From Rathayibacter sp. Leaf185 (GTDB lineage Bacteria > Actinomycetota > Actinomycetes > Actinomycetales > Microbacteriaceae): 64,000 nt of DNA. This document shows, in pieces, positions 1 through 64,000 of this stretch (positions are counted from its first letter, which is position 1; the number at the start of each line of letters is the position of its first letter). The notes beneath the pieces are model-generated. The model made no database searches. It saw nothing but the letters and a program-made list of their open reading frames with translations, and was not told the DNA's origin. Both the position numbers and the translations under genes were made by a program. The stretch spans positions 496,001 to 560,000 of the forward strand of contig NZ_LMPP01000001.1 in assembly GCF_001423885.1 (NCBI RefSeq). The letters run 5' to 3'.

Positions 1-263
1 CCCTCGTCGGCGACCCAGCCGCTCTCGACGAGCTCGGCGAGGTGCTCGGCGACGCTCGACGGCTCCTCCGCGGGTGCTGCGGGCAGGAACGGCGCGAGTG
101 CCCGGTCGAGCGCGCCCACCGCGGCGGGGCCGCGCCTGAGCAGTTCGAGCAGCTGCCACTGCATCCGGGTGACGCCGTGCTCGTCGAGTGTCCGCGCGAA
201 GCGCTCCTCGATCAGCCGGTCGACGAGAGTGAGCCAGTATCCGATCGGTCGTTGATCAGTCAT
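1..263 (-). CDS. MarR family transcriptional regulator, 3' end beyond window
   Basis: The gene reads leftward from the ATG at 263-261 and runs off the left edge, so only the first 87 codons are seen. They contain a long first helix (IGYWLTLVDRLIEERF), the segment TRMQWQLLELLRRG typical of the helix before the DNA-binding wing in MarR proteins, and the start of the recognition part (SVAEHLAELVESGWV). It is divergent from the hydrolase-like gene at 393, so it may control that gene or itself (inference). The family call rests on the helical pattern; a different winged-helix family cannot be excluded because the wing is missing. Confidence 0.65.
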   Translation of the reverse strand, partial: MTDQRPIGYWLTLVDRLIEERFARTLDEHGVTRMQWQLLELLRRGPAAVGALDRALAPFLPAAPAEEPSSVAEHLAELVESGWVADE

Positions 264-392
264 GCCGTCACGATACGCCGGGGTGTCGGAGGGGTACCGC
301 GACTCGAGCGCACAAGGCCCTCTCGGGGGCGGCCGCGTTCCGCTTGACTGGGGGCTGTCGCGCCGATCGGCGGCGGCGACGAGGGAGGCGAC

Positions 393-1283
393 ATGGCGAA
401 CCACCGTTTCGAGCTGCGATCCGGTCGCGGGATCGGCGTCTCGGCGGCCGGTGATCCGATCGCGGACCGGCTCGTCGTCTTCTGCCACCCCACCCCCGGC
501 GCGGGCGGCTTCGACCCCGATCCGCTGATCACCGGCCCGTGGGGTCTGCACCTGCTGATCCTCGACCGCCCCGGCTACGGCGCATCCGATCCGGTCGACA
601 CCGCTCACGCGAGCGTGCAGGACCGGGCCGACGACCTCGCCGAGTACCTGCGCCGCTCGGAGCGCACCGCGCGGATGGTCGAGGGCGCGCGATTCGGCAG
701 CGTCGGCGTGGTGGGCTGGGGCTCGGGAGGCGTCTTCGCCCTCTCGCTGGCAGCCCGGCACCCCGATCTCGTCGACCGGCTCGCGATCGTCGGCACTCCG
801 GCTCCGCCGCAGGCCGGTGTGCTGGTCCGCCCGACGGAGGCGTGGGAGCGCCGCGAGATCCTCGAGGGAGAGGACGCCGCGGCCATCGCGGGCGGCCTCC
901 CCGACGGCGTCCCCGGCCTCGATGCCCTCGGCGTCGACGCCGACGATCCCGTGCTCACGAGCCACGGCGGGCTGCGCAACCGCCTGACGCGGATGCTCGG
1001 CGAGGGCTGGCGGCAGGGTCCGGGCGGTGCGGCGACCGATCTCTCGGCGCTGCGCGACGGGTCGTGGGCCGACGAGCTCGACCGGGTCACCGCCTCCGCC
1101 CTCATCGTGCACGGCGACGCCGACCCCGTCGCGAGCGCGGAGGACGGCCGCTGGTACCGCGGACGGCTCGCCGACGCGCGGACCGCGAGCGTCGACGGCA
1201 CGGGCCGCCTCGCCCTGGTGCGCGAGTGGCGGCGGATCCTCGACCACGTCGCTCCTCTGGAGCGCGGCGCGGAGGACCGGTGA
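393..1283 (+). CDS. alpha/beta-hydrolase fold protein lacking nucleophile Ser and catalytic His
   Basis: 296 residues, the usual length of this fold. The oxyanion strand (LVVFCHPTPG, residues 27-36), the LDRPGYGAS turn and the acid strand (LIVHGDADPV) are kept. The nucleophile elbow, which in close relatives reads GWSxGG, is GWGSGG here (108-113), placing Gly110 where the catalytic Ser belongs. The usual GxGHLAL histidine motif reads GTGRLAL with Arg272. Ser111 could act as a shifted nucleophile, but loss of the His as well argues for a non-catalytic or changed function. A DoxX-like gene follows with a 4-base overlap (GTGA), so the two are probably translated together. Confidence 0.8.
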   Translation: MANHRFELRSGRGIGVSAAGDPIADRLVVFCHPTPGAGGFDPDPLITGPWGLHLLILDRPGYGASDPVDTAHASVQDRADDLAEYLRRSERTARMVEGARFGSVGVVGWGSGGVFALSLAARHPDLVDRLAIVGTPAPPQAGVLVRPTEAWERREILEGEDAAAIAGGLPDGVPGLDALGVDADDPVLTSHGGLRNRLTRMLGEGWRQGPGGAATDLSALRDGSWADELDRVTASALIVHGDADPVASAEDGRWYRGRLADARTASVDGTGRLALVREWRRILDHVAPLERGAEDR

Positions 1284-1654
1284 CCCGCGGGCCGCTCGGC
1301 GCCGGACCGCTCGCGCTCGCCTCGGCCATGGCGGTCTCGGGCGTCGTGCACCTCGTGCACCCGAGCACCTTCGACGCGGCCGTGCCGAGGGGGATGCCGG
1401 GTTCTGCGCGGGGCTGGGTGCTCGCCTCCGGAGTCGCCGAGATCGCCTGCGCGGCCGCGATGCTCTGGCCGCCGACGCGCGTGGCCGGCGGCCTCGCCTC
1501 CGCCGCGCTGATGGCCGCCGTGTTCCCCGCCAACGTGCAGATGGCCCGGGACGCCCGCCGCCCGCGCACCCGCGCGATCACGCTGCTGCGCCTGCCCCTG
1601 CAGATCCCGCTGGTGCTCTGGGGCCTCGAGGCGGCGCGCTCCACGGGGCGCTGA
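1280..1654 (+). CDS. DoxX-like small membrane protein
   Basis: 124 residues starting at a GTG that overlaps the stop of the upstream gene (GTGA), which decides the start. Four hydrophobic stretches are seen (about residues 8-25, 45-62, 68-85 and 100-117), with HLVHPSTFDAAVPRGMPG near the first and the basic loop ARDARRPRTRA before the last. Size, four-helix layout and the PxxxxxxVPxxxP-like loop match DoxX/MauE-type proteins of actinobacteria, which are linked to redox or sulfur metabolism. The exact role is unknown. It is the second gene of a two-gene operon with the hydrolase-fold protein. Confidence 0.6.
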   Translation: MTRGPLGAGPLALASAMAVSGVVHLVHPSTFDAAVPRGMPGSARGWVLASGVAEIACAAAMLWPPTRVAGGLASAALMAAVFPANVQMARDARRPRTRAITLLRLPLQIPLVLWGLEAARSTGR

Positions 1655-1707
1655 GCGCCCGGCGCAACCCCGAGCGCGCGGCGCGATCGCGCTGCTACCG
1701 TCCTGGC

Positions 1708-1896
1708 ATGAGCGACCAGACGGCGGACGATCGCCGAGACCAGTTGACCAGTGCGCCCAAGGCGACCGAGGCCGATGCCGCTCCCCGCATCGACGTCTCG
1801 ACCACCGATGCGGGCGACACGCACATCGAGATCCGCGACGACGCCGCCGTGCGCCCGGGCCGCCTCGGCGAGGACGAGGACGGCGCGGATGTCTGA
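1708..1896 (+). CDS. small acidic hypothetical protein
   Basis: 62 residues, rich in Asp, Glu and Ala with no hydrophobic core, so probably disordered; no family recognised. The sequence includes STTDAGDTHIEIRDDAA. Its stop region overlaps the start of the lipid kinase gene by 8 bases, the tight packing expected of a translationally coupled pair. A TACCGT hexamer about 14 bases before the ATG could serve as a -10 element with a very short leader. Reality of the gene rests on actinobacterial codon use and the overlap. Confidence 0.55.
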   Translation: MSDQTADDRRDQLTSAPKATEADAAPRIDVSTTDAGDTHIEIRDDAAVRPGRLGEDEDGADV

Positions 1897-2854
1897 GCGC
1901 CGCCGTGCCGCGATGGTCTACAACCCCGTCAAGGTCGACCTCGCGGCCGTGAAGGCCGCGGTCGCGCGCGCCGAGGAGGCCGCGGGCTGGGACGAGACGC
2001 TGTGGTTCGAGACCTCCGTCGAGGACCCGGGAGCGGGGCAGACGCGCGAGGCCCTCGAGGCCGGCGCCGACATGGTGATCGCGGCCGGAGGCGACGGCAC
2101 GGTCCGCGTGGTCGCCGAGGCCCTGCGCGGCTCCGACGCCTCGCTGGCACTGCTGCCCTCTGGCACCGGCAACCTGCTGGCCCGCAATCTCAACCTCACG
2201 CTCGACGACGTCGACAACGCGCTGACCGTGGCCTTCAGCGGCACGGACCGCGCGATCGACATCGGCATGATCGACATCGAGACCGACAAGGGCCGCGATC
2301 GCCGCGCCTACGTCGTGATGGCCGGACTCGGCATCGACGCGAAGATGCTCGCGAACACCGATGACGACCTCAAGAAGCGCGCCGGCTGGCTCGCCTACGT
2401 CGACGCGCTGCGGAAGGCGCTGCTCGACAAGAACCAGCTCGAGTTCCGCTACAAGCTCGACGGCGCGAAGACCCGCAGGGTGCGCGCGCACACGATCATC
2501 GTCGGCAACTGCGGGTCGCTGCCGGCGAACATCCTGCTGCTGCCCGATGCGGCGGTCGACGACGGAGAGTTCGACATCGTGCTGCTGCGCCCCGAGGGGT
2601 TCTTCGGCTGGGTGCAGATCATCTTCAAGGTGGTCTGGGAGAACGGCGTCCTGCGCCGCACCGGAGTCGTCGGCCAGAAGCTGATGGGCCTCACCAAGGA
2701 GGTCGCGGCGCTGCGCTACGTGAAGGGCCGCGACCTCGTCGTGCGCCTCGAGCGCGCGCAGGAGATCGAGCTCGACGGCGACCCCTTCGGCTCTACCTCG
2801 GCGTTCCGCACCTGGATCGAGCCCGGCGGGCTCACGGTGCGCGTCCCGGCCTAG
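1889..2854 (+). CDS. diacylglycerol/lipid kinase family protein (DAGKc)
   Basis: 321 residues, typical of the DgkB/YegS/sphingosine kinase family, which phosphorylates lipid alcohols at the inner membrane face using ATP. The nucleotide loop AGGDGTVR (residues 66-73), the second signature LLPSGTGNLLARNL (88-101) and the C-terminal strand LDGDPFG of the regulatory beta domain are all present. The ATG at 1889 is preferred because it overlaps the upstream small gene; a second ATG eight codons later (MVYNPV) would also leave an intact enzyme. Lipid substrate cannot be told from sequence. Confidence 0.9.
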   Translation: MSERRRAAMVYNPVKVDLAAVKAAVARAEEAAGWDETLWFETSVEDPGAGQTREALEAGADMVIAAGGDGTVRVVAEALRGSDASLALLPSGTGNLLARNLNLTLDDVDNALTVAFSGTDRAIDIGMIDIETDKGRDRRAYVVMAGLGIDAKMLANTDDDLKKRAGWLAYVDALRKALLDKNQLEFRYKLDGAKTRRVRAHTIIVGNCGSLPANILLLPDAAVDDGEFDIVLLRPEGFFGWVQIIFKVVWENGVLRRTGVVGQKLMGLTKEVAALRYVKGRDLVVRLERAQEIELDGDPFGSTSAFRTWIEPGGLTVRVPA

Positions 2855-2924
2855 CGGCACAGCCGGCTGACAAGCGCTGCACGCGCGCTGCGTGAGTGCG
2901 GGGAGAGGTTCCCCGCGACGCGGA

Positions 2925-3557
2925 TCAGTAGGCGGTGTCGCCCCAGGAGGGCGCGGCGACCGGGTCGGCGTTCGGAGCGGACGCCGACGCCGACAGCTGC
3001 ACCTGGCCGGGGACGTCGGCGTTCAGCGTGTAGGTCAGCTCCGGGGTCGAGCGCGAGGCCGCGAGCGCCCCTCCCGACCAGGTGAAGACGTACTCCACCG
3101 CGCCCTTGAGGTCGGCCGTCGCCGCGGTCCAGCTCCAGCCGTCTCCGGCCAGCGCGACCGGGCGGGCGCCGACGCGCGCCGACGCCGGATAGCGCACGCG
3201 TACCGACAACGTCGTCACCGGCGCGCTCACCGCCGCGAAGTCCGAGCCCGTCCAGTAGCGGTTCTGCACCTGGATGCGGGTGTCGAGGCCGGTGCGGTGG
3301 CCCGATCCGTCCCAGTGGGCGTTGTTCTGCCAGGTGTCGAAGACGATCGTCGACGTCGCCCGGGTCGCGGGCGAGGTCGGTGCCGCTGAGGCGGCAGCGG
3401 CCGGAGTGGCGAAGGCGATCGCGATCACGGGAGCACTCCAGAGTGCGGCGCGGACGATCGACCGGCGATCGGTGGACGGGGTGCCCGAGGGCACGGCGGA
3501 GACGTCCGGCGCGCGGGAGTGCGCGCCGGAGTCACCCCGCAGGGGGGTCGTGGGCAT
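2925..3557 (-). CDS. exported protein with Tat-like signal, unknown function
   Basis: 210 residues from the ATG at 3557. Residues 25-60 form an export signal: DRRSIVRAALWSAP, a hydrophobic stretch (VIAIAFATPAAAAS) and an Ala-rich cleavage region. The twin arginine suggests Tat export. The mature part is beta-rich with Trp and Thr (WSWTAATADLKG, VRVRYPASARVG) and resembles a small immunoglobulin-like or adhesin-like domain, but no family is recognised. The gene at 5276 carries a nearly identical signal (RRTLLRGAVWSSP) and a different mature part, so the two are siblings in export mode. Upstream DNA holds a C8 tract and three inverted repeats. Confidence 0.7.
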   Translation of the reverse strand: MPTTPLRGDSGAHSRAPDVSAVPSGTPSTDRRSIVRAALWSAPVIAIAFATPAAAASAAPTSPATRATSTIVFDTWQNNAHWDGSGHRTGLDTRIQVQNRYWTGSDFAAVSAPVTTLSVRVRYPASARVGARPVALAGDGWSWTAATADLKGAVEYVFTWSGGALAASRSTPELTYTLNADVPGQVQLSASASAPNADPVAAPSWGDTAY

Positions 3558-3617
3558 GGGGGTGGTGCTCCAGGGTGTGCGGGTGTTCCGGGGGGGGTGG
3601 GGTCCGCCGTGGCGCCA

Positions 3618-3711
3618 CCGGGAGTTTCGGGTTCCCGGTCGCGGTGCGTGAGAGCTTCGGGTTCTCGACGCGGGCGGTGTTCTCGAGTGGCCGGGAGTTT
3701 CGGGTTCCCGG
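3618..3711. repeat. three spaced inverted repeats upstream of exported-protein gene
   Basis: Copies at 3618-3638 and 3691-3711 share arms CCGGGA and TCCCGG around a TTTCGGGT core. A variant at 3649-3669 has arms GAGA and TCTC around CTTCGGGT, so the stem changed on both sides while pairing was kept. Spacing between centres is about 31 and 42 bp. On the minus strand they lie 60-155 bp upstream of the start of the exported protein. An eight-G run sits at 3590-3597. The rest of 3558-4029 shows no gene; the possible reading frames through it have no recognisable protein. Confidence 0.6.
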
Positions 3712-4029
3712 CCGCCGAGGCGATCGCGAGCAGGCGCAGAACTGCAGCGCGGCTTCGGGTGCCGCACCCCATGCACCTGCATGGATATCGCGACCATAGT
3801 GCGCATTCCGTCGTGAGAGCAATGACTTTCGCCCGAACGACACCGTTCTGCCTCGCAAGGGGGCCGTTTTTCGAGGGGATCCGTTGCCGGCACGACGGAT
3901 CCCGCACATTTCGCGACATCGGCCGCGCACGTCGGCGTCACGACGATCGGCCGGACAGCGCGCTCGCGCTCGGAAGCACCGGCTCGTCAACCCGCAACAG
4001 CCGATCAGCGCCTCCAGTACCGTCACCCC

Positions 4030-5175
4030 ATGGGCTTCTTCGACCGCACCGTCCCACCCGCGACCCCCGACCGCGAGCAGCGGCCCGAGCCGACGCCGGC
4101 GCCGACGGTGTGGCGGGACGGAGCGGGCCGTTTCGCGCTGCGCTGCCTCCAGGTGATCATCGTCCTGGCTCTCGCGACCGTGCTGGTGTTCGCGATGACG
4201 CAGCTCACCATCGTGCTGATCCCGGTGATGATCGCGATCATCCTCGCCTCCGCGATCCACCCCGTGCTGGCCTGGATGCGCCGGAAGGGCGTGCCGTCGA
4301 TCCTCGCGACCTGGCTCTCGCTGCTCGGCCTCCTCGCGATCCTCGGCGCCGTCGCCTGGCTGATCACCGTCGCGGTCCGCAACCAGTGGGACGAGCTGGT
4401 GAGCAGCGCCTCCGACGGCATCAGCTCGCTGCAGGACTACGTGCAGCACCTGCCGTTCCAGATCGACGAGCAGCAGATCGAGGACGCCCGCCAGACCGTC
4501 GTCGACTTCCTCACGTCGAGCAGCTTCGGCTCCGGTGCGCTCGCGGGCGCCGCGGCCGCGGCCAACTTCGTCACCGGCCTCGTGCTGATGATCGTCGTCC
4601 TCTTCTTCTTCATGAAGGACGGCCCGAAGATCTGGGAGTTCCTCCTCCGCCCCTTCACCGGCTCGAGCTACGACCGCGCCAAGCGCGTCGGCGCGAAGAC
4701 GGTCGACGTGCTCGGCGGCTACATCCGCGGCACCGCGACCGTCGCCGCAGTGGACGCGATCGGCATCGGAGTCGCGCTCGCGATCATCCAGGTACCGCTG
4801 GCCCTTCCTCTCGCGGTCATCGTCTTCCTGACGGCCTTCATCCCGATCGTCGGTGCGACGGCCGCCGGGATCCTGGCGGCGCTCGTCGCCCTGGTCGCGA
4901 ACGGCCCGGTCGCCGCCCTCGCCGTGATCATCGTCGTCGTCGCGGTCAACCAGCTCGAGGGCAACTTCCTCCAGCCGGTCGTGATGGCCCGCTCGCTCAA
5001 GCTGCACCCGCTGATCGTGCTGATCGCGCTGACCGTCGGGACCGTGCTCGCCGGCATCGTGGGCGCTGTGCTCGCCGTGCCGATCGCCGCGGTGGCATGG
5101 GGCATCGTCACGATCTGGAACGGACCGGACCAGCCGGCCGAGCCCGCGCGCCAGAAGCGGTCCGAGCGCGTCTGA
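4030..5175 (+). CDS. AI-2E family transporter (PerM-like permease)
   Basis: 381 residues. After a short cytoplasmic tail there are two close hydrophobic helices (about 45-85), a third near 95-115, a soluble segment (130-170), and a cluster of four to five helices from 175 to the C-terminus containing LTAFIPIVGATAAGILAALVAL and NQLEGNFLQPVVMARS. The last is the family's conserved QxxExxxLxPxVM segment. Members export small molecules or ions, including autoinducer-2 in some; the substrate here is unknown. It is a single gene, and the ATG at 4030 lies just after a GC-rich leader with no strong ribosome site. Confidence 0.9.
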   Translation: MGFFDRTVPPATPDREQRPEPTPAPTVWRDGAGRFALRCLQVIIVLALATVLVFAMTQLTIVLIPVMIAIILASAIHPVLAWMRRKGVPSILATWLSLLGLLAILGAVAWLITVAVRNQWDELVSSASDGISSLQDYVQHLPFQIDEQQIEDARQTVVDFLTSSSFGSGALAGAAAAANFVTGLVLMIVVLFFFMKDGPKIWEFLLRPFTGSSYDRAKRVGAKTVDVLGGYIRGTATVAAVDAIGIGVALAIIQVPLALPLAVIVFLTAFIPIVGATAAGILAALVALVANGPVAALAVIIVVVAVNQLEGNFLQPVVMARSLKLHPLIVLIALTVGTVLAGIVGAVLAVPIAAVAWGIVTIWNGPDQPAEPARQKRSERV

Positions 5176-5275
5176 CCCCCCGTTGATGCCGAACGACGTC
5201 GGTCGGGCGGTCCGGCTGTCAGTGTGAGGCGGCGGTCAGACTCCGCTGCTCCCGCACCGATCGGACGGACGCCTC

Positions 5276-5872
5276 ATGACCACGACCCCCGGCGCGGCAG
5301 CGCACGCCGAGCCCGGACCGGCTCGCCGCACCCTCCTGCGGGGAGCGGTGTGGTCCTCGCCCGTCGTCGTGGTCGCCCTCGCGACTCCGGCCGCCGCGGC
5401 CTCCACCGGCCTCTCGACCATCGAGGGCAACTGGTACCCCTACGACACCGAGCTGGCGATCGGGCAGAGCTCCGACATGACCATCGCCTTCATCGAGACC
5501 GCGGGAGTCGACTACACGGGGACCGTCTCGCTGCTCATCTCGCCGTCGCGCGCGACCGACACGATCATCGCGACGCTGTCCGCGTTCGGTCCGATCGTCG
5601 GCGAGGACGACGAGGCGGGCGTCTGGAGCTATGCGCAGGAGGGGACCCGGCTGCGCGTGACGTACACGGGGTACATGGAGGGCTCGATCGGCATCCGCGG
5701 CTACCTCGCGAGCGAGTACGGATCGGGCTTCCGGGTCGACACCGGAGGCCGGTACCTGCGCACCCGGACCGACCAGCAGATCACCGTCGACACCTCGAGA
5801 GCGGTCGCCGACCAGGTGCAGTACCGCTGGACGATGGAGTACGCGACCGACGGCGAGGGTGCTCCGGCCTGA
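5276..5872 (+). CDS. exported protein with Tat-like signal, paralogous signal to 2925-3557
   Basis: 198 residues. The N-terminus (PARRTLLRGAVWSSP then VVVVALATPAAAAS) matches the signal of the protein at 2925-3557, including the twin arginine and the ATPAAAAS cleavage region. The mature domain (from about residue 43) has alternating beta-type segments such as DYTGTVSLLISPS and RLRVTYTGYMEGS and no cysteine. No family is recognised. It is a single gene with no strong ribosome site before the ATG. The gene is bracketed by near-identical direct repeats at 5173-5192 and 5932-5950. Confidence 0.7.
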   Translation: MTTTPGAAAHAEPGPARRTLLRGAVWSSPVVVVALATPAAAASTGLSTIEGNWYPYDTELAIGQSSDMTIAFIETAGVDYTGTVSLLISPSRATDTIIATLSAFGPIVGEDDEAGVWSYAQEGTRLRVTYTGYMEGSIGIRGYLASEYGSGFRVDTGGRYLRTRTDQQITVDTSRAVADQVQYRWTMEYATDGEGAPA

Positions 5873-5922
5873 TCCGGCGGACCCTGACGGCCCTGCGACA
5901 GCCGATCCGTGTGTCCACCGCA

Positions 5923-5950
5923 CGGGGGTCATGACCCCCGTTAATGCCAA
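5923..5950. repeat. 18-bp perfect palindrome overlapping a direct repeat copy
   Basis: CGGGGGTCATGACCCCCG at 5923-5940 is a perfect palindrome. Its right arm runs into TGACCCCCGTTAATGCCAA (5932-5950), which repeats TGACCCCCCGTTGATGCCGA at 5173-5192. The two copies lie on either side of the exported-protein gene. The palindrome follows that gene by 50 bp and precedes the 3' end of the response regulator gene by about 170 bp, so it could end transcription on either strand or bind a protein. No other gene is seen in 5873-6113. Confidence 0.5.
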
Positions 5951-6113
5951 GCCCTCCGAGTGGGGGCGACGAGGTGGCAGTATCGCCTCTGCGACGGACC
6001 CGATACGCCGCACAGGCCCTCCGGCCGGAGACCTGCCCTGTCCTCTTCCCGCCTCGAGCACCGATCCTCGAGCACAGATCCGCGAGCGCCGACCCGCGAA
6101 CGCCGACCCGCCG

Positions 6114-6767
6114 TCAGTGCCGCCCGATGATGCCGTCCCGCCGCGCCTCGGCGCGCAGCGCGATCTTCGTGCTGACGCTCCTGCCGTCGGCCCGGTACTT
6201 GGCGCGAGCGCTCCGGAGCGAGCTGCGCGCGGCGTCCTGAGTGATCCCGAGGGAGCTCGCGACCTGCTTGAGCGACATCCCCTCGACGAAGAGGCCGACG
6301 ATCCGCCGCTCCCGGGCGCTGAGCGAGGCGGTGGCGCCGCTCGCCTGCGCCTCGGCGCTCGGTACCCGCCCTCCCGCCGCAGCGGTGCGGATCGCGTCGA
6401 TGATCACCTCCGTCGGCTCGCTCTTGACCAGGTAGCCGCACGCGCCGGCCTCGAGCGCGCGCGCGACCGTCTCGGGCCGCGAGTGGGTGCTGATGATGAT
6501 CGTCGCGGCGCCGGCCGCGGTGAGGGTCCGGATCTTCATGGCGAGGTCGAGATCGTCTCCGAGGTCGACGTCGAGCAGGACCACGTCGGTGGGGAACGCG
6601 GGATGGGCGAGCAGATCGATCCAGCGGCTCGCGGTCGCGACGACGCGGATGCTCGATCCGGAGCGGTTCACCCACTCGGTCAGCGCCCGGAGCAGGATCG
6701 GGTGGTCGTCGAGGATCGCCACGGCGAGCTCCTCGGCGGGGAGGTCGCCGGTCTCCGCGTGACTCAT
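6114..6767 (-). CDS. LuxR/NarL-type response regulator
   Basis: 217 residues. The receiver domain has the acidic pocket (ILDDHP), the phosphoacceptor Asp66 in VVLLDVDLG, the switch residue in ISTHSRPE and the conserved Lys in YLVKSEP. The C-terminal GerE helix-turn-helix (about 150-205) reads SLSARERRIVGLFVEGMSLK and then QVASSLGITQDAARSSLRSA. The start ATG overlaps the stop of the upstream membrane gene as ATGA, so it is the last gene of a three-gene signalling operon. It likely binds DNA when phosphorylated by the kinase at 7975-9282; its targets are unknown. Confidence 0.9.
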   Translation of the reverse strand: MSHAETGDLPAEELAVAILDDHPILLRALTEWVNRSGSSIRVVATASRWIDLLAHPAFPTDVVLLDVDLGDDLDLAMKIRTLTAAGAATIIISTHSRPETVARALEAGACGYLVKSEPTEVIIDAIRTAAAGGRVPSAEAQASGATASLSARERRIVGLFVEGMSLKQVASSLGITQDAARSSLRSARAKYRADGRSVSTKIALRAEARRDGIIGRH

Positions 6768-7978
6768 GTCGAGGGCCTCCGTGCGGCGGTGTGGTCGAGG
6801 CGGAGCGTCGTGCGCACGCCGACTGCGGTGACCCTGTAGTCGCCCAGCTCGCTCAGGATGCCCCAGATCGCCGCGTCGAGGTCGCGCGACCGCACTCCCT
6901 CTGCCTCCAGAACGAGGGACACCGCGCGGGGCTCCCGGCCCGACGAGAGCGTGAGCGCGATCGAGGGCGTCCTCGACGCGATCGACGGTGCCGACAGCAG
7001 CCAGAGCACCGACAGCAGGCGCGCCCGGTCCGGCGGCCTCAACGCGGCGGCGAGATTCCCGTCGTCCTCGAGCGAGACGGTTCCCGAGAGATGCGCCGAC
7101 TCCTCGATCGCGATGCTCAGCCAGGTCTGGTCGTGGCTGCGTGCCAGCGCGGTGCGCAGCTCGTCGCCGAGACGCCGCGCTCGCTCGCCCATCGCGGCGT
7201 CGAGCGGCTCGGTGCGCACCCGGCCGAGCAGCTCCTCGACCTGTGCGTCGACCCTCGAGATCTCGGAGGAGGCGATGCTGCCCGGCCCGGTGCCCGGCCC
7301 GTCGACCACGCTCTCGGCGATCGAGCGGTCGAGGGAGCGGTGGACGTGGCGATCGAGCGTCGTCAGCAGCGAGACGCAGACGAAGACCGGAGCCAGCGCG
7401 AGCAGGATGGTGGTGACGCTGAGCCCGAGGCCGCGGTGGCCGATCAGTGCCTGCACGAGCATGCCGAGCGCGCTCAGCCCCACCAGAAGGCCGACCGCCC
7501 CCCAGGTGCGCGAGAGCGGCTGGAACGAGATCAGCGCCATCAGGGTCGCCCCGATGCCCACGCAGACGCTCGGGTAGTACGACCGCGACGGGTCCGTCAG
7601 GCCGAAGTCGGAGAACTCGAGGAGCAGCGCGACGGTGTCGACCACGAGGACGGCGGCGAGGACCCCCCTCGGCAGCTCGCCGCGGTGGAGCAGCGCGACT
7701 GCGACTCCGGCCACGAGCCCGGCGATCACGACGAGCCACGCGGCGCCGCTCAGCCAGGTCGCCGAGTGCGTGCTGAGAGCCCAGAGGAACGACGCGAGAC
7801 CGCGGATCACGATGAGCACCGCCATCCCGACGAAGCCGAGGCCGAGGTAGCTGGCGCTGAGTCGATGAGTCCGCGTGATCCGGTGCCGGACAGACTCCAG
7901 CGTCCGCGAGCCCGTCTCGGCGGCACGGACGAGCTCGAGGAGCGTCCCCTCCCCGACCGCGTCCTCGCGCCGGCTCAT
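6764..7978 (-). CDS. membrane protein with degenerate histidine-kinase-like C-terminus
   Basis: 404 residues between a true kinase and a response regulator, coupled to both by ATGA overlaps. Residues 40-215 hold about six membrane helices. The C-terminal third has the layout of a kinase dimerisation helix (LGDELRTALARSHDQTW) and an ATPase-like end (LGDYRVTAVGVRTTLRLD), but no H-box His, no N-box Asn and no glycine-rich G boxes. I infer a pseudokinase that senses or scaffolds for the partner kinase. No close named family is recognised, so it may equally be an accessory sensor with chance resemblance. Confidence 0.6.
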   Translation of the reverse strand: MSRREDAVGEGTLLELVRAAETGSRTLESVRHRITRTHRLSASYLGLGFVGMAVLIVIRGLASFLWALSTHSATWLSGAAWLVVIAGLVAGVAVALLHRGELPRGVLAAVLVVDTVALLLEFSDFGLTDPSRSYYPSVCVGIGATLMALISFQPLSRTWGAVGLLVGLSALGMLVQALIGHRGLGLSVTTILLALAPVFVCVSLLTTLDRHVHRSLDRSIAESVVDGPGTGPGSIASSEISRVDAQVEELLGRVRTEPLDAAMGERARRLGDELRTALARSHDQTWLSIAIEESAHLSGTVSLEDDGNLAAALRPPDRARLLSVLWLLSAPSIASRTPSIALTLSSGREPRAVSLVLEAEGVRSRDLDAAIWGILSELGDYRVTAVGVRTTLRLDHTAARRPST

Positions 7979-9282
7979 CGCGGCACGCTCATCAGGACGG
8001 TCGTCCCCGCACCCGGGGCGGAGAACACGCGGACGTCGCCGCCGACGGCCTCGAGGCGGGCGACGACCGACTCCGCGAGCCCGAGCCGGCCGGCGGGAAC
8101 CTCGTCGGGCGAGAAGCCCCTCCCGGCGTCCGAGACGGCGACGCGGACCGTCTCCGGGTCCTCGGCGACCGTCACGTCGACGGCGAGGACGCCGGAGTGC
8201 CTCCGCACGTTCTCGAGGCACTCCCCCGTCGCGCGCACCAGGGCGTCGAGGGCGGAAGCGGCGAGCGCGTCGTCGGCGGGTCCGACCGCTCTCGTCGTGT
8301 GCCAGGCGATCTCGAGACCGACCGCCTCGAAGCGCCTCTCGAGCGCGGCGAACGCGGCGGGCAGGGGCACGGGGTCGGAGTCGACCGGCCGCACCTCCTC
8401 GGCGCCCGGCCGGCCGAGGCGCCGCAGCAGCCCGAGGTCGGCGGCGGCCTGCGCCTGGACGGTGTCGGCAGCCACGCCCTCGCCGCGGTGGGCGACCAGC
8501 GTGAGAGTGCCGAGGATGGTGTCGTGCAGCAGGCGCGCGTCGTAGCGGCGGCGGGCCTCGCTCTCGCTGGAGCGCCGCTCGGCGGCGTGCGCGGTCCGCA
8601 GCCGGGCCGTGCCGACATGCGCGCGCTCGACGCTGGCTGCCAGCCAGCGCGCCGCGGCGGTGAGCACCGCCCAGCAGACCACCACCGAGAGGGCGACGAA
8701 GAAGGCGCGCCCCGACTCCCACGTGGCCGCGAGAGCGAAGGCGAGGGTGGGGACCACACCGGCGAGGGCGATCACGGGGAGACGCCTGGCCGTGCCGATC
8801 GCGAAGAGCGCCGAGGGGATCGCCATCGACGCGATCATCGTGACTCCCCCGATCACCGCGGGGATGCGCCCGTCGACCCCCGGGGCAAGCGAGGCGGCGA
8901 GCCCCGCGACGCCGAGAGCGGTGCCGACGATCACGGCGACCCCGCCGCCCGGACCCGACCGGCGGCCGACGAGGAGGACGACGGCCGCGACCGAGAGCAG
9001 GAGGAGCACCGGCAGCGCGGCCAGGAGACCCGCCGGGTCGAGGGTGAGCAGGTGCAGCGCCGAGGCGGCGGTGAAGACGCCGCCGGCGAGCCGGGCGCAG
9101 ACGATCCCGACGTCGGACTGCTCCCTGCGGAGGACGTCCTGGGAGGAGCGGCCGAGGGTCCTCGGAGCGGGCAACGGCGACCTCGGCGGAGGAGGCTCCC
9201 GGGACGCGGCGGCCCGGGAGGCGGTGGACGGGGGATCATCGTGACACACCGGCACCCGCTGTGTTACGGCCGACGGTCGCAT
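7975..9282 (-). CDS. membrane sensor histidine kinase (HisKA_3 type)
   Basis: 435 residues if the ATG at 9282 is used. Five to six membrane helices lie between about 60 and 215. The dimerisation box is YDARLLHDTILGTLTLVA with His253 as phosphoacceptor. The ATPase domain shows ECLENVRRHSG (N box), VSDAGRGFSPDEVP (G1) and GRLGLAESVVARLEAVGG (G2). It phosphorylates the response regulator two genes downstream (inference from the operon). The first 55 residues are Pro/Arg-rich and a later start is possible. The stop overlaps the next gene's ATG. Confidence 0.88.
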   Translation of the reverse strand: MRPSAVTQRVPVCHDDPPSTASRAAASREPPPPRSPLPAPRTLGRSSQDVLRREQSDVGIVCARLAGGVFTAASALHLLTLDPAGLLAALPVLLLLSVAAVVLLVGRRSGPGGGVAVIVGTALGVAGLAASLAPGVDGRIPAVIGGVTMIASMAIPSALFAIGTARRLPVIALAGVVPTLAFALAATWESGRAFFVALSVVVCWAVLTAAARWLAASVERAHVGTARLRTAHAAERRSSESEARRRYDARLLHDTILGTLTLVAHRGEGVAADTVQAQAAADLGLLRRLGRPGAEEVRPVDSDPVPLPAAFAALERRFEAVGLEIAWHTTRAVGPADDALAASALDALVRATGECLENVRRHSGVLAVDVTVAEDPETVRVAVSDAGRGFSPDEVPAGRLGLAESVVARLEAVGGDVRVFSAPGAGTTVLMSVPR

Positions 9283-9722
9283 TCGGTGCGTCCCATCCCG
9301 TAGGGTGGAGGCATCTCCTGGGCACTCGCCCGAATTCCACGGCTGAGAAGTCGCACCACGACGAAGAGACTCAGCCCCTGATAGAGACCGCCACGATCAC
9401 TGGCGCAGAGCTCGACGGCCCCACCCTCACCGGTTCCGGCCTCGGTTCGGCCCCCGATCGCACGGTTCGAACGCCCGCCTCGCCCGCGGGTACCGCCCTT
9501 CACAGGACGCCGCGGAAGCCGCGCCGTTCCTCGTTCGACCCCCGCCCCACCGACTCCGTCGGCTCGCGGGACGTTCTCCCCCGCAGAGCTGCCGTTCTCG
9601 TGCAGAACAGCATCCTCCGCCCCCACAACGACCCGGACGACTCCCTCCCGACGCGTGATTCATCCGCGCAGCGCTCACCGGCGCAGGGGCGGAGCCGGTC
9701 GGGTACCGCACACTCGTGCGGA

Positions 9723-9751
9723 ATATAGAAGACGTCGGCCCCGGCCGCGTC
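9723..9751 (+). promoter_or_regulatory. candidate -10 element and hairpin in cold-shock gene leader
   Basis: A TATAGA hexamer at 9724-9729 is followed at once by GACGTCGGCCCCGGCCGCGTC (9731-9751), which can fold with GACG/CGTC and CGGC/GCCG arms. No good -35 element is found 17 bp upstream. A strong ribosome site AAGGA (9762-9766) precedes the ATG at 9773. The remaining stretch 9283-9722 has a TAGGGT hexamer at 9301-9306 that might be an earlier promoter, but no gene or RNA I can recognise. Confidence 0.35.
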
Positions 9752-9772
9752 ACCATCACGTAAGGAAAAGAC

Positions 9773-9982
9773 ATGCCTACTGGCACCGTTAAGTGGTTCA
9801 ACTCCGAAAAGGGCTTCGGCTTCATCGCTCCCGACGACGGAGGCGCCGACGTGTTCGCGCACTTCTCCGCCATCGCGAAGCAGGGCTACCGCGAGCTCGT
9901 CGAGAACCAGCACGTCGAGTACGACGTCGAGCAGGGCCGCAAGGGCCCGCAGGCCGCGAACATCCGCGGCGTCGGCGAGTAA
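9773..9982 (+). CDS. CspA family cold-shock protein
   Basis: 69 residues, the typical single cold-shock domain. The RNA-binding motifs are KGFGFIAP (RNP1, residues 14-21) and VFAHFSAI (RNP2, 28-35); it starts with [13 protein letters not shown] and ends with GPQAANI as in other CspA proteins. These proteins bind single-stranded RNA and act as RNA chaperones in the cytoplasm. It has a clear ribosome site (AAGGA) and is a single gene between a divergent kinase and a terminator cluster. The 490-bp gap upstream leaves room for a structured, temperature-sensitive leader. Confidence 0.95.
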
Positions 9983-9994
9983 TCTCCGACTTCC

Positions 9995-10073
9995 GAGTTC
10001 TTCGAACTCAGAGTTCTTCCGAACTCAGCCGGCGCCCCGTCGGCCGTGATCCCAGGATCCGGCCGGCGGGGCG
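9995..10073 (+). terminator. tandem hairpins and strong GC stem after csp
   Basis: Two small hairpins follow the stop: GAGTTCTTCGAACTC (9995-10009) and GAGTTCTTCCGAACTC (10011-10026). Then comes a 14-bp stem with one G-T wobble, arms CGCCCCGTCGGCCG (10033-10046) and CGGCCGGCGGGGCG (10060-10073), ahead of TTCGTCGTTCC. The last stem is a plausible terminator. The two small hairpins are near copies of each other and may protect the short mRNA 3' end. Confidence 0.7.
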
Positions 10074-10135
10074 TTCGTCGTTCCTGCGCCGTGCACACGG
10101 ATCGGCAGGCTCCACGGATCGGTAGGCTCGGAGCC

Positions 10136-10441
10136 ATGGGACGACTGATCTACGGGCCGCAATCACTCGAGATCGACTTCGACGATCGACTGCTCGCACA
10201 CCTCAAGGTGGCGATGTTCACCAAGATGCGCCGCAACGAGTCGTTCAGCCTCTCGTGGGCCGAGCCCGAGTCGACCGGATTCGGCCGCAGCTCGATCTGG
10301 ATCCATCCGACGACACCGCTGCACTTCCGCTTCCACGCGGGCAGGCGCCCGGCGCTCAACCGCGTGTGGATCGACCAGTTCGTCACCGTCGCGAACAACA
10401 CCGGCGAGATGATCGTCGGCCCGGAGCCCGAGGGCGACTGA
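10136..10441 (+). CDS. small DUF7882-type protein (often mislabelled DNA ligase)
   Basis: 101 residues starting MGRLIYGPQSLEIDFDDRLL. The pattern DDRLLAHLKVAMFTKMRRNESFSLSW, then SSIWIHPTTPLHFRF and a GRRPALNRVWID segment near the end, is one I know from a small family widespread in Microbacteriaceae. That family is sometimes annotated ATP-dependent DNA ligase because of genomic mislabelling; nothing here resembles a ligase active site. Function is unknown. The ATG at 10136 is preferred over earlier starts because the family begins with MGxLxYG. It stands alone and converges on the next gene. Confidence 0.72.
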   Translation: MGRLIYGPQSLEIDFDDRLLAHLKVAMFTKMRRNESFSLSWAEPESTGFGRSSIWIHPTTPLHFRFHAGRRPALNRVWIDQFVTVANNTGEMIVGPEPEGD

Positions 10442-10451
10442 CCCCTCCGGC

Positions 10452-11147
10452 TCAGACCACGCGCGGTCGGGCGGTGTGCACGAGCTCGTCGTGCGGCAGG
10501 GCGCGGAGGCGAGCGGCGATCTCGGCGCGAGCCGCTGCGTCGACGCTCGCCCAGGCGAACTCCTCCGGCCACAGCGGAGTGAGCGTCACGAGCTCGGCCT
10601 GGCCGGTCGCGAGGTCCATCCGCTCGGGGAGGCCGGCACTGCGCAGCCCGAGCAGCACGCCGACGGCCCCGTGCTCGTCGGCCCAGGAGGCGGGCGCGGC
10701 CACGCCGGTCAGGCGGCTCGTCACGATCCCGGTACGGCAGCACACGCCCTGCAAGGCGGCGAGGCGCGCGGACTCGTAGAGCAGCCGGAACTGCCAGTGG
10801 TTCCAGAGCTCGGCAGTGGGCACCCCCCGGAGCGCGGAGGTCTCGAGGCACAGCTCCAGCCCGAGCCCGGTGCCGGGGCTGGCGAGACGGTCGAACGGGT
10901 CGCTCAGGCCGTCGGTCGCGAGCACGACGGAGGCGCCGCGGTCGACGCGCAGGAACGCGCGGTGATCGGTGGGCCAGCGCGCTCCGCCGCGGACGCCCGG
11001 GTCCTCGGTGGAGACGACGACGGTGCGATCGAGGTCGCCGACAGCCCGCCAGAGCTCGGCACGGTCCTCGGCGACGGCCTCGGCGAGGGCCCGACGCTCG
11101 TCCGGGGTCCAGCGGACCTCCCGGGTGCGGTTCAGGAACAACGACAT
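10452..11147 (-). CDS. hypothetical protein, weak SUFU-like features
   Basis: 231 residues from the ATG at 11147 (MSLFLNRTREVRW). Soluble, with no signal or membrane helix. The segments VVLATDGLSDPFDR, GTGLGLELCLET and WNHWQFRLLYESARLAA recall bacterial suppressor-of-fused-type domains (often immunity proteins), but the match is weak and by eye only. The GVLLGL and LVTLTPLWPEEF segments nearer the C-terminus would fit the same fold. No partner toxin is seen next to it. The following 152 bp to 11299 show no gene. Confidence 0.5.
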   Translation of the reverse strand: MSLFLNRTREVRWTPDERRALAEAVAEDRAELWRAVGDLDRTVVVSTEDPGVRGGARWPTDHRAFLRVDRGASVVLATDGLSDPFDRLASPGTGLGLELCLETSALRGVPTAELWNHWQFRLLYESARLAALQGVCCRTGIVTSRLTGVAAPASWADEHGAVGVLLGLRSAGLPERMDLATGQAELVTLTPLWPEEFAWASVDAAARAEIAARLRALPHDELVHTARPRVV

Positions 11148-11299
11148 GGCACTCCCTGTCCGCGCGGCCTGCCGACCGCGCTCCGGGCACGCTACGGGGC
11201 CCGCCGGAGGGACACCTCCGAGCAACCGGGGTAGTTCCTGGACGCGGAGTTCGAGCGTGCGGAGTTCGAGGGCGCTCGGTCCTCCGCCCGCGCGCGATC

Positions 11300-11683
11300 T
11301 CAGCCGAGAGGGTCGACGCCGTTGGTCCGCCAGCGCTCGTCGGCCAGCTGACCGGCGGTCCCCTCTGCCCGCAGCGGCCGGGCCGCCTCCGACGGGACCG
11401 CGCCGAGAGACGTGCCGGCGCCCTCGGCGGTGCTGCCGGGAGCGAGCAGGCCCTCCTCGTCCTCGGAGTCGGTCACCTCGTCCTCCGCCGCGTTCTCGGA
11501 GCCGCTCTCGGCCATCGGGTCGTAGCCGTGATCCGGGTCGCGGCTCTCGTCCGGCGTCGTGCTCTCCTCGACCTCGGCGTCGGCGGGACGCACATCATCG
11601 GCCGCTCCTGCACCGCTCGGGTCGGCGCCGCTCAGGCCTTCGCCGTTCCAGCCGGAGAACTCGGGGGTCGTGTCTGCGCTCAT
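11300..11683 (-). CDS. acidic, low-complexity hypothetical protein
   Basis: 127 residues, very rich in Glu, Asp, Ser, Gly and Ala (for example ENAAEDEVTDSEDEEG) and without a hydrophobic core, so probably disordered. The C-terminus ends in a more ordered ADERWRTNGVDPLG. No family is recognised. The start at 11683 is the only well-placed ATG. It is divergent from the quinone reductase gene at 11810. Confidence 0.5.
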   Translation of the reverse strand: MSADTTPEFSGWNGEGLSGADPSGAGAADDVRPADAEVEESTTPDESRDPDHGYDPMAESGSENAAEDEVTDSEDEEGLLAPGSTAEGAGTSLGAVPSEAARPLRAEGTAGQLADERWRTNGVDPLG

Positions 11684-11809
11684 GGGGGCACGGTAGCACC
11701 GGCGCGGCCCACTCCCCGAGGGGTCGACAGAGGCCTCGATCCCGGCTCCTGCGGCACCGCCTAGGCTTGTCGCGGGGCCGTGAGAACGGCGCAAGGGGAC
11801 GGGAGAACG

Positions 11810-12772
11810 ATGCGACGGCTCGGATACGAACGGTTCGGCGGACCGGACGCACTGTCGTGGCGCGACGCCCCTGTGCCGATGCCGGGTCGCGGCGAGGTGC
11901 TCGTGCGCACCCGCGCGGCGAGCATCAACGCGACCGACGAGAAGATCCTCTCGGGCAGCGCCCGCATCATGGCGCTCGGACGCCGCCGCCCGTTCGGCTT
12001 CGGACTCGACGTCGCCGGGACCGTGGAGGCTCTCGGCCCGGGCGCCCACTCCGTCGCGATCGGCGACCGCGTGGTCGGCATGACCCGCGACGGCGACGCC
12101 TTCGCCGACGCCTCGCTCGCGAAGAGCAGCGCACTCGTCCCGCTGCCCGACTCCCTCGACTTCGTTCAGGGCGTGGCGCTCGCGATGTCGGGCGGCACGG
12201 CGATCGGAGTCGTCGACGCGCTCCGGGTGCGGGCCGGCGAGCGGGTGCTCGTCGGCGGCGGCTCCGGCGCCATCGGGAATCCCGTCGTTCAGCTGCTCGT
12301 GCGTGCCGGCTGCGCGGTCGCCGCGACCGGTTCCGCCTCCTCCGCCGACCTGCTGCGCGCTCTCGGCGCCGAGCCGCACGACTACCGTGCGCTCGACCTC
12401 GGAGTTCTGGCTGGGCGCTTCGATGCGGTGATCGACGTCTCCGGCCGTCTGCCCGCCTCCGACGCCGCGATCCTGCTCGCCGACGGCGGTCGCTACGCGA
12501 CTCTCGTGCCCAGCGGAGCGGCCCTGGGCGCCCAGGCCGCGGGCGTCGTCCTCCGCGACCGCCCGCGGGTGCAGAACCTGATCGTCACGGCGAGCGCCGA
12601 GCGGATCCGACGCGCGGTCGCGCTGGCCGCCTCCGGTGACCTCCGGCCCGAGGTCGGTGCCGTGCATCCGCTCGACGAGGTCGTCGACGTGCTCGCCCGG
12701 CGATCGGCCGGGACCGATCGCACCCACGGGAAGATCGTGTTCACGGCCGACGATACGGCTCCTCTGGCCTGA
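11810..12772 (+). CDS. zinc-free MDR-superfamily NAD(P)H:quinone oxidoreductase-like protein
   Basis: 320 residues. The N-terminal GroES-like part carries PMPGRGEVLVRTRAASIN and FGFGLDVAGTVEALG without zinc ligands. The cofactor domain has LVGGGSGAIGNPVVQLL, a GxxGxxG-type nucleotide loop, followed by AATGSA, which favours NADPH. Such enzymes reduce quinones or enones. A GGGAG ribosome site precedes the ATG at 11810. Its last 32 bases overlap, tail to tail, the end of the DHA2 exporter gene on the other strand. Confidence 0.85.
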   Translation: MRRLGYERFGGPDALSWRDAPVPMPGRGEVLVRTRAASINATDEKILSGSARIMALGRRRPFGFGLDVAGTVEALGPGAHSVAIGDRVVGMTRDGDAFADASLAKSSALVPLPDSLDFVQGVALAMSGGTAIGVVDALRVRAGERVLVGGGSGAIGNPVVQLLVRAGCAVAATGSASSADLLRALGAEPHDYRALDLGVLAGRFDAVIDVSGRLPASDAAILLADGGRYATLVPSGAALGAQAAGVVLRDRPRVQNLIVTASAERIRRAVALAASGDLRPEVGAVHPLDEVVDVLARRSAGTDRTHGKIVFTADDTAPLA

Positions 12773-14363
12773 CCTCCGCCGGCCCGGCCTCCGCCACCTC
12801 CTCCGGCGGTCGCCCGCTGCCGAGCGAGAGGGTCGCGAGGAACCCGATCGCGAGGAAGCCCGCGGCCGCGAAGGCGGCGTAGCGGGTGCCGCTCGAGAAC
12901 GCCTCCTCGGCGGCCCGGGCGATGTCGGCGGTCGCATCGGACGCGGCGAGCCCCGCGATCGCGGCGCCGGACGAGTCGACGACGGCATCGACCGTGCTCG
13001 AGACCTGCGCCGCGGGCAGCCCCTGCTCCTCGAGCGAGGCCGTCAGGACTCCCGCGGTCGAGGTGTAGAGGACCGTGCCGAGCACCGCGATGCCGAGCGC
13101 CGAGCCGATCTGGCGCGCGGTCGACTGGGTGCCCGAGCCCTGGCCGCTCCGCTCGACCGGCACGTCGCGCAGCACCACTCCGGTCAGCTGCGCCGTCGCC
13201 AGCCCGACGCCGAAGCCGTAGACCGCGAGGAACGGCACGAGAGCCCACCACGGCGTCGAGTCCGAGATCACGACTCCGATGCCGGCGACTCCGACGATCT
13301 CGGCCGCGAGGCCCACCCGCACGATCAGCACCGGCGAGACCTTGTTGCCGTAGGCGCCCGCGAACCCGGAGGCGACGAACGAGCCGAGCGCGAGCGCGAT
13401 CAGCACCAGCCCCGTCTGCACCGCCGAGTAGCCGAGCACGTTCTGCAGCCAGATCGGCAGGGCGAGGATGATGCCGAACTCGCCGAGCGAGACGATCATC
13501 GCGGCGAGGTTGCCGTTGCGGAACGACGGCAGCCGGAAGAGCTCGAGCGCGAGCATCGCCGACCGGCCCGCCCGCTCACGCGCCCGCGCCCAGAGCACGA
13601 ACGCGACTCCGGCCAGAACGGCGACGGCGAAGGCGATCGGCACGGGCGAGAGGTCGATCGGCCAGGTCCAGCCGCCCGCCGAGAGGCGCTCATCGACGCC
13701 CCACCAGCCGAGGGATCGGCCCTCGATCAGCGCGAAGACGAGCGAGGCGGAGGCGACCACCGACAGCAGGGCGCCCACGAGATCCACCCGGCGGCCGTCG
13801 GCCTGCTTCGACTCGTCGACGAACACCAGCGCGCCGACGACGATGACGATGCCGAGCGGGATGTTGATGCCGAACGCCCAGCGCCACGAGAAGTCGGTGG
13901 TGAGCCAGCCGCCGAGCAGCGGACCGACGGCGGTCATGCCTCCGATCGTCGACCCCCAGACGGCGAAGGCGACGGCGCGCTCGCGCCCGCGGAAGGTGGC
14001 GTTGATCAGAGAGAGCGTGGTCGGCAGCACCATCGCGCCGCCGACGCCCTGCACGACCCGCGAGAGGATCAGCAGATCGCCGGTCGGAGCGAGCGCCGCC
14101 GCGATCGAGGACAGGGCGAAGAGCGAGATGCCGATCACGAGCATCCGGCGGCGGCCCCAGCGGTCGGCGAGCGTGCCGAATGCGAGCAGGAGCGCGGCGA
14201 ACACGAGGGTGTACGACTCCTGCACCCACTGCACCTGGGTCGAGGTGATGCCGAGGTCGGCGACGATCGACGGGATCGCCACGTTCACGATGGTCGAGTC
14301 GACGATGATCGTCGCCACGCCGAGGCTGATGACGACCAGCCCGATCCACTTGCGGTTGCGCAT
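12741..14363 (-). CDS. DHA2 family MFS drug exporter (14-helix)
   Basis: 540 residues with about 14 membrane helices, the length of EmrB/QacA-type proton antiporters. Motif C-like and signature segments are present: IIVDSTIVNVAIPSI in helix 1, the loop TLADRWGRRRML between helices 2 and 3, GVGGAMVLPTTLSLIN in helix 4 and GPLLGGWL in helix 5. The leader has AGAGGAGA as ribosome site. An 18-bp palindrome covers the promoter region (14381-14398), so a TetR-type repressor is expected, but none is encoded next door. Confidence 0.92.
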   Translation of the reverse strand: MRNRKWIGLVVISLGVATIIVDSTIVNVAIPSIVADLGITSTQVQWVQESYTLVFAALLLAFGTLADRWGRRRMLVIGISLFALSSIAAALAPTGDLLILSRVVQGVGGAMVLPTTLSLINATFRGRERAVAFAVWGSTIGGMTAVGPLLGGWLTTDFSWRWAFGINIPLGIVIVVGALVFVDESKQADGRRVDLVGALLSVVASASLVFALIEGRSLGWWGVDERLSAGGWTWPIDLSPVPIAFAVAVLAGVAFVLWARARERAGRSAMLALELFRLPSFRNGNLAAMIVSLGEFGIILALPIWLQNVLGYSAVQTGLVLIALALGSFVASGFAGAYGNKVSPVLIVRVGLAAEIVGVAGIGVVISDSTPWWALVPFLAVYGFGVGLATAQLTGVVLRDVPVERSGQGSGTQSTARQIGSALGIAVLGTVLYTSTAGVLTASLEEQGLPAAQVSSTVDAVVDSSGAAIAGLAASDATADIARAAEEAFSSGTRYAAFAAAGFLAIGFLATLSLGSGRPPEEVAEAGPAEVRPEEPYRRP

Positions 14364-14380
14364 CCGCTTCTCCTCTTATT

Positions 14381-14398
14381 TAGTCAGCCGGCTGACTA
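14381..14398. promoter_or_regulatory. perfect 18-bp palindromic operator for the DHA2 gene
   Basis: TAGTCAGCCGGCTGACTA is a perfect palindrome 18 bp upstream of the exporter start. On the minus strand TATAGT, a good -10 hexamer, overlaps its outer edge, so a bound repressor would block polymerase. The form is typical of TetR operators. Confidence 0.75.
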
Positions 14399-14521
14399 TA
14401 TGCCCGACCGGCGCTGCAGCGCCAGTCCGGCGGCGAGGAAAGAGGGGCAGCGAGAGTACCGGGTGCGAGCCGGGCGGGCAAGGACGAGAAGCGGCCGGAG
14501 GCCTCCGGTCAGGATGGTCGC

Positions 14522-16566
<2,045 letters not shown>

Positions 16567-16567
<1 letters not shown>

Positions 16568-17235
16568 TGCCGGGCCGGACCCCGCGGCGCCTCCGCTTCA
16601 GCGGGCGCATCGCGGGGTTCGGCACGGCCTCGGGCACCCGCGTGGTGCTGGGGATGTGGGAGACGACTCCGCTGGGGGCCTTCGCCGACGCGATGATCGA
16701 GGACCCGGCCGGGCACCGACTCCTCATCGCGCCCACCCCGGAGGCCGCGGACCTCATCGCGTCGACGTACTCGTTCGACGAGGTGCGGATCGAGCCGGTC
16801 GCCTGGCGGCGGATCCACGGCGGGATCGCGCTCACGGCAGGCCCGCTCGCGGTGACGCTGCGGCTGGGCGCGCTGACTCCGCTCGGACGGCTGCTGAGGG
16901 TCGTGCCGCGAGCCGTGGCGGAGCATCCGGCCTGGCTGACGGCGATCTCGCCCGTCGCCTCCCTGCTCGTGCGCGGCGTGCGCACCGCGGGCTCGGCGGG
17001 CCACGGCCGCCGCGAGTACTACGGGGTCCGCGCGATCCGCCGGGTGCTCGGGGTCGATGCGTCGCTCGACGGAGCCGCGCTCGGGCCGCTCCGGCCGCTG
17101 TCGCCTCCCGTGCGCTTCGGCTTCTCATCGGCGCCCGCCACTCCGGCGATCGTCGACGTCACCACCACGATCGCGCTCCCGCGCGACACCACCGACGCGC
17201 ATCCGCGCCACCACGAGAAGGGACGCTCCTCATGA
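16567..17235 (+). CDS. conserved-looking hypothetical protein downstream of glgX
   Basis: 222 residues. The start ATG overlaps the glgX stop. The protein has FSGRIAGFGTASGTRVVLGMW, ADLIASTYSFDEVRIEPV and an internal hydrophobic segment (WLTAISPVASLLVRG, about 121-135), then GRREYYGVRAIRRVLGVDASL. No family recognised. The coupling to glgX and the next small gene points to a three-gene operon, but does not by itself reveal function. Confidence 0.55.
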
Positions 17236-17429
17236 AGAAGGGCGACAAGATCAGCTGGAACACCTCGCAGGGCGAGACCCACGGCGAGCTGGTCGAGAAG
17301 AAGACGAAGGAGTTCCAGTTCGAGGGCCAGACGTTCAAGGCCTCGGACGACGAGCCGTACTGGATCGTCCAGAGCGACAAGACCGACGCGAAGGCCGCCC
17401 ACAAGGAGTCGTCGCTGACGAAGAAGTAG
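17232..17429 (+). CDS. DUF2945 (HVA1 Tudor-like) small protein
   Basis: 65 residues, MKKGDKISWNTSQGETHGEL and later SDDEPYWIVQSDKTDAKAAHK, the pattern of the DUF2945 or hypervirulence-associated Tudor family of small SH3-like barrels. Function of bacterial members is unclear. ATG overlaps the upstream stop (ATGA). It is the last gene of the glgX operon. Confidence 0.82.
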   Translation: MKKGDKISWNTSQGETHGELVEKKTKEFQFEGQTFKASDDEPYWIVQSDKTDAKAAHKESSLTKK

Positions 17430-17508
17430 GGACCACCCCCCGAGGAATCCCGGGCTCGACCAGCGGGCAGCACTCGACCACCGAGCCGGCGGGCGGCACA
17501 CTGGCGGC

Positions 17509-17841
17509 ATGAGCAGCGACGACGACGTGCGCAGGCTGGCGCTCGAGCTCCCGGGCACCGAGGAGCGAACGGCCTACGGGACCCCCGCCTTCTATGCGGG
17601 CCCGAAGATGTTCGCACGGCTGCACCAGCAGCCCGGCGTGCTCGTGCTGTGGCGCGCCGACCTCGGGGAGCGCGAGGCGCTCCTGCAGAGCGACCCCGAG
17701 GCGTTCTTCACCACGAGCCACTACGACGGGCACCCGAGCGTGCTCGTGCGGCTCGACCAGGTCGCGCCCGACCGCCTCGGCGAGCTGCTCCGGGAGGCGT
17801 GGGACGCCCGCGCCCCGAAGCGCCTCCGCGATCAGGGCTGA
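17509..17841 (+). CDS. MmcQ/YjbR family protein
   Basis: 110 residues. ELPGTEERTAYGTPAFYAG, then KMFARLH and EAFFTTSHYDGHPSVLVRLD follow the MmcQ/YjbR fold with its conserved GxPxF and the HYxGHPxVLVRL motif near the C-terminus. These CyaY-like proteins are thought to bind DNA but lack a known reaction. A separate gene 79 bp after the previous one. Confidence 0.88.
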   Translation: MSSDDDVRRLALELPGTEERTAYGTPAFYAGPKMFARLHQQPGVLVLWRADLGEREALLQSDPEAFFTTSHYDGHPSVLVRLDQVAPDRLGELLREAWDARAPKRLRDQG

Positions 17842-17861
17842 CGCCGCGCCTGCGGCAGCGG

Positions 17862-18464
17862 TCAGAGCCAGCCGCGCTCCTCCGCGAGGAGGACGGCCTG
17901 CTGGCGGGTGCGGACCGCGAGCTTCGCGAGGACCGCCGAGACGTGGTTGCGGACCGTGCCCGGGGCGAGCGACAGGGCGCGCGCGATCTGGCCGGTGGTC
18001 TCGCCGCGACGGCCGGCGCGCAGCACATCGAGCTCGCGGTCGGTCAGCGGGCTGCGCTGGTCGCTGAGCGCGTCGGCGGCGACCTCGGGATCGACGTAGC
18101 GGCCGCCCGCCGCGACCCGGCGGATCACCTCCGCGACCTCGTGCGCATCCCGCGATTTGGGGAGGAAGCCCGAGACTCCCGACGCCAGCGCGCGCCGCAG
18201 CACGCCGGGCCGCGCGTGGCGGGTCACGACGATGCAGCGGGTCGCCACCGTGCGCACCAGCCGCTCGGCGACGTCGACGCCGTCCAGTCCCGGCATCTCG
18301 AGATCGAGGAGGCAGATGTCGGGGGCGAGGCGGGCGGCCTCGACGAGCGCCTCCTCGCCGTCGGCGCACTGCGCGACGACCTCGATGTCGTCCTCGAGGC
18401 CCAGGAGGGACGCGAGCGCCGAGCGGATCATCGCCTCGTCGTCGGCGATCAGGACGCGGATCAC
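17862..18464 (-). CDS. NarL/DesR-type response regulator
   Basis: 200 residues from a GTG that overlaps the kinase stop (GTGA). Receiver: IADDEAMIRSAL, phosphoacceptor Asp54 in CLLDLEMPGLDG, VVTRHARPG (switch) and GFLPKSRDAHE (conserved Lys). C-terminal helix-turn-helix: LTDRELDVLRAGRRGETTG and QIARALSLAPGTVRNHVSAV. It acts with the DesK-like kinase just upstream. Target genes are unknown; the export gene at 19806 is divergent and may be one. Confidence 0.92.
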   Translation of the reverse strand: MIRVLIADDEAMIRSALASLLGLEDDIEVVAQCADGEEALVEAARLAPDICLLDLEMPGLDGVDVAERLVRTVATRCIVVTRHARPGVLRRALASGVSGFLPKSRDAHEVAEVIRRVAAGGRYVDPEVAADALSDQRSPLTDRELDVLRAGRRGETTGQIARALSLAPGTVRNHVSAVLAKLAVRTRQQAVLLAEERGWL

Positions 18465-19648
18465 CGCGCGTCCCCCGACACCGGGACGGTCACCGTGACC
18501 GCGAACGACTTCGACCCGCGCTGGACGTCGAGCGTCCCGTCGGCCTCGGCGACCCGCCGGCCGACCCCCTCGAGCCCGGCGCCCCCGCCGTCGTCGTCCG
18601 CCGCCGCCTCCGCGTCGTTCTCGATCGCGAAACGCCACGCCCCCGCCTCCGGGTGCAGCGACAACCGCGCCCACCGGCCACCGCCGTGACGCAGGACATT
18701 GGTCGTCGTCTCGCGGACCACCGGCCCGAGGACGTCGGCCGGCGCGAGATCGGCGGAGGGATGCACCGACGCCTCCGCGGAGACGCCGGCCGCCCGCAGC
18801 AGGTCGACGGCGTTCGCCACCTCGTCGCCGAGCGGCACCGAGCGGAACCGGGTCGCGAGGTCGCGCGTGCCCTGCCGAGCCTCGTCGACGCTGGTGCGGG
18901 CGGCGCGCAGCTGGGCGAGCGCCGCCTCCGGATCGCTCGCCATCAGCCGCTCGGCGAGCTCGAGCTGCAGGGCGATCACCTGCAGGTGGTGCCCCTGAAG
19001 ATCGTGCACGTCGGTCGCCACGCGCAGGCGCTCCTGCGTGGCACCCAGCCGGGCCTCGGAGGCGCGGGCGCGGTCGAGCGAGACGAGCACGTCCCACCAC
19101 CACAGCGAGAGCACCGACATCCACGGCAGGAAGATCGAGTAGAAGCCGACGAGCCAGCCGCTGACCCCCTCGTCGGACAGCGGATCCGCGCGGACGTCGA
19201 TGATCCACAGTGCGACGAGCAGCAGCGTCGCTGCGAGCAGGATCCGGCGGCGGATGCCCGGGCCCCAGCTCAGCAGCACCAGGATCTGCATCAGCGGGAA
19301 GGCGGCCGCGATCCACATCCCGGAGGCGAGCCCCCCGGCGGCGCCGTAGGCCACGGCGACCAGGATCGGGAGGAGGACTCGACGCCACTCCAGGACTCCC
19401 GGCCGGTTGCGGTAGGCGAGCAGCACCGGCATCTGCGCCAGCACCCAGCAGGCGCCGCCGATACCGGACACGAGCACCGCGACGGTGCCGCGATCCGAGA
19501 CCAGCAGCGCCGACATCCAGACGAGGACGAGTACCGCGTCGAAGAAGAGGATGCCGCTCGCGGTGTACCACCAGGTGGCCGAGACGCCCCTCGTGAGCTG
19601 CAGCGCACTGCGCGCAGGCGCGACGGAGGCGGGGGCGGGAGTGGTCAC
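18461..19648 (-). CDS. DesK-type sensor histidine kinase
   Basis: 395 residues. Five to six membrane helices in the first 190 residues, ending in a Trp cluster (SLWWWDVLVS). H box: ATDVHDLQGHHLQVIALQLE with His215. N box: ETTTNVLRHGGG; G2: GAGLEGVGRRVAEADG. No extracellular sensor domain, so the signal is probably membrane state or a small ligand. A TAGGGT hexamer (19655-19660) places the transcription start about at the GTG at 19648, so the message may be leaderless. Confidence 0.9.
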   Translation of the reverse strand: MTTPAPASVAPARSALQLTRGVSATWWYTASGILFFDAVLVLVWMSALLVSDRGTVAVLVSGIGGACWVLAQMPVLLAYRNRPGVLEWRRVLLPILVAVAYGAAGGLASGMWIAAAFPLMQILVLLSWGPGIRRRILLAATLLLVALWIIDVRADPLSDEGVSGWLVGFYSIFLPWMSVLSLWWWDVLVSLDRARASEARLGATQERLRVATDVHDLQGHHLQVIALQLELAERLMASDPEAALAQLRAARTSVDEARQGTRDLATRFRSVPLGDEVANAVDLLRAAGVSAEASVHPSADLAPADVLGPVVRETTTNVLRHGGGRWARLSLHPEAGAWRFAIENDAEAAADDDGGGAGLEGVGRRVAEADGTLDVQRGSKSFAVTVTVPVSGDAR

Positions 19649-19654
19649 GAGGCC

Positions 19655-19680
19655 ACCCTAAACGCGTGACAGAAGTCACG
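19655..19680 (-). promoter_or_regulatory. palindrome and -10 element of the DesK-like kinase gene
   Basis: On the minus strand CGTGAC-TTCT-GTCACG (19665-19680) lies just upstream of TAGGGT (19655-19660), which is 7 bases before the GTG start. The inverted repeat is in the position of an activator or repressor site, perhaps for the partner response regulator (inference). Confidence 0.45.
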
Positions 19681-19805
19681 GGTCGGGCGGGTGGAGCGCC
19701 CGGGAGGCGGTGACAGGCGGGCACTTCCGAGGTCGGCTGCACGGCGGTGGACTGGGTACCGCAGGCACCGGACCGACTCGGGTCCTCGAACTCAAGGAGC
19801 ACGTC

Positions 19806-20321
19806 ATGAGCGTCATCACCACCTTCCAGGACCTCGTCGCCCAGGTCCCCGACCTCGTTCAGCCGATCATCGTCGCCGCCGCGGGCGCCGTGCCGTTCGT
19901 CGAGGGTGAGGGAGCGGCGACGATCGGCATCCTCGGAGGCGTGAACCCTGTCGTCGCCGTGATCGCCGCGATCGTCGGCAACTTCGCCTGCGTCGCGCTG
20001 GTCGTGCTGCTGAGCTCGGGAGCGCGGCAGGCGGTCGTCAACCGCAAGCGGGTGCTCGTCACCGCCGGCGGGGGCTCGGAGCAGGTCGAGCCCGCGCCTT
20101 CGCCCCGGAAGGCGAAGTTCCAGCGCGCCTTCGAGCGCTACGGGGTCCCCGGAGTGAGCCTGCTCGGCCCGCTGCTGCTGCCCACGCAGTTCACGGCATC
20201 GATGCTCGCGGCTGCCGGGGTGGAGCGGGTGCGCATCCTGGTATGGCAGGGCGTCGCCATCATCGCGTGGACGACGATCGTCGCGGTCATCGTGTCGGGC
20301 GTGCTGTCGACGGTGGGCTGA
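19806..20321 (+). CDS. small multidrug export family protein (COG2426-like)
   Basis: 171 residues. An AAGGAG ribosome site 11 bases upstream fixes the ATG at 19806. Membrane segments at about 17-33, 40-66 and 130-168. The motif FVEGEGAATIGILGGVNP near the N-terminus and GVPGVSLLGPLLLPTQFTAS near 120 fit the small multidrug export (Sm_multidrug_ex) family, a SNARE/DedA-like class, rather than SMR proteins. It sits divergent to the DesK-like kinase. Substrate unknown. Confidence 0.75.
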   Translation: MSVITTFQDLVAQVPDLVQPIIVAAAGAVPFVEGEGAATIGILGGVNPVVAVIAAIVGNFACVALVVLLSSGARQAVVNRKRVLVTAGGGSEQVEPAPSPRKAKFQRAFERYGVPGVSLLGPLLLPTQFTASMLAAAGVERVRILVWQGVAIIAWTTIVAVIVSGVLSTVG

Positions 20322-20329
20322 CCACTCCC

Positions 20330-20353
20330 GCGGTCGTGCGGCCGGCGCACCGC
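20330..20353 (+). terminator. hairpin after the export gene
   Basis: GCGGT(CG)TGCG-GCCGG-CGCACCGC gives a 9-bp stem with a 2-base bulge, 9 bases after the stop codon. No T-run follows. The rest of 20322-20438 carries only a short reading frame without support. Confidence 0.4.
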
Positions 20354-20438
20354 ATCGAGGAGTACGCGCGGCGCTGCGGGCACGCGGACCTGCTCCGCGA
20401 GTGCGTCGACCGCCGCGTGGGGCAGTGACGTCAGGGCG

Positions 20439-21032
20439 TCAGCGGTGGTTCAGGAGCGCGATCAGCGCCGGTTCCACCGCCGCCTCGGTGATGTGGCCCG
20501 CGACGACGAGCTCGGCCAGACCGTGCACCGCACCCCACACGGCGGTGGTCAGGGCGGCACTCTCCGCGGGCGAGGCGTCCGCCGGCAGGAGGGAGGCGGT
20601 CGCCGTGGCGAGGACCTCCTCGACCCCGTCGATCAGCGGGGCCATCGCGGCGCTCGGCGATCCGGGGACGCAGACCTCGGGGTCGTAGATGATGCGGAAC
20701 CGCTCGGGGTAGCGGCTCGCGTAGCCGACGTAGGCGCCTCCGATCAGCACCGCGCCCGCCTGGGCCGAGCGTCCGGCCGCCTGCGCCTGCGCCTCGGTCA
20801 GTGACGCGAGCAGCTCGGCCATGCTGACCTCGCTGAGCCGCTTCAGCAGAGCGGTGCGGTCGCCGAAGTGGTGGTACGGCGCGTTGTGGCTGACTCCCGC
20901 GGCCCTCGCGACCTCGCGCAGGCTCAACGTGGCGTGCCCCTGGGTGCGGAGGAGGTCGAATGCCGCGGCCTCGAGCGCTGGAGCGAGATTCCCGTGATGA
21001 TAGGCGCTCGTTGATCTTGACACGAGCAACAT
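20439..21032 (-). CDS. TetR/AcrR family transcriptional regulator
   Basis: 197 residues. Helix-turn-helix at about 22-57: TQGHATLSLREVARAAGVSH and then NAPYHHFGDRTALLKRL. The N-terminus SAYHHGNLAPALEAAA is common in this subgroup. The C-terminal half ends in SAALTTAVWGAVHGLAELV, the WHG-type ligand domain. A GTG four codons in is an alternative start. Divergent from the oxidoreductase at 21153, with a four-unit repeat between, which I take as its operator array (inference). Confidence 0.92.
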   Translation of the reverse strand: MLLVSRSTSAYHHGNLAPALEAAAFDLLRTQGHATLSLREVARAAGVSHNAPYHHFGDRTALLKRLSEVSMAELLASLTEAQAQAAGRSAQAGAVLIGGAYVGYASRYPERFRIIYDPEVCVPGSPSAAMAPLIDGVEEVLATATASLLPADASPAESAALTTAVWGAVHGLAELVVAGHITEAAVEPALIALLNHR

Positions 21033-21046
21033 CGTACCTCTAGCGT
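21017..21046 (+). promoter_or_regulatory. sigma-70-type promoter for the oxidoreductase
   Basis: TTGACA at 21017-21022, 18 bp spacer, TAGCGT at 21041-21046. The -35 overlaps the first codons of the divergent TetR gene. Transcription would start near 21053, just before the four 18-bp repeats, which then form the leader. Confidence 0.6.
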
Positions 21047-21056
21047 CGGGACGTCG

Positions 21057-21128
21057 ATGTGGGCACCGTCCACATTGTGGGCATCGTCCACATTATGGGC
21101 ATCGTCTACATTCTGGGCGTCGTCCAGA
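21057..21128. repeat. four tandem 18-bp repeats in TetR/oxidoreductase intergenic region
   Basis: Units at 21057, 21075, 21093 and 21111, consensus TTNTGGGCATCGTCCACA. Unit 2 and 3 differ at two positions, the outer units at three to five. Each junction forms a short palindrome (CCAC-ATT-GTGG). The array begins a few bases after the probable transcription start and ends 17 bp before the GGAGG ribosome site. The 18-bp period places the units about 1.7 helical turns apart. Confidence 0.85.
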
Positions 21129-21152
21129 TCGACTCTTCTCAACGGAGGCACC

Positions 21153-21758
21153 GTGCACACCCTGATCATCGACGGACACCCGAACGCCGGCTCGCTCTGC
21201 GCCGCCCTCGCCCGGCAGTACGCCGTCGCGCACGGCGATGCCGTGGTCCTCGCCGTGCGCGACCTCGAGTTCGACCCGGACCTCAGCTCCGGCTACACCC
21301 GCAGGCAGGAGCTGGAGCCCGATCTCGAACGCGCGTGGCAGCTGCTGCTCGAGGCGCGGCACGTGGTCGTCGTGACGCCGATCTGGTGGGGCTCGGTTCC
21401 CGCTCTGCTGAAGGGGTTCTTCGACCGGGTGCTCCTGCCCCGCCGGGCCTACCGAACGAAGGAGAACGGCCTTCCGGAGGGGCTGCTCACCGGCAGGACC
21501 GGACGCGTGATCGTGACGTCGGACTCTCCGTGGTGGTATCTGCCGCTCGTCGGCGACACGACGGTGAGGCACGTGCGGCAGACGACCCTGCGCTTCTGCG
21601 GGATCCGGCCTGTGCGCGCCACGCGGCTCGGGCCGGTGAAGGGCTCGACTCCCCAGCGGCGGGAGAGGTGGCTCGCCGAGGCCGGTCGTCTCGGCCGGCT
21701 CGACGCGAGGCGGAGCAGAGCCGCCACGCCCGCGCAGCCGGAGCCCGCCGCTCGCTGA
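21153..21758 (+). CDS. flavodoxin-like NAD(P)H oxidoreductase (NQO1 family)
   Basis: 201 residues from a GTG nine bases behind GGAGG. LIIDGHPNAGSLCAALARQ binds FMN/FAD phosphate, VVVTPIWWGSVPALLKGFFDRVL is the family's flavin loop (read in parts), and later SDSPWWYLPL. It probably reduces quinones or nitro/azo compounds, and its repression by the neighbour TetR fits an electrophile-response role (inference). The C-terminal 35 residues are Arg/Ala/Pro-rich and probably flexible. It converges on the metallopeptidase gene. Confidence 0.88.
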   Translation: MHTLIIDGHPNAGSLCAALARQYAVAHGDAVVLAVRDLEFDPDLSSGYTRRQELEPDLERAWQLLLEARHVVVVTPIWWGSVPALLKGFFDRVLLPRRAYRTKENGLPEGLLTGRTGRVIVTSDSPWWYLPLVGDTTVRHVRQTTLRFCGIRPVRATRLGPVKGSTPQRRERWLAEAGRLGRLDARRSRAATPAQPEPAAR

Positions 21759-21788
21759 CGACGCTCACCGGAGGTCGGCGCCGAGGCG

Positions 21789-22802
21789 TCAGACCGAGCG
21801 GCGCACCAGCTCGTGCACCCAGCCGAGCTTCTCGGCGATCACCGGAGTGATCACGAACGGGTAGAGGTCGTCCTTGCCCATCGAGCGGTTCACGCTGTTG
21901 AGCGCGAGTGAGAAGCCGTGCCAGCGGCCGAGGATCTCGGGCATCTCGAGCGACGACACGCGCTCGGCGCCGATCGCGTGCACGCTGCCGACCAGCGACT
22001 CCGGGAGGCGCCCCCACGGCCCCGCGACGGTCATGCCCACCGAGGCGGTCGTCTCGAGCGCGTCGGCGATGTGCAGGTAGTGCGCGAAGGTCTCGGCGAA
22101 GTCCTCCCACGGGTGGGTGGTCGCGTACTGCGAGATGTGGTCGCGCGCCCAGTCCTCGCTCCCCGATGCTCCGGAGTAGTGCGTGTCGAGCGCGGCCGCG
22201 TAGTCGGCGCGCTCGTCGCCGAAGAGAGCGCGGAAGGCGGGGATCAGGTCGGTGCCCTCGACGAGCAGCTGCCAGTAGTAGTGGCCGATCTCATGGCGGA
22301 AGTGGCCGAGCAGCGTGCGGTACGGCTCGCCGAGGCGCGCCTTGAGGGCCTCGCGGTGCGCGTCGTTGCCCTCGGAGAGATCGACGGTGACGACTCCGTC
22401 GGCGTGACCCGTCGTGACCTGCTGCCCCTGCGCCGACGACAGCAGCTCGAAGGTCAGTCCGGTCGAGCCGCTGCGGCGCTGCACGGGCAGGTCGAGGTGG
22501 CGCAGCTGGCGGACGAGCCGGCGTTTGGCGAACTCGGCGACGGTCAGCTGGCTCAGAGTGGCGGCGTCGTAGACCGCGGGACGCAGGCCGGTGAGAGCGC
22601 ACGACGCGCAGGCGCCGCCGGTCCCCTCCACCGCGAGCCAGGTGCAGCCGATCGTGTCGCGATAGCGGCAGAGGTGCCGGCCCCCGGCCTCGGCCAGCTC
22701 GTCGTGCTCGAGGTCGTAGGCGAGCGCCGTGCGGCACCGGAGGCACACCGCGTCCTCGAACTCGACGCGGGCCTCGCAGTGGGGGCAGCCGAACACGCGC
22801 AT
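21789..22802 (-). CDS. putative zinc metallopeptidase with N-terminal zinc ribbon (COG4307-like)
   Basis: 337 residues. The N-terminus has two CxxC knuckles (FGCPHCEA and CLRCRTA) and later CASC, forming zinc ribbons. The peptidase signature HEIGHYYW lies at about 177-184 with a downstream WEDFAETFAHYLHIADALE (the third-ligand Glu region). Cytoplasmic by appearance. Relatives are of unknown substrate. Start at 22802 (MRVFGCPHC) is required for the first zinc knuckle. Monocistronic. Confidence 0.85.
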   Translation of the reverse strand: MRVFGCPHCEARVEFEDAVCLRCRTALAYDLEHDELAEAGGRHLCRYRDTIGCTWLAVEGTGGACASCALTGLRPAVYDAATLSQLTVAEFAKRRLVRQLRHLDLPVQRRSGSTGLTFELLSSAQGQQVTTGHADGVVTVDLSEGNDAHREALKARLGEPYRTLLGHFRHEIGHYYWQLLVEGTDLIPAFRALFGDERADYAAALDTHYSGASGSEDWARDHISQYATTHPWEDFAETFAHYLHIADALETTASVGMTVAGPWGRLPESLVGSVHAIGAERVSSLEMPEILGRWHGFSLALNSVNRSMGKDDLYPFVITPVIAEKLGWVHELVRRSV

Positions 22803-22869
22803 GCGACAGAGGCCTTCCGGGGTGACGAGGCGGCGGCGGGCGCCGCCCCTCGACCCTAGTCAGCCGCGG

Positions 22870-22904
22870 GGAGAGAGCGCGCGGGGTTGCCGCGCGCGCT
22901 CCCC
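22870..22904 (-). terminator. GC-rich hairpin after the aldehyde dehydrogenase gene
   Basis: Left arm GGGGAGAGAGCGCGCGG and right arm CCGCGCGCGCTCCCCCT pair over about 14 bp with a 2-base slip and a 5-base loop. It follows the stop of the aldehyde dehydrogenase (22909) on the minus strand. Confidence 0.6.
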
Positions 22905-22908
22905 CTCT

Positions 22909-24291
22909 TCACGCGATGCGGATCAGCTTCTTATTGACGAACTCCTCGAGGGCGCTGCGACCCATCTCACGTCCGGTACCCGAGCGCTTGACGCCGCCGA
23001 AGGGCAGCTCGACGGCGTCGCCGAGGACGAGATTGATCCAGACCATGCCCGCGTCGATCCGGTCGGCGAGACGCAGCGCCTGCTCGGAGTCGGTCGTGTA
23101 GAGGTAGGAGCCGAGACCGAACGGGGTGTCGTTCGCGACTGCGATCGCCTCGTCCTCGTCGTGCACGCGGTAGAGCGCGGCGACCGGGCCGAAGAACTCC
23201 TCGCGGTAGGCGTTCATCTCGGGGGTGACGTCCTCGAGGACGGCGGGCGGGAAGAAGTTGCCCGTCACCTCGCCGCTCGCGCGGACGGTCGCGCCCTGCT
23301 CTCGCGCGATCGCGAGCTGCTGCTCGAGGCGCGAGGTGGCGGCGGAGGAGGAGAGCGGGCCGAGCAGGGTCCCCTCCGCGAACGGGTCGGCGGGCTGGGC
23401 GGCGGTGAACGCCTCCGTGAACTTGGCGGCGAACGCCTCGTACAGGTCGTCGATGACGATGAAGCGCTTGGCCGCGTTGCAGGACTGCCCGTTGTTGTCC
23501 AGGCGCGCCGAGACCGCGTCCTCGACCGCCTTGTCGAGGTCGTCGGTCGACAGCAGGATGAACGGGTCGGAGCCGCCCAGCTCGAGCACCACCTTCTTGA
23601 GGTGGCGCCCGGCGATCTCGGCGACGGCCGCGCCGGCGCGCTCGGAGCCGGTGACGGAGACTCCCTGCACGCGCGGGTCGGCGATGACGGTCGCGGCCTG
23701 GTCGTTCGAGGCGTAGAGGTTGACGTAGACGCCGGCGGGAGCGCCCAGCTCCTCGGCCGCGGTCCGGAAGATGTCGGCGATCGCGGCGGCCGACTCCGGG
23801 CACTGCGGAGCGTGCTTGAGCAGGATCGTGTTGCCCGCGACGATGTTCGGGCCGGCGAAGCGGGCCACCTGGTAGTAGGGGAAGTTCCACGGCATGATGC
23901 CCAGCAGCACGCCGAGGCCCGCGCGGCGGACGAAGGCGGAGCCGGTGCCGTCCGACAACTCGATCGGCTCGTCGGCGAGGAACGCCTCGCCGTTGTCGGC
24001 GTAGTAGCGGTAGATGTCGGCCGCGAAGCCGACCTCGCCCTGCGCCTGCTCGAGCGGCTTGCCCATCTCGCGCACGATGATCTCGGCCAGGGCGTCGGCG
24101 CGCTCGACGTGCAGGTCGGCGACCCGCGCGATGAGGGCGGCGCGCGTCGCGACGGGCACGGTGCGCGACCACGTCGAGTACGCGTCGTGCGCGGCTCCGA
24201 TCGCCTCGATCAGCTCGGCGTCGCCGATGCCCGGGTACTCGCTCAGGGTCTCGCCGGAGGCGGGGTCGATCACGGCGTAGTGGGTGCTCAT
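22909..24291 (-). CDS. aldehyde dehydrogenase, likely aminobutyraldehyde/succinate-semialdehyde
   Basis: 460 residues. Conserved ALDH parts: [14 protein letters not shown] (cofactor), [17 protein letters not shown] (Rossmann turn), [13 protein letters not shown] with the general-base Glu, and [12 protein letters not shown] with the nucleophile Cys. It ends with [17 protein letters not shown] overlaps the stop of the amine oxidase (ATGA), so the pair would turn putrescine to 4-aminobutanal and then to GABA, or GABA-derived semialdehyde to succinate. The substrate is inferred from the neighbour. Confidence 0.9.
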
Positions 24292-25709
24292 GCGGGCAGT
24301 GCTCCTTCGCGGTGGTGGGCCGGAGCGGTCGCGCCGTCCTCGTCGATGATCTCCTGCGCCAGCCGCCGGCCGACGCGGATCGCGCCGTCGACGTGCTGGT
24401 AGCCCTCGGCCGCGAGGTCGCTCGACCCGAAGCGGAGGGGGCCCTCGGGCTCCAGCTGCAGCGCGCCGTAGCGGGTCAGCCCACCCAGGTCGAAGCTCGC
24501 GGCGTAGGCGCCCTGCGTCCACTCCTCGGCAGCCCAGTCGCTCTCGTAGTAGACGACGGGGTCGAGCGCGGCCGGCCCGTAGTAGGCGGCGAGCGAGTCG
24601 AGGATCGCGGCCTTCCGCTCGGCCTCAGGCAGGCGGAGCACCCGATCGGCCTTCTCGTCGGAGACGAAGCCGACCAGGGTGCCGCGCTCCTCGCCCGCGT
24701 TGGAGTTGTCGTAGGCCTCGTGCACGAGGGCGTGCGGGCTGAACGCAGTGCCCGAGAGTCCGTCGGCGCGCCAGAACGGGGTCGCGTAGGTCGCGTGCAC
24801 CTTGATCACGAGGCCCAGCGACTGGTGCTGCAGCGACTGCTGCCGCAGGCGCGGAAGCGGCGGATCGAACGCGATGCGGTTGACGAGGTTGGGCGGCACG
24901 GCGACGACCGCGCGGCGGGCGCGCACCGTCTCGTCGTCGGTCTGGACCTCGACTCCGTCGGCATCCCAGCGCACGGAGCGGACCGGCGCGTCGAGCACGA
25001 CCCGCTCGGTGCCGAGGCGCTCGGCGAGGCGCTCGGGCACCTGCTGCAGGCCCCCGAGCACGCGCTTGTCGAGGATGAAGTCGGCATCGACGAGGTGGCT
25101 GAAGCCGCCCGCGCTCGCCGCCATCAGCAGAGCCTGGAGCAGCGAGAACGAGTGCGCGGGCTTGGTGAGCATGGCGTCGGCGACGAACAGCGCGATGTTG
25201 GCGCGCGCCTCCGCATCCTCGGTCTGCTGCTCGAGCCACGCGCTGAAGCTGATGCGGTCGTAGTCGTGAGCGAGTGGATGCGCCCACGGAGCGGCCGGGT
25301 CGGTCTCGGACACGAGACGGTCGAGCACCCTGATCAGGCGCTCGATCTCGGCCTCGGTGGTCTCGCTGCCGGGGAAGATGTCGCCGACGAAGCGGCGGGC
25401 GCGGCCGTCGGCGCCGATGTAGACGCTCTCACCGTCGCGGTAGCGGGAGTAGGTCTCGAGGCCCAGCTCGTCGAGCGTCTCGAGCAGCGCGGTCTGGTCG
25501 GGCGAGACCCACTGGCCGCCGAGCTCGAGCATCTGCCCCTCGATGACGCGGGTCTCGAGGCGGCCGCCGACGCGATCGCGGGCCTCGAGCACGACGACAC
25601 TGCGGCCCTCCTCGTGCAGGCGGAGGGCGGCGGTGAGGCCGGTGGCACCGGCTCCGATCACGACGACGTCGTACTCGCGCTCGATCCGGTCGGTCTCGCT
25701 TCGGTGCAT
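24288..25709 (-). CDS. FAD-dependent amine oxidase, likely putrescine oxidase
   Basis: 473 residues. N-terminal dinucleotide fold [20 protein letters not shown] with [11 protein letters not shown] (residues 15-50), then ELGGQWVSP near 77, as in actinobacterial putrescine oxidases; the C-terminus has [20 protein letters not shown] for FAD. It deaminates a primary amine to an aldehyde, releasing ammonia and peroxide. Upstream gene of an ATGA-coupled pair with an aldehyde dehydrogenase. It is divergent from a MarR-MFS operon. Other monoamines remain possible substrates. Confidence 0.85.
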
Positions 25710-25814
25710 GACAACTCTTTCCGTCGGTGATCACCGCGCTGAGCGAGGGATTGCGGACCATTTTGCCACATCGACGGTGGAGATGGGCGGTGAGCACGGA
25801 GACGCCTCCTCGGA

Positions 25815-25833
25815 TACATAGGCGTGCTATGTT
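25815..25833 (+). promoter_or_regulatory. operator palindrome and -10 of the MarR gene
   Basis: ACATAG-GCGTG-CTATGT (25815-25831) is a perfect 6-bp inverted repeat. TATGTT at 25828-25833 is a good -10 hexamer and overlaps its right arm, so MarR bound here would shut its own transcription. Transcription would start near 25841, where GTG is an in-frame start, giving a possible leaderless message. Confidence 0.55.
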
Positions 25834-26305
25834 TATGGACGTGCCCGATTCCAGCGCTCCCGTGCGCCTCGCCTCCGCCGCCACCGCCCTCGCGCGGTTC
25901 GCCGGTCGGTCGAGCGGCGCCACGGGGCTCGGCGCCCAGTCCGGCGCCGTCTGGTCGACGCTCGCCGAGCTGCGCACCTCGCCTCCCGTCCGCCTCGGCG
26001 AGCTGGCCGAGCGCGTCCGCGTCACCCAGCCGACGATGACGGGCATCATCGCGCGCCTCGACGAGGCCGGCTGGATCCGTCGCGTGCACGACGAGCACGA
26101 CGGTCGCGCCTGGCTGATCGAGGGCACCGCCGAGGGGTTCGCCGCACTCGGCGAGCACCGCCTCCGCCTCGAGGGCGCCCTCGCCCCGCTCTTCGACGAC
26201 CTCGACGACGACGACCGGCGCGCCCTCGAGCGCGCCGCCTCGATCATCGAGAGCCGCGTCGCCCGCACCCGCTCCCCCTCCCCCGAGAAAGGCCCCACGC
26301 CGTGA
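25829..26305 (+). CDS. MarR family transcriptional regulator
   Basis: 158 residues from the ATG at 25829; ATG 25835 and GTG 25841 are in frame, and the last fits a leaderless start. Winged helix: RLGELAERVRVTQPTMTGII and then ARLDEAGWIRRVHDEHDGR. The C-terminal helix DDDRRALERAASIIESRV completes the dimer. The MFS gene follows with a GTGA overlap, so the regulator controls a drug or metabolite exporter, and probably responds to its substrate. Confidence 0.9.
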   Translation: MFMDVPDSSAPVRLASAATALARFAGRSSGATGLGAQSGAVWSTLAELRTSPPVRLGELAERVRVTQPTMTGIIARLDEAGWIRRVHDEHDGRAWLIEGTAEGFAALGEHRLRLEGALAPLFDDLDDDDRRALERAASIIESRVARTRSPSPEKGPTP

Positions 26306-27543
26306 ACTCCCCGCACTCCCCCGCCGCCGGCGGCTCGATCCTGAAGCAGCCGCTCGCGGTCTGGGCCGTCGCCTTCGCCGCGGTCATCGCCTTCATGGGC
26401 ATCGGCCTGGTCGACCCGATCCTGCCCGCGATCGCCGAGAGTCTGAAGGCGACCCCGACCGAGACCTCGCTGCTGTTCACCAGCTACCTGGTGATCACCG
26501 GCGTCGTGATGTTCTTCACCAGCTGGATCTCGACGCGCATCGGCGCGAAGAAGACGCTGATGATCGGGCTCGTGCTGATCGTGGTCTTCGCCGCACTCGC
26601 GGGGACCGCCGGCAGCGTCGAGGGCGTCATCGGCTTCCGCGCCGGATGGGGCTTCGGCAACGCGCTGTTCATCGCCACCGCGCTCTCGACGATCGTCGGC
26701 GCTGCTTCAGGAGGCTCGTCGGCCGCGATCGTGCTCTACGAGGCCGCGCTGGGCATCGGCATCGCGATCGGCCCGCTGCTGGGCGGCCTGCTCGGCAGCG
26801 TCTCGTGGCGCGGTCCGTTCTTCGGCACCGCCGTGCTGATGGCGATCGGCTTCATCGCCATCGCGACCCTGCTGCGCGAGGACGGCCCCCGGCCCACCCC
26901 GACCCGGCTCTCGGCCCCGTTCGCCGCGCTGAAGGTCCCCGCGATCCGCACCCTCGCCGGCGCCGCGCTCTTCTACAACATCGGCTTCTTCGTGCTGCTC
27001 GCCTACACGCCCTACCCGCTGGGGCTCGACGAGATGGGTCTGGGCTTCACCTTCTTCGGCTGGGGTCTCGGAGTCGCGATCACGTCGGTCTTCGTCGCGC
27101 CGCTGCTCACCCGCAGGCTGCCCCGCACCGTGGTCCTGCGCTCGGTGCTGGTGCTGCTCGCCCTCGACCTCGTCGCCGGCGGCCTCGCGATCTCGTCGCG
27201 GGTCGGGCTGATCGTCTGCATCATCGTCGGCGGCCTGCTGCTCGGCGTCGTCAACACCGTGCTCACCGAGTGCGTGATGGAGGCGACCGACCTGCCCCGC
27301 TCCGTCGCGTCCTCCGCCTACTCGGGAGTGCGGTTCCTCGGCGGCGCGATCGCCCCGCCCGCCGCCTCCGCCCTGGCCGCGGCGATCTCGCCCGCGTTCC
27401 CGATGTACGCCGCCGCCGGCGCCGTGCTGATCGCGTCGCTGATCGTGCTGCTGGGCCGCAAGACGCTCGCCCGCGCGGACGCGCACGGCGAGGAGGCAGA
27501 GGTCGTCGAGGCCCAGGCGATCGCCGTCGGCAGTTCTCTCTAG
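26302..27543 (+). CDS. MFS transporter (DHA1-like, 12 helices)
   Basis: 413 residues with 12 predicted helices. FMGIGLVDPILPAIAESL in helix 1 and the loop WISTRIGAKKTLMIG (motif A) are typical of proton-coupled drug exporters; GIAIGPLLGGLLGS is motif C in helix 5. GTG start overlaps the MarR stop. A hairpin that is the end of a repeated element (27543-27569) begins at the stop codon and probably ends transcription. Confidence 0.92.
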   Translation: MNSPHSPAAGGSILKQPLAVWAVAFAAVIAFMGIGLVDPILPAIAESLKATPTETSLLFTSYLVITGVVMFFTSWISTRIGAKKTLMIGLVLIVVFAALAGTAGSVEGVIGFRAGWGFGNALFIATALSTIVGAASGGSSAAIVLYEAALGIGIAIGPLLGGLLGSVSWRGPFFGTAVLMAIGFIAIATLLREDGPRPTPTRLSAPFAALKVPAIRTLAGAALFYNIGFFVLLAYTPYPLGLDEMGLGFTFFGWGLGVAITSVFVAPLLTRRLPRTVVLRSVLVLLALDLVAGGLAISSRVGLIVCIIVGGLLLGVVNTVLTECVMEATDLPRSVASSAYSGVRFLGGAIAPPAASALAAAISPAFPMYAAAGAVLIASLIVLLGRKTLARADAHGEEAEVVEAQAIAVGSSL

Positions 27544-27660
27544 GAAGGGGCGTCCCTGCCGCCCCTTCCCGCGGTCGGCTCGTCGAGGTGGTCGGGTACC
27601 GAAGAGCGTCGTGCGTTCGCTGCGCGGAATCGCCTGGCACGCGATTCCGCGGTGCGCTCG
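27543..27660 (-). repeat. extragenic repeat family 1, copy A
   Basis: Two hairpins frame the element: GCGGAATCGC/GCGATTCCGC (27624-27650) and GGAAGGGGCG/CGCCCCTTCC (27543-27569), each with 10-bp perfect arms and 7-base loops. Between them lies a segment with CCTCGACGAGCCGAC on the minus strand. It is about 75% identical to the two copies at 40594-40820, in the opposite orientation. It fills most of the gap after the MFS gene. Confidence 0.85.
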
Positions 27661-27711
27661 TGGTGCCGGCGGTGAGCGGAAGGTCGGGAAGGCCGTCGGA
27701 GCTGCGCACAG

Positions 27712-27770
27712 CATCAGCTGAGAGGGAGGGGGCTCCGCCCTTGGGCGAGGCCCACCACTCTCAGCTGATG
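27712..27770. terminator. inverted repeat, extragenic family 3 copy 1, convergent terminator
   Basis: Perfect 13-bp arms CATCAGCTGAGAG (27712-27724) and CTCTCAGCTGATG (27758-27770) enclose an inner hairpin (GGGCTCCGCCC-TTG-GGCGAGGCCC). It lies before the stop of the SDR gene and behind the MFS gene, so it can serve both strands. A second copy is at 29021-29080. Confidence 0.75.
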
Positions 27771-27781
27771 TCGTGCGGGCT

Positions 27782-28486
27782 TCAGACCGCGAGCTGGGGG
27801 TAGACCGCCTCGAGGGGGGCCGAGAGGCCCGACTTGACCTGACGGCTCGTGTCGTCGGCGAGGACCTCGAAGGCGCCCGCCTCGAGGCCGTCGTAGGCCT
27901 GCCGGACGACGTCGACCGGGCTCGCCTTCGGGCCCTCGGCGCCGGCCGCCATCGGAGTGTCGATGTAGCCGACGTGCAGGCCGAGCACGTGCACGCCCTG
28001 CGGCGCCAGCTCGAGCCGCAGCGAGTTCGTCGCCGACCAGAGCGCGGCCTTCGAGGCGCTGTAGCCGCCGGCCACCGCGAACCAGCTGAGGGCGGAGTGC
28101 ACGTCGACGATCGCCGCTCCGTCGACCCCGGCGAGACGCGGCGCGAACGCCTTCGCGAGCAGGACGGGCCCGAAGAAGTTGGTCTCCATGACCGCGCGCA
28201 GCTCCTCCGCCGACAGCTCGAGGAGGCTGTAGCTCGCCCCGGTGACACCCGCATTGTTGACGAGGACGCTCACGTCGGGCGCCGCGTCGACGGCCGCCGC
28301 GATCGACTCCGCGTCGTTCACGTCGAGCACCAGCGGCACGATCCGCTCGTCGCCCCACTCCTTCGGGCGGCGGGCGGCGGCGTAGACCTTGGCCGCGCCG
28401 CGCGCGAGCGCCTGGGCGACGAACTCGGAGCCGAGTCCTCCGTTCGCTCCGGTGACGAGGACGACTGCTCCGCTGAGTGATGACAT
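27782..28486 (-). CDS. SDR family oxidoreductase
   Basis: 234 residues. LVTGANGGLGSEFVAQAL binds the cofactor (TGxxxGxG), VLVNNAGVTGAS is the NNAG motif and YSASKAALW carries the catalytic Tyr-x-x-x-Lys with Ser in VDVHSALSW. Start ATG 28486 lies behind AGGG. It is divergent from an HxlR regulator with a palindrome between, so its expression probably answers to an electrophile or redox signal. Substrate unknown. Confidence 0.92.
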   Translation of the reverse strand: MSSLSGAVVLVTGANGGLGSEFVAQALARGAAKVYAAARRPKEWGDERIVPLVLDVNDAESIAAAVDAAPDVSVLVNNAGVTGASYSLLELSAEELRAVMETNFFGPVLLAKAFAPRLAGVDGAAIVDVHSALSWFAVAGGYSASKAALWSATNSLRLELAPQGVHVLGLHVGYIDTPMAAGAEGPKASPVDVVRQAYDGLEAGAFEVLADDTSRQVKSGLSAPLEAVYPQLAV

Positions 28487-28549
28487 GGTGGTTCTCCCTG
28501 GGGTCCGGGTCGCGACGCGACCATCACCGCTGACAACCCGGGACGAGTA

Positions 28550-28566
28550 GGTTGGTATTCCCAACC
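28550..28566. promoter_or_regulatory. HxlR operator palindrome
   Basis: GGTTGG-TATTC-CCAACC, perfect 6-bp arms, between the divergent SDR and HxlR genes. The distance is 18 bp to the HxlR ATG and 63 bp to the SDR ATG. TAGGTT (28548-28553) overlaps it and could be the HxlR gene's -10. HxlR proteins commonly bind such sites. Confidence 0.6.
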
Positions 28567-28584
28567 GACTCGAGGAGGGCACTC

Positions 28585-29031
28585 ATGACCGACGTCGACT
28601 CGACTCCCCGCGCCTGCCCGATCGCGGCGGGCCTCGAGGTGCTGGGCGAGCGCTGGAGCCTCCTGGTGCTGCGCGAGCTCGCCTTCGGCGTGCACCGCTT
28701 CGACCGGATCCAGGCGTTCACCGGCGCCCCGCGCGACGTGCTCACCTCGCGGTTGCGCAGTCTCGAGGAGCACGGGGTCCTCGAGCGCGTCCGCTACTCC
28801 GAGCGCCCGCCGCGGTCCGAGTACCACCTGACCGAGGCCGGCCGCGAGGCCGTGCCGATCCTCATCGCGCTCGCGGACTGGGGCGAGCGCTGGGCGCGGG
28901 AACCCGGCGCGCGGCAGCCGTACGCGCACGACTGCGGCGCGCGGCTGGAGCCGCGGCTGCACTGCGCGGTGTGCGGCGAGCCGATGGGTGCCGACTCGAT
29001 CGAGCTGGCAGACGCGCAGAACATCAGCTGA
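28585..29031 (+). CDS. HxlR family transcriptional regulator
   Basis: 148 residues after a GAGGAGG ribosome site. CPIAAGLEVLGERWSLLVLR at the N-terminus and FDRIQAFTGAPRDVLTSRLR with LVEHGVLERVRYSERPPRSE-type wing are diagnostic of the HxlR winged-helix family; Cys12 is the usual redox or electrophile sensor. The C-terminal extension has CGARL and LHCAVCGEPM, a four-Cys pattern that could bind zinc. It converges on the 29091 gene across a repeat-type terminator that begins inside its last codons. Confidence 0.92.
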   Translation: MTDVDSTPRACPIAAGLEVLGERWSLLVLRELAFGVHRFDRIQAFTGAPRDVLTSRLRSLEEHGVLERVRYSERPPRSEYHLTEAGREAVPILIALADWGERWAREPGARQPYAHDCGARLEPRLHCAVCGEPMGADSIELADAQNIS

Positions 29032-29080
29032 GAGGGGGCGTCGCGCACGATGGTGCGCGAGAGCCGCTCTCAGCTGACGT
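29021..29080. terminator. nested inverted repeat, extragenic family 3 copy 2
   Basis: Outer arms ACATCAGCTGAGAG (29021-29034) and CTCTCAGCTGACGT (29067-29080) match 13 of 14. Inside is a perfect TCGCGCAC-GATG-GTGCGCGA hairpin (29041-29060). The outer arm includes the HxlR stop codon. It is between convergent genes and resembles the element at 27712-27770. Confidence 0.75.
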
Positions 29081-29090
29081 CGTGCTGCGC

Positions 29091-29543
29091 TCAGGCCGCG
29101 ACCTCGAACATCCGCGGGCGCAACGGCGCCGTCAGCGGATGAGCGGCGCACGCCGCCAGCGCCGCAGCGAGCACCCCGGGGGCCGGGTGCGGGGAGCGCA
29201 CGTACACGTCCGCCCCCGCCGGAGTGAACGGCGTGCGGGCGAAGCGCGTCAGCGCCCAGCCCGCCTCGATGTCGGCCGCGACGAACGACCACCGGCTGCG
29301 CGCGAGCAGCGTGAGCGGCTCGACGCCGCGCCAGCGGAAGCCGAGCGGATCCGCGGGGTCGGGCACGTCGATCCCGACCACGTAGCGCGTCCCGCGCCGC
29401 CCGCGCCAGCTCACGACGTCGCCGATCTCACCGCTCGGCAGCGGTGCGTAGGTGATCGCGACTCCGGCCCGCGAGCGCCACAGCGGCAGGCTCGAGCCGC
29501 GCACGAACCAGGTGCCGGTGGCGAGCGCCTCGCGGTCGATCAC
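29091..29543 (-). CDS. hypothetical protein coupled to poxB
   Basis: 150 residues from a GTG overlapping the poxB stop (GTGA). Trp/Arg-rich segments such as GTWFVRGSSLPLWRSRAG and FRWRGVEPLTLLARSRWSF, with alternating hydrophobic strands, suggest a small lipocalin-like barrel, but no family can be named with confidence. C-terminal half is Ala/Pro-rich. Because it is translationally coupled to the pyruvate dehydrogenase it may modify or bind a product of that pathway (inference). Confidence 0.55.
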   Translation of the reverse strand: MIDREALATGTWFVRGSSLPLWRSRAGVAITYAPLPSGEIGDVVSWRGRRGTRYVVGIDVPDPADPLGFRWRGVEPLTLLARSRWSFVAADIEAGWALTRFARTPFTPAGADVYVRSPHPAPGVLAAALAACAAHPLTAPLRPRMFEVAA

Positions 29544-31291
29544 CGCAGCGCGTGCTTGATGTTGGTGCGCGCGAGTGCGACGGCCTCGCCCGCGCCTCCG
29601 TTCATCACGATCTTCGACATCGCCAGCGCGAAGCCCTTCACCTGGGCGCCGGTGATGGTCGGCGGCAGCGACAGGGCGAGCGGATCCGTCACCACGTCGA
29701 CGAGGACCGGCCCGTCCTCGGCGAGCGCCTCCCGCAGCGCACCCTCGACCTCGCGCGGATCCTCGACGCGGATCCCGCGGATGCCGACCGCCTCGGCGAC
29801 CTTCGCGTAGTCGACCATCGGCACGTCGACCGCGAAGTCGGGGAAGCCGTCGACCAGCATCTCGACCTTGACCAGCCCGAGCGTCGAATTGTTGAACAGC
29901 ACGATCGTGACCGGGAGCCGGTAGGCCGCCACCGTCACCAGCTCGCCCATCAGCATCGAGAGTCCGCCGTCGCCGCTCAGCGAGACGACCTGCCTGCCGG
30001 GGTGCGAGAGCTGCGCGCCGACCGCCTGCGGCAGTGCGTTCGCCATCGAGCCGTGCAGATACGAGCCGATCAGCCGACGCCTGCCGTTGGGCGTGATGTA
30101 GCGGGCCTGCCAGACGTTGCCCATCCCGGTGTCGGCGGTGACGATCGCGTCGTCCGAGAGCAGGCCGTCGAGGGTGGAGGCGACCAGCTCGGGGTGGATC
30201 GGGCGGCGCTTCTCGACCTCGATGTACTTGCCGACGACTCCGGTGACGAGCTTCTCGTGCTTCTTCAGCGTCTTGTCGAGGAAGCGGTGATCCTTGCGCT
30301 TCACCAGCGGCGTGAGCGCGGTGAGGGTGGCGGCGACGTCTCCGTGCACGGGATGCGCGACGCTCACGCGCCGGCCGAGCTTGGACGCGTCGGTGTCGAC
30401 CTGCGCGACGACGACCTTCCCGTCGTCCGGCAGGAACTGCTCGTAGGGGAAGTCGGTGCCGAGCAGGATCAGCAGATCGGCGTCGTGGATGCCGGCGTGC
30501 GCGGCTCCGTAGCCCAGCAGGCCCGTCATGCCGACGTCGTACGGGTTGTCGTACTGGATCCACTCCTTGCCGCGCAGCGAGTGCCCGACCGGGGCTCCCA
30601 CGAGCTCGGCGAACGCGACCACCTCGTCGTGCGCGTCGCGCACTCCGGCGCCGGCGAAGATCGCGACGGTCCTCGCCTCGTCGATCGCCGCGGCGAGCGC
30701 CCGCACGTCGGCGTCGCTCGGCACGAGCGTCGGGGTCGCGGGCAGCACGAACGCGGGGAACTCCCCCACCGCCTCCAGCTCGGCGATGTCGCCCGGGAGG
30801 GTCACCACGGCCACCCCCTTCAGGGCCACGGCACTGCGCATCGCGGCGTTCACCACGCGGGGCGCCTGCGCCGCGGTCGAGACCAGCTCGCGGTAGTTCG
30901 AGCACTCGACGAAGAGGCGGTCGGGGTGCGTCTCCTGGAAGTAGGACGAGCCGATCTCGTTGCTGGGGATGTGGCTCGCGATGGCGAGCACGGGGGCACC
31001 GGAGCGGTGCGCGTCGTAGAGCCCGTTGATCAGGTGCAGGTTGCCGGGGCCGCAGCTGCCCGCGCACACCGCGAGCTTCCCCGTGAGCTGCGCCTCGGCG
31101 CCGGCGGCGAAGGCGGCCGCCTCCTCGTTGCGCACGTGGATCCAGTCGATGCCCCCCTTCGCCGACCCGCCGCTGCGGCGGACCGAGTCCACGATGGGGT
31201 TGAGCGAGTCCCCGACGATCCCGTAGATCCGGGAGACACCGGCGTCGATGAGCTGAGCGATGAGCTGGTCCGCGACCGTCTTCTGAGCCAT
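29540..31291 (-). CDS. poxB: pyruvate dehydrogenase (quinone) / pyruvate oxidase PoxB
   Basis: 583 residues with the three thiamine-enzyme domains. Pyr domain: GIVGDSLNPIVDSVRR with VRNEEAAAFAAGAEA (catalytic Glu); middle FAD domain around 190-340; PP domain with SGDGGLSMLMGELVT and then IVLFNNS, the GDG-NN thiamine motif. It turns pyruvate into acetate and CO2 and passes electrons to menaquinone at the membrane. It heads a two-gene operon. Some relatives use oxygen as acceptor, which the sequence cannot tell. Confidence 0.93.
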   Translation of the reverse strand: MAQKTVADQLIAQLIDAGVSRIYGIVGDSLNPIVDSVRRSGGSAKGGIDWIHVRNEEAAAFAAGAEAQLTGKLAVCAGSCGPGNLHLINGLYDAHRSGAPVLAIASHIPSNEIGSSYFQETHPDRLFVECSNYRELVSTAAQAPRVVNAAMRSAVALKGVAVVTLPGDIAELEAVGEFPAFVLPATPTLVPSDADVRALAAAIDEARTVAIFAGAGVRDAHDEVVAFAELVGAPVGHSLRGKEWIQYDNPYDVGMTGLLGYGAAHAGIHDADLLILLGTDFPYEQFLPDDGKVVVAQVDTDASKLGRRVSVAHPVHGDVAATLTALTPLVKRKDHRFLDKTLKKHEKLVTGVVGKYIEVEKRRPIHPELVASTLDGLLSDDAIVTADTGMGNVWQARYITPNGRRRLIGSYLHGSMANALPQAVGAQLSHPGRQVVSLSGDGGLSMLMGELVTVAAYRLPVTIVLFNNSTLGLVKVEMLVDGFPDFAVDVPMVDYAKVAEAVGIRGIRVEDPREVEGALREALAEDGPVLVDVVTDPLALSLPPTITGAQVKGFALAMSKIVMNGGAGEAVALARTNIKHALR

Positions 31292-31428
31292 GCCCCTATT
31301 CGACTACCGTCGGCTGGGCGTCCGCCACTGCAGAGTGTCGCGAATCCGTCGCCGGAGGGAGCCCCGCGCCCCCGTCTCGCCCTACCCTGGTGGTCGATCC
31401 GTCACCGCAGCCTCGTCTGGAGCAGCTC

Positions 31429-31935
31429 ATGAACCGCCGTCGTACCGCCCTCGTCCTCGCCGCCTCCGCCGCGCTCGCCCTCGGCCTCACCGGCTGCTCG
31501 GGGATCAACAGCATGATGGGCGGCGAGACCCGCGACGACACATCGGGCGAGATCGTCGAGGGCGGCACGACCGATGTCTTCCAGCTGCGCGTGGGCGACT
31601 GCCTGAACGACGAGCTGAGCGAGACGGCCACCGAGGTCACGGATGTGCCGACCGTGCCGTGCACCGAGCCGCACAGCTACGAGGTGTTCCAGAACGTGAC
31701 GATGGCCGAGGCCGACGAGTACCCGGGCGAGTCGGCGACCACCGACCAGGCCGAGACCGAGTGCACCGCCGCCTTCGAGGGCTTCGTCGGCATCGGCTAC
31801 CAGGAGTCGCAGTACGACTTCAGCTACTACTACCCGACCCAGGAGAGCTGGGACGGCGGCGACCGCACCATCAACTGCCTGATCACCGACCCGGCCGGCC
31901 CCAACTCGGGGAGCCTCGCGGGCGTCGCAGCCTGA
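31429..31935 (+). CDS. septum-formation-type lipoprotein
   Basis: 168 residues. Signal with lipobox LGLTGCSG (Cys23). The mature part has VGDCLNDEL, VPTVPCTEPHSYEVF and TECTAAFEGFVG, the Cys-His pattern of the actinobacterial septum formation (DUF4190-linked, PF13845-type) domain, then a Tyr-rich FSYYYPTQESW and INCLITDP. Extracellular, membrane-anchored; role in division is known only for family context. Single gene, divergent from poxB. Confidence 0.8.
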   Translation: MNRRRTALVLAASAALALGLTGCSGINSMMGGETRDDTSGEIVEGGTTDVFQLRVGDCLNDELSETATEVTDVPTVPCTEPHSYEVFQNVTMAEADEYPGESATTDQAETECTAAFEGFVGIGYQESQYDFSYYYPTQESWDGGDRTINCLITDPAGPNSGSLAGVAA

Positions 31936-31948
31936 TCGTCCGCACAGG

Positions 31949-32004
31949 TGAGGCTGGACAGCTCGAATCTCGGAATTCTCGCGGAATCAGCTGATCCAGC
32001 CTCA
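31949..32004. terminator. bidirectional terminator between convergent genes
   Basis: Arms TGAGGCTGGACAGCT (31949-31963) and AGCTGATCCAGCCTCA (31989-32004) pair over 15 bp with one bulged T. They join the ends of the lipoprotein and MFS genes and the right arm includes the MFS stop codon. Confidence 0.7.
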
Positions 32005-33177
32005 GTTGTGCGGGGCCTCCCGCTGAGAGTCGACCCTCGGGCGCGGGAAGAGGCGCAGCAGCAGGCCCGAGACGATCCAGATCGTCGCGATGCCGACGAC
32101 CAGCCAGCCGGCGGCGAGACCAGAGGCGGCACCCGCGAGCACCGCACCCACCGCGGCTGCGGCGGCGCGCAGGCCCGCGCCGATGGTGAACACCTGCGAG
32201 CGCACGGCCGCCGGGCTCTCCTGATCGCGCAGGAGCAGCATGGCCGCGTTGGCCGGCGCGGTGAAGATCCCCGCCACGGCGAACGCGACGACGGTGACGA
32301 CGATCCCGAGGTCGGGAGCGGCGACCAGCAGCGTGGCACCGGTCGCGGCGAAGCCCGCGCCCATCACCCAGGCCGGCGGCCGGCGGGTCCAGCGCCGAGC
32401 GGCGACGGCGATCGCACCGACGAGGCCGCCGACGGCGAAGGCGGTGAGGATCCACGCCGCCCCGGCCGTGCTGCCGAGCCGCTCGAGCGAGAGGCCGATG
32501 GCGGCGACTCCCGCGGCGCCGCCGCCGACCTGGCTCAGCGTGCCCGAGAGGGTGACCACCGCGATCGGCCGGTGCCGGACGAGGTGCGTGATCCCGGCCG
32601 CGATGGTCCGCCCGACGCCCACCGTCGGCATCGGGCGCGGCTCCATCACCAGGGCGAGCGAGCCGAGGACCCCGACGAGGGCGAGCGCGGCCATCGCGAG
32701 CATCGCGACGCGAGCCGATCCGACTCCGATCGCCAGCCCCGCGATGGCCGGGCCGCTGATCGAGGCGACGGTGTACGAGAGCGAGTCCTGCGCGTAGGCC
32801 CGCCGCGGGTCGGCGATCGCGCTGGTGACGAAGCTCGACATGCCGCCCATGTAGACCGGAGTCGCGAGCCCGGCCAGCAGGAGCAGCACGGCGATCAGCG
32901 GAGTCGGCACGTCGCCGAGGAAGGCGGCCGCGGCGTACGCGACGGCCGTCGTCAGCGCGGCGCCGACGAGCAGGCGGCGCGGCCTGCGGATGCGGTCGAG
33001 CACCGTGCCGACGAGCGGTGCCGCCACCACGCTCGGGAACAGCGCGGCGCCGGTCAGCAGCGCGCCGAGCGCCACGTCGTCGAGCCGCTCGACGGCGAGG
33101 ACGGGGAGGGCGACGACCATCCCCGAGCTCGCGAGGCGGAGCGGGATCGACGCGGCCTGGTAGGTGAACGCGCTCAT
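32002..33177 (-). CDS. MFS transporter (12 helices)
   Basis: 391 residues with about 12 helices. PSVVAAPLVGTVLDRIRRPR holds motif A between helices 2 and 3; LATPVYMGGMSSFVTSAI follows. It is related to the large bacterial MFS_1 group that includes MdfA/EntS-like exporters; substrate unknown. The ATG at 33177 (MSAFTYQAAS) is preferred, since an upstream GTG would add basic residues only. A 72-bp inverted repeat lies upstream. Confidence 0.85.
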   Translation of the reverse strand: MSAFTYQAASIPLRLASSGMVVALPVLAVERLDDVALGALLTGAALFPSVVAAPLVGTVLDRIRRPRRLLVGAALTTAVAYAAAAFLGDVPTPLIAVLLLLAGLATPVYMGGMSSFVTSAIADPRRAYAQDSLSYTVASISGPAIAGLAIGVGSARVAMLAMAALALVGVLGSLALVMEPRPMPTVGVGRTIAAGITHLVRHRPIAVVTLSGTLSQVGGGAAGVAAIGLSLERLGSTAGAAWILTAFAVGGLVGAIAVAARRWTRRPPAWVMGAGFAATGATLLVAAPDLGIVVTVVAFAVAGIFTAPANAAMLLLRDQESPAAVRSQVFTIGAGLRAAAAAVGAVLAGAASGLAAGWLVVGIATIWIVSGLLLRLFPRPRVDSQREAPHN

Positions 33178-33247
33178 GCGGCTCCGGAGGACATCACCCT
33201 CGATCGTGTCACGCCCGCGGGCTCCCGCGTTCCGTCTCGCGCCTCCG

Positions 33248-33319
33248 CGCTGATCGATCCGTCGGAACCGGCCCGTGTGATGCGAGCGGCACGGGCCTTC
33301 CGTGACGGATCGATCAGCG
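33248..33319. repeat. long interrupted inverted repeat (28-bp arms)
   Basis: Outer arms CGCTGATCGATCCGTC (33248-33263) and GACGGATCGATCAGCG (33304-33319) are perfect over 16 bp. The stem continues inward with GGAA/TTCC, a 2x2 internal loop, and GGCCCGTG/CACGGGCC (33270-33297) with a 12-base loop. It lies between the MFS start and the end of the MDR reductase gene, both on the minus strand. It is thus a terminator for the reductase, an operator for the MFS gene, or both. Confidence 0.75.
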
Positions 33320-33348
33320 TTCACGGCGATCGCAGAGGAGCCCGACCC

Positions 33349-34383
33349 TCACGGCAGCAGGATCACCTTGCCGTTGAGCGTCCGCGACTCGGCGAGCTCG
33401 AGGGCCGCGACGACCTCGGTCAGCGGGAAGCGCGCCGCGATGTTGGCCGTGACGGTTCCGTCGGCGAGGAGGGCGAAGAGCCGGCCGAGATCCCCCTGGA
33501 GCCGTGCACGGAAGCGGGCGGGGCGCAGGGAGTGGCCGGCCCACAGGTTGTAGAAGGTGGCCGTGCGGCCGTTGGGCGAGAGGCTCCAGAAGGCGACGCG
33601 ACCCAGCGCCTTCAGGAACGGCATCCAGACGTTTCCCGTGACCGGGGCGGAGACGATCGCGTAGGCGACGAGCGCGCCTCCGGGAGCCAGGAGCGACCAG
33701 GCGACGCGGGTCGTCTCGCCGCCGACATTGTCGAACGCGGCGTCGACGCCGCCGGGCGCCAGCGCGCGGACGGTGGCGGCGAGATCCGGGTCGCTGTAGT
33801 CGACGGGCTCGACGCCCGCCGCCCGGAGCGCCTCGTGGTGCCGCGGCGAGGCGGCGCCGATCACGCGGATGCCCGCCTGCCGCGCGAGCTGGATCAGGAT
33901 GCCGCCGACTCCGCTGTTCGCACCGAACAGCAGGATCGTGCCGCCCCGCCGGACGCGGGCCGACCGGTGCAGCATCTGCCACGCGGTCACGCCGTTGACG
34001 GCGACGGCCTCGGCGTCCTCCGAGGTGACGCCGTCGGGCACGAGGACGGAGTCGCGCTCCTGCACCCGCGCGTACTCGGCCCAGCCGCCCGTCTTCGTGA
34101 TCGAGGCGACGCGGCGGCCGAGCAGCGTGCGGTCGCCGCCCGGTCCGACGGAGACGACGCGGCCGACGAGGTCGTAGCCCGGCGTGAAGGGGAAGGCCGG
34201 CTGGCCGAAGTAGCGGCCGCGCCGCATCGACTGCTCGGCGAAGGTGATGCCGGTCGCCTCGACAGCGACGAGCAGCTCGCCGGCGCCGGGCTGCTCGATC
34301 GGCGCGTGCTCGAGCTCGAGGCCGGAGGGCTCGACGAGCCCGGGGAGGACGACGCGGAGGGTGGTGGCGGGAAGGTCGGACAT
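33349..34383 (-). CDS. MDR-superfamily quinone-oxidoreductase-like protein
   Basis: 344 residues, zinc-free. GELLVAVEATGITFAEQS and FTPGYDLVGRVVSVGPGGD in the N-terminal domain; ILLFGANSGVGGILIQLAR for NAD(P)H; then VDAAFDNVGGE. The N-terminal Met at 34383 (MSDLPATT) comes after an AAGGAG ribosome site. Regulated by the upstream TetR gene through the paired operators at 34398 and 35018 (inference). Likely reduces enones or quinones. Confidence 0.88.
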   Translation of the reverse strand: MSDLPATTLRVVLPGLVEPSGLELEHAPIEQPGAGELLVAVEATGITFAEQSMRRGRYFGQPAFPFTPGYDLVGRVVSVGPGGDRTLLGRRVASITKTGGWAEYARVQERDSVLVPDGVTSEDAEAVAVNGVTAWQMLHRSARVRRGGTILLFGANSGVGGILIQLARQAGIRVIGAASPRHHEALRAAGVEPVDYSDPDLAATVRALAPGGVDAAFDNVGGETTRVAWSLLAPGGALVAYAIVSAPVTGNVWMPFLKALGRVAFWSLSPNGRTATFYNLWAGHSLRPARFRARLQGDLGRLFALLADGTVTANIAARFPLTEVVAALELAESRTLNGKVILLP

Positions 34384-34397
34384 GGTGGACTCCTTTG

Positions 34398-34416
34398 TTA
34401 GTGATCGGACAGTCAC
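34398..34416. promoter_or_regulatory. TetR operator copy 1
   Basis: TTAGTGATCGGACAGTCAC, 15 bp upstream of the reductase start. It matches the 19-mer before the TetR gene (35018-35036, TTAGTGTCTGATCAGTCAC on the minus strand) at most positions, with shared ends TTAGTG and CAGTCAC. Near-palindromic GTGAC/GTCAC ends. Confidence 0.7.
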
Positions 34417-34456
34417 AAATGCGGACAAGAAAGAAGAACGGAGAGGCGGGCCGTGC

Positions 34457-35017
34457 TCAGCCCGGATGGCGCATGCCAGCGGTCGCGATGCGCGCCCACT
34501 CGGAGTCGACCCCGTCGAGCTCGGCCTGCACGATGAGGTGGCAGAGCTGCCCGTAGGCGAGGAACCGCTGCACGGCGGGGCCGTCGGCGCCCGTCACGAC
34601 CGAGACGGTGCGCACCAGCTCCGAGAGACCGCGGCGCACCGCGTCCCGGATCTCGGGCACTTCGCAGGCGCTCTGCGCGTGCACCTGGAGCCGGATGAGG
34701 TCGCGGTCGGCGACGAGGGCGATGTAGGCCTCCGACATCGCCTCGAGGCGATCGGCCGGGTCGGAGGAGGGCGACGCCTCCCCCGCTGCGGCGAGCGTCG
34801 CCGAGACGAGCGCGTAGCAGCGGTCGACCGCGGCGACGAAGAGGCCGAGCTTGCCCGGGAAGAGCCGGAAGACGTAGGCGGGCGAGACGCCCGCGTCGGT
34901 CGCGACCTCGGTGACCGGGGTGGACGAGTAGCCGGTCGCCGCGAAGACGCGCAGGGCCGAGAGGGTGATCCGCTCGCGCTGCGCCTCGGCGGTGGAGCGG
35001 AGTCCGGTGGAAGACAT
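34457..35017 (-). CDS. TetR/AcrR family transcriptional regulator
   Basis: 186 residues. Helix-turn-helix TPVTEVATDAGVSPAYVFRL followed by FPGKLGLFVAAVDRC (about 30-70). C-terminal ligand domain includes LIRLQVHAQSACEVPE as in TetR_C-type regulators. It lies 73 bp upstream of the reductase on the same strand, with similar 19-bp operators in front of both, so it represses itself and its target. The inducer is unknown, probably an electrophilic or quinone compound given the target. Confidence 0.92.
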   Translation of the reverse strand: MSSTGLRSTAEAQRERITLSALRVFAATGYSSTPVTEVATDAGVSPAYVFRLFPGKLGLFVAAVDRCYALVSATLAAAGEASPSSDPADRLEAMSEAYIALVADRDLIRLQVHAQSACEVPEIRDAVRRGLSELVRTVSVVTGADGPAVQRFLAYGQLCHLIVQAELDGVDSEWARIATAGMRHPG

Positions 35018-35036
35018 GTGACTGATCAGACACTAA
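35018..35036. promoter_or_regulatory. TetR operator copy 2
   Basis: GTGACTGATCAGACACTAA reads, on the minus strand, TTAGTGTCTGATCAGTCAC. The core GTGxCTGATCAGxCAC is an almost perfect palindrome directly next to the TetR ATG. See copy 1 at 34398. Confidence 0.7.
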
Positions 35037-35049
35037 CAACTCGCCGGTG

Positions 35050-35853
35050 TCAAGCCTTCCGACGACCCCGGAGCGAGAGCTGCAGTGCCGCGAGCAGCAG
35101 CAGCGCGGCGAACAGCACGCCCGAGAGCCGAGCGGGCAGGAGGAACGACAGCGCGACCCCGGCGAACGAGAACGCCGTCGCGGTGAGTCCGACGACGAGG
35201 CCCGCCCGCACATCGAGCAGCCCGCGCCGCGCGTTGGCGATCGATCCGGTGACCGCCGTCGGGATCATCGCCGCCAGCGACGTGCCCTTCGCGAGCAGAT
35301 CGGCGAGGCCGAACGCGCCCACCAGCACGGGCACGGCGATCGCGCCGCCGCCGATCCCGAAGAGGCCGGAGGCGACGCCCATCGCGATCCCGAGCCCCGC
35401 GAAGCCGGGCCACACGCCCCAGCCCTCCGCGACGTCGCCCGTCTCGTTCGAGCCGAAGACGGCCATCCGCACGGCCGCCGCGACGAGCAGGACGACGAAC
35501 ATCCAGCGCAGCACCCCGAGGGGCAGGCGGGCCAGGAGCCACGATCCGGCGAGGGCGCCGAGCATCGCCGCCGCGGCGATCACGGCGGCGGGGAGCCAGG
35601 CGACCTGGCCCGACAGCGCATAGGCGAAGGCACCCGCGACCGACGTCGGCGCGATGGCCAGCAGCGAGGTGGCGGAGGCGCGTCGCTGGTCCATCCCGGC
35701 CCACGCGATGAGCATCGGCACCATCACGATGCCGCCGCCGACGCCGAAGAGGCCCGAGAGCACTCCGCCGATCGCGCCGATCAGGGCCAGGAGGAGGAGC
35801 GTCCGCGGGCGCACCCGAGGAGCGGGGGTCTCGATCGTCGCATCGTCCGTCAC
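35050..35853 (-). CDS. TauE/SafE family anion exporter
   Basis: 267 residues with eight hydrophobic helices in two repeats: GVLSGLFGVGGGIVMVPMLI and GVASGLFGIGGGAIAVPVLV are the two duplicated family motifs. It exports sulfite or organosulfonates in some species; the anion here is not known. GTG start at 35853. The 105-bp gap to the divergent hydrolase has no clear promoter box. Confidence 0.92.
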   Translation of the reverse strand: MTDDATIETPAPRVRPRTLLLLALIGAIGGVLSGLFGVGGGIVMVPMLIAWAGMDQRRASATSLLAIAPTSVAGAFAYALSGQVAWLPAAVIAAAAMLGALAGSWLLARLPLGVLRWMFVVLLVAAAVRMAVFGSNETGDVAEGWGVWPGFAGLGIAMGVASGLFGIGGGAIAVPVLVGAFGLADLLAKGTSLAAMIPTAVTGSIANARRGLLDVRAGLVVGLTATAFSFAGVALSFLLPARLSGVLFAALLLLAALQLSLRGRRKA

Positions 35854-35958
35854 GGCTCCATCGCATCACAGGGCGACAGCCTCCGGCGAATCACCGCCGG
35901 GTGCCGCTCGACCGGCACCGGCGATGCGTAGCCTTCGTCGTGCGCGGCGGGGGGACCA

Positions 35959-36942
35959 ATGGCGAGCAAGGACTTCGGGGGCGGCGTGCTCGCGGCGACG
36001 CGGTGGCCGTCGGCACTGGCGATCAGGGCGGTGTTCGAGCGGGAGGCACGGCGGACGGCCGCGGGCATGCGGCGGCACGTCCCGGAGGGCGTGGTGCGCG
36101 TCGCCGAGGTGGTCCCGGCACGCCCGGGCGCCCCTGCGACCACCGCCGACGTCTTCCGCACGGGCGGGGCGGGCTCCCGCACGGGCGGGGCGGGCTCCCG
36201 CCCGACCGTCGTCTGGATCCACGGCGGCGCCTGGATCTCGGGGCACCGGCGAGACGTCGACCCCTACCTGCGCCTGATCGCCGACGCCGGCTACACGGCC
36301 GTCGGCCTCGACTACGGGCGCGGGCCCGAGGCGACCTACCCGACGGCGCCCCGCCAGCTCCTCGCCGCGCTCGAGCATCTGCGGAGGAACGCCGGCCGCC
36401 TCGGGATCGCCCGCGACCGCATCGTGCTGGCGGGCGACTCCGCTGGCGCGCAGCTCGCGAGCCAGCTGGCCACCGCTGTCACCAACCCCTCGTACGCCCG
36501 CGATGCGGGCCTCACGACGTCGCTCCCCGTCGAGGCCGTGCGCGCCGTCGTGCTGCACTGCGGAGTGTTCGACCTGAGCGCGATGGCGAGGGTCACCGGA
36601 GTCGCGGGCTGGGGATTCCGCTCGGCACTCTGGGCGTACACCGGTCGGCGGAACTGGGCGGAGTCGACGGTCGGCGCCCACATGTCGACGATCGACCACG
36701 TCACTCCGCGGTTCCCTCCGGTGTTCATCAGCGGAGGCAACGCCGACGCCCTCACGGCCCGTCAGTCCCGGCCGTTCGCGGCGCACCTGCGCTCGCTCGG
36801 CGTCCCCGTGACCGAGCTCTTCTGGGGCGCCGGGCACGAGGCGCAGCTCGGGCACGAGTACCAGTTCGACCTCGACCTCCCCGACGCGCGCACCGCGCTC
36901 ACCCGCACCCTCGCGTTCCTCGACAGCGTCACGGCCCGCTGA
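35959..36942 (+). CDS. alpha/beta-hydrolase (HSL/BD-FAE-like esterase)
   Basis: 327 residues. Oxyanion motif VVWIHGGAWISG (84-95), nucleophile GDSAGA with Ser161, catalytic His in WGAGHEAQLG; Asp is likely in SGGNADALT. Belongs to the HSL-type esterases and lipases. A 21-bp perfect tandem duplication (36160-36201) adds a second RTGGAGS before the first strand, so this linker is probably still changing. Substrate unknown. Confidence 0.85.
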   Translation: MASKDFGGGVLAATRWPSALAIRAVFEREARRTAAGMRRHVPEGVVRVAEVVPARPGAPATTADVFRTGGAGSRTGGAGSRPTVVWIHGGAWISGHRRDVDPYLRLIADAGYTAVGLDYGRGPEATYPTAPRQLLAALEHLRRNAGRLGIARDRIVLAGDSAGAQLASQLATAVTNPSYARDAGLTTSLPVEAVRAVVLHCGVFDLSAMARVTGVAGWGFRSALWAYTGRRNWAESTVGAHMSTIDHVTPRFPPVFISGGNADALTARQSRPFAAHLRSLGVPVTELFWGAGHEAQLGHEYQFDLDLPDARTALTRTLAFLDSVTAR

Positions 36943-37093
36943 CTGCGCGCGTCTCCCGCGGGCAGCGGAGGCGGATCCGTCTGGCAGTTCCCTGGGCGCA
37001 CCGGATCCGAGCGTGACGATCGAGCCGCCACGAGCGTCCTCTCTGCAGAAGCGCCCGATCACCGAGACCGGGCCGAGAGCGAAAGAGGAGATC

Positions 37094-37498
37094 ATGGCCG
37101 AGAGCATCACCACCCCCGGAACCGGAGCAGGACGCACCGTCATCGACGACGGCGTCATCGCGAAGGTCGCCGGCATCGCCGCGCGCGAGGTGCCCGGCGT
37201 GCACGCTCTCGGCGGAGGCGCCGCCCGGGCCATCGGGGCGCTCCGCAGCGCCATCGGCAACGACGACCGCGCCCAGGGCGTCAAGGTCGAGGTCGGCGAG
37301 CGGCAGGTCGCCGCCGACGTCACGATCGTCGCCGAGTACCCGGTCCCGCTCCAGGACGTCGCAGAGGGCGTCCGCGCAGCCGTCGCCGATGCGATCTCGC
37401 AGATCGTGGGCATGGAGGTCGCTGAGATCAACGTGACCGTGCAGGACGTCCACATCCCCGAGGACGACGCTCCGGAGGCCGAGCCTCGCGTCGCCTGA
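37094..37498 (+). CDS. Asp23/Gls24 family envelope stress protein
   Basis: 134 residues. TVIDDGVIAKVAGIAAREVP and GVHALGGG, then DVTIVAEYPVPLQDVAEGVR and VAEINVTVQDVHIPED make up the single Asp23 domain. A strong AAGAGGAG ribosome site decides the start. Such proteins are abundant and lie at the membrane during alkaline or envelope stress. In actinobacteria they occur near small proteins of the kind at 37645 and 37993. Confidence 0.9.
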   Translation: MAESITTPGTGAGRTVIDDGVIAKVAGIAAREVPGVHALGGGAARAIGALRSAIGNDDRAQGVKVEVGERQVAADVTIVAEYPVPLQDVAEGVRAAVADAISQIVGMEVAEINVTVQDVHIPEDDAPEAEPRVA

Positions 37499-37519
37499 CC
37501 CCAGTAGTAGTCCCTTTGC

Positions 37520-37555
37520 GCGACGCCTCGCGGCTGAACGGCCGCGGGGCGTCTC
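37520..37555 (+). terminator. terminator after the Asp23/Gls24 gene
   Basis: GACGCCTCGCGGC-TGAACG-GCCGCGGGGCGTC, a 13-bp stem with one G-T wobble, begins 21 bases after the stop codon. Confidence 0.75.
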
Positions 37556-37644
37556 GCGTGCGTCAAGATCGAGTGCGCGCGATCCCCGAACGCGGATCCC
37601 CCTCCCACCCGATCATCCTCTCGACTCCGAACAGGAGGTGCGTC

Positions 37645-37875
37645 GTGGAGCGTTCCAGCGCCCGACCCCTAGATGTGGACGACGCCGTCGCCCTCGTCGC
37701 CGTCCTCGCCACCCTCGAGGCCCTCGTCTCGGCGGGCAGACTCCCCGAAGGCGATGTCGCCGTCCTCCGGCACAGCCTCGAGCTGGGCGCCGCCGTCCTG
37801 CCCGGTGCCGACAGCGACGAGCTCGTCGCCGCACTGGGCGCTCTGAACGGGCGACTCCGTGACACGATCGCCTGA
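37645..37875 (+). CDS. small hypothetical protein
   Basis: 76 residues from a GTG after an AGGAGG ribosome site at 37632-37637. Mostly alpha-helical with LDVDDAVALVAVLATLEALV and VLRHSLELGAAVLPGADS. No family recognised. It stands between two terminator-like hairpins (one at 37520, one with CAGCCC/GGGCTG arms at 37877-37907), so it is its own transcription unit. Its ANTAR-like helical composition is not a match. Confidence 0.6.
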   Translation: MERSSARPLDVDDAVALVAVLATLEALVSAGRLPEGDVAVLRHSLELGAAVLPGADSDELVAALGALNGRLRDTIA

Positions 37876-37992
37876 TCAGCCCGCCCGGCGACCGGTACTC
37901 TGGGCTGGCCCGCCGATGAGGGACAGTTCGGCACAGCCGATCGTCTCGCCGTCGCGCGGGCGGACGCCTGAGGCGGAGGGGGAGGAGCAGTG

Positions 37993-38235
37993 ATGAGCGG
38001 AGACCACTTCGTGCTCTCGACCGCGACTCCCTGGGACGACCGCACCGAGACCATCGGCGTCTACGCCTCCGAGGCCTGGGCCCGCGAGGCGGCGACGACC
38101 TGGCTGCGCGACCCCGATCGCGAGGCGTTCCCCCGCTGCATCGTCGAGACGTGGAGCGGACCGAACCTGCTCGAGCGGTCCGTGATCGAGGGGATCGACG
38201 CCGAGGACGCGCCCGAGGACGTCCGCGCGGACTGA
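37993..38235 (+). CDS. small hypothetical protein
   Basis: 80 residues from an ATG seven bases after GGAGG (37981-37985). An earlier GTG three bases upstream is also in frame. WDDRTETIGVYASEAWAREAA then EAFPRCIVETWSGPN shows an alternating pattern of one helix between strands, perhaps a ferredoxin-like fold, but nothing nameable. It converges on the pentapeptide gene. Confidence 0.6.
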   Translation: MSGDHFVLSTATPWDDRTETIGVYASEAWAREAATTWLRDPDREAFPRCIVETWSGPNLLERSVIEGIDAEDAPEDVRAD

Positions 38236-38252
38236 CCTCGGCGGTCGGGTGC

Positions 38253-39092
38253 TCAGCGCGTCCAGTGCGGAGGGCGGGAGAAGTCGCGCGGCAGCATCGT
38301 CGCCGCGTCGCCCCGGGTGCTCGAGACCTGCGACTGCGTCAGGTAGATCGCCTCCGACAGATCAGCGCCCGAGACGTCGGCGTCGCGCAGGTCGGCCCCG
38401 AGCACGTCGCAGTCGCGCAGATCTGCGCCACGGAGGTCCGCGGCGATCAGCAGCGCACCCCGGAGGTCGGCTCCGCGCAGGTCCGCTCCTCTGAGGCGCG
38501 CCGCGACGAGATCGGCGCCCGGGGCGAAGCGCTTGCGAGGAGCTCCACGACCCGCGCGCGCCGCCGCGCTGGCCGCGATCAGCGCCGGACGCGACGCCGC
38601 GTACTCCGCGTCGACGTCGAGGCCCAGAACGCCCGCCGCGTCCCGCAGCGTCAGGGCGTGCACTGCATCGAACCGCTGTCGCACGTTGCGCCGGAGCTCG
38701 GGGTCGACGCCGGGCAGCGCGAGGGCCACATCGAGGTACCAGAGCAGCTCGTGCAGTCGCCGCATCAGTGGGAACACCGCGAACATCTGCGCCCGGACCG
38801 CGTCGTCACCGCGCCACGACACGCCTCCGAAGGTCTGCAGGGAGACCTTCTGGCCCGCGCCGAAGCAGTCGAAGACGGTGCAGCCCACGAAGCCCTCGGG
38901 GCGCAGGCGGCGATGGATCGTGCAGGAGTCCTCCGCGTCGAGGTTCGTGCACGGGTCGCCCGCGCGCTTGTCGACCGGGAAGTCGGCCGAGCGGGCGAAC
39001 GCGAGCGCGACGCAGCACAGGGCGAAGCAGTTCGCGCAGTCGGCGCCGAGATCCTCGCGCCGACCGAGCTCGACCCTGGTGCGTGACGACAT
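38253..39092 (-). CDS. pentapeptide repeat protein with Cys-rich N-terminal domain
   Basis: 279 residues. Residues 15-80 are Cys-rich (DCANCFALCCVALAFAR, CTNLDAEDSCTIHRRL and CTVFDCFGAG) and may bind a metal. From about 200 to 245 lie at least eight A(D/N)LRxx-type pentapeptides (ADLRGADLRGALLIAADLRG in part), which fold as a right-handed helix. Known in actinobacteria as a stand-alone family. Function unknown; pentapeptide stacks often mimic DNA or bind gyrase, but here the stack is short. Confidence 0.8.
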   Translation of the reverse strand: MSSRTRVELGRREDLGADCANCFALCCVALAFARSADFPVDKRAGDPCTNLDAEDSCTIHRRLRPEGFVGCTVFDCFGAGQKVSLQTFGGVSWRGDDAVRAQMFAVFPLMRRLHELLWYLDVALALPGVDPELRRNVRQRFDAVHALTLRDAAGVLGLDVDAEYAASRPALIAASAAARAGRGAPRKRFAPGADLVAARLRGADLRGADLRGALLIAADLRGADLRDCDVLGADLRDADVSGADLSEAIYLTQSQVSSTRGDAATMLPRDFSRPPHWTR

Positions 39093-39122
39093 GGTGTCCG
39101 AGCCTACGCGCGCGCGTGCACG

Positions 39123-39650
39123 TCAGTGCGCGAGCGCCAACACCCCGACGACGAGCGCGCCGAGGCCGACGAGGCCGAGCAGCGAGACGAGGCTCCGACG
39201 CCAGCCGAGCCCCGACCGGGCGACCGCGATCAGGGCGATGCCCGCGAGCGTCGCGACGTAGACGCCGACCCCGATCCACAGGGCGGTCTGGTCATCGAGC
39301 CAGCCGAGCACGGCGGCCAACAGGGCGAAGACGGGCACGGAGGCGGAGGCCAGCGCGCCGGCCGCGATCCGCAGCATCGTGCGCGCCTCCGCGGCCGAGG
39401 GAGTCGCGGCATGGGTGACCTGGTGGGCGATCACCTCGGCGACGAAGCCGGCCGCCGAGATGCCCACGATCGAGACGACGAGGCTCCGCAGCGCGTGCGC
39501 CGCGTCGGGCTCGTCGCCGACCGCGTAGATCATCACGACGGCGAGACCCGTGAAGGCGGCGTAGACCCGCTCCTTGAGGGCCCGGGCGATCTGGTCGAGA
39601 GGGACCCGGGAGTCGGCGAGCCGGCGCGACGCCGGGCCGCCCTCACGCAC
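39123..39650 (-). CDS. integral membrane protein of unknown family
   Basis: 175 residues from a GTG just behind the deoC stop (gap 15 bp). Five hydrophobic segments, among them LRSLVVSIVGISAAGFVAEV and ASVPVFALLAAVLGW; the rest is short charged loops such as HQVTHAATPSAAEARTM. No ribosome site is clear, which fits translation coupled to deoC. Function not recognised; a VIT-like or DUF-type label cannot be supported. Confidence 0.55.
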   Translation of the reverse strand: MREGGPASRRLADSRVPLDQIARALKERVYAAFTGLAVVMIYAVGDEPDAAHALRSLVVSIVGISAAGFVAEVIAHQVTHAATPSAAEARTMLRIAAGALASASVPVFALLAAVLGWLDDQTALWIGVGVYVATLAGIALIAVARSGLGWRRSLVSLLGLVGLGALVVGVLALAH

Positions 39651-39665
39651 GTCGGGCCGCGGGCA

Positions 39666-40388
39666 TCAGTAGGAGGCGGCGTCGACGCGAGCGGCGGAGG
39701 AGTCGCCCGAGAGCCGCGCGGAGAGGTCGCCGAGGATCGTGGCCGAGCCGCTCGTGCCGAAGCGGGTCACGCCGAGCGCACGGTAGGCGAGGAGAGTGTC
39801 GAGATCGCGGACGCCTCCGGAGGCCTTCACCTCGACGGCCTCGGACACCGCGCCGCGCATCAGCCGCAGGTCGTGCTCGTTGGCGCCGCCGCCCGCGAAG
39901 CCCGTCGCGGTCTTGACGAAGTCGGCGCCGGCGCGCTCGGACGCCTCGCTGCCCGCGACGATCTGCTCGTCGTCGAGGAAGCTCGTCTCGAGGATCACCT
40001 TGACGACGTGACCGTCGGCGGCGTCGACCACTGCGCGGATGTCGTCCTCGACGTCCTGGAGCAGGCCGCTGCGCAGGCGGCCGATGTTGACGACCATGTC
40101 GAGCTCGGAGGCGCCGTCGGCGAGAGCCTGACGCGACTCCGCGACCTTGGCCGCCGTCGAGGTGGTGCCGTGCGGGAAGCCGATGACGGTGCCGACGAGG
40201 ACGCCGGAGCCCTCGAGGCGGGCGACGGCGTGCGCGATGTCGGAGGGGCGGACGCACACACTGAAGACGCCCGACGCGCGCGCCTCGTCGAGCTGCGCGT
40301 CGACCTCGGCGCGGGTGAGCTCGGGCTTGAGGATCGCGTGGTCGATGAGCGCCGCGATCTCGGCGACACTCGGAAGGCTGCTTGTCAT
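39666..40388 (-). CDS. deoC: deoxyribose-phosphate aldolase
   Basis: 240 residues, TIM barrel. Family signature DHAILKPELTRAEVD near the N-terminus, GFPHGTTSTAAKV, LDMVVNIGRL, the Schiff-base Lys in DFVKTATGF, and EVKASGGVRD with the second active Lys. Splits deoxyribose-5-phosphate to glyceraldehyde-3-phosphate and acetaldehyde in deoxynucleoside catabolism. TAAAAT on the minus strand at 40396-40401 lies eight bases before the ATG, so the message may be leaderless. Confidence 0.95.
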   Translation of the reverse strand: MTSSLPSVAEIAALIDHAILKPELTRAEVDAQLDEARASGVFSVCVRPSDIAHAVARLEGSGVLVGTVIGFPHGTTSTAAKVAESRQALADGASELDMVVNIGRLRSGLLQDVEDDIRAVVDAADGHVVKVILETSFLDDEQIVAGSEASERAGADFVKTATGFAGGGANEHDLRLMRGAVSEAVEVKASGGVRDLDTLLAYRALGVTRFGTSGSATILGDLSARLSGDSSAARVDAASY

Positions 40389-40395
40389 GCCCCCA

Positions 40396-40401
40396 TTTTA
40401 C
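40396..40401 (-). promoter_or_regulatory. -10 element of deoC
   Basis: TAAAAT on the minus strand, seven to eight bases before the ATG, an almost consensus -10 in GC-rich surroundings. It implies a leaderless mRNA. No -35 hexamer is clear 17 bp upstream. Confidence 0.5.
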
Positions 40402-40593
40402 GCGGGGCGCAGGCGCCTCCCCTGCGGGCGGAGATGGATCTCGATCCGCCCTCTGGGAGGGCTGCGGTCTCGATCAGCAGGCAGGCGGCAGCTCCCCTCC
40501 GATCCGTCACGAACGGCCCCCTGAGCCGAGCCGGGGCAGCCATCCGCGACGACTCGATCCTCAGGAGCGTGGACCGCACGAGGGAACCCCGAG

Positions 40594-40820
40594 CGCATCG
40601 TCGAATCGCGTGCCAAGCGATTCGACGGAGCGGACGCAACACGCTCTGCGGAAATCGGCCGCCTCGACAAGCCGACTGCGAGAGAGGGCGACGGGGACGC
40701 CCTCTCGGAAAAGCATCGATCGCGTGCCAAGCGATTCGACGGAGCGGACGCAACACGCTCTGCGGAAATCGGCCGCCTCGACAAGCCGACTGCGGCAAGG
40801 GGCGGCGGGGACGCCCCTTG
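40594..40820 (+). repeat. extragenic repeat family 1, copies B and C in tandem
   Basis: Copy B (40594-40706) and copy C (40716-40820), each about 110 bp and offset by 114-115 bp. A stretch of about 73 bp (40608-40680 against 40722-40794) is identical. Copy B begins with hairpin TCGAATCGC/GCGATTCGA (40601-40625) and ends with GAGAGGGCG/CGCCCTCTC (40682-40706); copy C ends with CAAGGGGCG/CGCCCCTTG (40796-40820). Copy A lies at 27543 in opposite orientation. Apart from these, 40389-40593 has only a weak GGGCGGA/TCCGCCC hairpin and no gene. Confidence 0.88.
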
Positions 40821-40828
40821 CACGGGAA

Positions 40829-40868
40829 CGCCGAAGGCCCCGGATCGCTAGATCCGGGGCCTTCGGCG
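40829..40868 (-). terminator. rpmB operon terminator
   Basis: Perfect 18-bp arms CGCCGAAGGCCCCGGATC (40829-40846) and its complement (40851-40868) with a GCTA loop, 41 bp past the rpsN stop on the minus strand. It lies directly beside the repeat copy C. Confidence 0.9.
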
Positions 40869-40909
40869 TGAGCGCTGCGGCACTGGTCAGCAGCGCTGCG
40901 CGCTGCTGA

Positions 40910-41215
40910 CTACCAGCTCGACTTGGTGATGCCGGGCAGCTCGCCGCGGTGGGCCATGTCACGGAAGCGGACACGCGAGATGCCGAACTTCGAGAGGTTG
41001 CCGCGGGGGCGGCCGTCGACGGCGTCGCGCGAGCGGACGCGGACGGGCGACGCGTTGCGGGGGAGCTTCTGGAGGCCGACGCGGGCCTCCTCGCGGCTCT
41101 CGTCGGTCCCGGCCGGGTCGACGAGGGCCTTCTTCAGCTCGAGGCGCTTGGCCGCGTAACGGTCGACGACGATCTTTCGCTGCTCATTGCGGGCGATCTT
41201 GCTCTTCTTAGCCAT
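40910..41215 (-). CDS. rpsN: 30S ribosomal protein S14, zinc-free type
   Basis: 101 residues, [20 protein letters not shown] at the start and [20 protein letters not shown] near the end. It lacks the two CxxC pairs of zinc-bearing S14 and has the longer length of the C-minus form. Third gene of the rpmB-rpmG-rpsN operon; rpmG ends two bases upstream of this start. In some actinobacteria such zinc-free sets are controlled by Zur, but no Zur-like AT-rich palindrome is seen here, so this may be the normal copy. Confidence 0.95.
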
Positions 41216-41217
41216 AC

Positions 41218-41385
41218 TTAGCGCTCCTCGCGGAAGTCGACGTGCTTGCGCACTACGGGGTCGTACTTCTTGAGCACGAGACGGTCGGGGTCGTTGCGAC
41301 GGTTCTTCTTGGTCACGTAGGTGTAACCGGTTCCTGCCGTCGAACGGAGCTTGATGATCGGTCGGACGTCCTGCTGCTTGGCCAT
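41218..41385 (-). CDS. rpmG: 50S ribosomal protein L33, zinc-free type
   Basis: 55 residues: [20 protein letters not shown], then [20 protein letters not shown] and [15 protein letters not shown]. No cysteine, so it is the C-minus form. Its ATG shares one base with the rpmB stop (TAATG) and rpsN follows after two bases, indicating one mRNA. Confidence 0.93.
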
Positions 41386-41621
41386 TAGATCTTCACCCCG
41401 CGAGCGAGAACATCCTTGACGACGGACTCGATGCCACGGGCGTCGATGACCTTGATGCCCTTGGCCGACAGCGTCAGAGTGACGTTACGGCGCAGCGAGG
41501 GGACGTAGTACGTCTTCTTCTGCACGTTCGGGTCGAAGCGGCGCTTGGTGCGCCGGTGCGAGTGCGAGATGGCGTGCCCGAAGCCGGGAACGGCTCCGGT
41601 CACCTGGCAGACTGCTGCCAT
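41385..41621 (-). CDS. rpmB: 50S ribosomal protein L28
   Basis: 78 residues from [20 protein letters not shown] to the C-terminal [27 protein letters not shown] is the conserved rRNA-binding part. A GGAGG ribosome site lies 8 bases before the ATG. First gene of the operon, with a 140-base leader that holds three competing hairpins (41724-41758) and a good promoter (41768-41796). Confidence 0.94.
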
Positions 41622-41723
41622 GGTTTCCTCCATGTGTGGTTACCGTGGGCCACGCGGAAGCTCCGCCCGACCCACCCAAGGTCACTTGTCGGCGCACCGC
41701 CCGCCGGCGACGAGGATCCCGTC

Positions 41724-41758
41724 GCGTGGGCAGCACGCAAGCGCGTGCAGATGCACGC
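41724..41758 (-). promoter_or_regulatory. chain of mutually exclusive hairpins in rpmB leader
   Basis: Reading the RNA: segment 1 GCGUGCA pairs with segment 2 UGCACGC (41743-41758); segment 2 core GCACGC can instead pair with segment 3 GCGUGC (41733-41748), and segment 3 with segment 4 CACGC (41724-41738). The layout 1:2, 2:3, 3:4 is that of attenuators. No U-run follows, so control may act on translation or through a protein. Whether it is used is inference. Confidence 0.5.
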
Positions 41759-41767
41759 AACCTGAGT

Positions 41768-41796
41768 AGCTTAGGCGAGCGCCGACCCGGCCGCAA
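41768..41796 (-). promoter_or_regulatory. rpmB operon promoter
   Basis: On the minus strand TTGCGG (41791-41796), 17-bp spacer, TAAGCT (41768-41773). Transcription would start near 41761, giving a leader of about 140 bases before rpmB. Confidence 0.6.
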
Positions 41797-41877
41797 GGAT
41801 CGCCGCCTCCGCCGGCGTCATCGCTGCTACGGTCGCGAGTGGCGCCCGGGGGGCACCTGCGCCTCGAGGGGGACACC

Positions 41878-42690
41878 GTGGACCGGATGAGGCGGCGCGC
41901 GCTGCTGCTGGGGCTCGCCTCCGCCGCTGTGACACTGACCGGGTGCACGCCGCAGCCGGTCACGGCCACGCCGACGATCACGCCGACCCCGACCCCGACA
42001 GCCACTCCCCCTCCCCCGCCGCGCCCGACGCCCTCGATCACCGCGGCCGCCGCGCCGGTCCGGGTCCGCGTGCCCCTGCCCGAGGGGACGATCACCGAGC
42101 TCCCCGGCGACGGGAACCTGCTCGCGTGGACCGTCGACGACGGCTCGGACACCGAGGTGGTGGCCGCCTACGCGCAGTTCGCGAAGGACACCGGGACGCG
42201 GCTGACGTTCTTCCTCAACGGCCAGTACGACTCCTGGACCGTGAACGCGCCCGCGCTCGCGCCACTGGTCGAGTCGGGTCAGGTGCAGCTCGCGAACCAC
42301 ACCTGGTCGCACGCCGACCTCACGACGCTCTCGACCGAGGGGATTCAGGAGGAGCTCGGCCGCAACGGCGACTTCATCCGCGCGACCTACGGGGTGGAGG
42401 CCGCGCCGTTCTACCGACCGCCGTTCGGCTACACCGACCCCGCCAGCCGGGCCGCCGCCGCGGGGATCGGCTACACGGCCACGACGCTCTGGTACGGGTC
42501 GCTGTCGGATTCGGGGCGCATCACGCCGGAGCAGGTGCTCGACTTCGCCGACCAGTGGTTCCTGCCGCAGCACGTCGTGATCGGGCACGCGAACTTCGAC
42601 CCGGTGACGCAGGTCTACGCGCAGCTGGTCGACATCCTCCGCTCGCGCTCGCTCGAGACCGTGACCCTGCGCGACGTCTTCGCCGTCTGA
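41878..42690 (+). CDS. polysaccharide deacetylase lipoprotein
   Basis: 270 residues from a GTG behind GAGGGGG. Lipobox VTLTGC with Cys23, then a Pro/Thr linker (residues 27-60). NodB domain: TVDDGSD (motif 1), NHTWSHADL (metal-binding motif 2), and RPPFGYTDP (motif 3). Motif 1 carries an extra Ser where TFDDGP is usual, so activity needs proof. It removes acetyl groups from a glycan at the outer face. ATG three codons later is an alternative start. Single gene. Confidence 0.88.
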   Translation: MDRMRRRALLLGLASAAVTLTGCTPQPVTATPTITPTPTPTATPPPPPRPTPSITAAAAPVRVRVPLPEGTITELPGDGNLLAWTVDDGSDTEVVAAYAQFAKDTGTRLTFFLNGQYDSWTVNAPALAPLVESGQVQLANHTWSHADLTTLSTEGIQEELGRNGDFIRATYGVEAAPFYRPPFGYTDPASRAAAAGIGYTATTLWYGSLSDSGRITPEQVLDFADQWFLPQHVVIGHANFDPVTQVYAQLVDILRSRSLETVTLRDVFAV

Positions 42691-42697
42691 CCCGGTC

Positions 42698-42758
42698 CGC
42701 GAGATGCCTCTTCGGTACACGTTCGTCGGCGTGTCGCGTACACAAGTGGCATCTCGCG
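42698..42758 (+). repeat. extragenic repeat family 2, copy 1
   Basis: Arms CGCGAGATGCCTCT (42698-42711) and AGTGGCATCTCGCG (42745-42758) match 13 of 14, with GGTAC and CGTAC inner blocks. Lies between the deacetylase and lysG ends. Copy 2 is at 56952-57009 in opposite orientation, about three quarters identical over 60 bp. Confidence 0.8.
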
Positions 42759-42783
42759 CAGGCCGCGGGCGGGGCGCACCCGA

Positions 42784-43661
42784 TCAGCGGAGGGTCGCGC
42801 GGGCGGCGGCGGTGATCGCGGCGGCGACGCGCTCGAGGCTGGGGGTGCGCAGCGCCCACTGCTGCCAGTGGAGGGGGACGTCGACGGGCGCGCCGCCGAG
42901 CGCGACGAGGCCCGGCGCGCCGACCGGCGCCTGCAGCTCGGGCAGCATCCCCCAGCCGAGGCCGAGCCGGACGGCCGCCTCGAAGTCGGTCGACCCGGGC
43001 ACCCGGTGCTGCGGGGGCCGCGCTTCGACTCCGCGCGAGTGCAGGAACCGCTCCTGCAGCCGGTCCTTCTCGTCGAAGACGACCGCCGGGGCGCGGTCGA
43101 GGGCGCCGAGGTCTCCGGAGGGGAACCACCGGTCGGCGAACCCGGGCGCCGCCATCGCGCGGTACCGCATCACTCCGAGGGCGCGACGGTGCAGCCGAGC
43201 ACCGCCTCCGCCTCGGCGGTGACGGCCGCGAGCACCGTGCCGTCGCGGAGGAACGCGGTCGTGTGCTCCTGATCCTCGCGGTGCAGCTCGAAGACGACGT
43301 CGGGCACGCCCGCGAGCGCCGGCAGCACCCACGTCGCGAGCGAGTCGGCGTTCACCGCGAGCGGCACGACGACCGGCCCGGAGGTGTCGACCTCGTCGCC
43401 GCCGAGCGCGCGCACCGCGTCGTCGGCGAGCAGCTCGATCTGGCGGGCGAGGCGGAGGAGCCCGGCACCGGCCTCCGTCGCCACGACCGGCCGCGACCGC
43501 ACGAGCAGCACACGGCCCGCGGCCGACTCGAGCGCTTTGATGCGCTGGCTGAGCGCCGAGGGAGTGATGTGCAGGGCGCGGGCGGCTGCATCGAAGGAGC
43601 CGTGCCGCACGGCGGCGGCGAGCGCACGCAGGCGCGAGAGGTCGAGATCGTCGGTCAGCAT
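42784..43661 (-). pseudogene. lysG: LysG/ArgP-type LysR regulator broken by one-base frameshift
   Basis: Two reading frames make one complete regulator. 43661-43170 encodes the helix-turn-helix (RHGSFDAAARALHITPSALS) and the first half of the effector domain to GCTVAPSE-stop. The same strand continues in the next frame with LGVMRYRAMAAPGFADRWFP to the end at 42784 (RLGLGWGMLPELQAP, VPLHWQQW). A missing C in the CCC at 43179-43181 explains this. Either the gene is dead or the base call is wrong in this short homopolymer. The neighbour lysE is intact and divergent. Confidence 0.88.
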
Positions 43662-43729
43662 CAGTTCGGCTTACGGTACTGAAGGAGCATGAGCTGGTCT
43701 ACAGTACGCGGCACCCGTACCGTCGAGCC

Positions 43730-44338
43730 GTGTCCTCCCTCCTCGCCGCCGCCTCCGGTCTCGGCTTCGGCCTCTCGCTCATCGTCGCGATCGGCGCCCA
43801 GAACGCCTTCGTCCTGCGGCAGGGGCTGCGCCGCGAGCACGTCCTCGCGGTCGTCGCGATCTGCGCGCTGGCCGACGCGGCGCTGATCGTCGTCGGTATC
43901 GCGGGGATCGGCGCGGTGCTCGAGTCGGCGCCCTGGCTCCTCGTCGTCATCCGCTGGGGCGGGATCCTCTTCCTCCTGGCCTACGCCTTCCTCGCGGCGA
44001 AGCGGGCACTGAGGCCCGGGACCCTCGAGGGCGACCCGGCCGGCGCCTCCACGTCGCTGCGCACTGCCGTCGGGACCTGCCTGGCACTGACGCTGCTGAA
44101 CCCGCACGTGTACCTCGACACGGTCGTGCTGCTCGGATCGGTCGCGAACACGCACGGTGACGAGCGCTGGTGGTTCGGCGCGGGGGCGGCGCTGGGCAGC
44201 GTGCTCTGGTTCACGGCGCTGGGGGTCGGGGCACGGGCGCTGCGCCCGCTGTTCCGGAGCCGCGGGGCGTGGCGGGTGCTCGACGCGGGGGTGGCCGTGG
44301 TGATGGTGGTGCTGGCGGTGTCGCTCGCGCTGAGCTGA
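43730..44338 (+). CDS. lysE: LysE/ArgO family amino acid exporter
   Basis: 202 residues with six helices. Start GFGLSLIVAIGAQNAFVLRQ GLRREH holds the family signature (GAQNxFVLRQG), and TLLNPHVYLDTVVLLGS is the second conserved part. Exports lysine, arginine or related basic amino acids. GTG start. Its activator would be the divergent LysR, which is frameshifted here, so lysE may be uninduced or controlled otherwise. TACAGT at 43700-43705 is a fair -10. Confidence 0.93.
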   Translation: MSSLLAAASGLGFGLSLIVAIGAQNAFVLRQGLRREHVLAVVAICALADAALIVVGIAGIGAVLESAPWLLVVIRWGGILFLLAYAFLAAKRALRPGTLEGDPAGASTSLRTAVGTCLALTLLNPHVYLDTVVLLGSVANTHGDERWWFGAGAALGSVLWFTALGVGARALRPLFRSRGAWRVLDAGVAVVMVVLAVSLALS

Positions 44339-44345
44339 CGGCCCA

Positions 44346-44360
44346 CGGGGCTCAGCCCCG
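44346..44360. terminator. small hairpin at convergent gene ends
   Basis: CGGGGC-TCA-GCCCCG, perfect 6-bp stem that includes the stop codon of the minus-strand gene at 44352 and follows lysE by 7 bases. Confidence 0.45.
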
Positions 44361-44969
44361 CAGAGACCGGCCTGTGAGGAACCAGACGAGTCCGACCGCG
44401 ACCAGCGACGCCGTCTCGGCGACGGAGGCGATCGCGTACAGCGCGAGCAGCAGCTCCTGCGCGGGGACCTCGACGACGAATCCCGGGATCGACGTGACGA
44501 CCCCGCCGAGCAGATGGACGGCGAGCGCCACGATCGCGACGACGACCGCAGGACGCGGGACGGAACGGGAGGCGGCGAGCGCCGCGAGCCCGAGGGCCGC
44601 CGCGACGACGGACAGCGCGAGGATCACCCCCGACAGCACGGACGAGCCGACCATGATGCCCAGCGATCCGCTCGCCGGAGTGGCCAGCCGGACGACGGGG
44701 CCGAGCACCAGCAGCACGGCGAACGCCAGGAAGGCAGCGCGGCCGCGACGGCCGACCAGGCCGCCCTCGACGTCGACGCCCCGCGCCGAGACGACCGCGG
44801 CGGAACCGAGGAGCCCGGCGAGCAGGATCGGCGCGACGCGGCCGACGCCGACGATGCCCAGCGGCGCGAACCAGAGCGTGATCTGGAGGAGTCCCGCGGC
44901 ACCCACGAGGATCCCTGCGAGCCGCAGCGTCGCTCCGCGCGAAGGGGCGGACGGTCGGACGGCGGTCAT
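44352..44969 (-). CDS. membrane protein of unknown family
   Basis: 205 residues from the ATG at 44969 (MTAVRPSAPSRG). Five to six hydrophobic stretches, including LLQITLWFAPLGIVGV, AFLAFAVLLVLGPVV and AVVVAIVALAVHLLGGVV. No charged motif indicates transport or enzyme activity. It is divergent from a GntR-membrane pair at 45064. Possible regulator of that pair's product cannot be tested here. Confidence 0.55.
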   Translation of the reverse strand: MTAVRPSAPSRGATLRLAGILVGAAGLLQITLWFAPLGIVGVGRVAPILLAGLLGSAAVVSARGVDVEGGLVGRRGRAAFLAFAVLLVLGPVVRLATPASGSLGIMVGSSVLSGVILALSVVAAALGLAALAASRSVPRPAVVVAIVALAVHLLGGVVTSIPGFVVEVPAQELLLALYAIASVAETASLVAVGLVWFLTGRSLRG

Positions 44970-45059
44970 GCGGATCCCCTCCCCCGGGGTTTCCCGCCAC
45001 GCTACCCGACACCCGTCGATCCAGGCATGCTCCTGAACCGATTGTTCTACTAACATTAC

Positions 45060-45072
45060 GAACATGTTGTTC
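45060..45072. promoter_or_regulatory. palindrome over the GntR start codon
   Basis: GAACA-TGT-TGTTC is a perfect palindrome containing the ATG at 45064. A matching half site TGTTC at 45043-45047 lies upstream. TAACAT (45051-45056) would start transcription close to the ATG, so the message is probably leaderless and blocked when GntR binds its own start. Confidence 0.5.
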
Positions 45073-45417
45073 CGCGTCGACCACTCCTCGCCGCGCTCCC
45101 TGGCCGATCAGCTCGAGGCGCAGGTCCGCACCGCCGTCGCCGACGGCAGCCTCGCAGCGGGCGACCGCCTGCCGCCCGCCCGCGAGCTGGCCGACTCGCT
45201 CGGCATCAACATGCACACCGTGCTGCGGGCCTACGGGGCGCTGCGCGACGACGGCCTGCTGCAGATGCGGCGCGGCCGCGGCGCGTGGATCGCGGAGTCG
45301 GCCGGGCCCGGCCTGGTGCGCGTCACCACCCTGGTCGAGCAGCTGCTCGCGGAGGCCCGCCGCAGCGGGATCAGCCCCGCCGACCTCGTCCGCCTGATCG
45401 AGAGGACCACCCCATGA
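45064..45417 (+). CDS. GntR family regulator, YtrA subfamily
   Basis: 117 residues: the GntR winged helix LADQLEAQVRTAVADGSLAA, then LPPARELADSLGINMHTVLR and ALRDDGLLQMRRGRGAWI, and a short helical tail of about 40 residues in place of an effector domain. This is the YtrA type, which usually controls an adjacent membrane or ABC gene. The next gene overlaps by ATGA, so it regulates a two-gene operon. Confidence 0.92.
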   Translation: MLFRVDHSSPRSLADQLEAQVRTAVADGSLAAGDRLPPARELADSLGINMHTVLRAYGALRDDGLLQMRRGRGAWIAESAGPGLVRVTTLVEQLLAEARRSGISPADLVRLIERTTP

Positions 45418-46349
45418 CCACCCGCACCCGCGACATCCTCGCCGCCGCCTCCCTCCTGCTCCCGGCCCTCGGAGTGATCACCTCCCGCCTCGCGCTGGCC
45501 GATCGGCTCCCCGGGACCCTCGCCTCGCACTGGTCGAGCACCGGCGCGGCCGACGACACGATGACCGTCGGTGCCGCGCTCGCCCTCTCGTTGGTGATGG
45601 CCGGCGGGGCGGCGCTGACGGGGGTCGTGCTCGTCGCGCTCGGCCGCGCGCCCCGGCTCGTCCTCGCGACCGCCGGCGGCGTCGCCGGTCTCGGCGCCTC
45701 GACCTGGGCGACCTCGGTCGGCACGACGCTCGCGGCCGGCTCCGCTGAGGGAGCGGTGCTCGGGCCGTGGCTGCTCGTGCTGCTCGCCGGCATCCTCTAC
45801 GCGATCGTGCCCGCTCTGATCGCGCCCCCGACCGTCCGGGAACCGCGCACCGCCGTCGATCGCCTCCCGCTCGGCAGCGCAGAGACGGGCGCGTGGTCGT
45901 CGACGATCACCGGCCGGATGTTCGCGGTCGTCGGAGTCGTGCTGATCGGCTCGGCCGCGATCGCCACCTCGACGCTCCTGGCGGAGGGCGCCGTGGGGCC
46001 GGCCGTCGCGATGGCGGTGACGCTGGGAGCGAGCGCACTGGTGATGCTCGGCTTCGCGCGCCTCCGCGTGACCGCCGACCGTCGGGGGCTGCGGGTCGTG
46101 TCGCGCGCCTTCGGGATCCCGCTGCGCCGCATCCCGCTCGAGGACATCGCCTCGGCGAGCACGGCTCAGCTGCGCCCGTCGGAGTGGGGCGGCTGGGGCT
46201 ACCGGGTGATGCCGGGCCGCTCGGCGCTGATCCTCGGCGCGGGACCCGGCCTCGTGATCACGACGGCGAACCGGCGCGAGTTCGCGATCAGCCTGCCCGA
46301 CCCCGAGACGCCGGCGGCGCTGCTGGAGGCGCTGCGGGTGCGCGCCTGA
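45414..46349 (+). CDS. DUF1648-type membrane protein
   Basis: 311 residues. LADRLPGTLASHWSSTGAAD is the DUF1648 PxxxPxHW-like motif after the first helix, followed by four to five further helices to about 220 and a soluble C-terminal barrel (ARLRVTADRRGLRVVSRAFG, then ISLPDPETPAALLEAL) that resembles a bacterial PH domain. Coupled to the GntR regulator. Role in membrane or antibiotic sensing has been proposed for such pairs but is not shown here. Confidence 0.72.
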   Translation: MTTRTRDILAAASLLLPALGVITSRLALADRLPGTLASHWSSTGAADDTMTVGAALALSLVMAGGAALTGVVLVALGRAPRLVLATAGGVAGLGASTWATSVGTTLAAGSAEGAVLGPWLLVLLAGILYAIVPALIAPPTVREPRTAVDRLPLGSAETGAWSSTITGRMFAVVGVVLIGSAAIATSTLLAEGAVGPAVAMAVTLGASALVMLGFARLRVTADRRGLRVVSRAFGIPLRRIPLEDIASASTAQLRPSEWGGWGYRVMPGRSALILGAGPGLVITTANRREFAISLPDPETPAALLEALRVRA

Positions 46350-46391
46350 GCGGTCTGCTCCGAGGACCGCGTGAGGGAACGGACGCTCACG

Positions 46392-47081
46392 TCAGGTCGC
46401 GACGGGCGGCAGGTCGGCGACGGCGATCGTCTCGCCGGAGTCGTCGGTGATCTCGATCGCCGAGACGGAGTCGCGGAGGATCGCGGCGTTCATCTCGCAG
46501 TCGATCTCGACGGCGCTGCCGAGGAAGGACCCCGACGGCAGGCGCTCCCCCTCATCGGTGACGAGGACGAGGTCGTAGCTCTCGCCGACGGCGAAGCCGC
46601 TGGCGCGCAGGATCGTCTCGGTGCCCCAGGTGTGCGCGATCAGAGAGCCGTCGATGTCGATCCCCTCGGGAGCGCCGTCGAAGGCGATCGTCTCGACGGC
46701 GCCGAGCTGGCCGGGCGCGCCCTCGACGGGGCGGTCGCCGAGCAGGTACAGGCCCGCGCCACCGACGGCGCCGAGCGCCAGGCAGGCCGCGGCGGCCCCG
46801 ATCAGGAGGGCGCCGCGACCACGGGCGATCGGGGCGACACCCGCGAGGCTCTGGATGCGTCGGCGCAGGTCGTCCGACGGCGCGACCTCGTCCCACCGGC
46901 CGACCGTGCGGAGATCGGCGAGCACGACGCCGAACAAGGCGAGCTCGCGGTCGATGCTCGGGTCGGAGGCGCGCAGCAGGTCGAGCTCGGCGCCCTCGGC
47001 GGCGGAGAGCTCGCCGGCGAGGGCCGCGGCGATCAGCTCCTCGCGGCGGCCGCCGCCGCGCGGGTCGTCGATGTCGGTCAT
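46392..47081 (-). CDS. anti-sigma factor (RskA-like)
   Basis: 229 residues. N-terminal sigma-binding part with EELIAAALAGELSAAEGAEL and the RskA hallmark LFGVVLADLRTVGRWDEVAP, one membrane helix near 92-115 (LLIGAAAACLALGAVGGAGL), and an extracytoplasmic beta domain (TETILRASGFAVGESYDLV, DCEMNAAILRD). It would hold the ECF sigma factor at the membrane until released by proteolysis. ATGA overlap with the sigma gene. Confidence 0.9.
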   Translation of the reverse strand: MTDIDDPRGGGRREELIAAALAGELSAAEGAELDLLRASDPSIDRELALFGVVLADLRTVGRWDEVAPSDDLRRRIQSLAGVAPIARGRGALLIGAAAACLALGAVGGAGLYLLGDRPVEGAPGQLGAVETIAFDGAPEGIDIDGSLIAHTWGTETILRASGFAVGESYDLVLVTDEGERLPSGSFLGSAVEIDCEMNAAILRDSVSAIEITDDSGETIAVADLPPVAT

Positions 47082-47692
47082 GATCGCTCCTCGGCGGTCG
47101 GATCGGCGTCCGCGAGGTGCTCGCGGAGCGCTCGCAGGGCGTAGAAGGCGCGGGTGCGCAGCGTCGCGACCGGCACGCCGGTGGCCGCGGAGACCTCGGC
47201 GTAGCTCTCGCCGCGCACGTGGACGGCGACGACGACGGCGCGGTGCTCGACGCTCAACCGCGCGAGAGCCTCGAGCATGATCAGCGGCATCAGCGGATCG
47301 GCCTCGTCGCCCGGCAGGTCCTCGAGCACCTCCGCCGCGACCAGGCGGGGCAGCCTCTGCACCGAGCGGTGGACGTCGATGACGACGTTGCGCGCGATCG
47401 CGAACAGCCAGGTCCGCTGGCTCGCGCGCTCGGACGAGTAGCTCTCGCGCGCGCGCCAGGCGCGCAGGAACGTCTCCTGCACGCAGTCCTCGGCCAGTCC
47501 CCGGTCCCGCAGGGCGTTGACCGCGAAGCCGAGCAAGGCAGCTCCGTGCTCGTCGAACGCGGCGGTGAGATCGAGTGCGGCGGGTCGTCGGAGGCGGGCG
47601 AAGCGGCCTCGCGTGTCGGGCTCCGTCACAGCCGGCCCCTCTCGTCGTCGCCTCATCGCGGCGGGCGCGAACGCCGTCTGCGCTGTCGCCAC
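47078..47692 (-). CDS. ECF sigma factor (SigK/SigL type)
   Basis: 204 residues. Region 2: ALLGFAVNALRDRGLAEDCV then QETFLRAWRARESY and TWLFAIARNVVIDVHR; region 4: ALARLSVEHRAVVVAVHVRG and SYAEVSAATGVPVATLRTRA. A GAGGAGG site right before GTG 47692 supports that start; a GTG 21 codons later is possible. Controlled by the coupled anti-sigma factor. Its own promoter should lie in 47693-47800. Confidence 0.92.
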   Translation of the reverse strand: MATAQTAFAPAAMRRRREGPAVTEPDTRGRFARLRRPAALDLTAAFDEHGAALLGFAVNALRDRGLAEDCVQETFLRAWRARESYSSERASQRTWLFAIARNVVIDVHRSVQRLPRLVAAEVLEDLPGDEADPLMPLIMLEALARLSVEHRAVVVAVHVRGESYAEVSAATGVPVATLRTRAFYALRALREHLADADPTAEERS

Positions 47693-47778
47693 TGGCGCCT
47701 CCTCGTCGGACCGGTCGGCCCCTCTCAGAGGAGTACGGAGTGCGGGGCCCGACCGTTCACCGGTGACGGGCCGCCCCT

Positions 47779-47796
47779 GATTCTATGAAGAGAATC
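47779..47796. promoter_or_regulatory. palindrome upstream of the ECF sigma gene
   Basis: GATTCT-ATGAAG-AGAATC, perfect 6-bp inverted repeat in an AT-richer patch about 90 bp before the sigma gene and 66 bp after the arsC-like gene. It could be an operator or a small terminator. The rest of 47693-47862 has a GGGAGG/CCTCCC hairpin near 47817-47864 but no gene. Confidence 0.35.
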
Positions 47797-47862
47797 TCAG
47801 CCTGTCCCGAATGCGCAGGGAGGTCCCGGCTCGGGCGCCCCGTGCACTCGGGCCGGCCTCCC

Positions 47863-48270
47863 TCAGAGGCGGGCGCGCAGCTCGTGCACCCGCGCGCGGA
47901 TGTCGTCGCGGACGAGACGCATCCGCTCCATGCCCTCCACGCCGCGCTCGGACGGCTCGTCGGTGATCCAGGTCTCGTAGCGGGGACCGGGCACCTCCTC
48001 GACCTGCGCCTCCGCGCCGAGGACCACCACGACATCGGCCGTCCGCAGCATCTCGTCGGTCAGCGGCTTCGGGTGCTCGTCGCCGAGGCCGATGCCGAGC
48101 TCGGTCAGCGACTCGACGGACTGCGCGTTCAGCGCCTCTCCCGGCGCCGTGCCCGCCGAGACGACGACGACGTCTCCGCGGGCCAGATCGCGGAGCAGGG
48201 CGGCGGCCATCTGCGACTTGCCGCCGTTCTTGCGGCAGACGAACAGGACGTGCGGGAGGGAGTCGCTCAT
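47863..48270 (-). CDS. low-molecular-weight phosphatase fold, ArsC-like, with Lys in the P-loop
   Basis: 135 residues. VLFVCRKNGGKSQMAAALLR is the P-loop, with Cys12 and Lys18 where tyrosine phosphatases and thioredoxin-type ArsC have Arg. The DP region is altered too (ETWITDEPSERG). The family of actinobacterial ArsC-like proteins that use mycothiol shows such loops, as far as I recall, but this is from memory. It may reduce arsenate or act as phosphatase. It begins 50 bp behind the reductase gene; both are on the minus strand. Confidence 0.75.
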   Translation of the reverse strand: MSDSLPHVLFVCRKNGGKSQMAAALLRDLARGDVVVVSAGTAPGEALNAQSVESLTELGIGLGDEHPKPLTDEMLRTADVVVVLGAEAQVEEVPGPRYETWITDEPSERGVEGMERMRLVRDDIRARVHELRARL

Positions 48271-48320
48271 GAGCGACACCGTACCGGCGGGAGGTGTCCG
48301 GAGAGGGGCAGGGGGGCGGA

Positions 48321-49373
48321 TCAGAGCGTGACGACGAACTTCTCGGCGCGGGCACCCTGACGCAGCCGCGCGAGCGCCTCGGGGATCGCTGCGAGTCCGT
48401 GGCCGACGACCCTCGACTCCGGAGCCGCGCGATGCCGGCCGTCGGCGAGCGCCGCGGGCAGGTGGTCGTTCCAGATGCCGGCACCGACCGGGGTGTCCTT
48501 CGGGCTGCCGCCCCAGATCGCCGACACCTGCACGCCGCGACGCCGGGCCAGCGCCGCCCGGAGGGTCGTCACAGGGGTCGGGTGGGCCGAGGCGATGCGC
48601 CGCACGCCGCTCGCTCCGCGGGCGGAGTCGACCGCGAGCGCTATCGGCAGGGATCCGCTCGCGACCGCCATCGTGCCGACGAGATCGTGTCCGTCGAGCG
48701 CCCGGACGAGCTGCGCGACCGCATCGGAGTCGTGGTAGTCGACGACCGCGTCGGCGCCGAGCCCCTGGAGGAGCTCGGTGTTGCTCCGCGAGGCCGTCGC
48801 GACGACCCGGTGGCCGGCGCTGCGGGCGAGCTGGACGGCGTTCATGCCGACGCTCGTCGCGGCACCGAGCACGAGCACGGTGCTCCCGCGCGCCGGGGTG
48901 TCGGCGCGCGGGAGCTCGAGCGCGAGCTGGTCGGCCTCGAAGAGGCCGGCCGCAGCCGTCGTCAGCGCGAGGGGCAGCACGGAGGCGTCGGCGAACGAGA
49001 GCGTGTCGGGGATCGGCGCGCAGAGGGTCGCGAGCAGCGTCACGTGGGTCTGGAACGCGCCCTCGGCGGGCGAGTTCCGACTCCGCTCGGCCCCGACCGC
49101 GAAGCCGGTGACCCGGTCGCCGACCGCGAGCGCCGCCACTCCGGAGCCGACGGCGACGACCTCGCCCGCCACGTCGGAGCCGAGCACCGCCGGATAGCTC
49201 AACCACGGGTAGACGAAGCCGCGGGCCACGCCGTTCATCGCGTCGACCGGATTGACGGCGACGGCGCGGGCGCGGACGACCACCTCGCCGGGGCCCGGAG
49301 CCGCAGTGGGCGCCTCGCCCACCTCGAGCGAGCCGAAGCGCGTGCGCAGCCGGAGCGCCTCGTGGGCGCTCAT
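48321..49373 (-). CDS. MDR-superfamily zinc-free oxidoreductase
   Basis: 350 residues from ATG 49373. GEVVVRARAVAVNPVDAMNG with a full N-terminal domain; YPAVLGSDVAGEVVAVGSG; nucleotide fold VLVLGAATSVGMNAVQLARS. Resembles trans-enoyl or NADPH:quinone reductases. Its start is overlapped by the end of a 15-codon leader frame (49370-49417), so translation is probably coupled. The divergent TetR at 49503 and the operator pair between suggest repression by that regulator. Confidence 0.85.
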   Translation of the reverse strand: MSAHEALRLRTRFGSLEVGEAPTAAPGPGEVVVRARAVAVNPVDAMNGVARGFVYPWLSYPAVLGSDVAGEVVAVGSGVAALAVGDRVTGFAVGAERSRNSPAEGAFQTHVTLLATLCAPIPDTLSFADASVLPLALTTAAAGLFEADQLALELPRADTPARGSTVLVLGAATSVGMNAVQLARSAGHRVVATASRSNTELLQGLGADAVVDYHDSDAVAQLVRALDGHDLVGTMAVASGSLPIALAVDSARGASGVRRIASAHPTPVTTLRAALARRRGVQVSAIWGGSPKDTPVGAGIWNDHLPAALADGRHRAAPESRVVGHGLAAIPEALARLRQGARAEKFVVTL

Positions 49374-49417
49374 CGGCGGACCCGCGTGCGGCGGGTGGGG
49401 GCGGTGGGATGGGGCAT
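49370..49417 (-). CDS. 15-residue leader peptide before the oxidoreductase
   Basis: MPHPTAPTRRTRVRR, with AAGGAG 8 bases before its ATG at 49417; its TGA overlaps the oxidoreductase ATG (ATGA). The oxidoreductase itself has no good ribosome site, so its translation would depend on this small frame. Rich in Pro, Thr and Arg codons, which can slow ribosomes. No homologue is known to me. Confidence 0.55.
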   Translation of the reverse strand: MPHPTAPTRRTRVRR

Positions 49418-49438
49418 GACGACTCCTTCGTGACGGCC

Positions 49439-49487
49439 TGACGACACGTCGTGTCATGAGCATGAACGATGACACGGCGTGTCGTCA
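49439..49487. promoter_or_regulatory. pair of TetR operators in opposite orientation
   Basis: TGACGACACGTCGTGTCAT (49439-49457) and, on the other strand, TGACGACACGCCGTGTCAT (49469-49487) differ at one base. Each has GACAC/GTGTC arms. They are separated by 11 bp between the divergent oxidoreductase leader and TetR genes. Confidence 0.8.
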
Positions 49488-49502
49488 AGTAGCATGGTCG
49501 GC

Positions 49503-50072
49503 ATGACGCGATGGGCTCCGGATGCGGCGAGCCGACTCCACGAATCCGCCCTCGAGCTGTTCCTCGAGCAGGGCTTCGCCGCGACGACCGTGCCGCAGAT
49601 CGCGGAGCGCGCCGGGCTGACGACGCGCAGCTTCTTCCGCTACTACGCCGACAAGCGCGAAGTGCTCTTCGTCGGCGAGGAGGAGCTGCCCGCGGTCGTC
49701 GCACGGGTGGTCGACGAGGCCGATCCCGCGCTGGCGCCGATGGCGGTCATCCACGGCGGGCTGCGCTCGATCGTGCTGCCGAGGCTCGAGCTGTACCGCT
49801 CCGAGCTGCTGCGGCGGTGGACGATCGTGCGGACCGACGAGGCGCTCCGGGAGCGCGAGCTGCGCAAGCTCGCGATCATCCACGAGGGCGCGACCGAGGC
49901 GTTCGTCCGCCGGGGGCTCGCTCCGCTGCAGGCCGAGGTCGCAGGACGCCTGGCCGTCGCCGTCTACGACATGACGCTCGAGCGGTGGCTCACGGGCGGT
50001 GCGGAGGAGCCGCTCGCGGACATCCTCGCCCAGGTGGTCGAGATGGTGTCGGCGACGGCGACCGCCGACTGA
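49503..50072 (+). CDS. TetR/AcrR family transcriptional regulator
   Basis: 189 residues from ATG 49503; TAGCAT at 49490-49495 would start transcription there (leaderless). ATG 49494 is in frame as well. Helix-turn-helix: QGFAATTVPQIAERAGLTTR and SFFRYYADKREVLFVGEEEL. The C-terminal domain includes LRERELRKLAIIHEGATEAF. It probably represses itself and the divergent oxidoreductase. Ligand unknown. Confidence 0.9.
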   Translation: MTRWAPDAASRLHESALELFLEQGFAATTVPQIAERAGLTTRSFFRYYADKREVLFVGEEELPAVVARVVDEADPALAPMAVIHGGLRSIVLPRLELYRSELLRRWTIVRTDEALRERELRKLAIIHEGATEAFVRRGLAPLQAEVAGRLAVAVYDMTLERWLTGGAEEPLADILAQVVEMVSATATAD

Positions 50073-50118
50073 GGCTCTCCCGCGGTCGGGTGCGGCGCGG
50101 GTCGCACGAGGTCGGCTT

Positions 50119-50559
50119 TCAGGAGGCGAGGAACCGGCCGCGGGCGACGAGGAGGCGCTCGAGGTGGCGAGCGAGGACGAGCCGCTCGGCGAGAAGGCCC
50201 AGGACTCCGAACGGGGCGGCGAACGTGACGCGGTCGATCATCACCGAGCCCGCGCCGTCGGGCTCGAAGCGGTGCTCGTGCCGGAACCGCCGGAACGGCC
50301 CCCTGGTCTGCTCGTCGACGAAGCTCCTCGGCGCGTCGAGCGCGGTCACCGCGCTCGTCAGAGTGAGCGGCACCCCGAAGTGGCGCGCGCGGAAGGTCAC
50401 GTGCTCGCCGAGCCCGATCAGGCCGCTCGTCACTCCGCCGATCGCGCGCTCGCGGGCACCGGCCTGCGACGCGCGGTGCAGATCGATGTCGCGCGCGCGG
50501 TCGAACAGCTCGGCGGCGGGGCGGGCCGAGCGGGTGCGGCACTCGATCGAGACGGTCAT
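50119..50559 (-). CDS. SRPBCC family protein
   Basis: 146 residues, helix-grip fold: SIECRTRSARPAAELFDRAR at the start, GEHVTFRARHFGVPLTLTSA and DEQTRGPFRRFRHEHRFEPD in the middle, and a last helix with FGVLGLLAERLVLARHLERL. Such proteins bind hydrophobic ligands; this subgroup is near the polyketide cyclase/cell-division-inhibitor type. It follows the AAA ATPase by 20 bp on the same strand. Confidence 0.82.
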   Translation of the reverse strand: MTVSIECRTRSARPAAELFDRARDIDLHRASQAGARERAIGGVTSGLIGLGEHVTFRARHFGVPLTLTSAVTALDAPRSFVDEQTRGPFRRFRHEHRFEPDGAGSVMIDRVTFAAPFGVLGLLAERLVLARHLERLLVARGRFLAS

Positions 50560-50579
50560 GGCGGAGCGACGGGGCCGGG

Positions 50580-52103
50580 TCAGGTCGGGTCGTCGGTGAT
50601 CTCGAGACGGCTGCTCATCGCGGAGGAGCCGGAGGTGTAGCGGCCGGGCGCGACGACGACGTGGCCGTCCGCGTCGTCCGGCCCCGTTTCGTCCGGACCC
50701 GTTTCGTCCGGCCCCGTGTCGTCCGGCCGCGTGTCTCCGGAGCCGCTGCCCAGCAGCAGTCTCGTGAGTGCCTCGCCGGAGGAGAGCAGGGTGTCGAGGG
50801 CGCCGGCGAGATCGTCGTCGTCGGGCGTCGCGCCGCGGAGCGCGGCCGAGAGGATGCTGCGGCGCATCAGCTCCTTCGCGAAGGATCCGGTGGTGCCCTC
50901 CGCCCGATCGGCCGCGCGATCGAGGGCGGCGTCGCTGAACGGCAGGGAGCCCGCGTACCGGCGGAAGAGACGCCTCCGCGCCGCCTCTCCCGGCAGAGGG
51001 ATCTCGACCCCCAGGTCGACGCGGCCGGGACGCGCGGCGAGCGCGCGCTCGAGCACCTGCACCCGGTTGGTCGTCATCACGAACGCGACGTCGGCGTCGC
51101 CGTCGAGGCCGTCGAGCGCGTCGAGCACCTCGAACAGCAGCGGCTGCGGGCTGTGGCTGCGCTCCATCGCGACGAGATCGATGTCCTCCAGCACGACCAA
51201 CGAGGGCTGGAACGTCCGGGCGATCTCGGCGGCGGCCTGGATGAACTGGATGCTCGATCCGGTGAGCAGCACGGCCGTGACTCCGGGCGTGCGGGTCAGG
51301 AGGTGCCGCACGGTCAGGGTCTTGCCGGTGCCGGGAGGGCCGTAGAGCAGCAGCCCGCGCTTGAGGTGCTGACCGGCCTCGAGCAGCTCGGCGCGGTGCT
51401 CGCCGATGCCCACGACGTGGTCGACGACCGACTCGAGCACACCGTCGGCGAGGACGACGTCGGCGGCGGGGACCTCGGGGCGAGCGAGGAACGTCGCGCC
51501 CGCCTGCTGTCCGTACTCGGTGCCCGAGAACGAGAGCACCTGGCCGCGGAGCACGCTGTGCTCGACCATCAGCTCGTGCAGGCGCCGGAGGAACCCGGGG
51601 ACCACGCCCTCGTCGGCGGCGATCACCTCGAGGGTGGCGTTCATGCGGCCGTACTGAGGCGCCGCGTCGCGCTGCAGGACCGCGAGGGGCGCGCCCTCGA
51701 CCCGGAGCAGCCGGACCCCGAACGCGACGACGCGCCGATCGGAGTCGGGGCCGGTCGCGCGCGTCGCGTACGTCACGGGCCCGGGCGCGAAGCGGGTGTG
51801 CGGGTTGCCGAGCAGCTCGCCGATCGCGGAGTGGAATCGCTGGTCGCCGCCGCCGACACCGAGCACTGTCCCGCCCTCCCGGGCCATCAGGTCGAGCGCG
51901 ATGTCGGCGTCGACCAGCCGGTGCGGGGCGACCTCCTCGGTCATGACGGCGAGCGCCGTCGCGTCCGCGCCGAGGTACTCGCTCACCGCGTCGCCCAAGG
52001 GGGTGCGCGCGGCGGCCTGCTCGGAGGTCTCGAGCGCCTCGATGCGCTTGAGGTAGCGGGCGACGGCTCGCATCAGGTCTCGGTCGGTCTCGTCCAGTGG
52101 CAC
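50580..52103 (-). CDS. AAA family ATPase with unusual N-terminal domain and repeat tail
   Basis: 507 residues. N-terminal 200 residues (including VAPHRLVDADIALDLMAREG and an unknown domain around 100-200) match no family I know. AAA module 230-430: Walker A GPPGTGKT (255-262), Walker B LVVLEDID (302-309), sensor 1 MTTN (343-346), Arg finger ARPGRVD (357-363). The C-terminal tail has a 15-bp x4 in-frame repeat (50671-50730) encoding DETGP units. GTG start. Likely Cdc48/Bcs1-type remodelling in the cytoplasm; substrate unknown. Confidence 0.88.
   Translation of the reverse strand: MPLDETDRDLMRAVARYLKRIEALETSEQAAARTPLGDAVSEYLGADATALAVMTEEVAPHRLVDADIALDLMAREGGTVLGVGGGDQRFHSAIGELLGNPHTRFAPGPVTYATRATGPDSDRRVVAFGVRLLRVEGAPLAVLQRDAAPQYGRMNATLEVIAADEGVVPGFLRRLHELMVEHSVLRGQVLSFSGTEYGQQAGATFLARPEVPAADVVLADGVLESVVDHVVGIGEHRAELLEAGQHLKRGLLLYGPPGTGKTLTVRHLLTRTPGVTAVLLTGSSIQFIQAAAEIARTFQPSLVVLEDIDLVAMERSHSPQPLLFEVLDALDGLDGDADVAFVMTTNRVQVLERALAARPGRVDLGVEIPLPGEAARRRLFRRYAGSLPFSDAALDRAADRAEGTTGSFAKELMRRSILSAALRGATPDDDDLAGALDTLLSSGEALTRLLLGSGSGDTRPDDTGPDETGPDETGPDDADGHVVVAPGRYTSGSSAMSSRLEITDDPT
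50671..50730. repeat. 15-bp x4 in-frame tandem repeat in the AAA gene
   Basis: Units such as GTTTCGTCCGGACCC; four copies with few changes, encoding (D/E)TGPD. The unit length is a multiple of three, so changes in copy number keep the frame. Confidence 0.85.
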
Positions 52104-52252
52104 GGTGCGGGTCCCCCTCCGTCGACACGTTGCTCGGGAGGAACGCTAGCGGGGTGAGGTGACGTTCCTCCACAGGGTTTCGTGAGGCGCGAGTCGTCCG
52201 GTTCCGGCGCATCGGCGGCCCTGGTGTCGGTGCTGGCTGATTCGATCTCCGC

Positions 52253-53547
52253 ATGGCAGTTGCAGCAGAGATCAGACCCGCGGAGGCGTCACTCGACGCG
52301 ATCCGCGAGGGCGCCGACGAGGTCGGCCGGCTCGCCCGCGCGGCCGCGCCGTCGATGCTCGCGTCGGCTCTGCGGCTGTACGAGGTGTACCGGGCAGCGT
52401 TGGCGATCCCGCTCGCCTTCGCGCGCGGCGGGCCGCCCAGCAGCGAGTCGAACGCCCTCGTCGAACGGTCGATCCGGGCCGAGCTGGCGGTCGGGTCGGG
52501 GGTGTCCGAGCGGGAGCTGTCGCGCGAGCTGGAACGCGCGCACCTGCTCGTCGAGGACCTGCCGCTGACCCGGGCGGCGCTCGCGGCGGCGCGGATCCGG
52601 TGGCGAGCGGGCGAGGTGATCTGCACCGTCGCGGCGACACTGCCCGAGGAGTCGCTCGCCGAGTTCGACGGACGCGCCTCCGAGCTCGCGCTCGCGGCGA
52701 CGAACTGCACGACCAGCCCCTCGAGAAGCGGCACGCCCGCGCGAAGGAGAACCGCGGAGTGTGGCTGACCCCGGAGATCGACGGGATGGCGACGCTGTCC
52801 GCCTACCTCCCCGCCCCGGACGCGGTCGGCGCCTACAACCGCGTCGACCGGATCGCGCGGACCCTGCGCGACGGGGACCGCCCTGCCGGTGACGAGCGGA
52901 CCCTTGCTCAGCTGCGCGCCGACGCCCTCACCGACCTGCTCTGCGACGGCGACATCACCGGCACCACCCCCGTGAGCGACGGGGCGGACCCATCGCCGAC
53001 GTTCGTCTCCGGAGTGCGCGCAGAGGTGCGCCTCACCCTTCCCGCCCGCACGGCGGCGGGTCTCGACGACGCCCCCGCCGACCTCGACGGGTACGGAGCG
53101 ATCCCCGCCGCCGTCGCTCGAGAACTCGCCGGCATCGCCGCCACCCTCACCCGCGTCCTCACCGACCCCGACACCGGAGCCGTGGTCTCCGTCGGCCGCA
53201 CCCACCGCATCCCGCCGCCGCAGATGCGCCTCGCGCTCCAGCTCCGAGACCAGACCTGCCGCTTCCCCGGCTGCACCCGCCACGCCTCCACCGCCGAAGC
53301 CGACCACACCATCGAATGGCGCAACGGCGGACGGACCGCGCTCGACAATCTGCTGAGCCTCTGCACCGCCCACCATCACGTCCGTCACGGCGACCGCTGG
53401 ACCTACCGACTCCACCCGGACGGGACCGCCGAATGGACGACTCCCACCGGCCGCCACGTCACCACCCGCCCACCGGCGCTCCCCGGGCGCCCACCCGCAC
53501 CGCCACCACCACGCCCGCGCTTCGACGACCGACCGCCACCGCACTGA
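52253..53547 (+). pseudogene. DUF222/HNH endonuclease (13E12 type), broken by deletion/frameshift
   Basis: The first frame (52253-52768) encodes the DUF222 part through ELALAATN, and then runs off into CTTSPSRS. The second frame resumes with LHDQPLEKRHARAKENRGVW and continues to the HNH motif (CRFPGCTRHASTAEADHTIE, then WRNGGRTALDNLLSLC) and the Pro-rich tail. Related proteins have a further ten to twenty residues between these points (LRERLHDQPLE type), so a short deletion at about 52700-52706, not a single base, best explains the shift. These genes often spread as repeat families in the group. Confidence 0.85.
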
Positions 53548-53654
53548 CACGCTCCCTCGTGCTCGGGTGCGGGATCCGGAGCCTCTTCTCGTCGGCAGCG
53601 CAAGCACCCCGTGTGCGAAGCACCGACACAGGCGAGGTTTGACACGATCGAGTC

Positions 53655-53939
53655 ATGCCGTTCCTCCGCTCACTGCGCCTCGACCGTCTCGCCGGATTCG
53701 TGGCGCGACTCGCGCGGTCGCAGGACACGCCACCCGCACCGGCCGAGGACACGACGACCCGGCTGGTGACCCAGTTCCCGATCGAGGAGAGCACCCGGTT
53801 CGCACAGTCGCTGCTCGACGGTGGCGGGCTCACGGCAGGTCAGACGGTGATGATCGAGGGCCACCGGCCGATGACGGTCACGGTCGAGAACGGGAAGGTC
53901 GTGCTCGTGCCGACCGAGGAGCCTCCCGCCGCCGCCTGA
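53655..53939 (+). CDS. small hypothetical protein
   Basis: 94 residues with an N-terminal amphipathic helix (RSLRLDRLAGFVARLARSQD), a Pro/Ala linker and a compact C-terminal part (QTVMIEGHRPMTVTVENGKV). No family recognised. It is after the broken HNH gene and before the hydrolase fusion, with clear gaps on both sides. Confidence 0.5.
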   Translation: MPFLRSLRLDRLAGFVARLARSQDTPPAPAEDTTTRLVTQFPIEESTRFAQSLLDGGGLTAGQTVMIEGHRPMTVTVENGKVVLVPTEEPPAAA

Positions 53940-54047
53940 CCCGCCGCTTCGCACGACGGCCCGGGACGCGCAAGTGCCGGACAGCACGATCGGCGTGTGG
54001 TCGCATGGAACTCGTCGCGACCGATGCGACCACGATCAAGGAGCCGC

Positions 54048-55397
54048 GTGCCCGCCGACATTCCCACTCTCTTCGCCCTGCACGGGCTCGGCTTCAGCCG
54101 GCACCTCTTCGACGCGCTCGCCCGCGAGCTCGAGGGCGAGTTCGACGTGGTCGCGATCGACCTGCCCGGCTTCGGCGACGAGCGCGACAATCCGGAGACG
54201 TCGGTCGAGCAGGTCACCGCGCACGTCGTCCGCCGCATCCGCGAGCACTCGCCCCAGCGCTGGCTGATCGCCGGCCACAGCATGGGCGGCAAGGTCGCCT
54301 CTCTCGTCGCCGAGCGGACGATGTCGGGCCGCTCGGGCCTGTTCGGCCTGGCCGGAGTCGTGCTGCTGGCCGGCTCGCCGCTCTCGCCCGAGCCGATGGC
54401 CGACGAGCAGCGGCGCACCATGCTCGGCTGGGTCGACGACGGTCCGCTCGACGAGGAGCAGGCCCGCACGTTCCTCGACCAGAACCTCGGCGCAGCGCTG
54501 CCGCCCGCGCTCGACGAGCTCGCTCTCGGCGACCTGCTGCGCACCTCGCCCGAAGCGTGGCGCGAGTGGCTCGAGACCGGGAGCCGGACCGACTTCTCGC
54601 GCGACGCCTCCGCCGTGCCCGCTCTGCTGATCGCGGGCGGCGAGGACGGCGACCTCGGCGAGGACGCTCAGCGCCGCACGAACGGCCGCACCTACCCGCG
54701 CTCGCGCCTCGTGACCCTCGCGGGCGCCGGTCACGTGCTCCCCCTCGAGCGGCCGGCCGAGGTCGCCACCGCGATCAGGGAGTTCTGGGCCGAGGAGGCG
54801 GGCACCGCGCCGATCGTGCCGGCCGACGCCTCCCGGGCGATCGTCTCGGCCCGCACGAGCAGCCGCGTGCGCGCCGCTCTGGCCGAGCGCGCGCTGGCCG
54901 ACGACCCGCACTACGCGCCGCAGGTGCTCACCGCCGCGCAGCTCACCACTCTGCGCGCGATCGCCGACCGCGTCGTGCCGCAGGACGGCCCCGCGATCGA
55001 TCTCGCCGCCCGCGTCGACGCCCAGCTCGCCGAGGGCGTGGGTGACGGCTGGCGCAATGCCGAGCTCCCCGCGGACCCGGTCGCGTACGGCCTCGCTCTC
55101 GACGCGCTCGCCGGGTTCGAGACGCTCGCCGATCAGGAGGCGGCTCTGCGCGACCTCGGCACGGGCGACCTCGGCACGGGCGACCTCGGCACCCTCTCGG
55201 CCGGCCAGCTCACCGCCTGGTTCGAGGACTGCCGCGTCGACCTCGTGCGCCAGTGGCTCGCGCACCCCGCGACGATGGCGCGCGTCGGCTACGACGGCTA
55301 CGCCACCGGAGGCGACACCGCGCTCATCCCCGGTTTCCGCGTGCTCGGCGCAGACGAACGGGAACCCTGGGAGCCGAGCACGAGGAGTGTCCGATGA
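54048..55397 (+). CDS. fusion: alpha/beta-hydrolase plus gluconate-dehydrogenase-subunit-3-like domain
   Basis: 449 residues from a GTG behind AAGGAG. Residues 1-255: hydrolase with HGLGFSRHLF (oxyanion), GHSMGG (nucleophile) and GAGHVLPLE (His). Residues 290-449: VLTAAQLTTLRAIADRVVPQ then IDLAARVDAQLAEGVGDGW, the pattern of the gluconate 2-dehydrogenase subunit 3 family (GA2DH-3), which pairs with GMC flavoproteins. A 15-bp x3 repeat (55151-55195, GDLGT units) lies between the helices. ATGA overlap with the GMC gene. The fusion suggests that hydrolysis and oxidation of one substrate are joined. Confidence 0.8.
   Translation: MPADIPTLFALHGLGFSRHLFDALARELEGEFDVVAIDLPGFGDERDNPETSVEQVTAHVVRRIREHSPQRWLIAGHSMGGKVASLVAERTMSGRSGLFGLAGVVLLAGSPLSPEPMADEQRRTMLGWVDDGPLDEEQARTFLDQNLGAALPPALDELALGDLLRTSPEAWREWLETGSRTDFSRDASAVPALLIAGGEDGDLGEDAQRRTNGRTYPRSRLVTLAGAGHVLPLERPAEVATAIREFWAEEAGTAPIVPADASRAIVSARTSSRVRAALAERALADDPHYAPQVLTAAQLTTLRAIADRVVPQDGPAIDLAARVDAQLAEGVGDGWRNAELPADPVAYGLALDALAGFETLADQEAALRDLGTGDLGTGDLGTLSAGQLTAWFEDCRVDLVRQWLAHPATMARVGYDGYATGGDTALIPGFRVLGADEREPWEPSTRSVR
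55151..55195. repeat. 15-bp x3 in-frame tandem repeat in the fusion gene
   Basis: CGACCTCGGCACGGG is repeated twice exactly and a third time with a changed end. Frame is kept, and the protein reads DLGTG three times. Confidence 0.85.
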
Positions 55398-56941
55398 ACA
55401 CCGCAGGAATGCGCCGCTTCGATCTCGACGAGGTCGTCGACGCCGTCGTGATCGGCACGGGCGCAGGCGGCGCGCCGCTGCTCGCCTCCCTCGCCGCGCG
55501 CGGCCTCCGCGTCGTCGCGCTCGAGGCCGGCCCGCACTTCGATCCGGTCGACTACACGGCCGACGAGGACGCGGCGACGCAGATCAACTGGATGGAGGAG
55601 CGCCTCAGCGGCGGCGAGACCCCCACCGCCTTCGGCCCCAACAACAGCGGCCGCGGAGTCGGCGGCTCGACGCTGCACTGGGGCGCGTTCACGCCGCGCC
55701 CCGACCCGCGCGACCTGCTGCTGCGCACCGAGTCGGGCCTCGGCCGCGACTGGCCGATCGCGCACGCCGAGCTGACCTCGTACATCGAGCAGGTGGAGGC
55801 GACCATCGGCGTCTCCGGGCCGGCCGACTACCCGTGGGACCCCTCCCGCCGCTATCTGCAGGGGCCGGTCGACCGCAACGCGTCGGCCGACATGATGCTC
55901 CGGGGCTGCGCGGCCCTCGGGATCCGCGCCACCGACGCTCCCGCCGCCGTGCTCAGCGGGGGCCGGCACCAGGGCGACTTCGGCGAGCGCCCCGCCTGCG
56001 TCAACTGCGGCCAGTGCCACCAGGGCTGCCGCACCGGCGCCAAGGGGAGCATGGAGAACACCTACCTGCCGCAGGCCGTTCGCGCCGGGGCTGAGATCCG
56101 CGCGGAGTCCTTCGTGCACGGCATCGAGCTCGACGTGGCGGGCCGGGTGAGCGCCGTCGTCTACACCGTCGGCGGTGTCGAGCGCCGTCAGCGCTGCTCG
56201 GCGCTGTTCCTCTGCGCGGGCGGAGTCGAGACCCCGCGCCTCCTGCTGCACACGGGGCTCGCGAACAGCAGCGGCCAGGTCGGCCGCAACTTCCTCGCGC
56301 ACGGCGCCACGCAGGTCTGGGGCACCTTCGAGACCGAGATGCGCGGCTACCGCGGCTACCCCTCCTCCGTGATCACCGAGGACACGGTGCGGCCCGCCGA
56401 TGCCGACTTCGCCGGCGGCTACCTCATCCAGAGCCTCGGAGTCATGCCGCTCACCCTCGCGACGACCCTCGCCCGCGGCGGCGGGCTGTGGGGCCGCGAG
56501 CTGGTCGACGCGCTCGACGGCTACCGCTTCATGGCGGGGGTCGGCATCAACGCCGAGTGCCTGCCCGCCGACGGCAACCGCCTCGAGCTGACCGACGAGC
56601 TCGACGAGCACGGCGTGCCGAAGGCGCGCATCTCGTTCTCGGCCGGCGCGAACGAGGAGGCGATCGACGCGCATGCGATCCGCACCATGACCGCGATCGT
56701 CGAGGCGGCGGGCGCGACGAGCACCCGAGTGCTGGCGCGCACCGCGCACACGCTGGGCACCTGCCGGATGGGGACGGACCCCGGCGATGCGGTCATCGAC
56801 TCCGACGGGCGCAGCTTCGACATCCCGAACCTCTGGGTCTGCGACAACTCGGTGTTCCCGAGCGCGCTGATCGCCAATCCGGCACTCGCGACGATGGCGC
56901 TGTCGCTGCGGACGGCGGACCGCTTCCTCGCCCAGGCCTGA
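55394..56941 (+). CDS. GMC-family oxidoreductase
   Basis: 515 residues. VIGTGAGGAPLLASLAARGL binds FAD, GRGVGGSTLHWGAFTPRPDP is the second GMC motif, ACVNCGQCHQGCRTGAKGS a Cys-rich stretch, and TAHTLGTCRMGTDPGDAV with LIANPALATMALSLRTADRF the C-terminal GMC part. Oxidises a sugar or alcohol. With the upstream subunit-3-like domain it resembles membrane gluconate-type dehydrogenases, but no cytochrome c gene is next door. Substrate unknown. Confidence 0.9.
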   Translation: MNTAGMRRFDLDEVVDAVVIGTGAGGAPLLASLAARGLRVVALEAGPHFDPVDYTADEDAATQINWMEERLSGGETPTAFGPNNSGRGVGGSTLHWGAFTPRPDPRDLLLRTESGLGRDWPIAHAELTSYIEQVEATIGVSGPADYPWDPSRRYLQGPVDRNASADMMLRGCAALGIRATDAPAAVLSGGRHQGDFGERPACVNCGQCHQGCRTGAKGSMENTYLPQAVRAGAEIRAESFVHGIELDVAGRVSAVVYTVGGVERRQRCSALFLCAGGVETPRLLLHTGLANSSGQVGRNFLAHGATQVWGTFETEMRGYRGYPSSVITEDTVRPADADFAGGYLIQSLGVMPLTLATTLARGGGLWGRELVDALDGYRFMAGVGINAECLPADGNRLELTDELDEHGVPKARISFSAGANEEAIDAHAIRTMTAIVEAAGATSTRVLARTAHTLGTCRMGTDPGDAVIDSDGRSFDIPNLWVCDNSVFPSALIANPALATMALSLRTADRFLAQA

Positions 56942-56951
56942 CGCCGCGCCC

Positions 56952-57009
56952 CGGCATGCCACTCCGGTACGCGACACGCGGCGCAGGCGTACTGAAGTGG
57001 CATCTCGCG
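56952..57009 (-). repeat. extragenic repeat family 2, copy 2
   Basis: Left block ATGCCACT-CCG-GTAC and right block GTAC-TGA-AGTGGCAT with CGCGAGATGCC on the far side. Matches the element at 42698-42758 in opposite orientation at about three quarters of positions. It follows the GMC gene. Confidence 0.75.
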
Positions 57010-57136
57010 AAGTGGTGCCCGGGGTTTAACACGTTCGAAACCGCTCAGAAATGCCCTGACTTCTGCGCAGGGTTGAGTGGAGGCACGACGTCCCCGACAG
57101 CACGGGGTCGCGCACCTCTACCCCACGGAGCCCGCC

Positions 57137-58102
57137 ATGCCCCAGTCCCGATACCGTCGCGCCCTCGCCCTCGCCGCCACCGCCGCGGCGACCTTCTCGC
57201 TCGTCGCCTGCTCGGGGGCGAGCGACGCGGAGGACGCGGGCGGCGAGTCCGTCACCGTCACCGTCGGCACCCTGCGCGGCCAGCCGCACTTCTACCAGCC
57301 GTTCCTCTACGAGCAGTTCGCCGAGGAGGGCGTGGAGTTCGAGGTCATCACCCTCGACACGACTCCCGCTCTCTCGGACGCGCTCGTCGCCGGCACCATC
57401 GACTTCGCGATCTCGGGGGTCACGCCGACCATCTCGTCGATCGCGCAGGACCGCGACCTGAAGATCGTCGCCTCCGCGGCCGACGGCGGATCGGGCTTCA
57501 TCGGCGGCGAGGGCATCTCGTCGGTCGAGGACCTCGCCGGCAAGAAGGTCGGCTACATCCAGGGCAGCGCCCAGGAGGTGGCGCTCCGCTACTACCTCGA
57601 GCAGGCCGGCCTCACCGACTCCGATCTCGAGCTGACCACCATCCCCGTGCCCGAGATGGCGTCGGCATACACGACGGGCTCGATCGACGCCTTCTTCGGA
57701 GTCGAGATCGGCGTCTCGCTCGCGGAGGCGGCCGGCGGCACCGAGATCGCCGACCCGTACGACACCCCGATCGGCCGGGTGAACATCGGCCTGGTCACCA
57801 CCGGAGCGATGATCGAGGAGCAGCCGGAGGTCGTGCAGAAGGTCGTCGACACCCACGCGGCGACCATCGAGTACATGGACGACAACGTCGACGAGTGGCT
57901 GCCCGAGATGATCTCGGAGTTCGGCGGCGATCAGGAGGTCCTCGAATCGGCGCTCGAGAACTTCTGGCTCCGCTCCGACCTGACCGACGAGTACCAGGGC
58001 CAGCTCGAGGCGCTCGCGACCCAGATGCAGGAGCTCGGCTTCATCGACGAGGCGCCCGCCATCGCTGACGTCGTCGACACGAGCTTCGCGCCGACCTCGT
58101 GA
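57137..58102 (+). CDS. ABC transporter substrate-binding lipoprotein (NMT1/SsuA type)
   Basis: 321 residues. Lipobox SLVACSGAS with Cys25. The two-lobe domain reads DFAISGVTPTISSIAQDRDL, LAGKKVGYIQGSAQEVALRY and IDAFFGVEIGVSLAEAAGG. It binds a small anion or aromatic compound outside the cell for import (sulfonate, nitrate or thiamine precursor in relatives). The leader has two overlapping hairpins (CCCCG/CGGGG 57092-57107 and GGGGT/ACCCC 57104-57124) next to the GGAG site. First gene of the operon. Confidence 0.88.
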   Translation: MPQSRYRRALALAATAAATFSLVACSGASDAEDAGGESVTVTVGTLRGQPHFYQPFLYEQFAEEGVEFEVITLDTTPALSDALVAGTIDFAISGVTPTISSIAQDRDLKIVASAADGGSGFIGGEGISSVEDLAGKKVGYIQGSAQEVALRYYLEQAGLTDSDLELTTIPVPEMASAYTTGSIDAFFGVEIGVSLAEAAGGTEIADPYDTPIGRVNIGLVTTGAMIEEQPEVVQKVVDTHAATIEYMDDNVDEWLPEMISEFGGDQEVLESALENFWLRSDLTDEYQGQLEALATQMQELGFIDEAPAIADVVDTSFAPTS

Positions 58103-58971
58103 CGACCACGGCCGAGCCGTCGACCGCGACCGAGCGGCTCTCGACCACGACGCGCAAGCGCCGGCCCGCACGCTCGGGCTGGACGACGTTCCTCCTCGGC
58201 CTGCCCGTCCCGATCCTGTTCGTGCTGCTCTGGCAGTTCGGGCGGGCGGGCGAGTGGGAGCTGCCCTTCGGCATCAGGATGGCGTTCCTGCCCTACCCGG
58301 GCAACGTGCTCGTCTCGCTGATCGACTACGCCTTCGCGGGCCTGCGCAACGACGCGTTCAGCGGCGGACTCTGGGCCGACCTCGGCGCGAGCGCGGGGCG
58401 CGTGTTCGGCGGCTTCGCGCTGGCCACCGTCATCGCGATCCCGCTCGGCGTGCTGATGGGGCGGTACTACACGGTCAACTCGCTGTTCGACCCCTTCATC
58501 AACCTGTTCCGCCCGGTCCCGGCGACCGCCTGGGTCCCGCTCGTGGCGCTGCTCATCGGCTACGGCGACCAGGCGTCGATCTTCCTGATCACGCTCTCGG
58601 CCTTCTTCCCGATCGTGCTCGGCACCATCAGCGGTGCGCGCCAGGTGCCACCGCGCCTGATCGAGGCGGCGCGGATGCTGGGCACCGGCACCGCGGGCGT
58701 CCTCGCGCGGGTCGTGCTGCCCGCCTCCGCCGCCGCGATCGTGAACGGCATGCGCGTCGGTCTCGGGCTCGCCTGGGTCGTGCTGGTGCTCAGCGAGACG
58801 ACGGGGGTGAGCACGGGCCTCGGCTCGACGATCTTCCTCGCGCGCGACGTCGTGCGCACCGACCTGATCGTCGTCGGCATGATCTGCATCGCGATCGCGG
58901 GCTTCGCCTCCGACCGCCTGCTGCTCCTGGTGTTCCGTCTGCTCTTCGGCCGCCGGCCGCTCATCAAGTGA
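58099..58971 (+). CDS. ABC transporter permease (SsuC/TauC-like)
   Basis: 290 residues, six helices, GTG overlapping the upstream stop. The EAA loop is ISGARQVPPRLIEAARMLGT, with RVVLPASAAAIVNGMRVGLG following as in SsuC/TauC. Spans the membrane with the ATPase at 58979. The N-terminal 30 residues are Thr/Arg-rich and cytoplasmic. Confidence 0.92.
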   Translation: MTTTAEPSTATERLSTTTRKRRPARSGWTTFLLGLPVPILFVLLWQFGRAGEWELPFGIRMAFLPYPGNVLVSLIDYAFAGLRNDAFSGGLWADLGASAGRVFGGFALATVIAIPLGVLMGRYYTVNSLFDPFINLFRPVPATAWVPLVALLIGYGDQASIFLITLSAFFPIVLGTISGARQVPPRLIEAARMLGTGTAGVLARVVLPASAAAIVNGMRVGLGLAWVVLVLSETTGVSTGLGSTIFLARDVVRTDLIVVGMICIAIAGFASDRLLLLVFRLLFGRRPLIK

Positions 58972-58978
58972 GGCCCTC

Positions 58979-59764
58979 ATGACACTCGCACCGGTCCGCA
59001 CCGCGGACGTCCACGTGCTCGACCTCGTCAAGCGCTACGAGACCGCGACCGGCGGCGTGCTCGCCATGGCCGACGTGACGCTCGACATCCCCTCCGGCGA
59101 GTTCGTGGCCGTCGTCGGCGCGAGCGGCTGCGGCAAGTCGACGCTGCTGCGCATCCTCGCCGGGTTCGAGGAGGCGACGGAGGGAGTGGTCGAGGTCGGC
59201 GGCGTCCCCGTCGCCTCCCCCGGCCCCGACCGCGGCGTCGTGTTCCAGGACTACGGCCTCTTCCCCTGGCTGAGCGTGCGCGAGAACGTCGCCTACGGGC
59301 CGCGGCGCAAGAAGCTGCCCAAGGCAGCAGTGACGGAGGTGACCGACCGCTTCATCGAGGCGGTGCGGCTCACCCGCTTCGCCGACCGGTTCCCGGGCGA
59401 GCTCTCCGGAGGCATGCAGCAGCGCGTCGCGATCGCCCGCGTCCTCGCGAACGAGCCCTCGGTGCTGCTGATGGACGAGCCGTTCGGCGCGCTCGACGCG
59501 CTGACCCGCTCCGATCTGCAGGCCGAGCTCAAGCGCATCCACCGCGAGACCCGCACCACGGTGCTGTTCGTCACGCACTCGATCGAGGAGGCGGTCTACC
59601 TCGCCGACCGCGTCGTCGTGATGACCGGAGGCGCCTCGCACGGCGTCCCCGGCCACATCAGCGAGATCGTGCCGATCGGGCTGCCGGAGGAGCGCGACGT
59701 CACCACTCCGGAGTTCAACGAGTACAAGCGCCGGATCTCGGAGCTGGTGCACGCGCCGGCCTGA
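58979..59764 (+). CDS. ABC transporter ATP-binding protein (SsuB/TauB-like)
   Basis: 261 residues. Walker A VVGASGCGKSTLLR, Q-loop VVFQDYGLFPW, signature LSGGMQQRVAIARVLA, Walker B VLLMDEPFGALD and switch His in FVTHSIEEAVYLAD. Completes the importer with the genes at 57137 and 58099. Confidence 0.95.
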   Translation: MTLAPVRTADVHVLDLVKRYETATGGVLAMADVTLDIPSGEFVAVVGASGCGKSTLLRILAGFEEATEGVVEVGGVPVASPGPDRGVVFQDYGLFPWLSVRENVAYGPRRKKLPKAAVTEVTDRFIEAVRLTRFADRFPGELSGGMQQRVAIARVLANEPSVLLMDEPFGALDALTRSDLQAELKRIHRETRTTVLFVTHSIEEAVYLADRVVVMTGGASHGVPGHISEIVPIGLPEERDVTTPEFNEYKRRISELVHAPA

Positions 59765-59773
59765 GCCGCGCGG

Positions 59774-60598
59774 TCAGAAGTCCGTACCGCGGCTGAGCGC
59801 CTCCCACTCGTCGGCCTCGGCGAGGAGGGTGTTCAGCGCGGTGCGGAACGCGTCGGACGCGTCGTTGCCGAGCAGCAGCAGTGACGGAGTCGACTCCGAC
59901 TCGACGACCCGGATCAGCGCGGCGGCCGCCTTCGCGGGGTCACCGGCCTGGGTGCCGTGGACGGTGTCGTTCTCCTTGCGGCGCTTGCCCGCGGTGTCGG
60001 CGTAGTCGGCGATCGGCTGCGACGACTGCGTCAGCGAGCGTCCCGCGAAGTCGGTGCGGAATCCGCCGGGCTCGACCGAGAACGCGGTGATCCCCAGCGG
60101 AGCGACCTCCTTGCGGAGCGAGAGCGTGAGCGCCTCGATCGCGGCCTTCACGGCGGCGTAGTAGCCCGACCCCTCGGGCGAGATGCGCGCACCGATCGAG
60201 GACAGGTTGACGATCGTGCCGGAGCGGCGGGCGCGCATCCCGGGCAGCACCGCCTTGACGGTGCGCACGGTGCCGAAGAGCTGCGTGTCGAAGAGCTGCC
60301 GCACGTCGGCGTCGTCGCCCTCCTCGACCGCCGAGCGGTAGCCGTAGCCGGCGTTGTTGACGAGCACGTCCACTCCCCCGAAGCGCTCCTCGGCCGCCTC
60401 GACGGCGGCGGTGACCTGAGCGTCGTCGGTCACGTCGAGCGCCAGCGCGAGGGCGGAGCCGGGGTGCTGCTCGGCGAGGTCGCGCACCGACTCGACGTCG
60501 CGGGCGGTGACGACGACGTCGTGCCCGTGCTCGAGGACGGCCGTCGCGAGGGCGCGGCCGAGGCCGGTGGAGCAGCCGGTGATGAGCCAGGTGGTCAT
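59774..60598 (-). CDS. SDR family oxidoreductase
   Basis: 274 residues. WLITGCSTGLGRALATAVLE binds NADP, VDVLVNNAGYGYRSAVE, the catalytic Ser in VNLSSIGARISPEG and the YxxxK in GYYAAVKAAIEALTLSL. Start ATG 60598. It converges on the ABC operon and is divergent from the beta-galactosidase. Substrate unknown; extended C-terminus is typical of single SDRs. Confidence 0.9.
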   Translation of the reverse strand: MTTWLITGCSTGLGRALATAVLEHGHDVVVTARDVESVRDLAEQHPGSALALALDVTDDAQVTAAVEAAEERFGGVDVLVNNAGYGYRSAVEEGDDADVRQLFDTQLFGTVRTVKAVLPGMRARRSGTIVNLSSIGARISPEGSGYYAAVKAAIEALTLSLRKEVAPLGITAFSVEPGGFRTDFAGRSLTQSSQPIADYADTAGKRRKENDTVHGTQAGDPAKAAAALIRVVESESTPSLLLLGNDASDAFRTALNTLLAEADEWEALSRGTDF

Positions 60599-60732
60599 GG
60601 CGGTCCTTCTCTCGTCGTGATGCCCCGTGCGGGCGTTCGCTCCATCACACCGCGTGACGGGCCCTGGTGACAGGGGTGGACGGTGCGTGCACCGCGAGTG
60701 CACCCCTCCGCAGGGCAGCGGCGGAGGCGTCG

Positions 60733-60748
60733 TGAAACGTTTTATGCT
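60733..60748 (+). promoter_or_regulatory. LacI-type operator overlapping the GH42 promoter
   Basis: TGAAACGTTTTA (60733-60744) is close to the LacI/GalR consensus TGAAACGTTTCA, with the central CG. TATGCT (60743-60748) overlaps it as -10. No lacI gene lies nearby in the window, so the regulator is elsewhere, perhaps past the right edge. Confidence 0.65.
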
Positions 60749-60819
60749 CGAAGTCCGGCGGACGACGCGGCCCGGCCCCGTCGCTCCTGAATCTCGATCA
60801 CGGAAGGGACGTCGCACGG

Positions 60820-62778
60820 ATGATGCACTACGGAGGCGACTACAACCCCGAGCAGTGGGACGAGGCGACCTGGAGCGAGGACGTCGTCCGCATGCGGGAG
60901 GCGGGCGTCACCACGGTCAGCCTCGGCATCTTCGCGTGGGCGCGGATCCAGCCCGACGAGGACACCTTCGACTTCGAGTGGCTCGACCGCGTCATCGACC
61001 TGCTGCACGAGAACGGGATCGGAGTCGATCTCGCGACCGCGACCGCGTCGCCTCCGTCGTGGGCCGCGAAGAAGTACCCGGCCCTGCTCCCCCAGGACGA
61101 GAACGGCGCCACCTACTGGCCGGGCAGCCGCCAGGCCTACAGCCCGTCCTCGCCCGACTACCGCAGGCTCGCCGCTCGCCTCGTCACTGCGATCGCCGAG
61201 CGGTACCACGATCACCCCGCGATCGTCCTCTGGCACGTGAACAACGAGTACGGCTGCCACCTGAACCACGACTACTCCGACAACGCCGCCGTCGCGTTCC
61301 GCGCGTGGCTCGAGCGGAAGTACGGCGACGTCGCCGAGCTGAACCGCCGCTGGGGCACGCTCTTCTGGTCGCAGCGCTACGGCTCGTTCGACGAGATCGT
61401 GCCGCCGAGGAAGGCGCCGTACAGCCACAACCCCGCCGGCCTGCTCGACTTCCGCCGCTTCACCTCGGACACCCTGCTCGGCCTGTACACGATGGAGCGC
61501 GACATCCTCCGCGCCGCGGGTGCGACCCAGCCGATCACGACGAATTTCATGGGCGCGTTCCCTCCACTCGACTACTGGAAGTGGGCCGCCGAGGTCGACG
61601 TCGTCAGCGACGACAACTACTTCGACCCCGCCGATCCGGAGTCGTTCCGCGGCGCCGCCTTCACCCGCGACCTGATGCGGTCGCTGAAGCCCGGCCAGCC
61701 GTGGCTGCTGATGGAGCAGGCGACCAGCGCGGTCAGCTGGCGCCCGTCCAACTCCCCGAAGGCGCCGGGGCGGATGGCGGCGCTGTCGATGCAGGCCGTG
61801 GGCCGCGGAGCCGACGGGATCCTGTTCTTCCAGTGGCGCCAGTCGCGTCGGGGCAGCGAGAAGTTCCACTCGGCGATGCTGCCGCAGGCCGGCACCGACA
61901 CCCGCACCTGGCGGGAGGTCGTCGAGCTGGGGTCCACGCTCGCCGAGCTGCCGGATCTCGGAGGCACCGCCTCCGGAGCGCGGATCGCCCTCGTGCTCGA
62001 CTGGGAGAACTGGTGGGCGATCCAGAACCCCGACCACCCCGTCGTGCTCGACTATCTCGACCTGGTGCAGCGCTGGCACGCCGCGTTCCACCGGCAGAAC
62101 CTCGCCGTCGACCTCGTGCGCGCGACCGACGACCTCTCCGGCTACGCACTCGTTGTGCTCGCCCACTCCTACCTGCTGACCGACGATGCGGCGGTGAACC
62201 TGACCTCGTTCGTCGAGAGCGGCGGACGCCTGCTCGTCACCGCCTTCAGCGACGTGGTCGACGAGGACGACGCGTTCCGCGACGGAGGATTCCAGGTGGG
62301 GCTGCGCGAGGTGCTCGGGGTGAGCGTGGTCGAGTTCGGCGCGACCGCCTCCGTGAGTGCAGACGGGCCCGTCGGCGCCTTCGAGGGCGGGTTCCTGGCG
62401 GAGGAGCTCGTCGAGACGGGCCCGGTGACCGTGCTCGGCCGCTTCACCTCCGGACAGGCCGCCGGAATGCCGGCGCTCACGGCGTGCACCACCGGCTCCG
62501 GGACCGCGCACTACCTCGCGACGATCCCCGACGACGCGGGCATGACCGCGCTCACCGGCTGGCTGGCTGCGGAGTCGGGTGTGGAGCCGGTTCTCGCCGC
62601 GTCGCCGTGGGTCGAAGCGGCGCGCCGCGGTGACGTTCTGACGGTGATCAACCACGGCGCCGAGCCGGTCGACGTGGCCGTGTCCGGCTCGGACGTGCTC
62701 ACCGGAGCCCCCGTCGAGTCGCTGCGCCTCGAGCAGTACGGCTGGGCACTGGTGCGCGAGTCGGGACCCGCCGCCTAG
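60820..62778 (+). CDS. beta-galactosidase, GH42 family
   Basis: 652 residues. Catalytic acid Glu143 in WHVNNEYGCH and nucleophile Glu299 in WLLMEQATSAVSW; Trp and Phe residues line the barrel (SLGIFAWARIQPDE). Trimerisation domain around 400-600 and a short C-terminal domain. Hydrolyses beta-galactosides from plant oligosaccharides inside the cell (no signal peptide). Two ATGs in succession (60820 and 60823). Its stop shares bases with that of the aldolase gene on the other strand. Confidence 0.94.
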   Translation: MMHYGGDYNPEQWDEATWSEDVVRMREAGVTTVSLGIFAWARIQPDEDTFDFEWLDRVIDLLHENGIGVDLATATASPPSWAAKKYPALLPQDENGATYWPGSRQAYSPSSPDYRRLAARLVTAIAERYHDHPAIVLWHVNNEYGCHLNHDYSDNAAVAFRAWLERKYGDVAELNRRWGTLFWSQRYGSFDEIVPPRKAPYSHNPAGLLDFRRFTSDTLLGLYTMERDILRAAGATQPITTNFMGAFPPLDYWKWAAEVDVVSDDNYFDPADPESFRGAAFTRDLMRSLKPGQPWLLMEQATSAVSWRPSNSPKAPGRMAALSMQAVGRGADGILFFQWRQSRRGSEKFHSAMLPQAGTDTRTWREVVELGSTLAELPDLGGTASGARIALVLDWENWWAIQNPDHPVVLDYLDLVQRWHAAFHRQNLAVDLVRATDDLSGYALVVLAHSYLLTDDAAVNLTSFVESGGRLLVTAFSDVVDEDDAFRDGGFQVGLREVLGVSVVEFGATASVSADGPVGAFEGGFLAEELVETGPVTVLGRFTSGQAAGMPALTACTTGSGTAHYLATIPDDAGMTALTGWLAAESGVEPVLAASPWVEAARRGDVLTVINHGAEPVDVAVSGSDVLTGAPVESLRLEQYGWALVRESGPAA

Positions 62779-63413
62779 CGAGCACTGCCGAGTCCGGCCC
62801 CCCGTCGGGTGCGGAGGATCTCGGCGAGCAGCGCGAGTTGAGCCGGGTCCTCCAGCGCCGAGCCGACGGCTGCGACCCGCACCCCCGCATCGAGGAAGGC
62901 CGAGACGTTCCCGGCCCCCAGCCCGCCGGTCGCGACGAAGCGCACATCGGGGAACGGACCTCTGATGTGGCCGAACCAGCCGACGCCGAGCCACTCGGCG
63001 GGGAAGGCCTTCATCCATCGCAGCCCCCTGGCGTAGGCGAGCTGCACCTCCCCGGGGGTCGCGACCCCGGGGAGGACGGGCATGCCGAGCGCCTCGGCCT
63101 CGTCCACGATCGACGGGTCGAAGCCCGGCGCGACGACGAACGACGCCCCCGCATCGGACGCGATCCTCACCTGCTCGCGGGTCAGCACGGTGCCGGCGCC
63201 GACGCTCTTCCCCTGCGCGGACGCACGCCGCACCACTTCACGCAGCGCCTCCTCGTCCTCCGCGCTCTGGATGGTGACCTCCACCGAGTCGATCCCGAGA
63301 TTCCAGGCGGTCTCGGCCAGGCGCACGGCGCGATCGGTGCCGGTGCCGCGGAGGATGGCCATGATCGGGCTGTCGGCGAACGCGCCGTCGAACCAGGAGC
63401 CGGTCACGGTCAT
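62775..63413 (-). CDS. 2-keto-3-deoxy-6-phosphogluconate/galactonate aldolase
   Basis: 212 residues, class I aldolase barrel. SPIMAILRGTGTDRAVRLAE at the start, VEVTIQSAEDEEALREVV, the catalytic Glu region GAGTVLTREQVRIA, and the Lys in RWMKAFPAEW as Schiff-base residue. Matches Eda/KDPGal aldolases. Splits a KDG(P)-type acid to pyruvate and a triose, working with the kinase just upstream (ATGA overlap). Confidence 0.93.
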   Translation of the reverse strand: MTVTGSWFDGAFADSPIMAILRGTGTDRAVRLAETAWNLGIDSVEVTIQSAEDEEALREVVRRASAQGKSVGAGTVLTREQVRIASDAGASFVVAPGFDPSIVDEAEALGMPVLPGVATPGEVQLAYARGLRWMKAFPAEWLGVGWFGHIRGPFPDVRFVATGGLGAGNVSAFLDAGVRVAAVGSALEDPAQLALLAEILRTRRGAGLGSAR

Positions 63414-64000
63414 CGGCCGATCCTCTCGCGCAGGGCAGCGCTCTCGTGCAGTGAGTCGCCCGTCGTCCTCAGCGTCAGTGCCGCGCGGAGGTGCCCGCTC
63501 CGCAGCCTGTCGGCCACTGGAGCGCCCGACAGGCGGGCGGCCAGGTACCCTCCCGCGAACGCGTCCCCCGCACCGACCGCATCGACGACGTCGACCCGCT
63601 CCGACGGCTCGAACGTCGCCTCGCCACCGAGGAAGGCCGTGGCTCCTACCTCGCCGTCCTTGACGATCACCTCCGGCACATCGGGGAAGCGACGCCGGAC
63701 GTCGAGAGCGCTCGGTGTGGCCCAGAGCTCCTCCGCTTCGTCACGGCCGGTGAAGAGGACGTCGGCACGGCGCGCGAGCGCGTCGAGCGCCGGAGCCGCG
63801 CCTCCCGGCCGCCACAGGGAGGCCCGATGATTCATGTCGATGCTGATGGTCACTCCTGCCCTCCGGGCACGATCGATGAGGTGGTCGAGAAAGGCCGCGG
63901 CGGTGGAGGACAGCGCCGCGGTGATCCCGGACACGTGCAGGATCCCGACACCGTCGAGGCCGACCAGCCCGACGTCCTCGACCGACAGGTGCGAGGCCGC
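63410..64000 (-). CDS. PfkB-family sugar kinase (KDG/KDGal kinase-like), 5' end beyond window
   Basis: 196 residues visible; the N-terminal part lies beyond 64000 and the frame is open there. Visible: ISIDMNHRASLWRPGGAAPA, EVIVKDGEVGATAFLGGEA, and the anion-hole/base motif DVVDAVGAGDAFAGGYLAAR with the catalytic Asp. Phosphorylates a keto-deoxy sugar acid in the Entner-Doudoroff-type route and feeds the aldolase at 62775. The neighbouring GH42 suggests galactose-derived acids, but no dehydrogenase or dehydratase for the pathway is in the window. Confidence 0.88.
   Translation of the reverse strand, partial: AASHLSVEDVGLVGLDGVGILHVSGITAALSSTAAAFLDHLIDRARRAGVTISIDMNHRASLWRPGGAAPALDALARRADVLFTGRDEAEELWATPSALDVRRRFPDVPEVIVKDGEVGATAFLGGEATFEPSERVDVVDAVGAGDAFAGGYLAARLSGAPVADRLRSGHLRAALTLRTTGDSLHESAALRERIGR

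What the first reader, a model, noticed from the sequence alone, without database searches (positions are those of the whole stretch)
6114..9282. Histidine kinase, membrane pseudokinase and response regulator joined by ATGA overlaps
The middle protein has kinase-like ends but no H-box His or N-box Asn and sits between a complete kinase and its regulator in a strictly coupled operon. A fixed three-part signalling system, with a membrane pseudokinase as sensor or adaptor, is not one I can match to a known named system.
Basis: inference. Interest (0 to 1): 0.75.

Follow-up and report, generated by a model that had tools for sequence, protein, structure and literature searches.

The report
Sensor kinase paired with dead kinase
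A bacterial signalling operon pairs a working sensor kinase with a membrane protein that looks like a catalytically dead kinase, plus a gene switch; in some other actinobacteria related live and dead halves are fused into one protein, which suggests a sensor built as an unequal pair.

Summary
Confirmed and strengthened. The window (a Rathayibacter-like genome) carries histidine kinase (HK) - middle protein (MID) - LuxR-type response regulator (RR), with ATGA overlaps at both junctions. MID matches no Pfam family, but it is a pseudo-histidine kinase: six predicted TM segments, then an AlphaFold model (pLDDT 83) with a DHp-like hairpin and a reduced CA-like domain matching mostly HK structures. 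None of 120 MID sequences (about 111 distinct) has His at the aligned phospho-acceptor site; an invariant Asp sits at or beside it.

In 60 related genomes the trio is all-or-none: 28 have all three, 31 none, 1 only a distant orphan RR. HK, MID and RR trees agree that the window-type trio split off as a unit. Outside the family, related pseudo-kinases follow an HK in five HK-pseudoHK-RR operons and are fused to the HK in 20 of 30 loci examined: Rosetta-stone evidence for one physical unit.

Best reading: an asymmetric HK/pseudo-HK sensor complex driving one RR. Contact and function are inferred, not shown. It works like streptococcal FasBCA, probably by convergence. No description of this family turned up in eight paper searches. 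New variant of a known kind.

The parts
7975..9282 (-). Histidine kinase (HK): six predicted TM segments, HisKA_3-type DHp with LLHDT (His253, about 8524-8526), N-box ECLENVRRH, G-box DAGRGF
6764..7978 (-). Middle protein (MID): membrane pseudo-histidine kinase, 404 aa
7373..7840 (-). MID membrane domain, six predicted TM segments (residues about 47-202)
   Evidence: hydropathy; six long helices in the model
7136..7279 (-). MID DHp-like helical hairpin (residues 234-256 and 261-281); invariant Asp244 (7247-7249) at or next to the aligned phospho-His position
6779..7129 (-). MID CA-like (HATPase_c-like) degenerate domain, residues about 284-400; no N-box Asn, no G1 Asp, shortened where the ATP lid should be
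6114..6767 (-). Response regulator: receiver (Asp20, Asp21, Asp66, Lys115 invariant in alignment A3, 35 sequences) plus LuxR-type HTH
7975..7978 (-). ATGA overlap, HK stop / MID start
6764..6767 (-). ATGA overlap, MID stop / RR start (window-type copy; the core copy usually has a short gap here)

Best explanation
MID is a catalytically dead relative of the histidine kinase. It most likely joins the active HK, through the membrane domains and the DHp-like helices, in an asymmetric (hetero-oligomeric) sensor complex. MID contributes sensing and/or allosteric control, the HK contributes ATP binding and the phospho-His, and the HK alone phosphorylates or dephosphorylates the LuxR-type regulator. 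Shown here: the gene set, its coupling and co-inheritance, the HK-like fold (predicted) with loss of catalytic residues, and natural fusions of HK to a related pseudo-HK elsewhere. Inferred: physical contact in Microbacteriaceae, direction of control (activator or brake), signal, and regulon.
Confidence: 0.68

Rival explanations
1. MID is a separate membrane sensor that modulates the HK without sharing a DHp heterodimer (LiaF-like or UhpC-like accessory protein): HK homodimers are touched from outside by MID homodimers.
For: Six-TM sensor-like membrane domain; membrane accessory proteins acting on HKs are known (LiaF is mentioned in a passage of PMC12675982; UhpC recalled).
Against: The model of MID keeps a DHp-like hairpin and a CA-like domain, and related proteins are fused in-line to the HK, which fits a shared dimer better than an outside accessory.
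Confidence: 0.17
2. MID acts on the response regulator rather than on the HK (DivL- or ChpT-like): its kinase-like domain binds RR or RR~P and acts as adaptor, sink or reader.
For: ChpT and DivL chains are among the structural matches; an RR lies beside the HK-MID pair in nearly all complete loci.
Against: The tightest coupling is HK->MID (-4 start in 78 of 80), while MID->RR has a median gap of 38 nt (n=78) in the named loci; in L011 and L029 the RR is divergent upstream of HK; the fusions found are HK-pseudoHK, not pseudoHK-RR.
Confidence: 0.1
3. MID is a decaying duplicate with no function.
For: Catalytic residues are gone; one trio (G013) is damaged and the HK genes of G006, G012 and apparently G023 are split by a frameshift.
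Against: Invariant residues (D244, W286, R318, W326, G379 in 120 of 120 sequences), MID dN/dS 0.30 and 0.39, and no loss of MID alone in the 60 genomes.
Confidence: 0.03

Closest known systems
FasBCA of group A Streptococcus (PMC12675982; passages seen)
   Same: Two HK-like six-TM proteins plus one RR, co-transcribed. [quoted passage not shown]
   Different: FasC keeps a phospho-acceptor His246, whereas MID has lost the His, N-box Asn and G1 Asp. Here the HK is HisKA_3 / NarL-type; by recall Fas is an AgrC-like (HPK10) type. Probably convergent.
RocA, pseudokinase partner of CovS (PMC7028121; passages seen)
   Same: Six-TM membrane pseudokinase that interacts with an HK and indirectly raises phosphorylated RR.
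   Different: RocA's predicted acceptor His is present but dispensable. MID is in one overlapping operon with its HK and RR; that RocA is not is recalled.
ChrS pseudokinase acting with HrrS, Corynebacterium (PMC9491836; passages seen)
   Same: Actinobacterial system in which a truncated HK boosts signalling through a paralogous HK; native ChrS and HrrS heterodimerise.
   Different: A laboratory-evolved mutant, not a natural conserved family; interaction was not seen with the truncated form.
DivL, RetS, ChpT (structures; DivL also in the listing)
   Same: HK-fold proteins that signal without ordinary HK chemistry (recalled in part).
   Different: Other clades, not encoded in an HK-x-RR operon of this kind (recalled).
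LiaFSR and UhpABC three-component systems (recalled; LiaF named in a passage)
   Same: Membrane accessory protein + HK + LuxR-type RR.
   Different: LiaF and UhpC are not HK-derived (recalled).

Membership tests
Histidine kinase (catalytically active) | Phospho-acceptor His in the H-box | tested here: not met
   MID: no His at residues 243-244 in 120 of 120 sequences; D in the His column in 10 of 10 MID rows of the joint alignment; alignment uncertain by one residue
Histidine kinase (catalytically active) | N-box Asn and G1-box Asp for ATP binding | tested here: not met
   MID 0 of 10 and 0 of 10; HK rows 18 of 18 and 18 of 18
Pseudo-histidine kinase (HK fold, dead catalytic site) | Homology or fold shared with HK DHp-CA | tested here: met
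   negative controls
Pseudo-histidine kinase (HK fold, dead catalytic site) | Lack of kinase activity by assay | not testable with these tools
   needs purified protein
Three-component system (HK + HK-like partner + RR) | Fixed gene set, co-inherited | tested here: met
Three-component system (HK + HK-like partner + RR) | Physical interaction of HK with partner | not testable with these tools
   indirect support only: natural HK-pseudoHK fusions
FasBCA | Second HK-like protein keeps a phospho-His | tested here: not met
   MID lacks it; FasC H246 reported in PMC12675982 (passage)
LiaF family | LiaF-type C-terminal domain | tested here: inconclusive
   no Pfam match of any kind in MID at E<=5; absence of a match does not prove absence
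MacRS (NCBIfam NF047322 for the HK) | Score above the MacS cut-off | tested here: not met
   69.7 bits vs cut-off 300

The most novel reading that the evidence does not exclude
Actinobacteria contain an ancient class of obligately asymmetric sensor kinases: each receptor is one live HK half and one dead HK half, kept as two adjacent or overlapping genes in Microbacteriaceae and some other families and as one tandem polypeptide elsewhere (18 of the 20 fusions seen are in one unnamed family). In the Microbacteriaceae branch the phospho-His is replaced by an invariant Asp that may mimic or poise a charged DHp, so the dead half sets the kinase/phosphatase balance of the live half. In 38 of 80 named loci a second RR sits upstream, giving one asymmetric kinase two possible outputs.
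Probability: 0.35. Interest if true: 0.78.

Novelty: new variant of a known kind. Interest (0 to 1): 0.64.

Why it matters
Sensor kinases are normally taught as homodimers. A family in which, in the genomes searched, an active HK comes with a dead HK, and in which nature has elsewhere fused the two, gives a tractable test of why asymmetry would be built in. The core copy is widespread in Microbacteriaceae: its RR is 96-100% identical across the 15 genomes of the window's genus, while HK (63-90% outside the own genome) and MID are less conserved, and metX lies upstream in 61 of 61 loci longer than 12 kb. It therefore probably controls something basic that is not yet named, and MID, which matches no Pfam family, can now be given a family identity.

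Tried and rejected
Chance ORFs or annotation artefact: rejected (conservation, dN/dS, coupling). MID as a known family: no Pfam match, two irrelevant NCBIfam hits. Vestigial duplicate: rejected. MID confined to Microbacteriaceae: true at the level (28 of 37 family genomes, 0 of 23 others) and nearly so (6 of 149 order-level genomes including own), but the one weak outside hit (G157, E 7e-7) proved to be a pseudo-HK directly after an HK and opened the wider family. PDB sequence search with the MID profile: nothing relevant (E 0.31 and 1.2); with the pseudo-HK profile one weak sensor-protein hit (E 0.34).

Results against or limiting: (i) L010/G013 has no HK match and only the C-terminal half of MID, RR intact; (ii) the HK of G006 (L004), G012 (L024) and apparently G023 (L027) is split by a frameshift, and in L027 only the C-terminal half of MID is matched; (iii) L011 and L029 have an RR divergent upstream of HK rather than after MID; (iv) of 30 loci (L170, L172-L175) are plain HKs or too weak to call, and 1 (L158) is at a contig edge; (v) no -4 start in L015 and L027 nor in L047 and L105 (L047 is the genome with the split HK). 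One search kept the best 80 of 224 loci. Rows dropped before counting: the trees left out L004, L010, L011, L024, L027, L029 and L034; alignment A1 uses 38 of 40 copies, A2 34 of 39, A3 35 of 40. In one search two fused first-half rows (L142, L135) were trimmed before the H-box. By eye I first aligned the HK His with MID residue 243; the MAFFT alignment puts Asp244 there. The script scored 81 of 86 loci as trios; of its 5 'failures', L096 and L112 end just after or inside MID, and L122, L123 and L127 are reverse-oriented loci that do show all three genes.

Papers: searches gave no description of this family in their listings; most subscription-journal papers are not held. Seen: passages of PMC7028121, PMC12675982 and PMC9491836 only; others as search listings.

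Full report
Observation. The three ORFs are present exactly as described on the - strand (HK 9282-7975, MID 7978-6764, RR 6767-6114) with ATGA overlaps at both junctions. HK matches HATPase_c (6e-10) and, weakly, HisKA_3; RR matches Response_reg and LuxR/sigma70-r4 HTH models; MID matches no Pfam family at E<=5 and only two irrelevant NCBIfam models. The HK start codon at 9282 is uncertain because conservation begins further in.

Conservation. A MID search of 60 related genomes (own included) found it in 28: 28 of 37 in the same family, 0 of 23 outside. The core RR (E<=1e-40) and the core HK (E<=1e-25) occur in exactly the same 28 genomes; the only extra is one RR at 50% identity in G051, with no significant HK or MID match beside it. 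The own genome has two trios: the window one and a core copy (L031). In the first 40 copies the order HK-MID-RR on one strand holds in 37; L010 lacks HK, and L011 and L029 have an RR divergent upstream. A scan of named genomes found 224 relatives and kept the best 80, with titles naming Microbacteriaceae genera or unplaced actinobacterial bins (Rathayibacter, Clavibacter, Cryobacterium, Leifsonia, Salinibacterium and others). The trio is complete in 78 of these 80 and the other two end at contig edges. A -4 HK/MID start is available in 36 of 38 scorable copies and in 78 of 80 named loci. MID/RR is -4 in the ten window-type copies, but a median 38-nt gap (n=78, one negative) in the named loci.

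Co-inheritance. In FastTree phylogenies of 33 loci (7 of 40 dropped), the window-type set (8 loci) is separated with support 1.0 in the HK, MID and RR trees; HK-MID patristic distances correlate at 0.977, against 0.895 and 0.886 for the pairs with RR. All five same-genus genomes checked lack the window-type trio (one MID match each). In three of them (G001, G002, G012) the flanking membrane-protein gene abuts the csp leader, an empty site; in G004 and G008 csp was not in the fetched flank. dN/dS is 0.23-0.39 for the three genes against two relatives.

What MID is. Hydropathy gives six TM segments in both the window HK and MID (one other MID, L018, scored five). The MID profile aligns to the HK profile only weakly and in the CA domain (prob 38, E 3.3e-4). 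A profile search of the order gave one outside hit, G157, which lies directly after an HK. That protein (P0004) led to a wider actinobacterial family: 12 of 197 class-level genomes with P0004, 33 of 246 with its profile, some of these weak. MID vs that family: prob 96.9, E 1.4e-10 over 294 columns. That family vs HK: prob 95.0, E 3.7e-8 across DHp and CA. Controls against the RR profile are negative.

Rosetta stone. In that wider family five distinct loci are HK-pseudoHK-RR operons (L132, L133/L151, L134/L150, L144/L153, L168). In 20 of 30 loci examined HK and pseudo-HK share one open reading frame: 18 in family f36, one each in f37 (L169, HK match partial) and f45 (L171). The pseudo-HK profile also matches the HK half in 14 of the 18 f36 fusions at E<=1e-3 (best 2.9e-17), which points to an internal duplication. 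Among 18 fused proteins H196, D197, N289, D316, G318 and G320 are invariant in the first half and no His is invariant in the second.

Catalytic residues. In 120 MID sequences (nine fetched twice, so about 111 distinct) residue 243 is L, I or V and residue 244 is Asp in 120 of 120; W286, R318, W326 and G379 are also invariant. A joint alignment of 40 sequences (18 HK, 12 wider pseudo-HK, 10 MID rows) puts Asp244 in the phospho-His column; the true register could differ by one residue. N-box Asn is in 18 of 18 HK rows, 0 of 12 and 0 of 10; G1 Asp is in 18 of 18 HK rows and 0 of 10 MID rows, while 6 of 12 wider pseudo-HK rows have an Asp in that poorly aligned column.

Mechanism. Most likely MID and HK form an asymmetric complex in which HK does the chemistry and MID senses or sets HK's kinase/phosphatase balance. 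Precedents seen in passages: FasB/FasC heterodimerise with FasC's kinase domain dispensable (PMC12675982); RocA is a six-TM pseudokinase acting on CovS (PMC7028121); a dead ChrS boosts HrrS signalling in Corynebacterium (PMC9491836). Contact, signal and regulon are not shown here.

Context. The core trio lies downstream of metX, on the same strand, in 61 of 61 loci longer than 12 kb, with metY in 59 of 61 (identities of one copy). A second, paralogous RR lies upstream of HK in 38 of 80 named loci (my count from the table; a lower bound, since some contigs are short).

Verdict. The concept (HK plus HK-like partner plus RR) has precedents, so I file this as a new variant of a known kind. The family itself, its breadth, and the HK-pseudoHK fusions were not found described in the papers searched.

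Noticed in passing
window 9295-9772 (+), leader of the csp gene 9773-9982: Very strongly conserved non-coding leader of a cold-shock gene in 12 same-genus loci, with long blocks of invariant sequence, a predicted fold (7 of 95 pairs with changes on both sides; covariation term near zero) and no significant Rfam match. Possible structured cold-shock 5' UTR.
   Followed up: partly
core loci, e.g. L058:3752-4417: A second, paralogous LuxR-type response regulator upstream of HK in 38 of 80 named loci: RR2-HK-MID-RR1.
   Followed up: partly
L041:2084-4742 and equivalents: metY-metX lie upstream of the core trio across the family (metX in 61 of 61 loci over 12 kb); a link to sulfur or methionine metabolism is untested.
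   Followed up: partly
L004, L024, L027, L010/L183: HK genes of G006, G012 and apparently G023 are split by a frameshift; the G013 window-type copy has lost HK and half of MID while RR stays. Could be assembly errors or decay.
   Followed up: no
window 5276-5872 (+) and 2925-3941 (-): Two exported-looking proteins share an N-terminal twin-arginine pattern followed by WS.PV and ATPAAAAS, like a Tat signal (recalled pattern); the first has no Pfam match.
   Followed up: no
L128:5470-6192 (-): Orphan response regulator about 50% identical to the core RR in a genome of another family, without a significant HK or MID match beside it.
   Followed up: no
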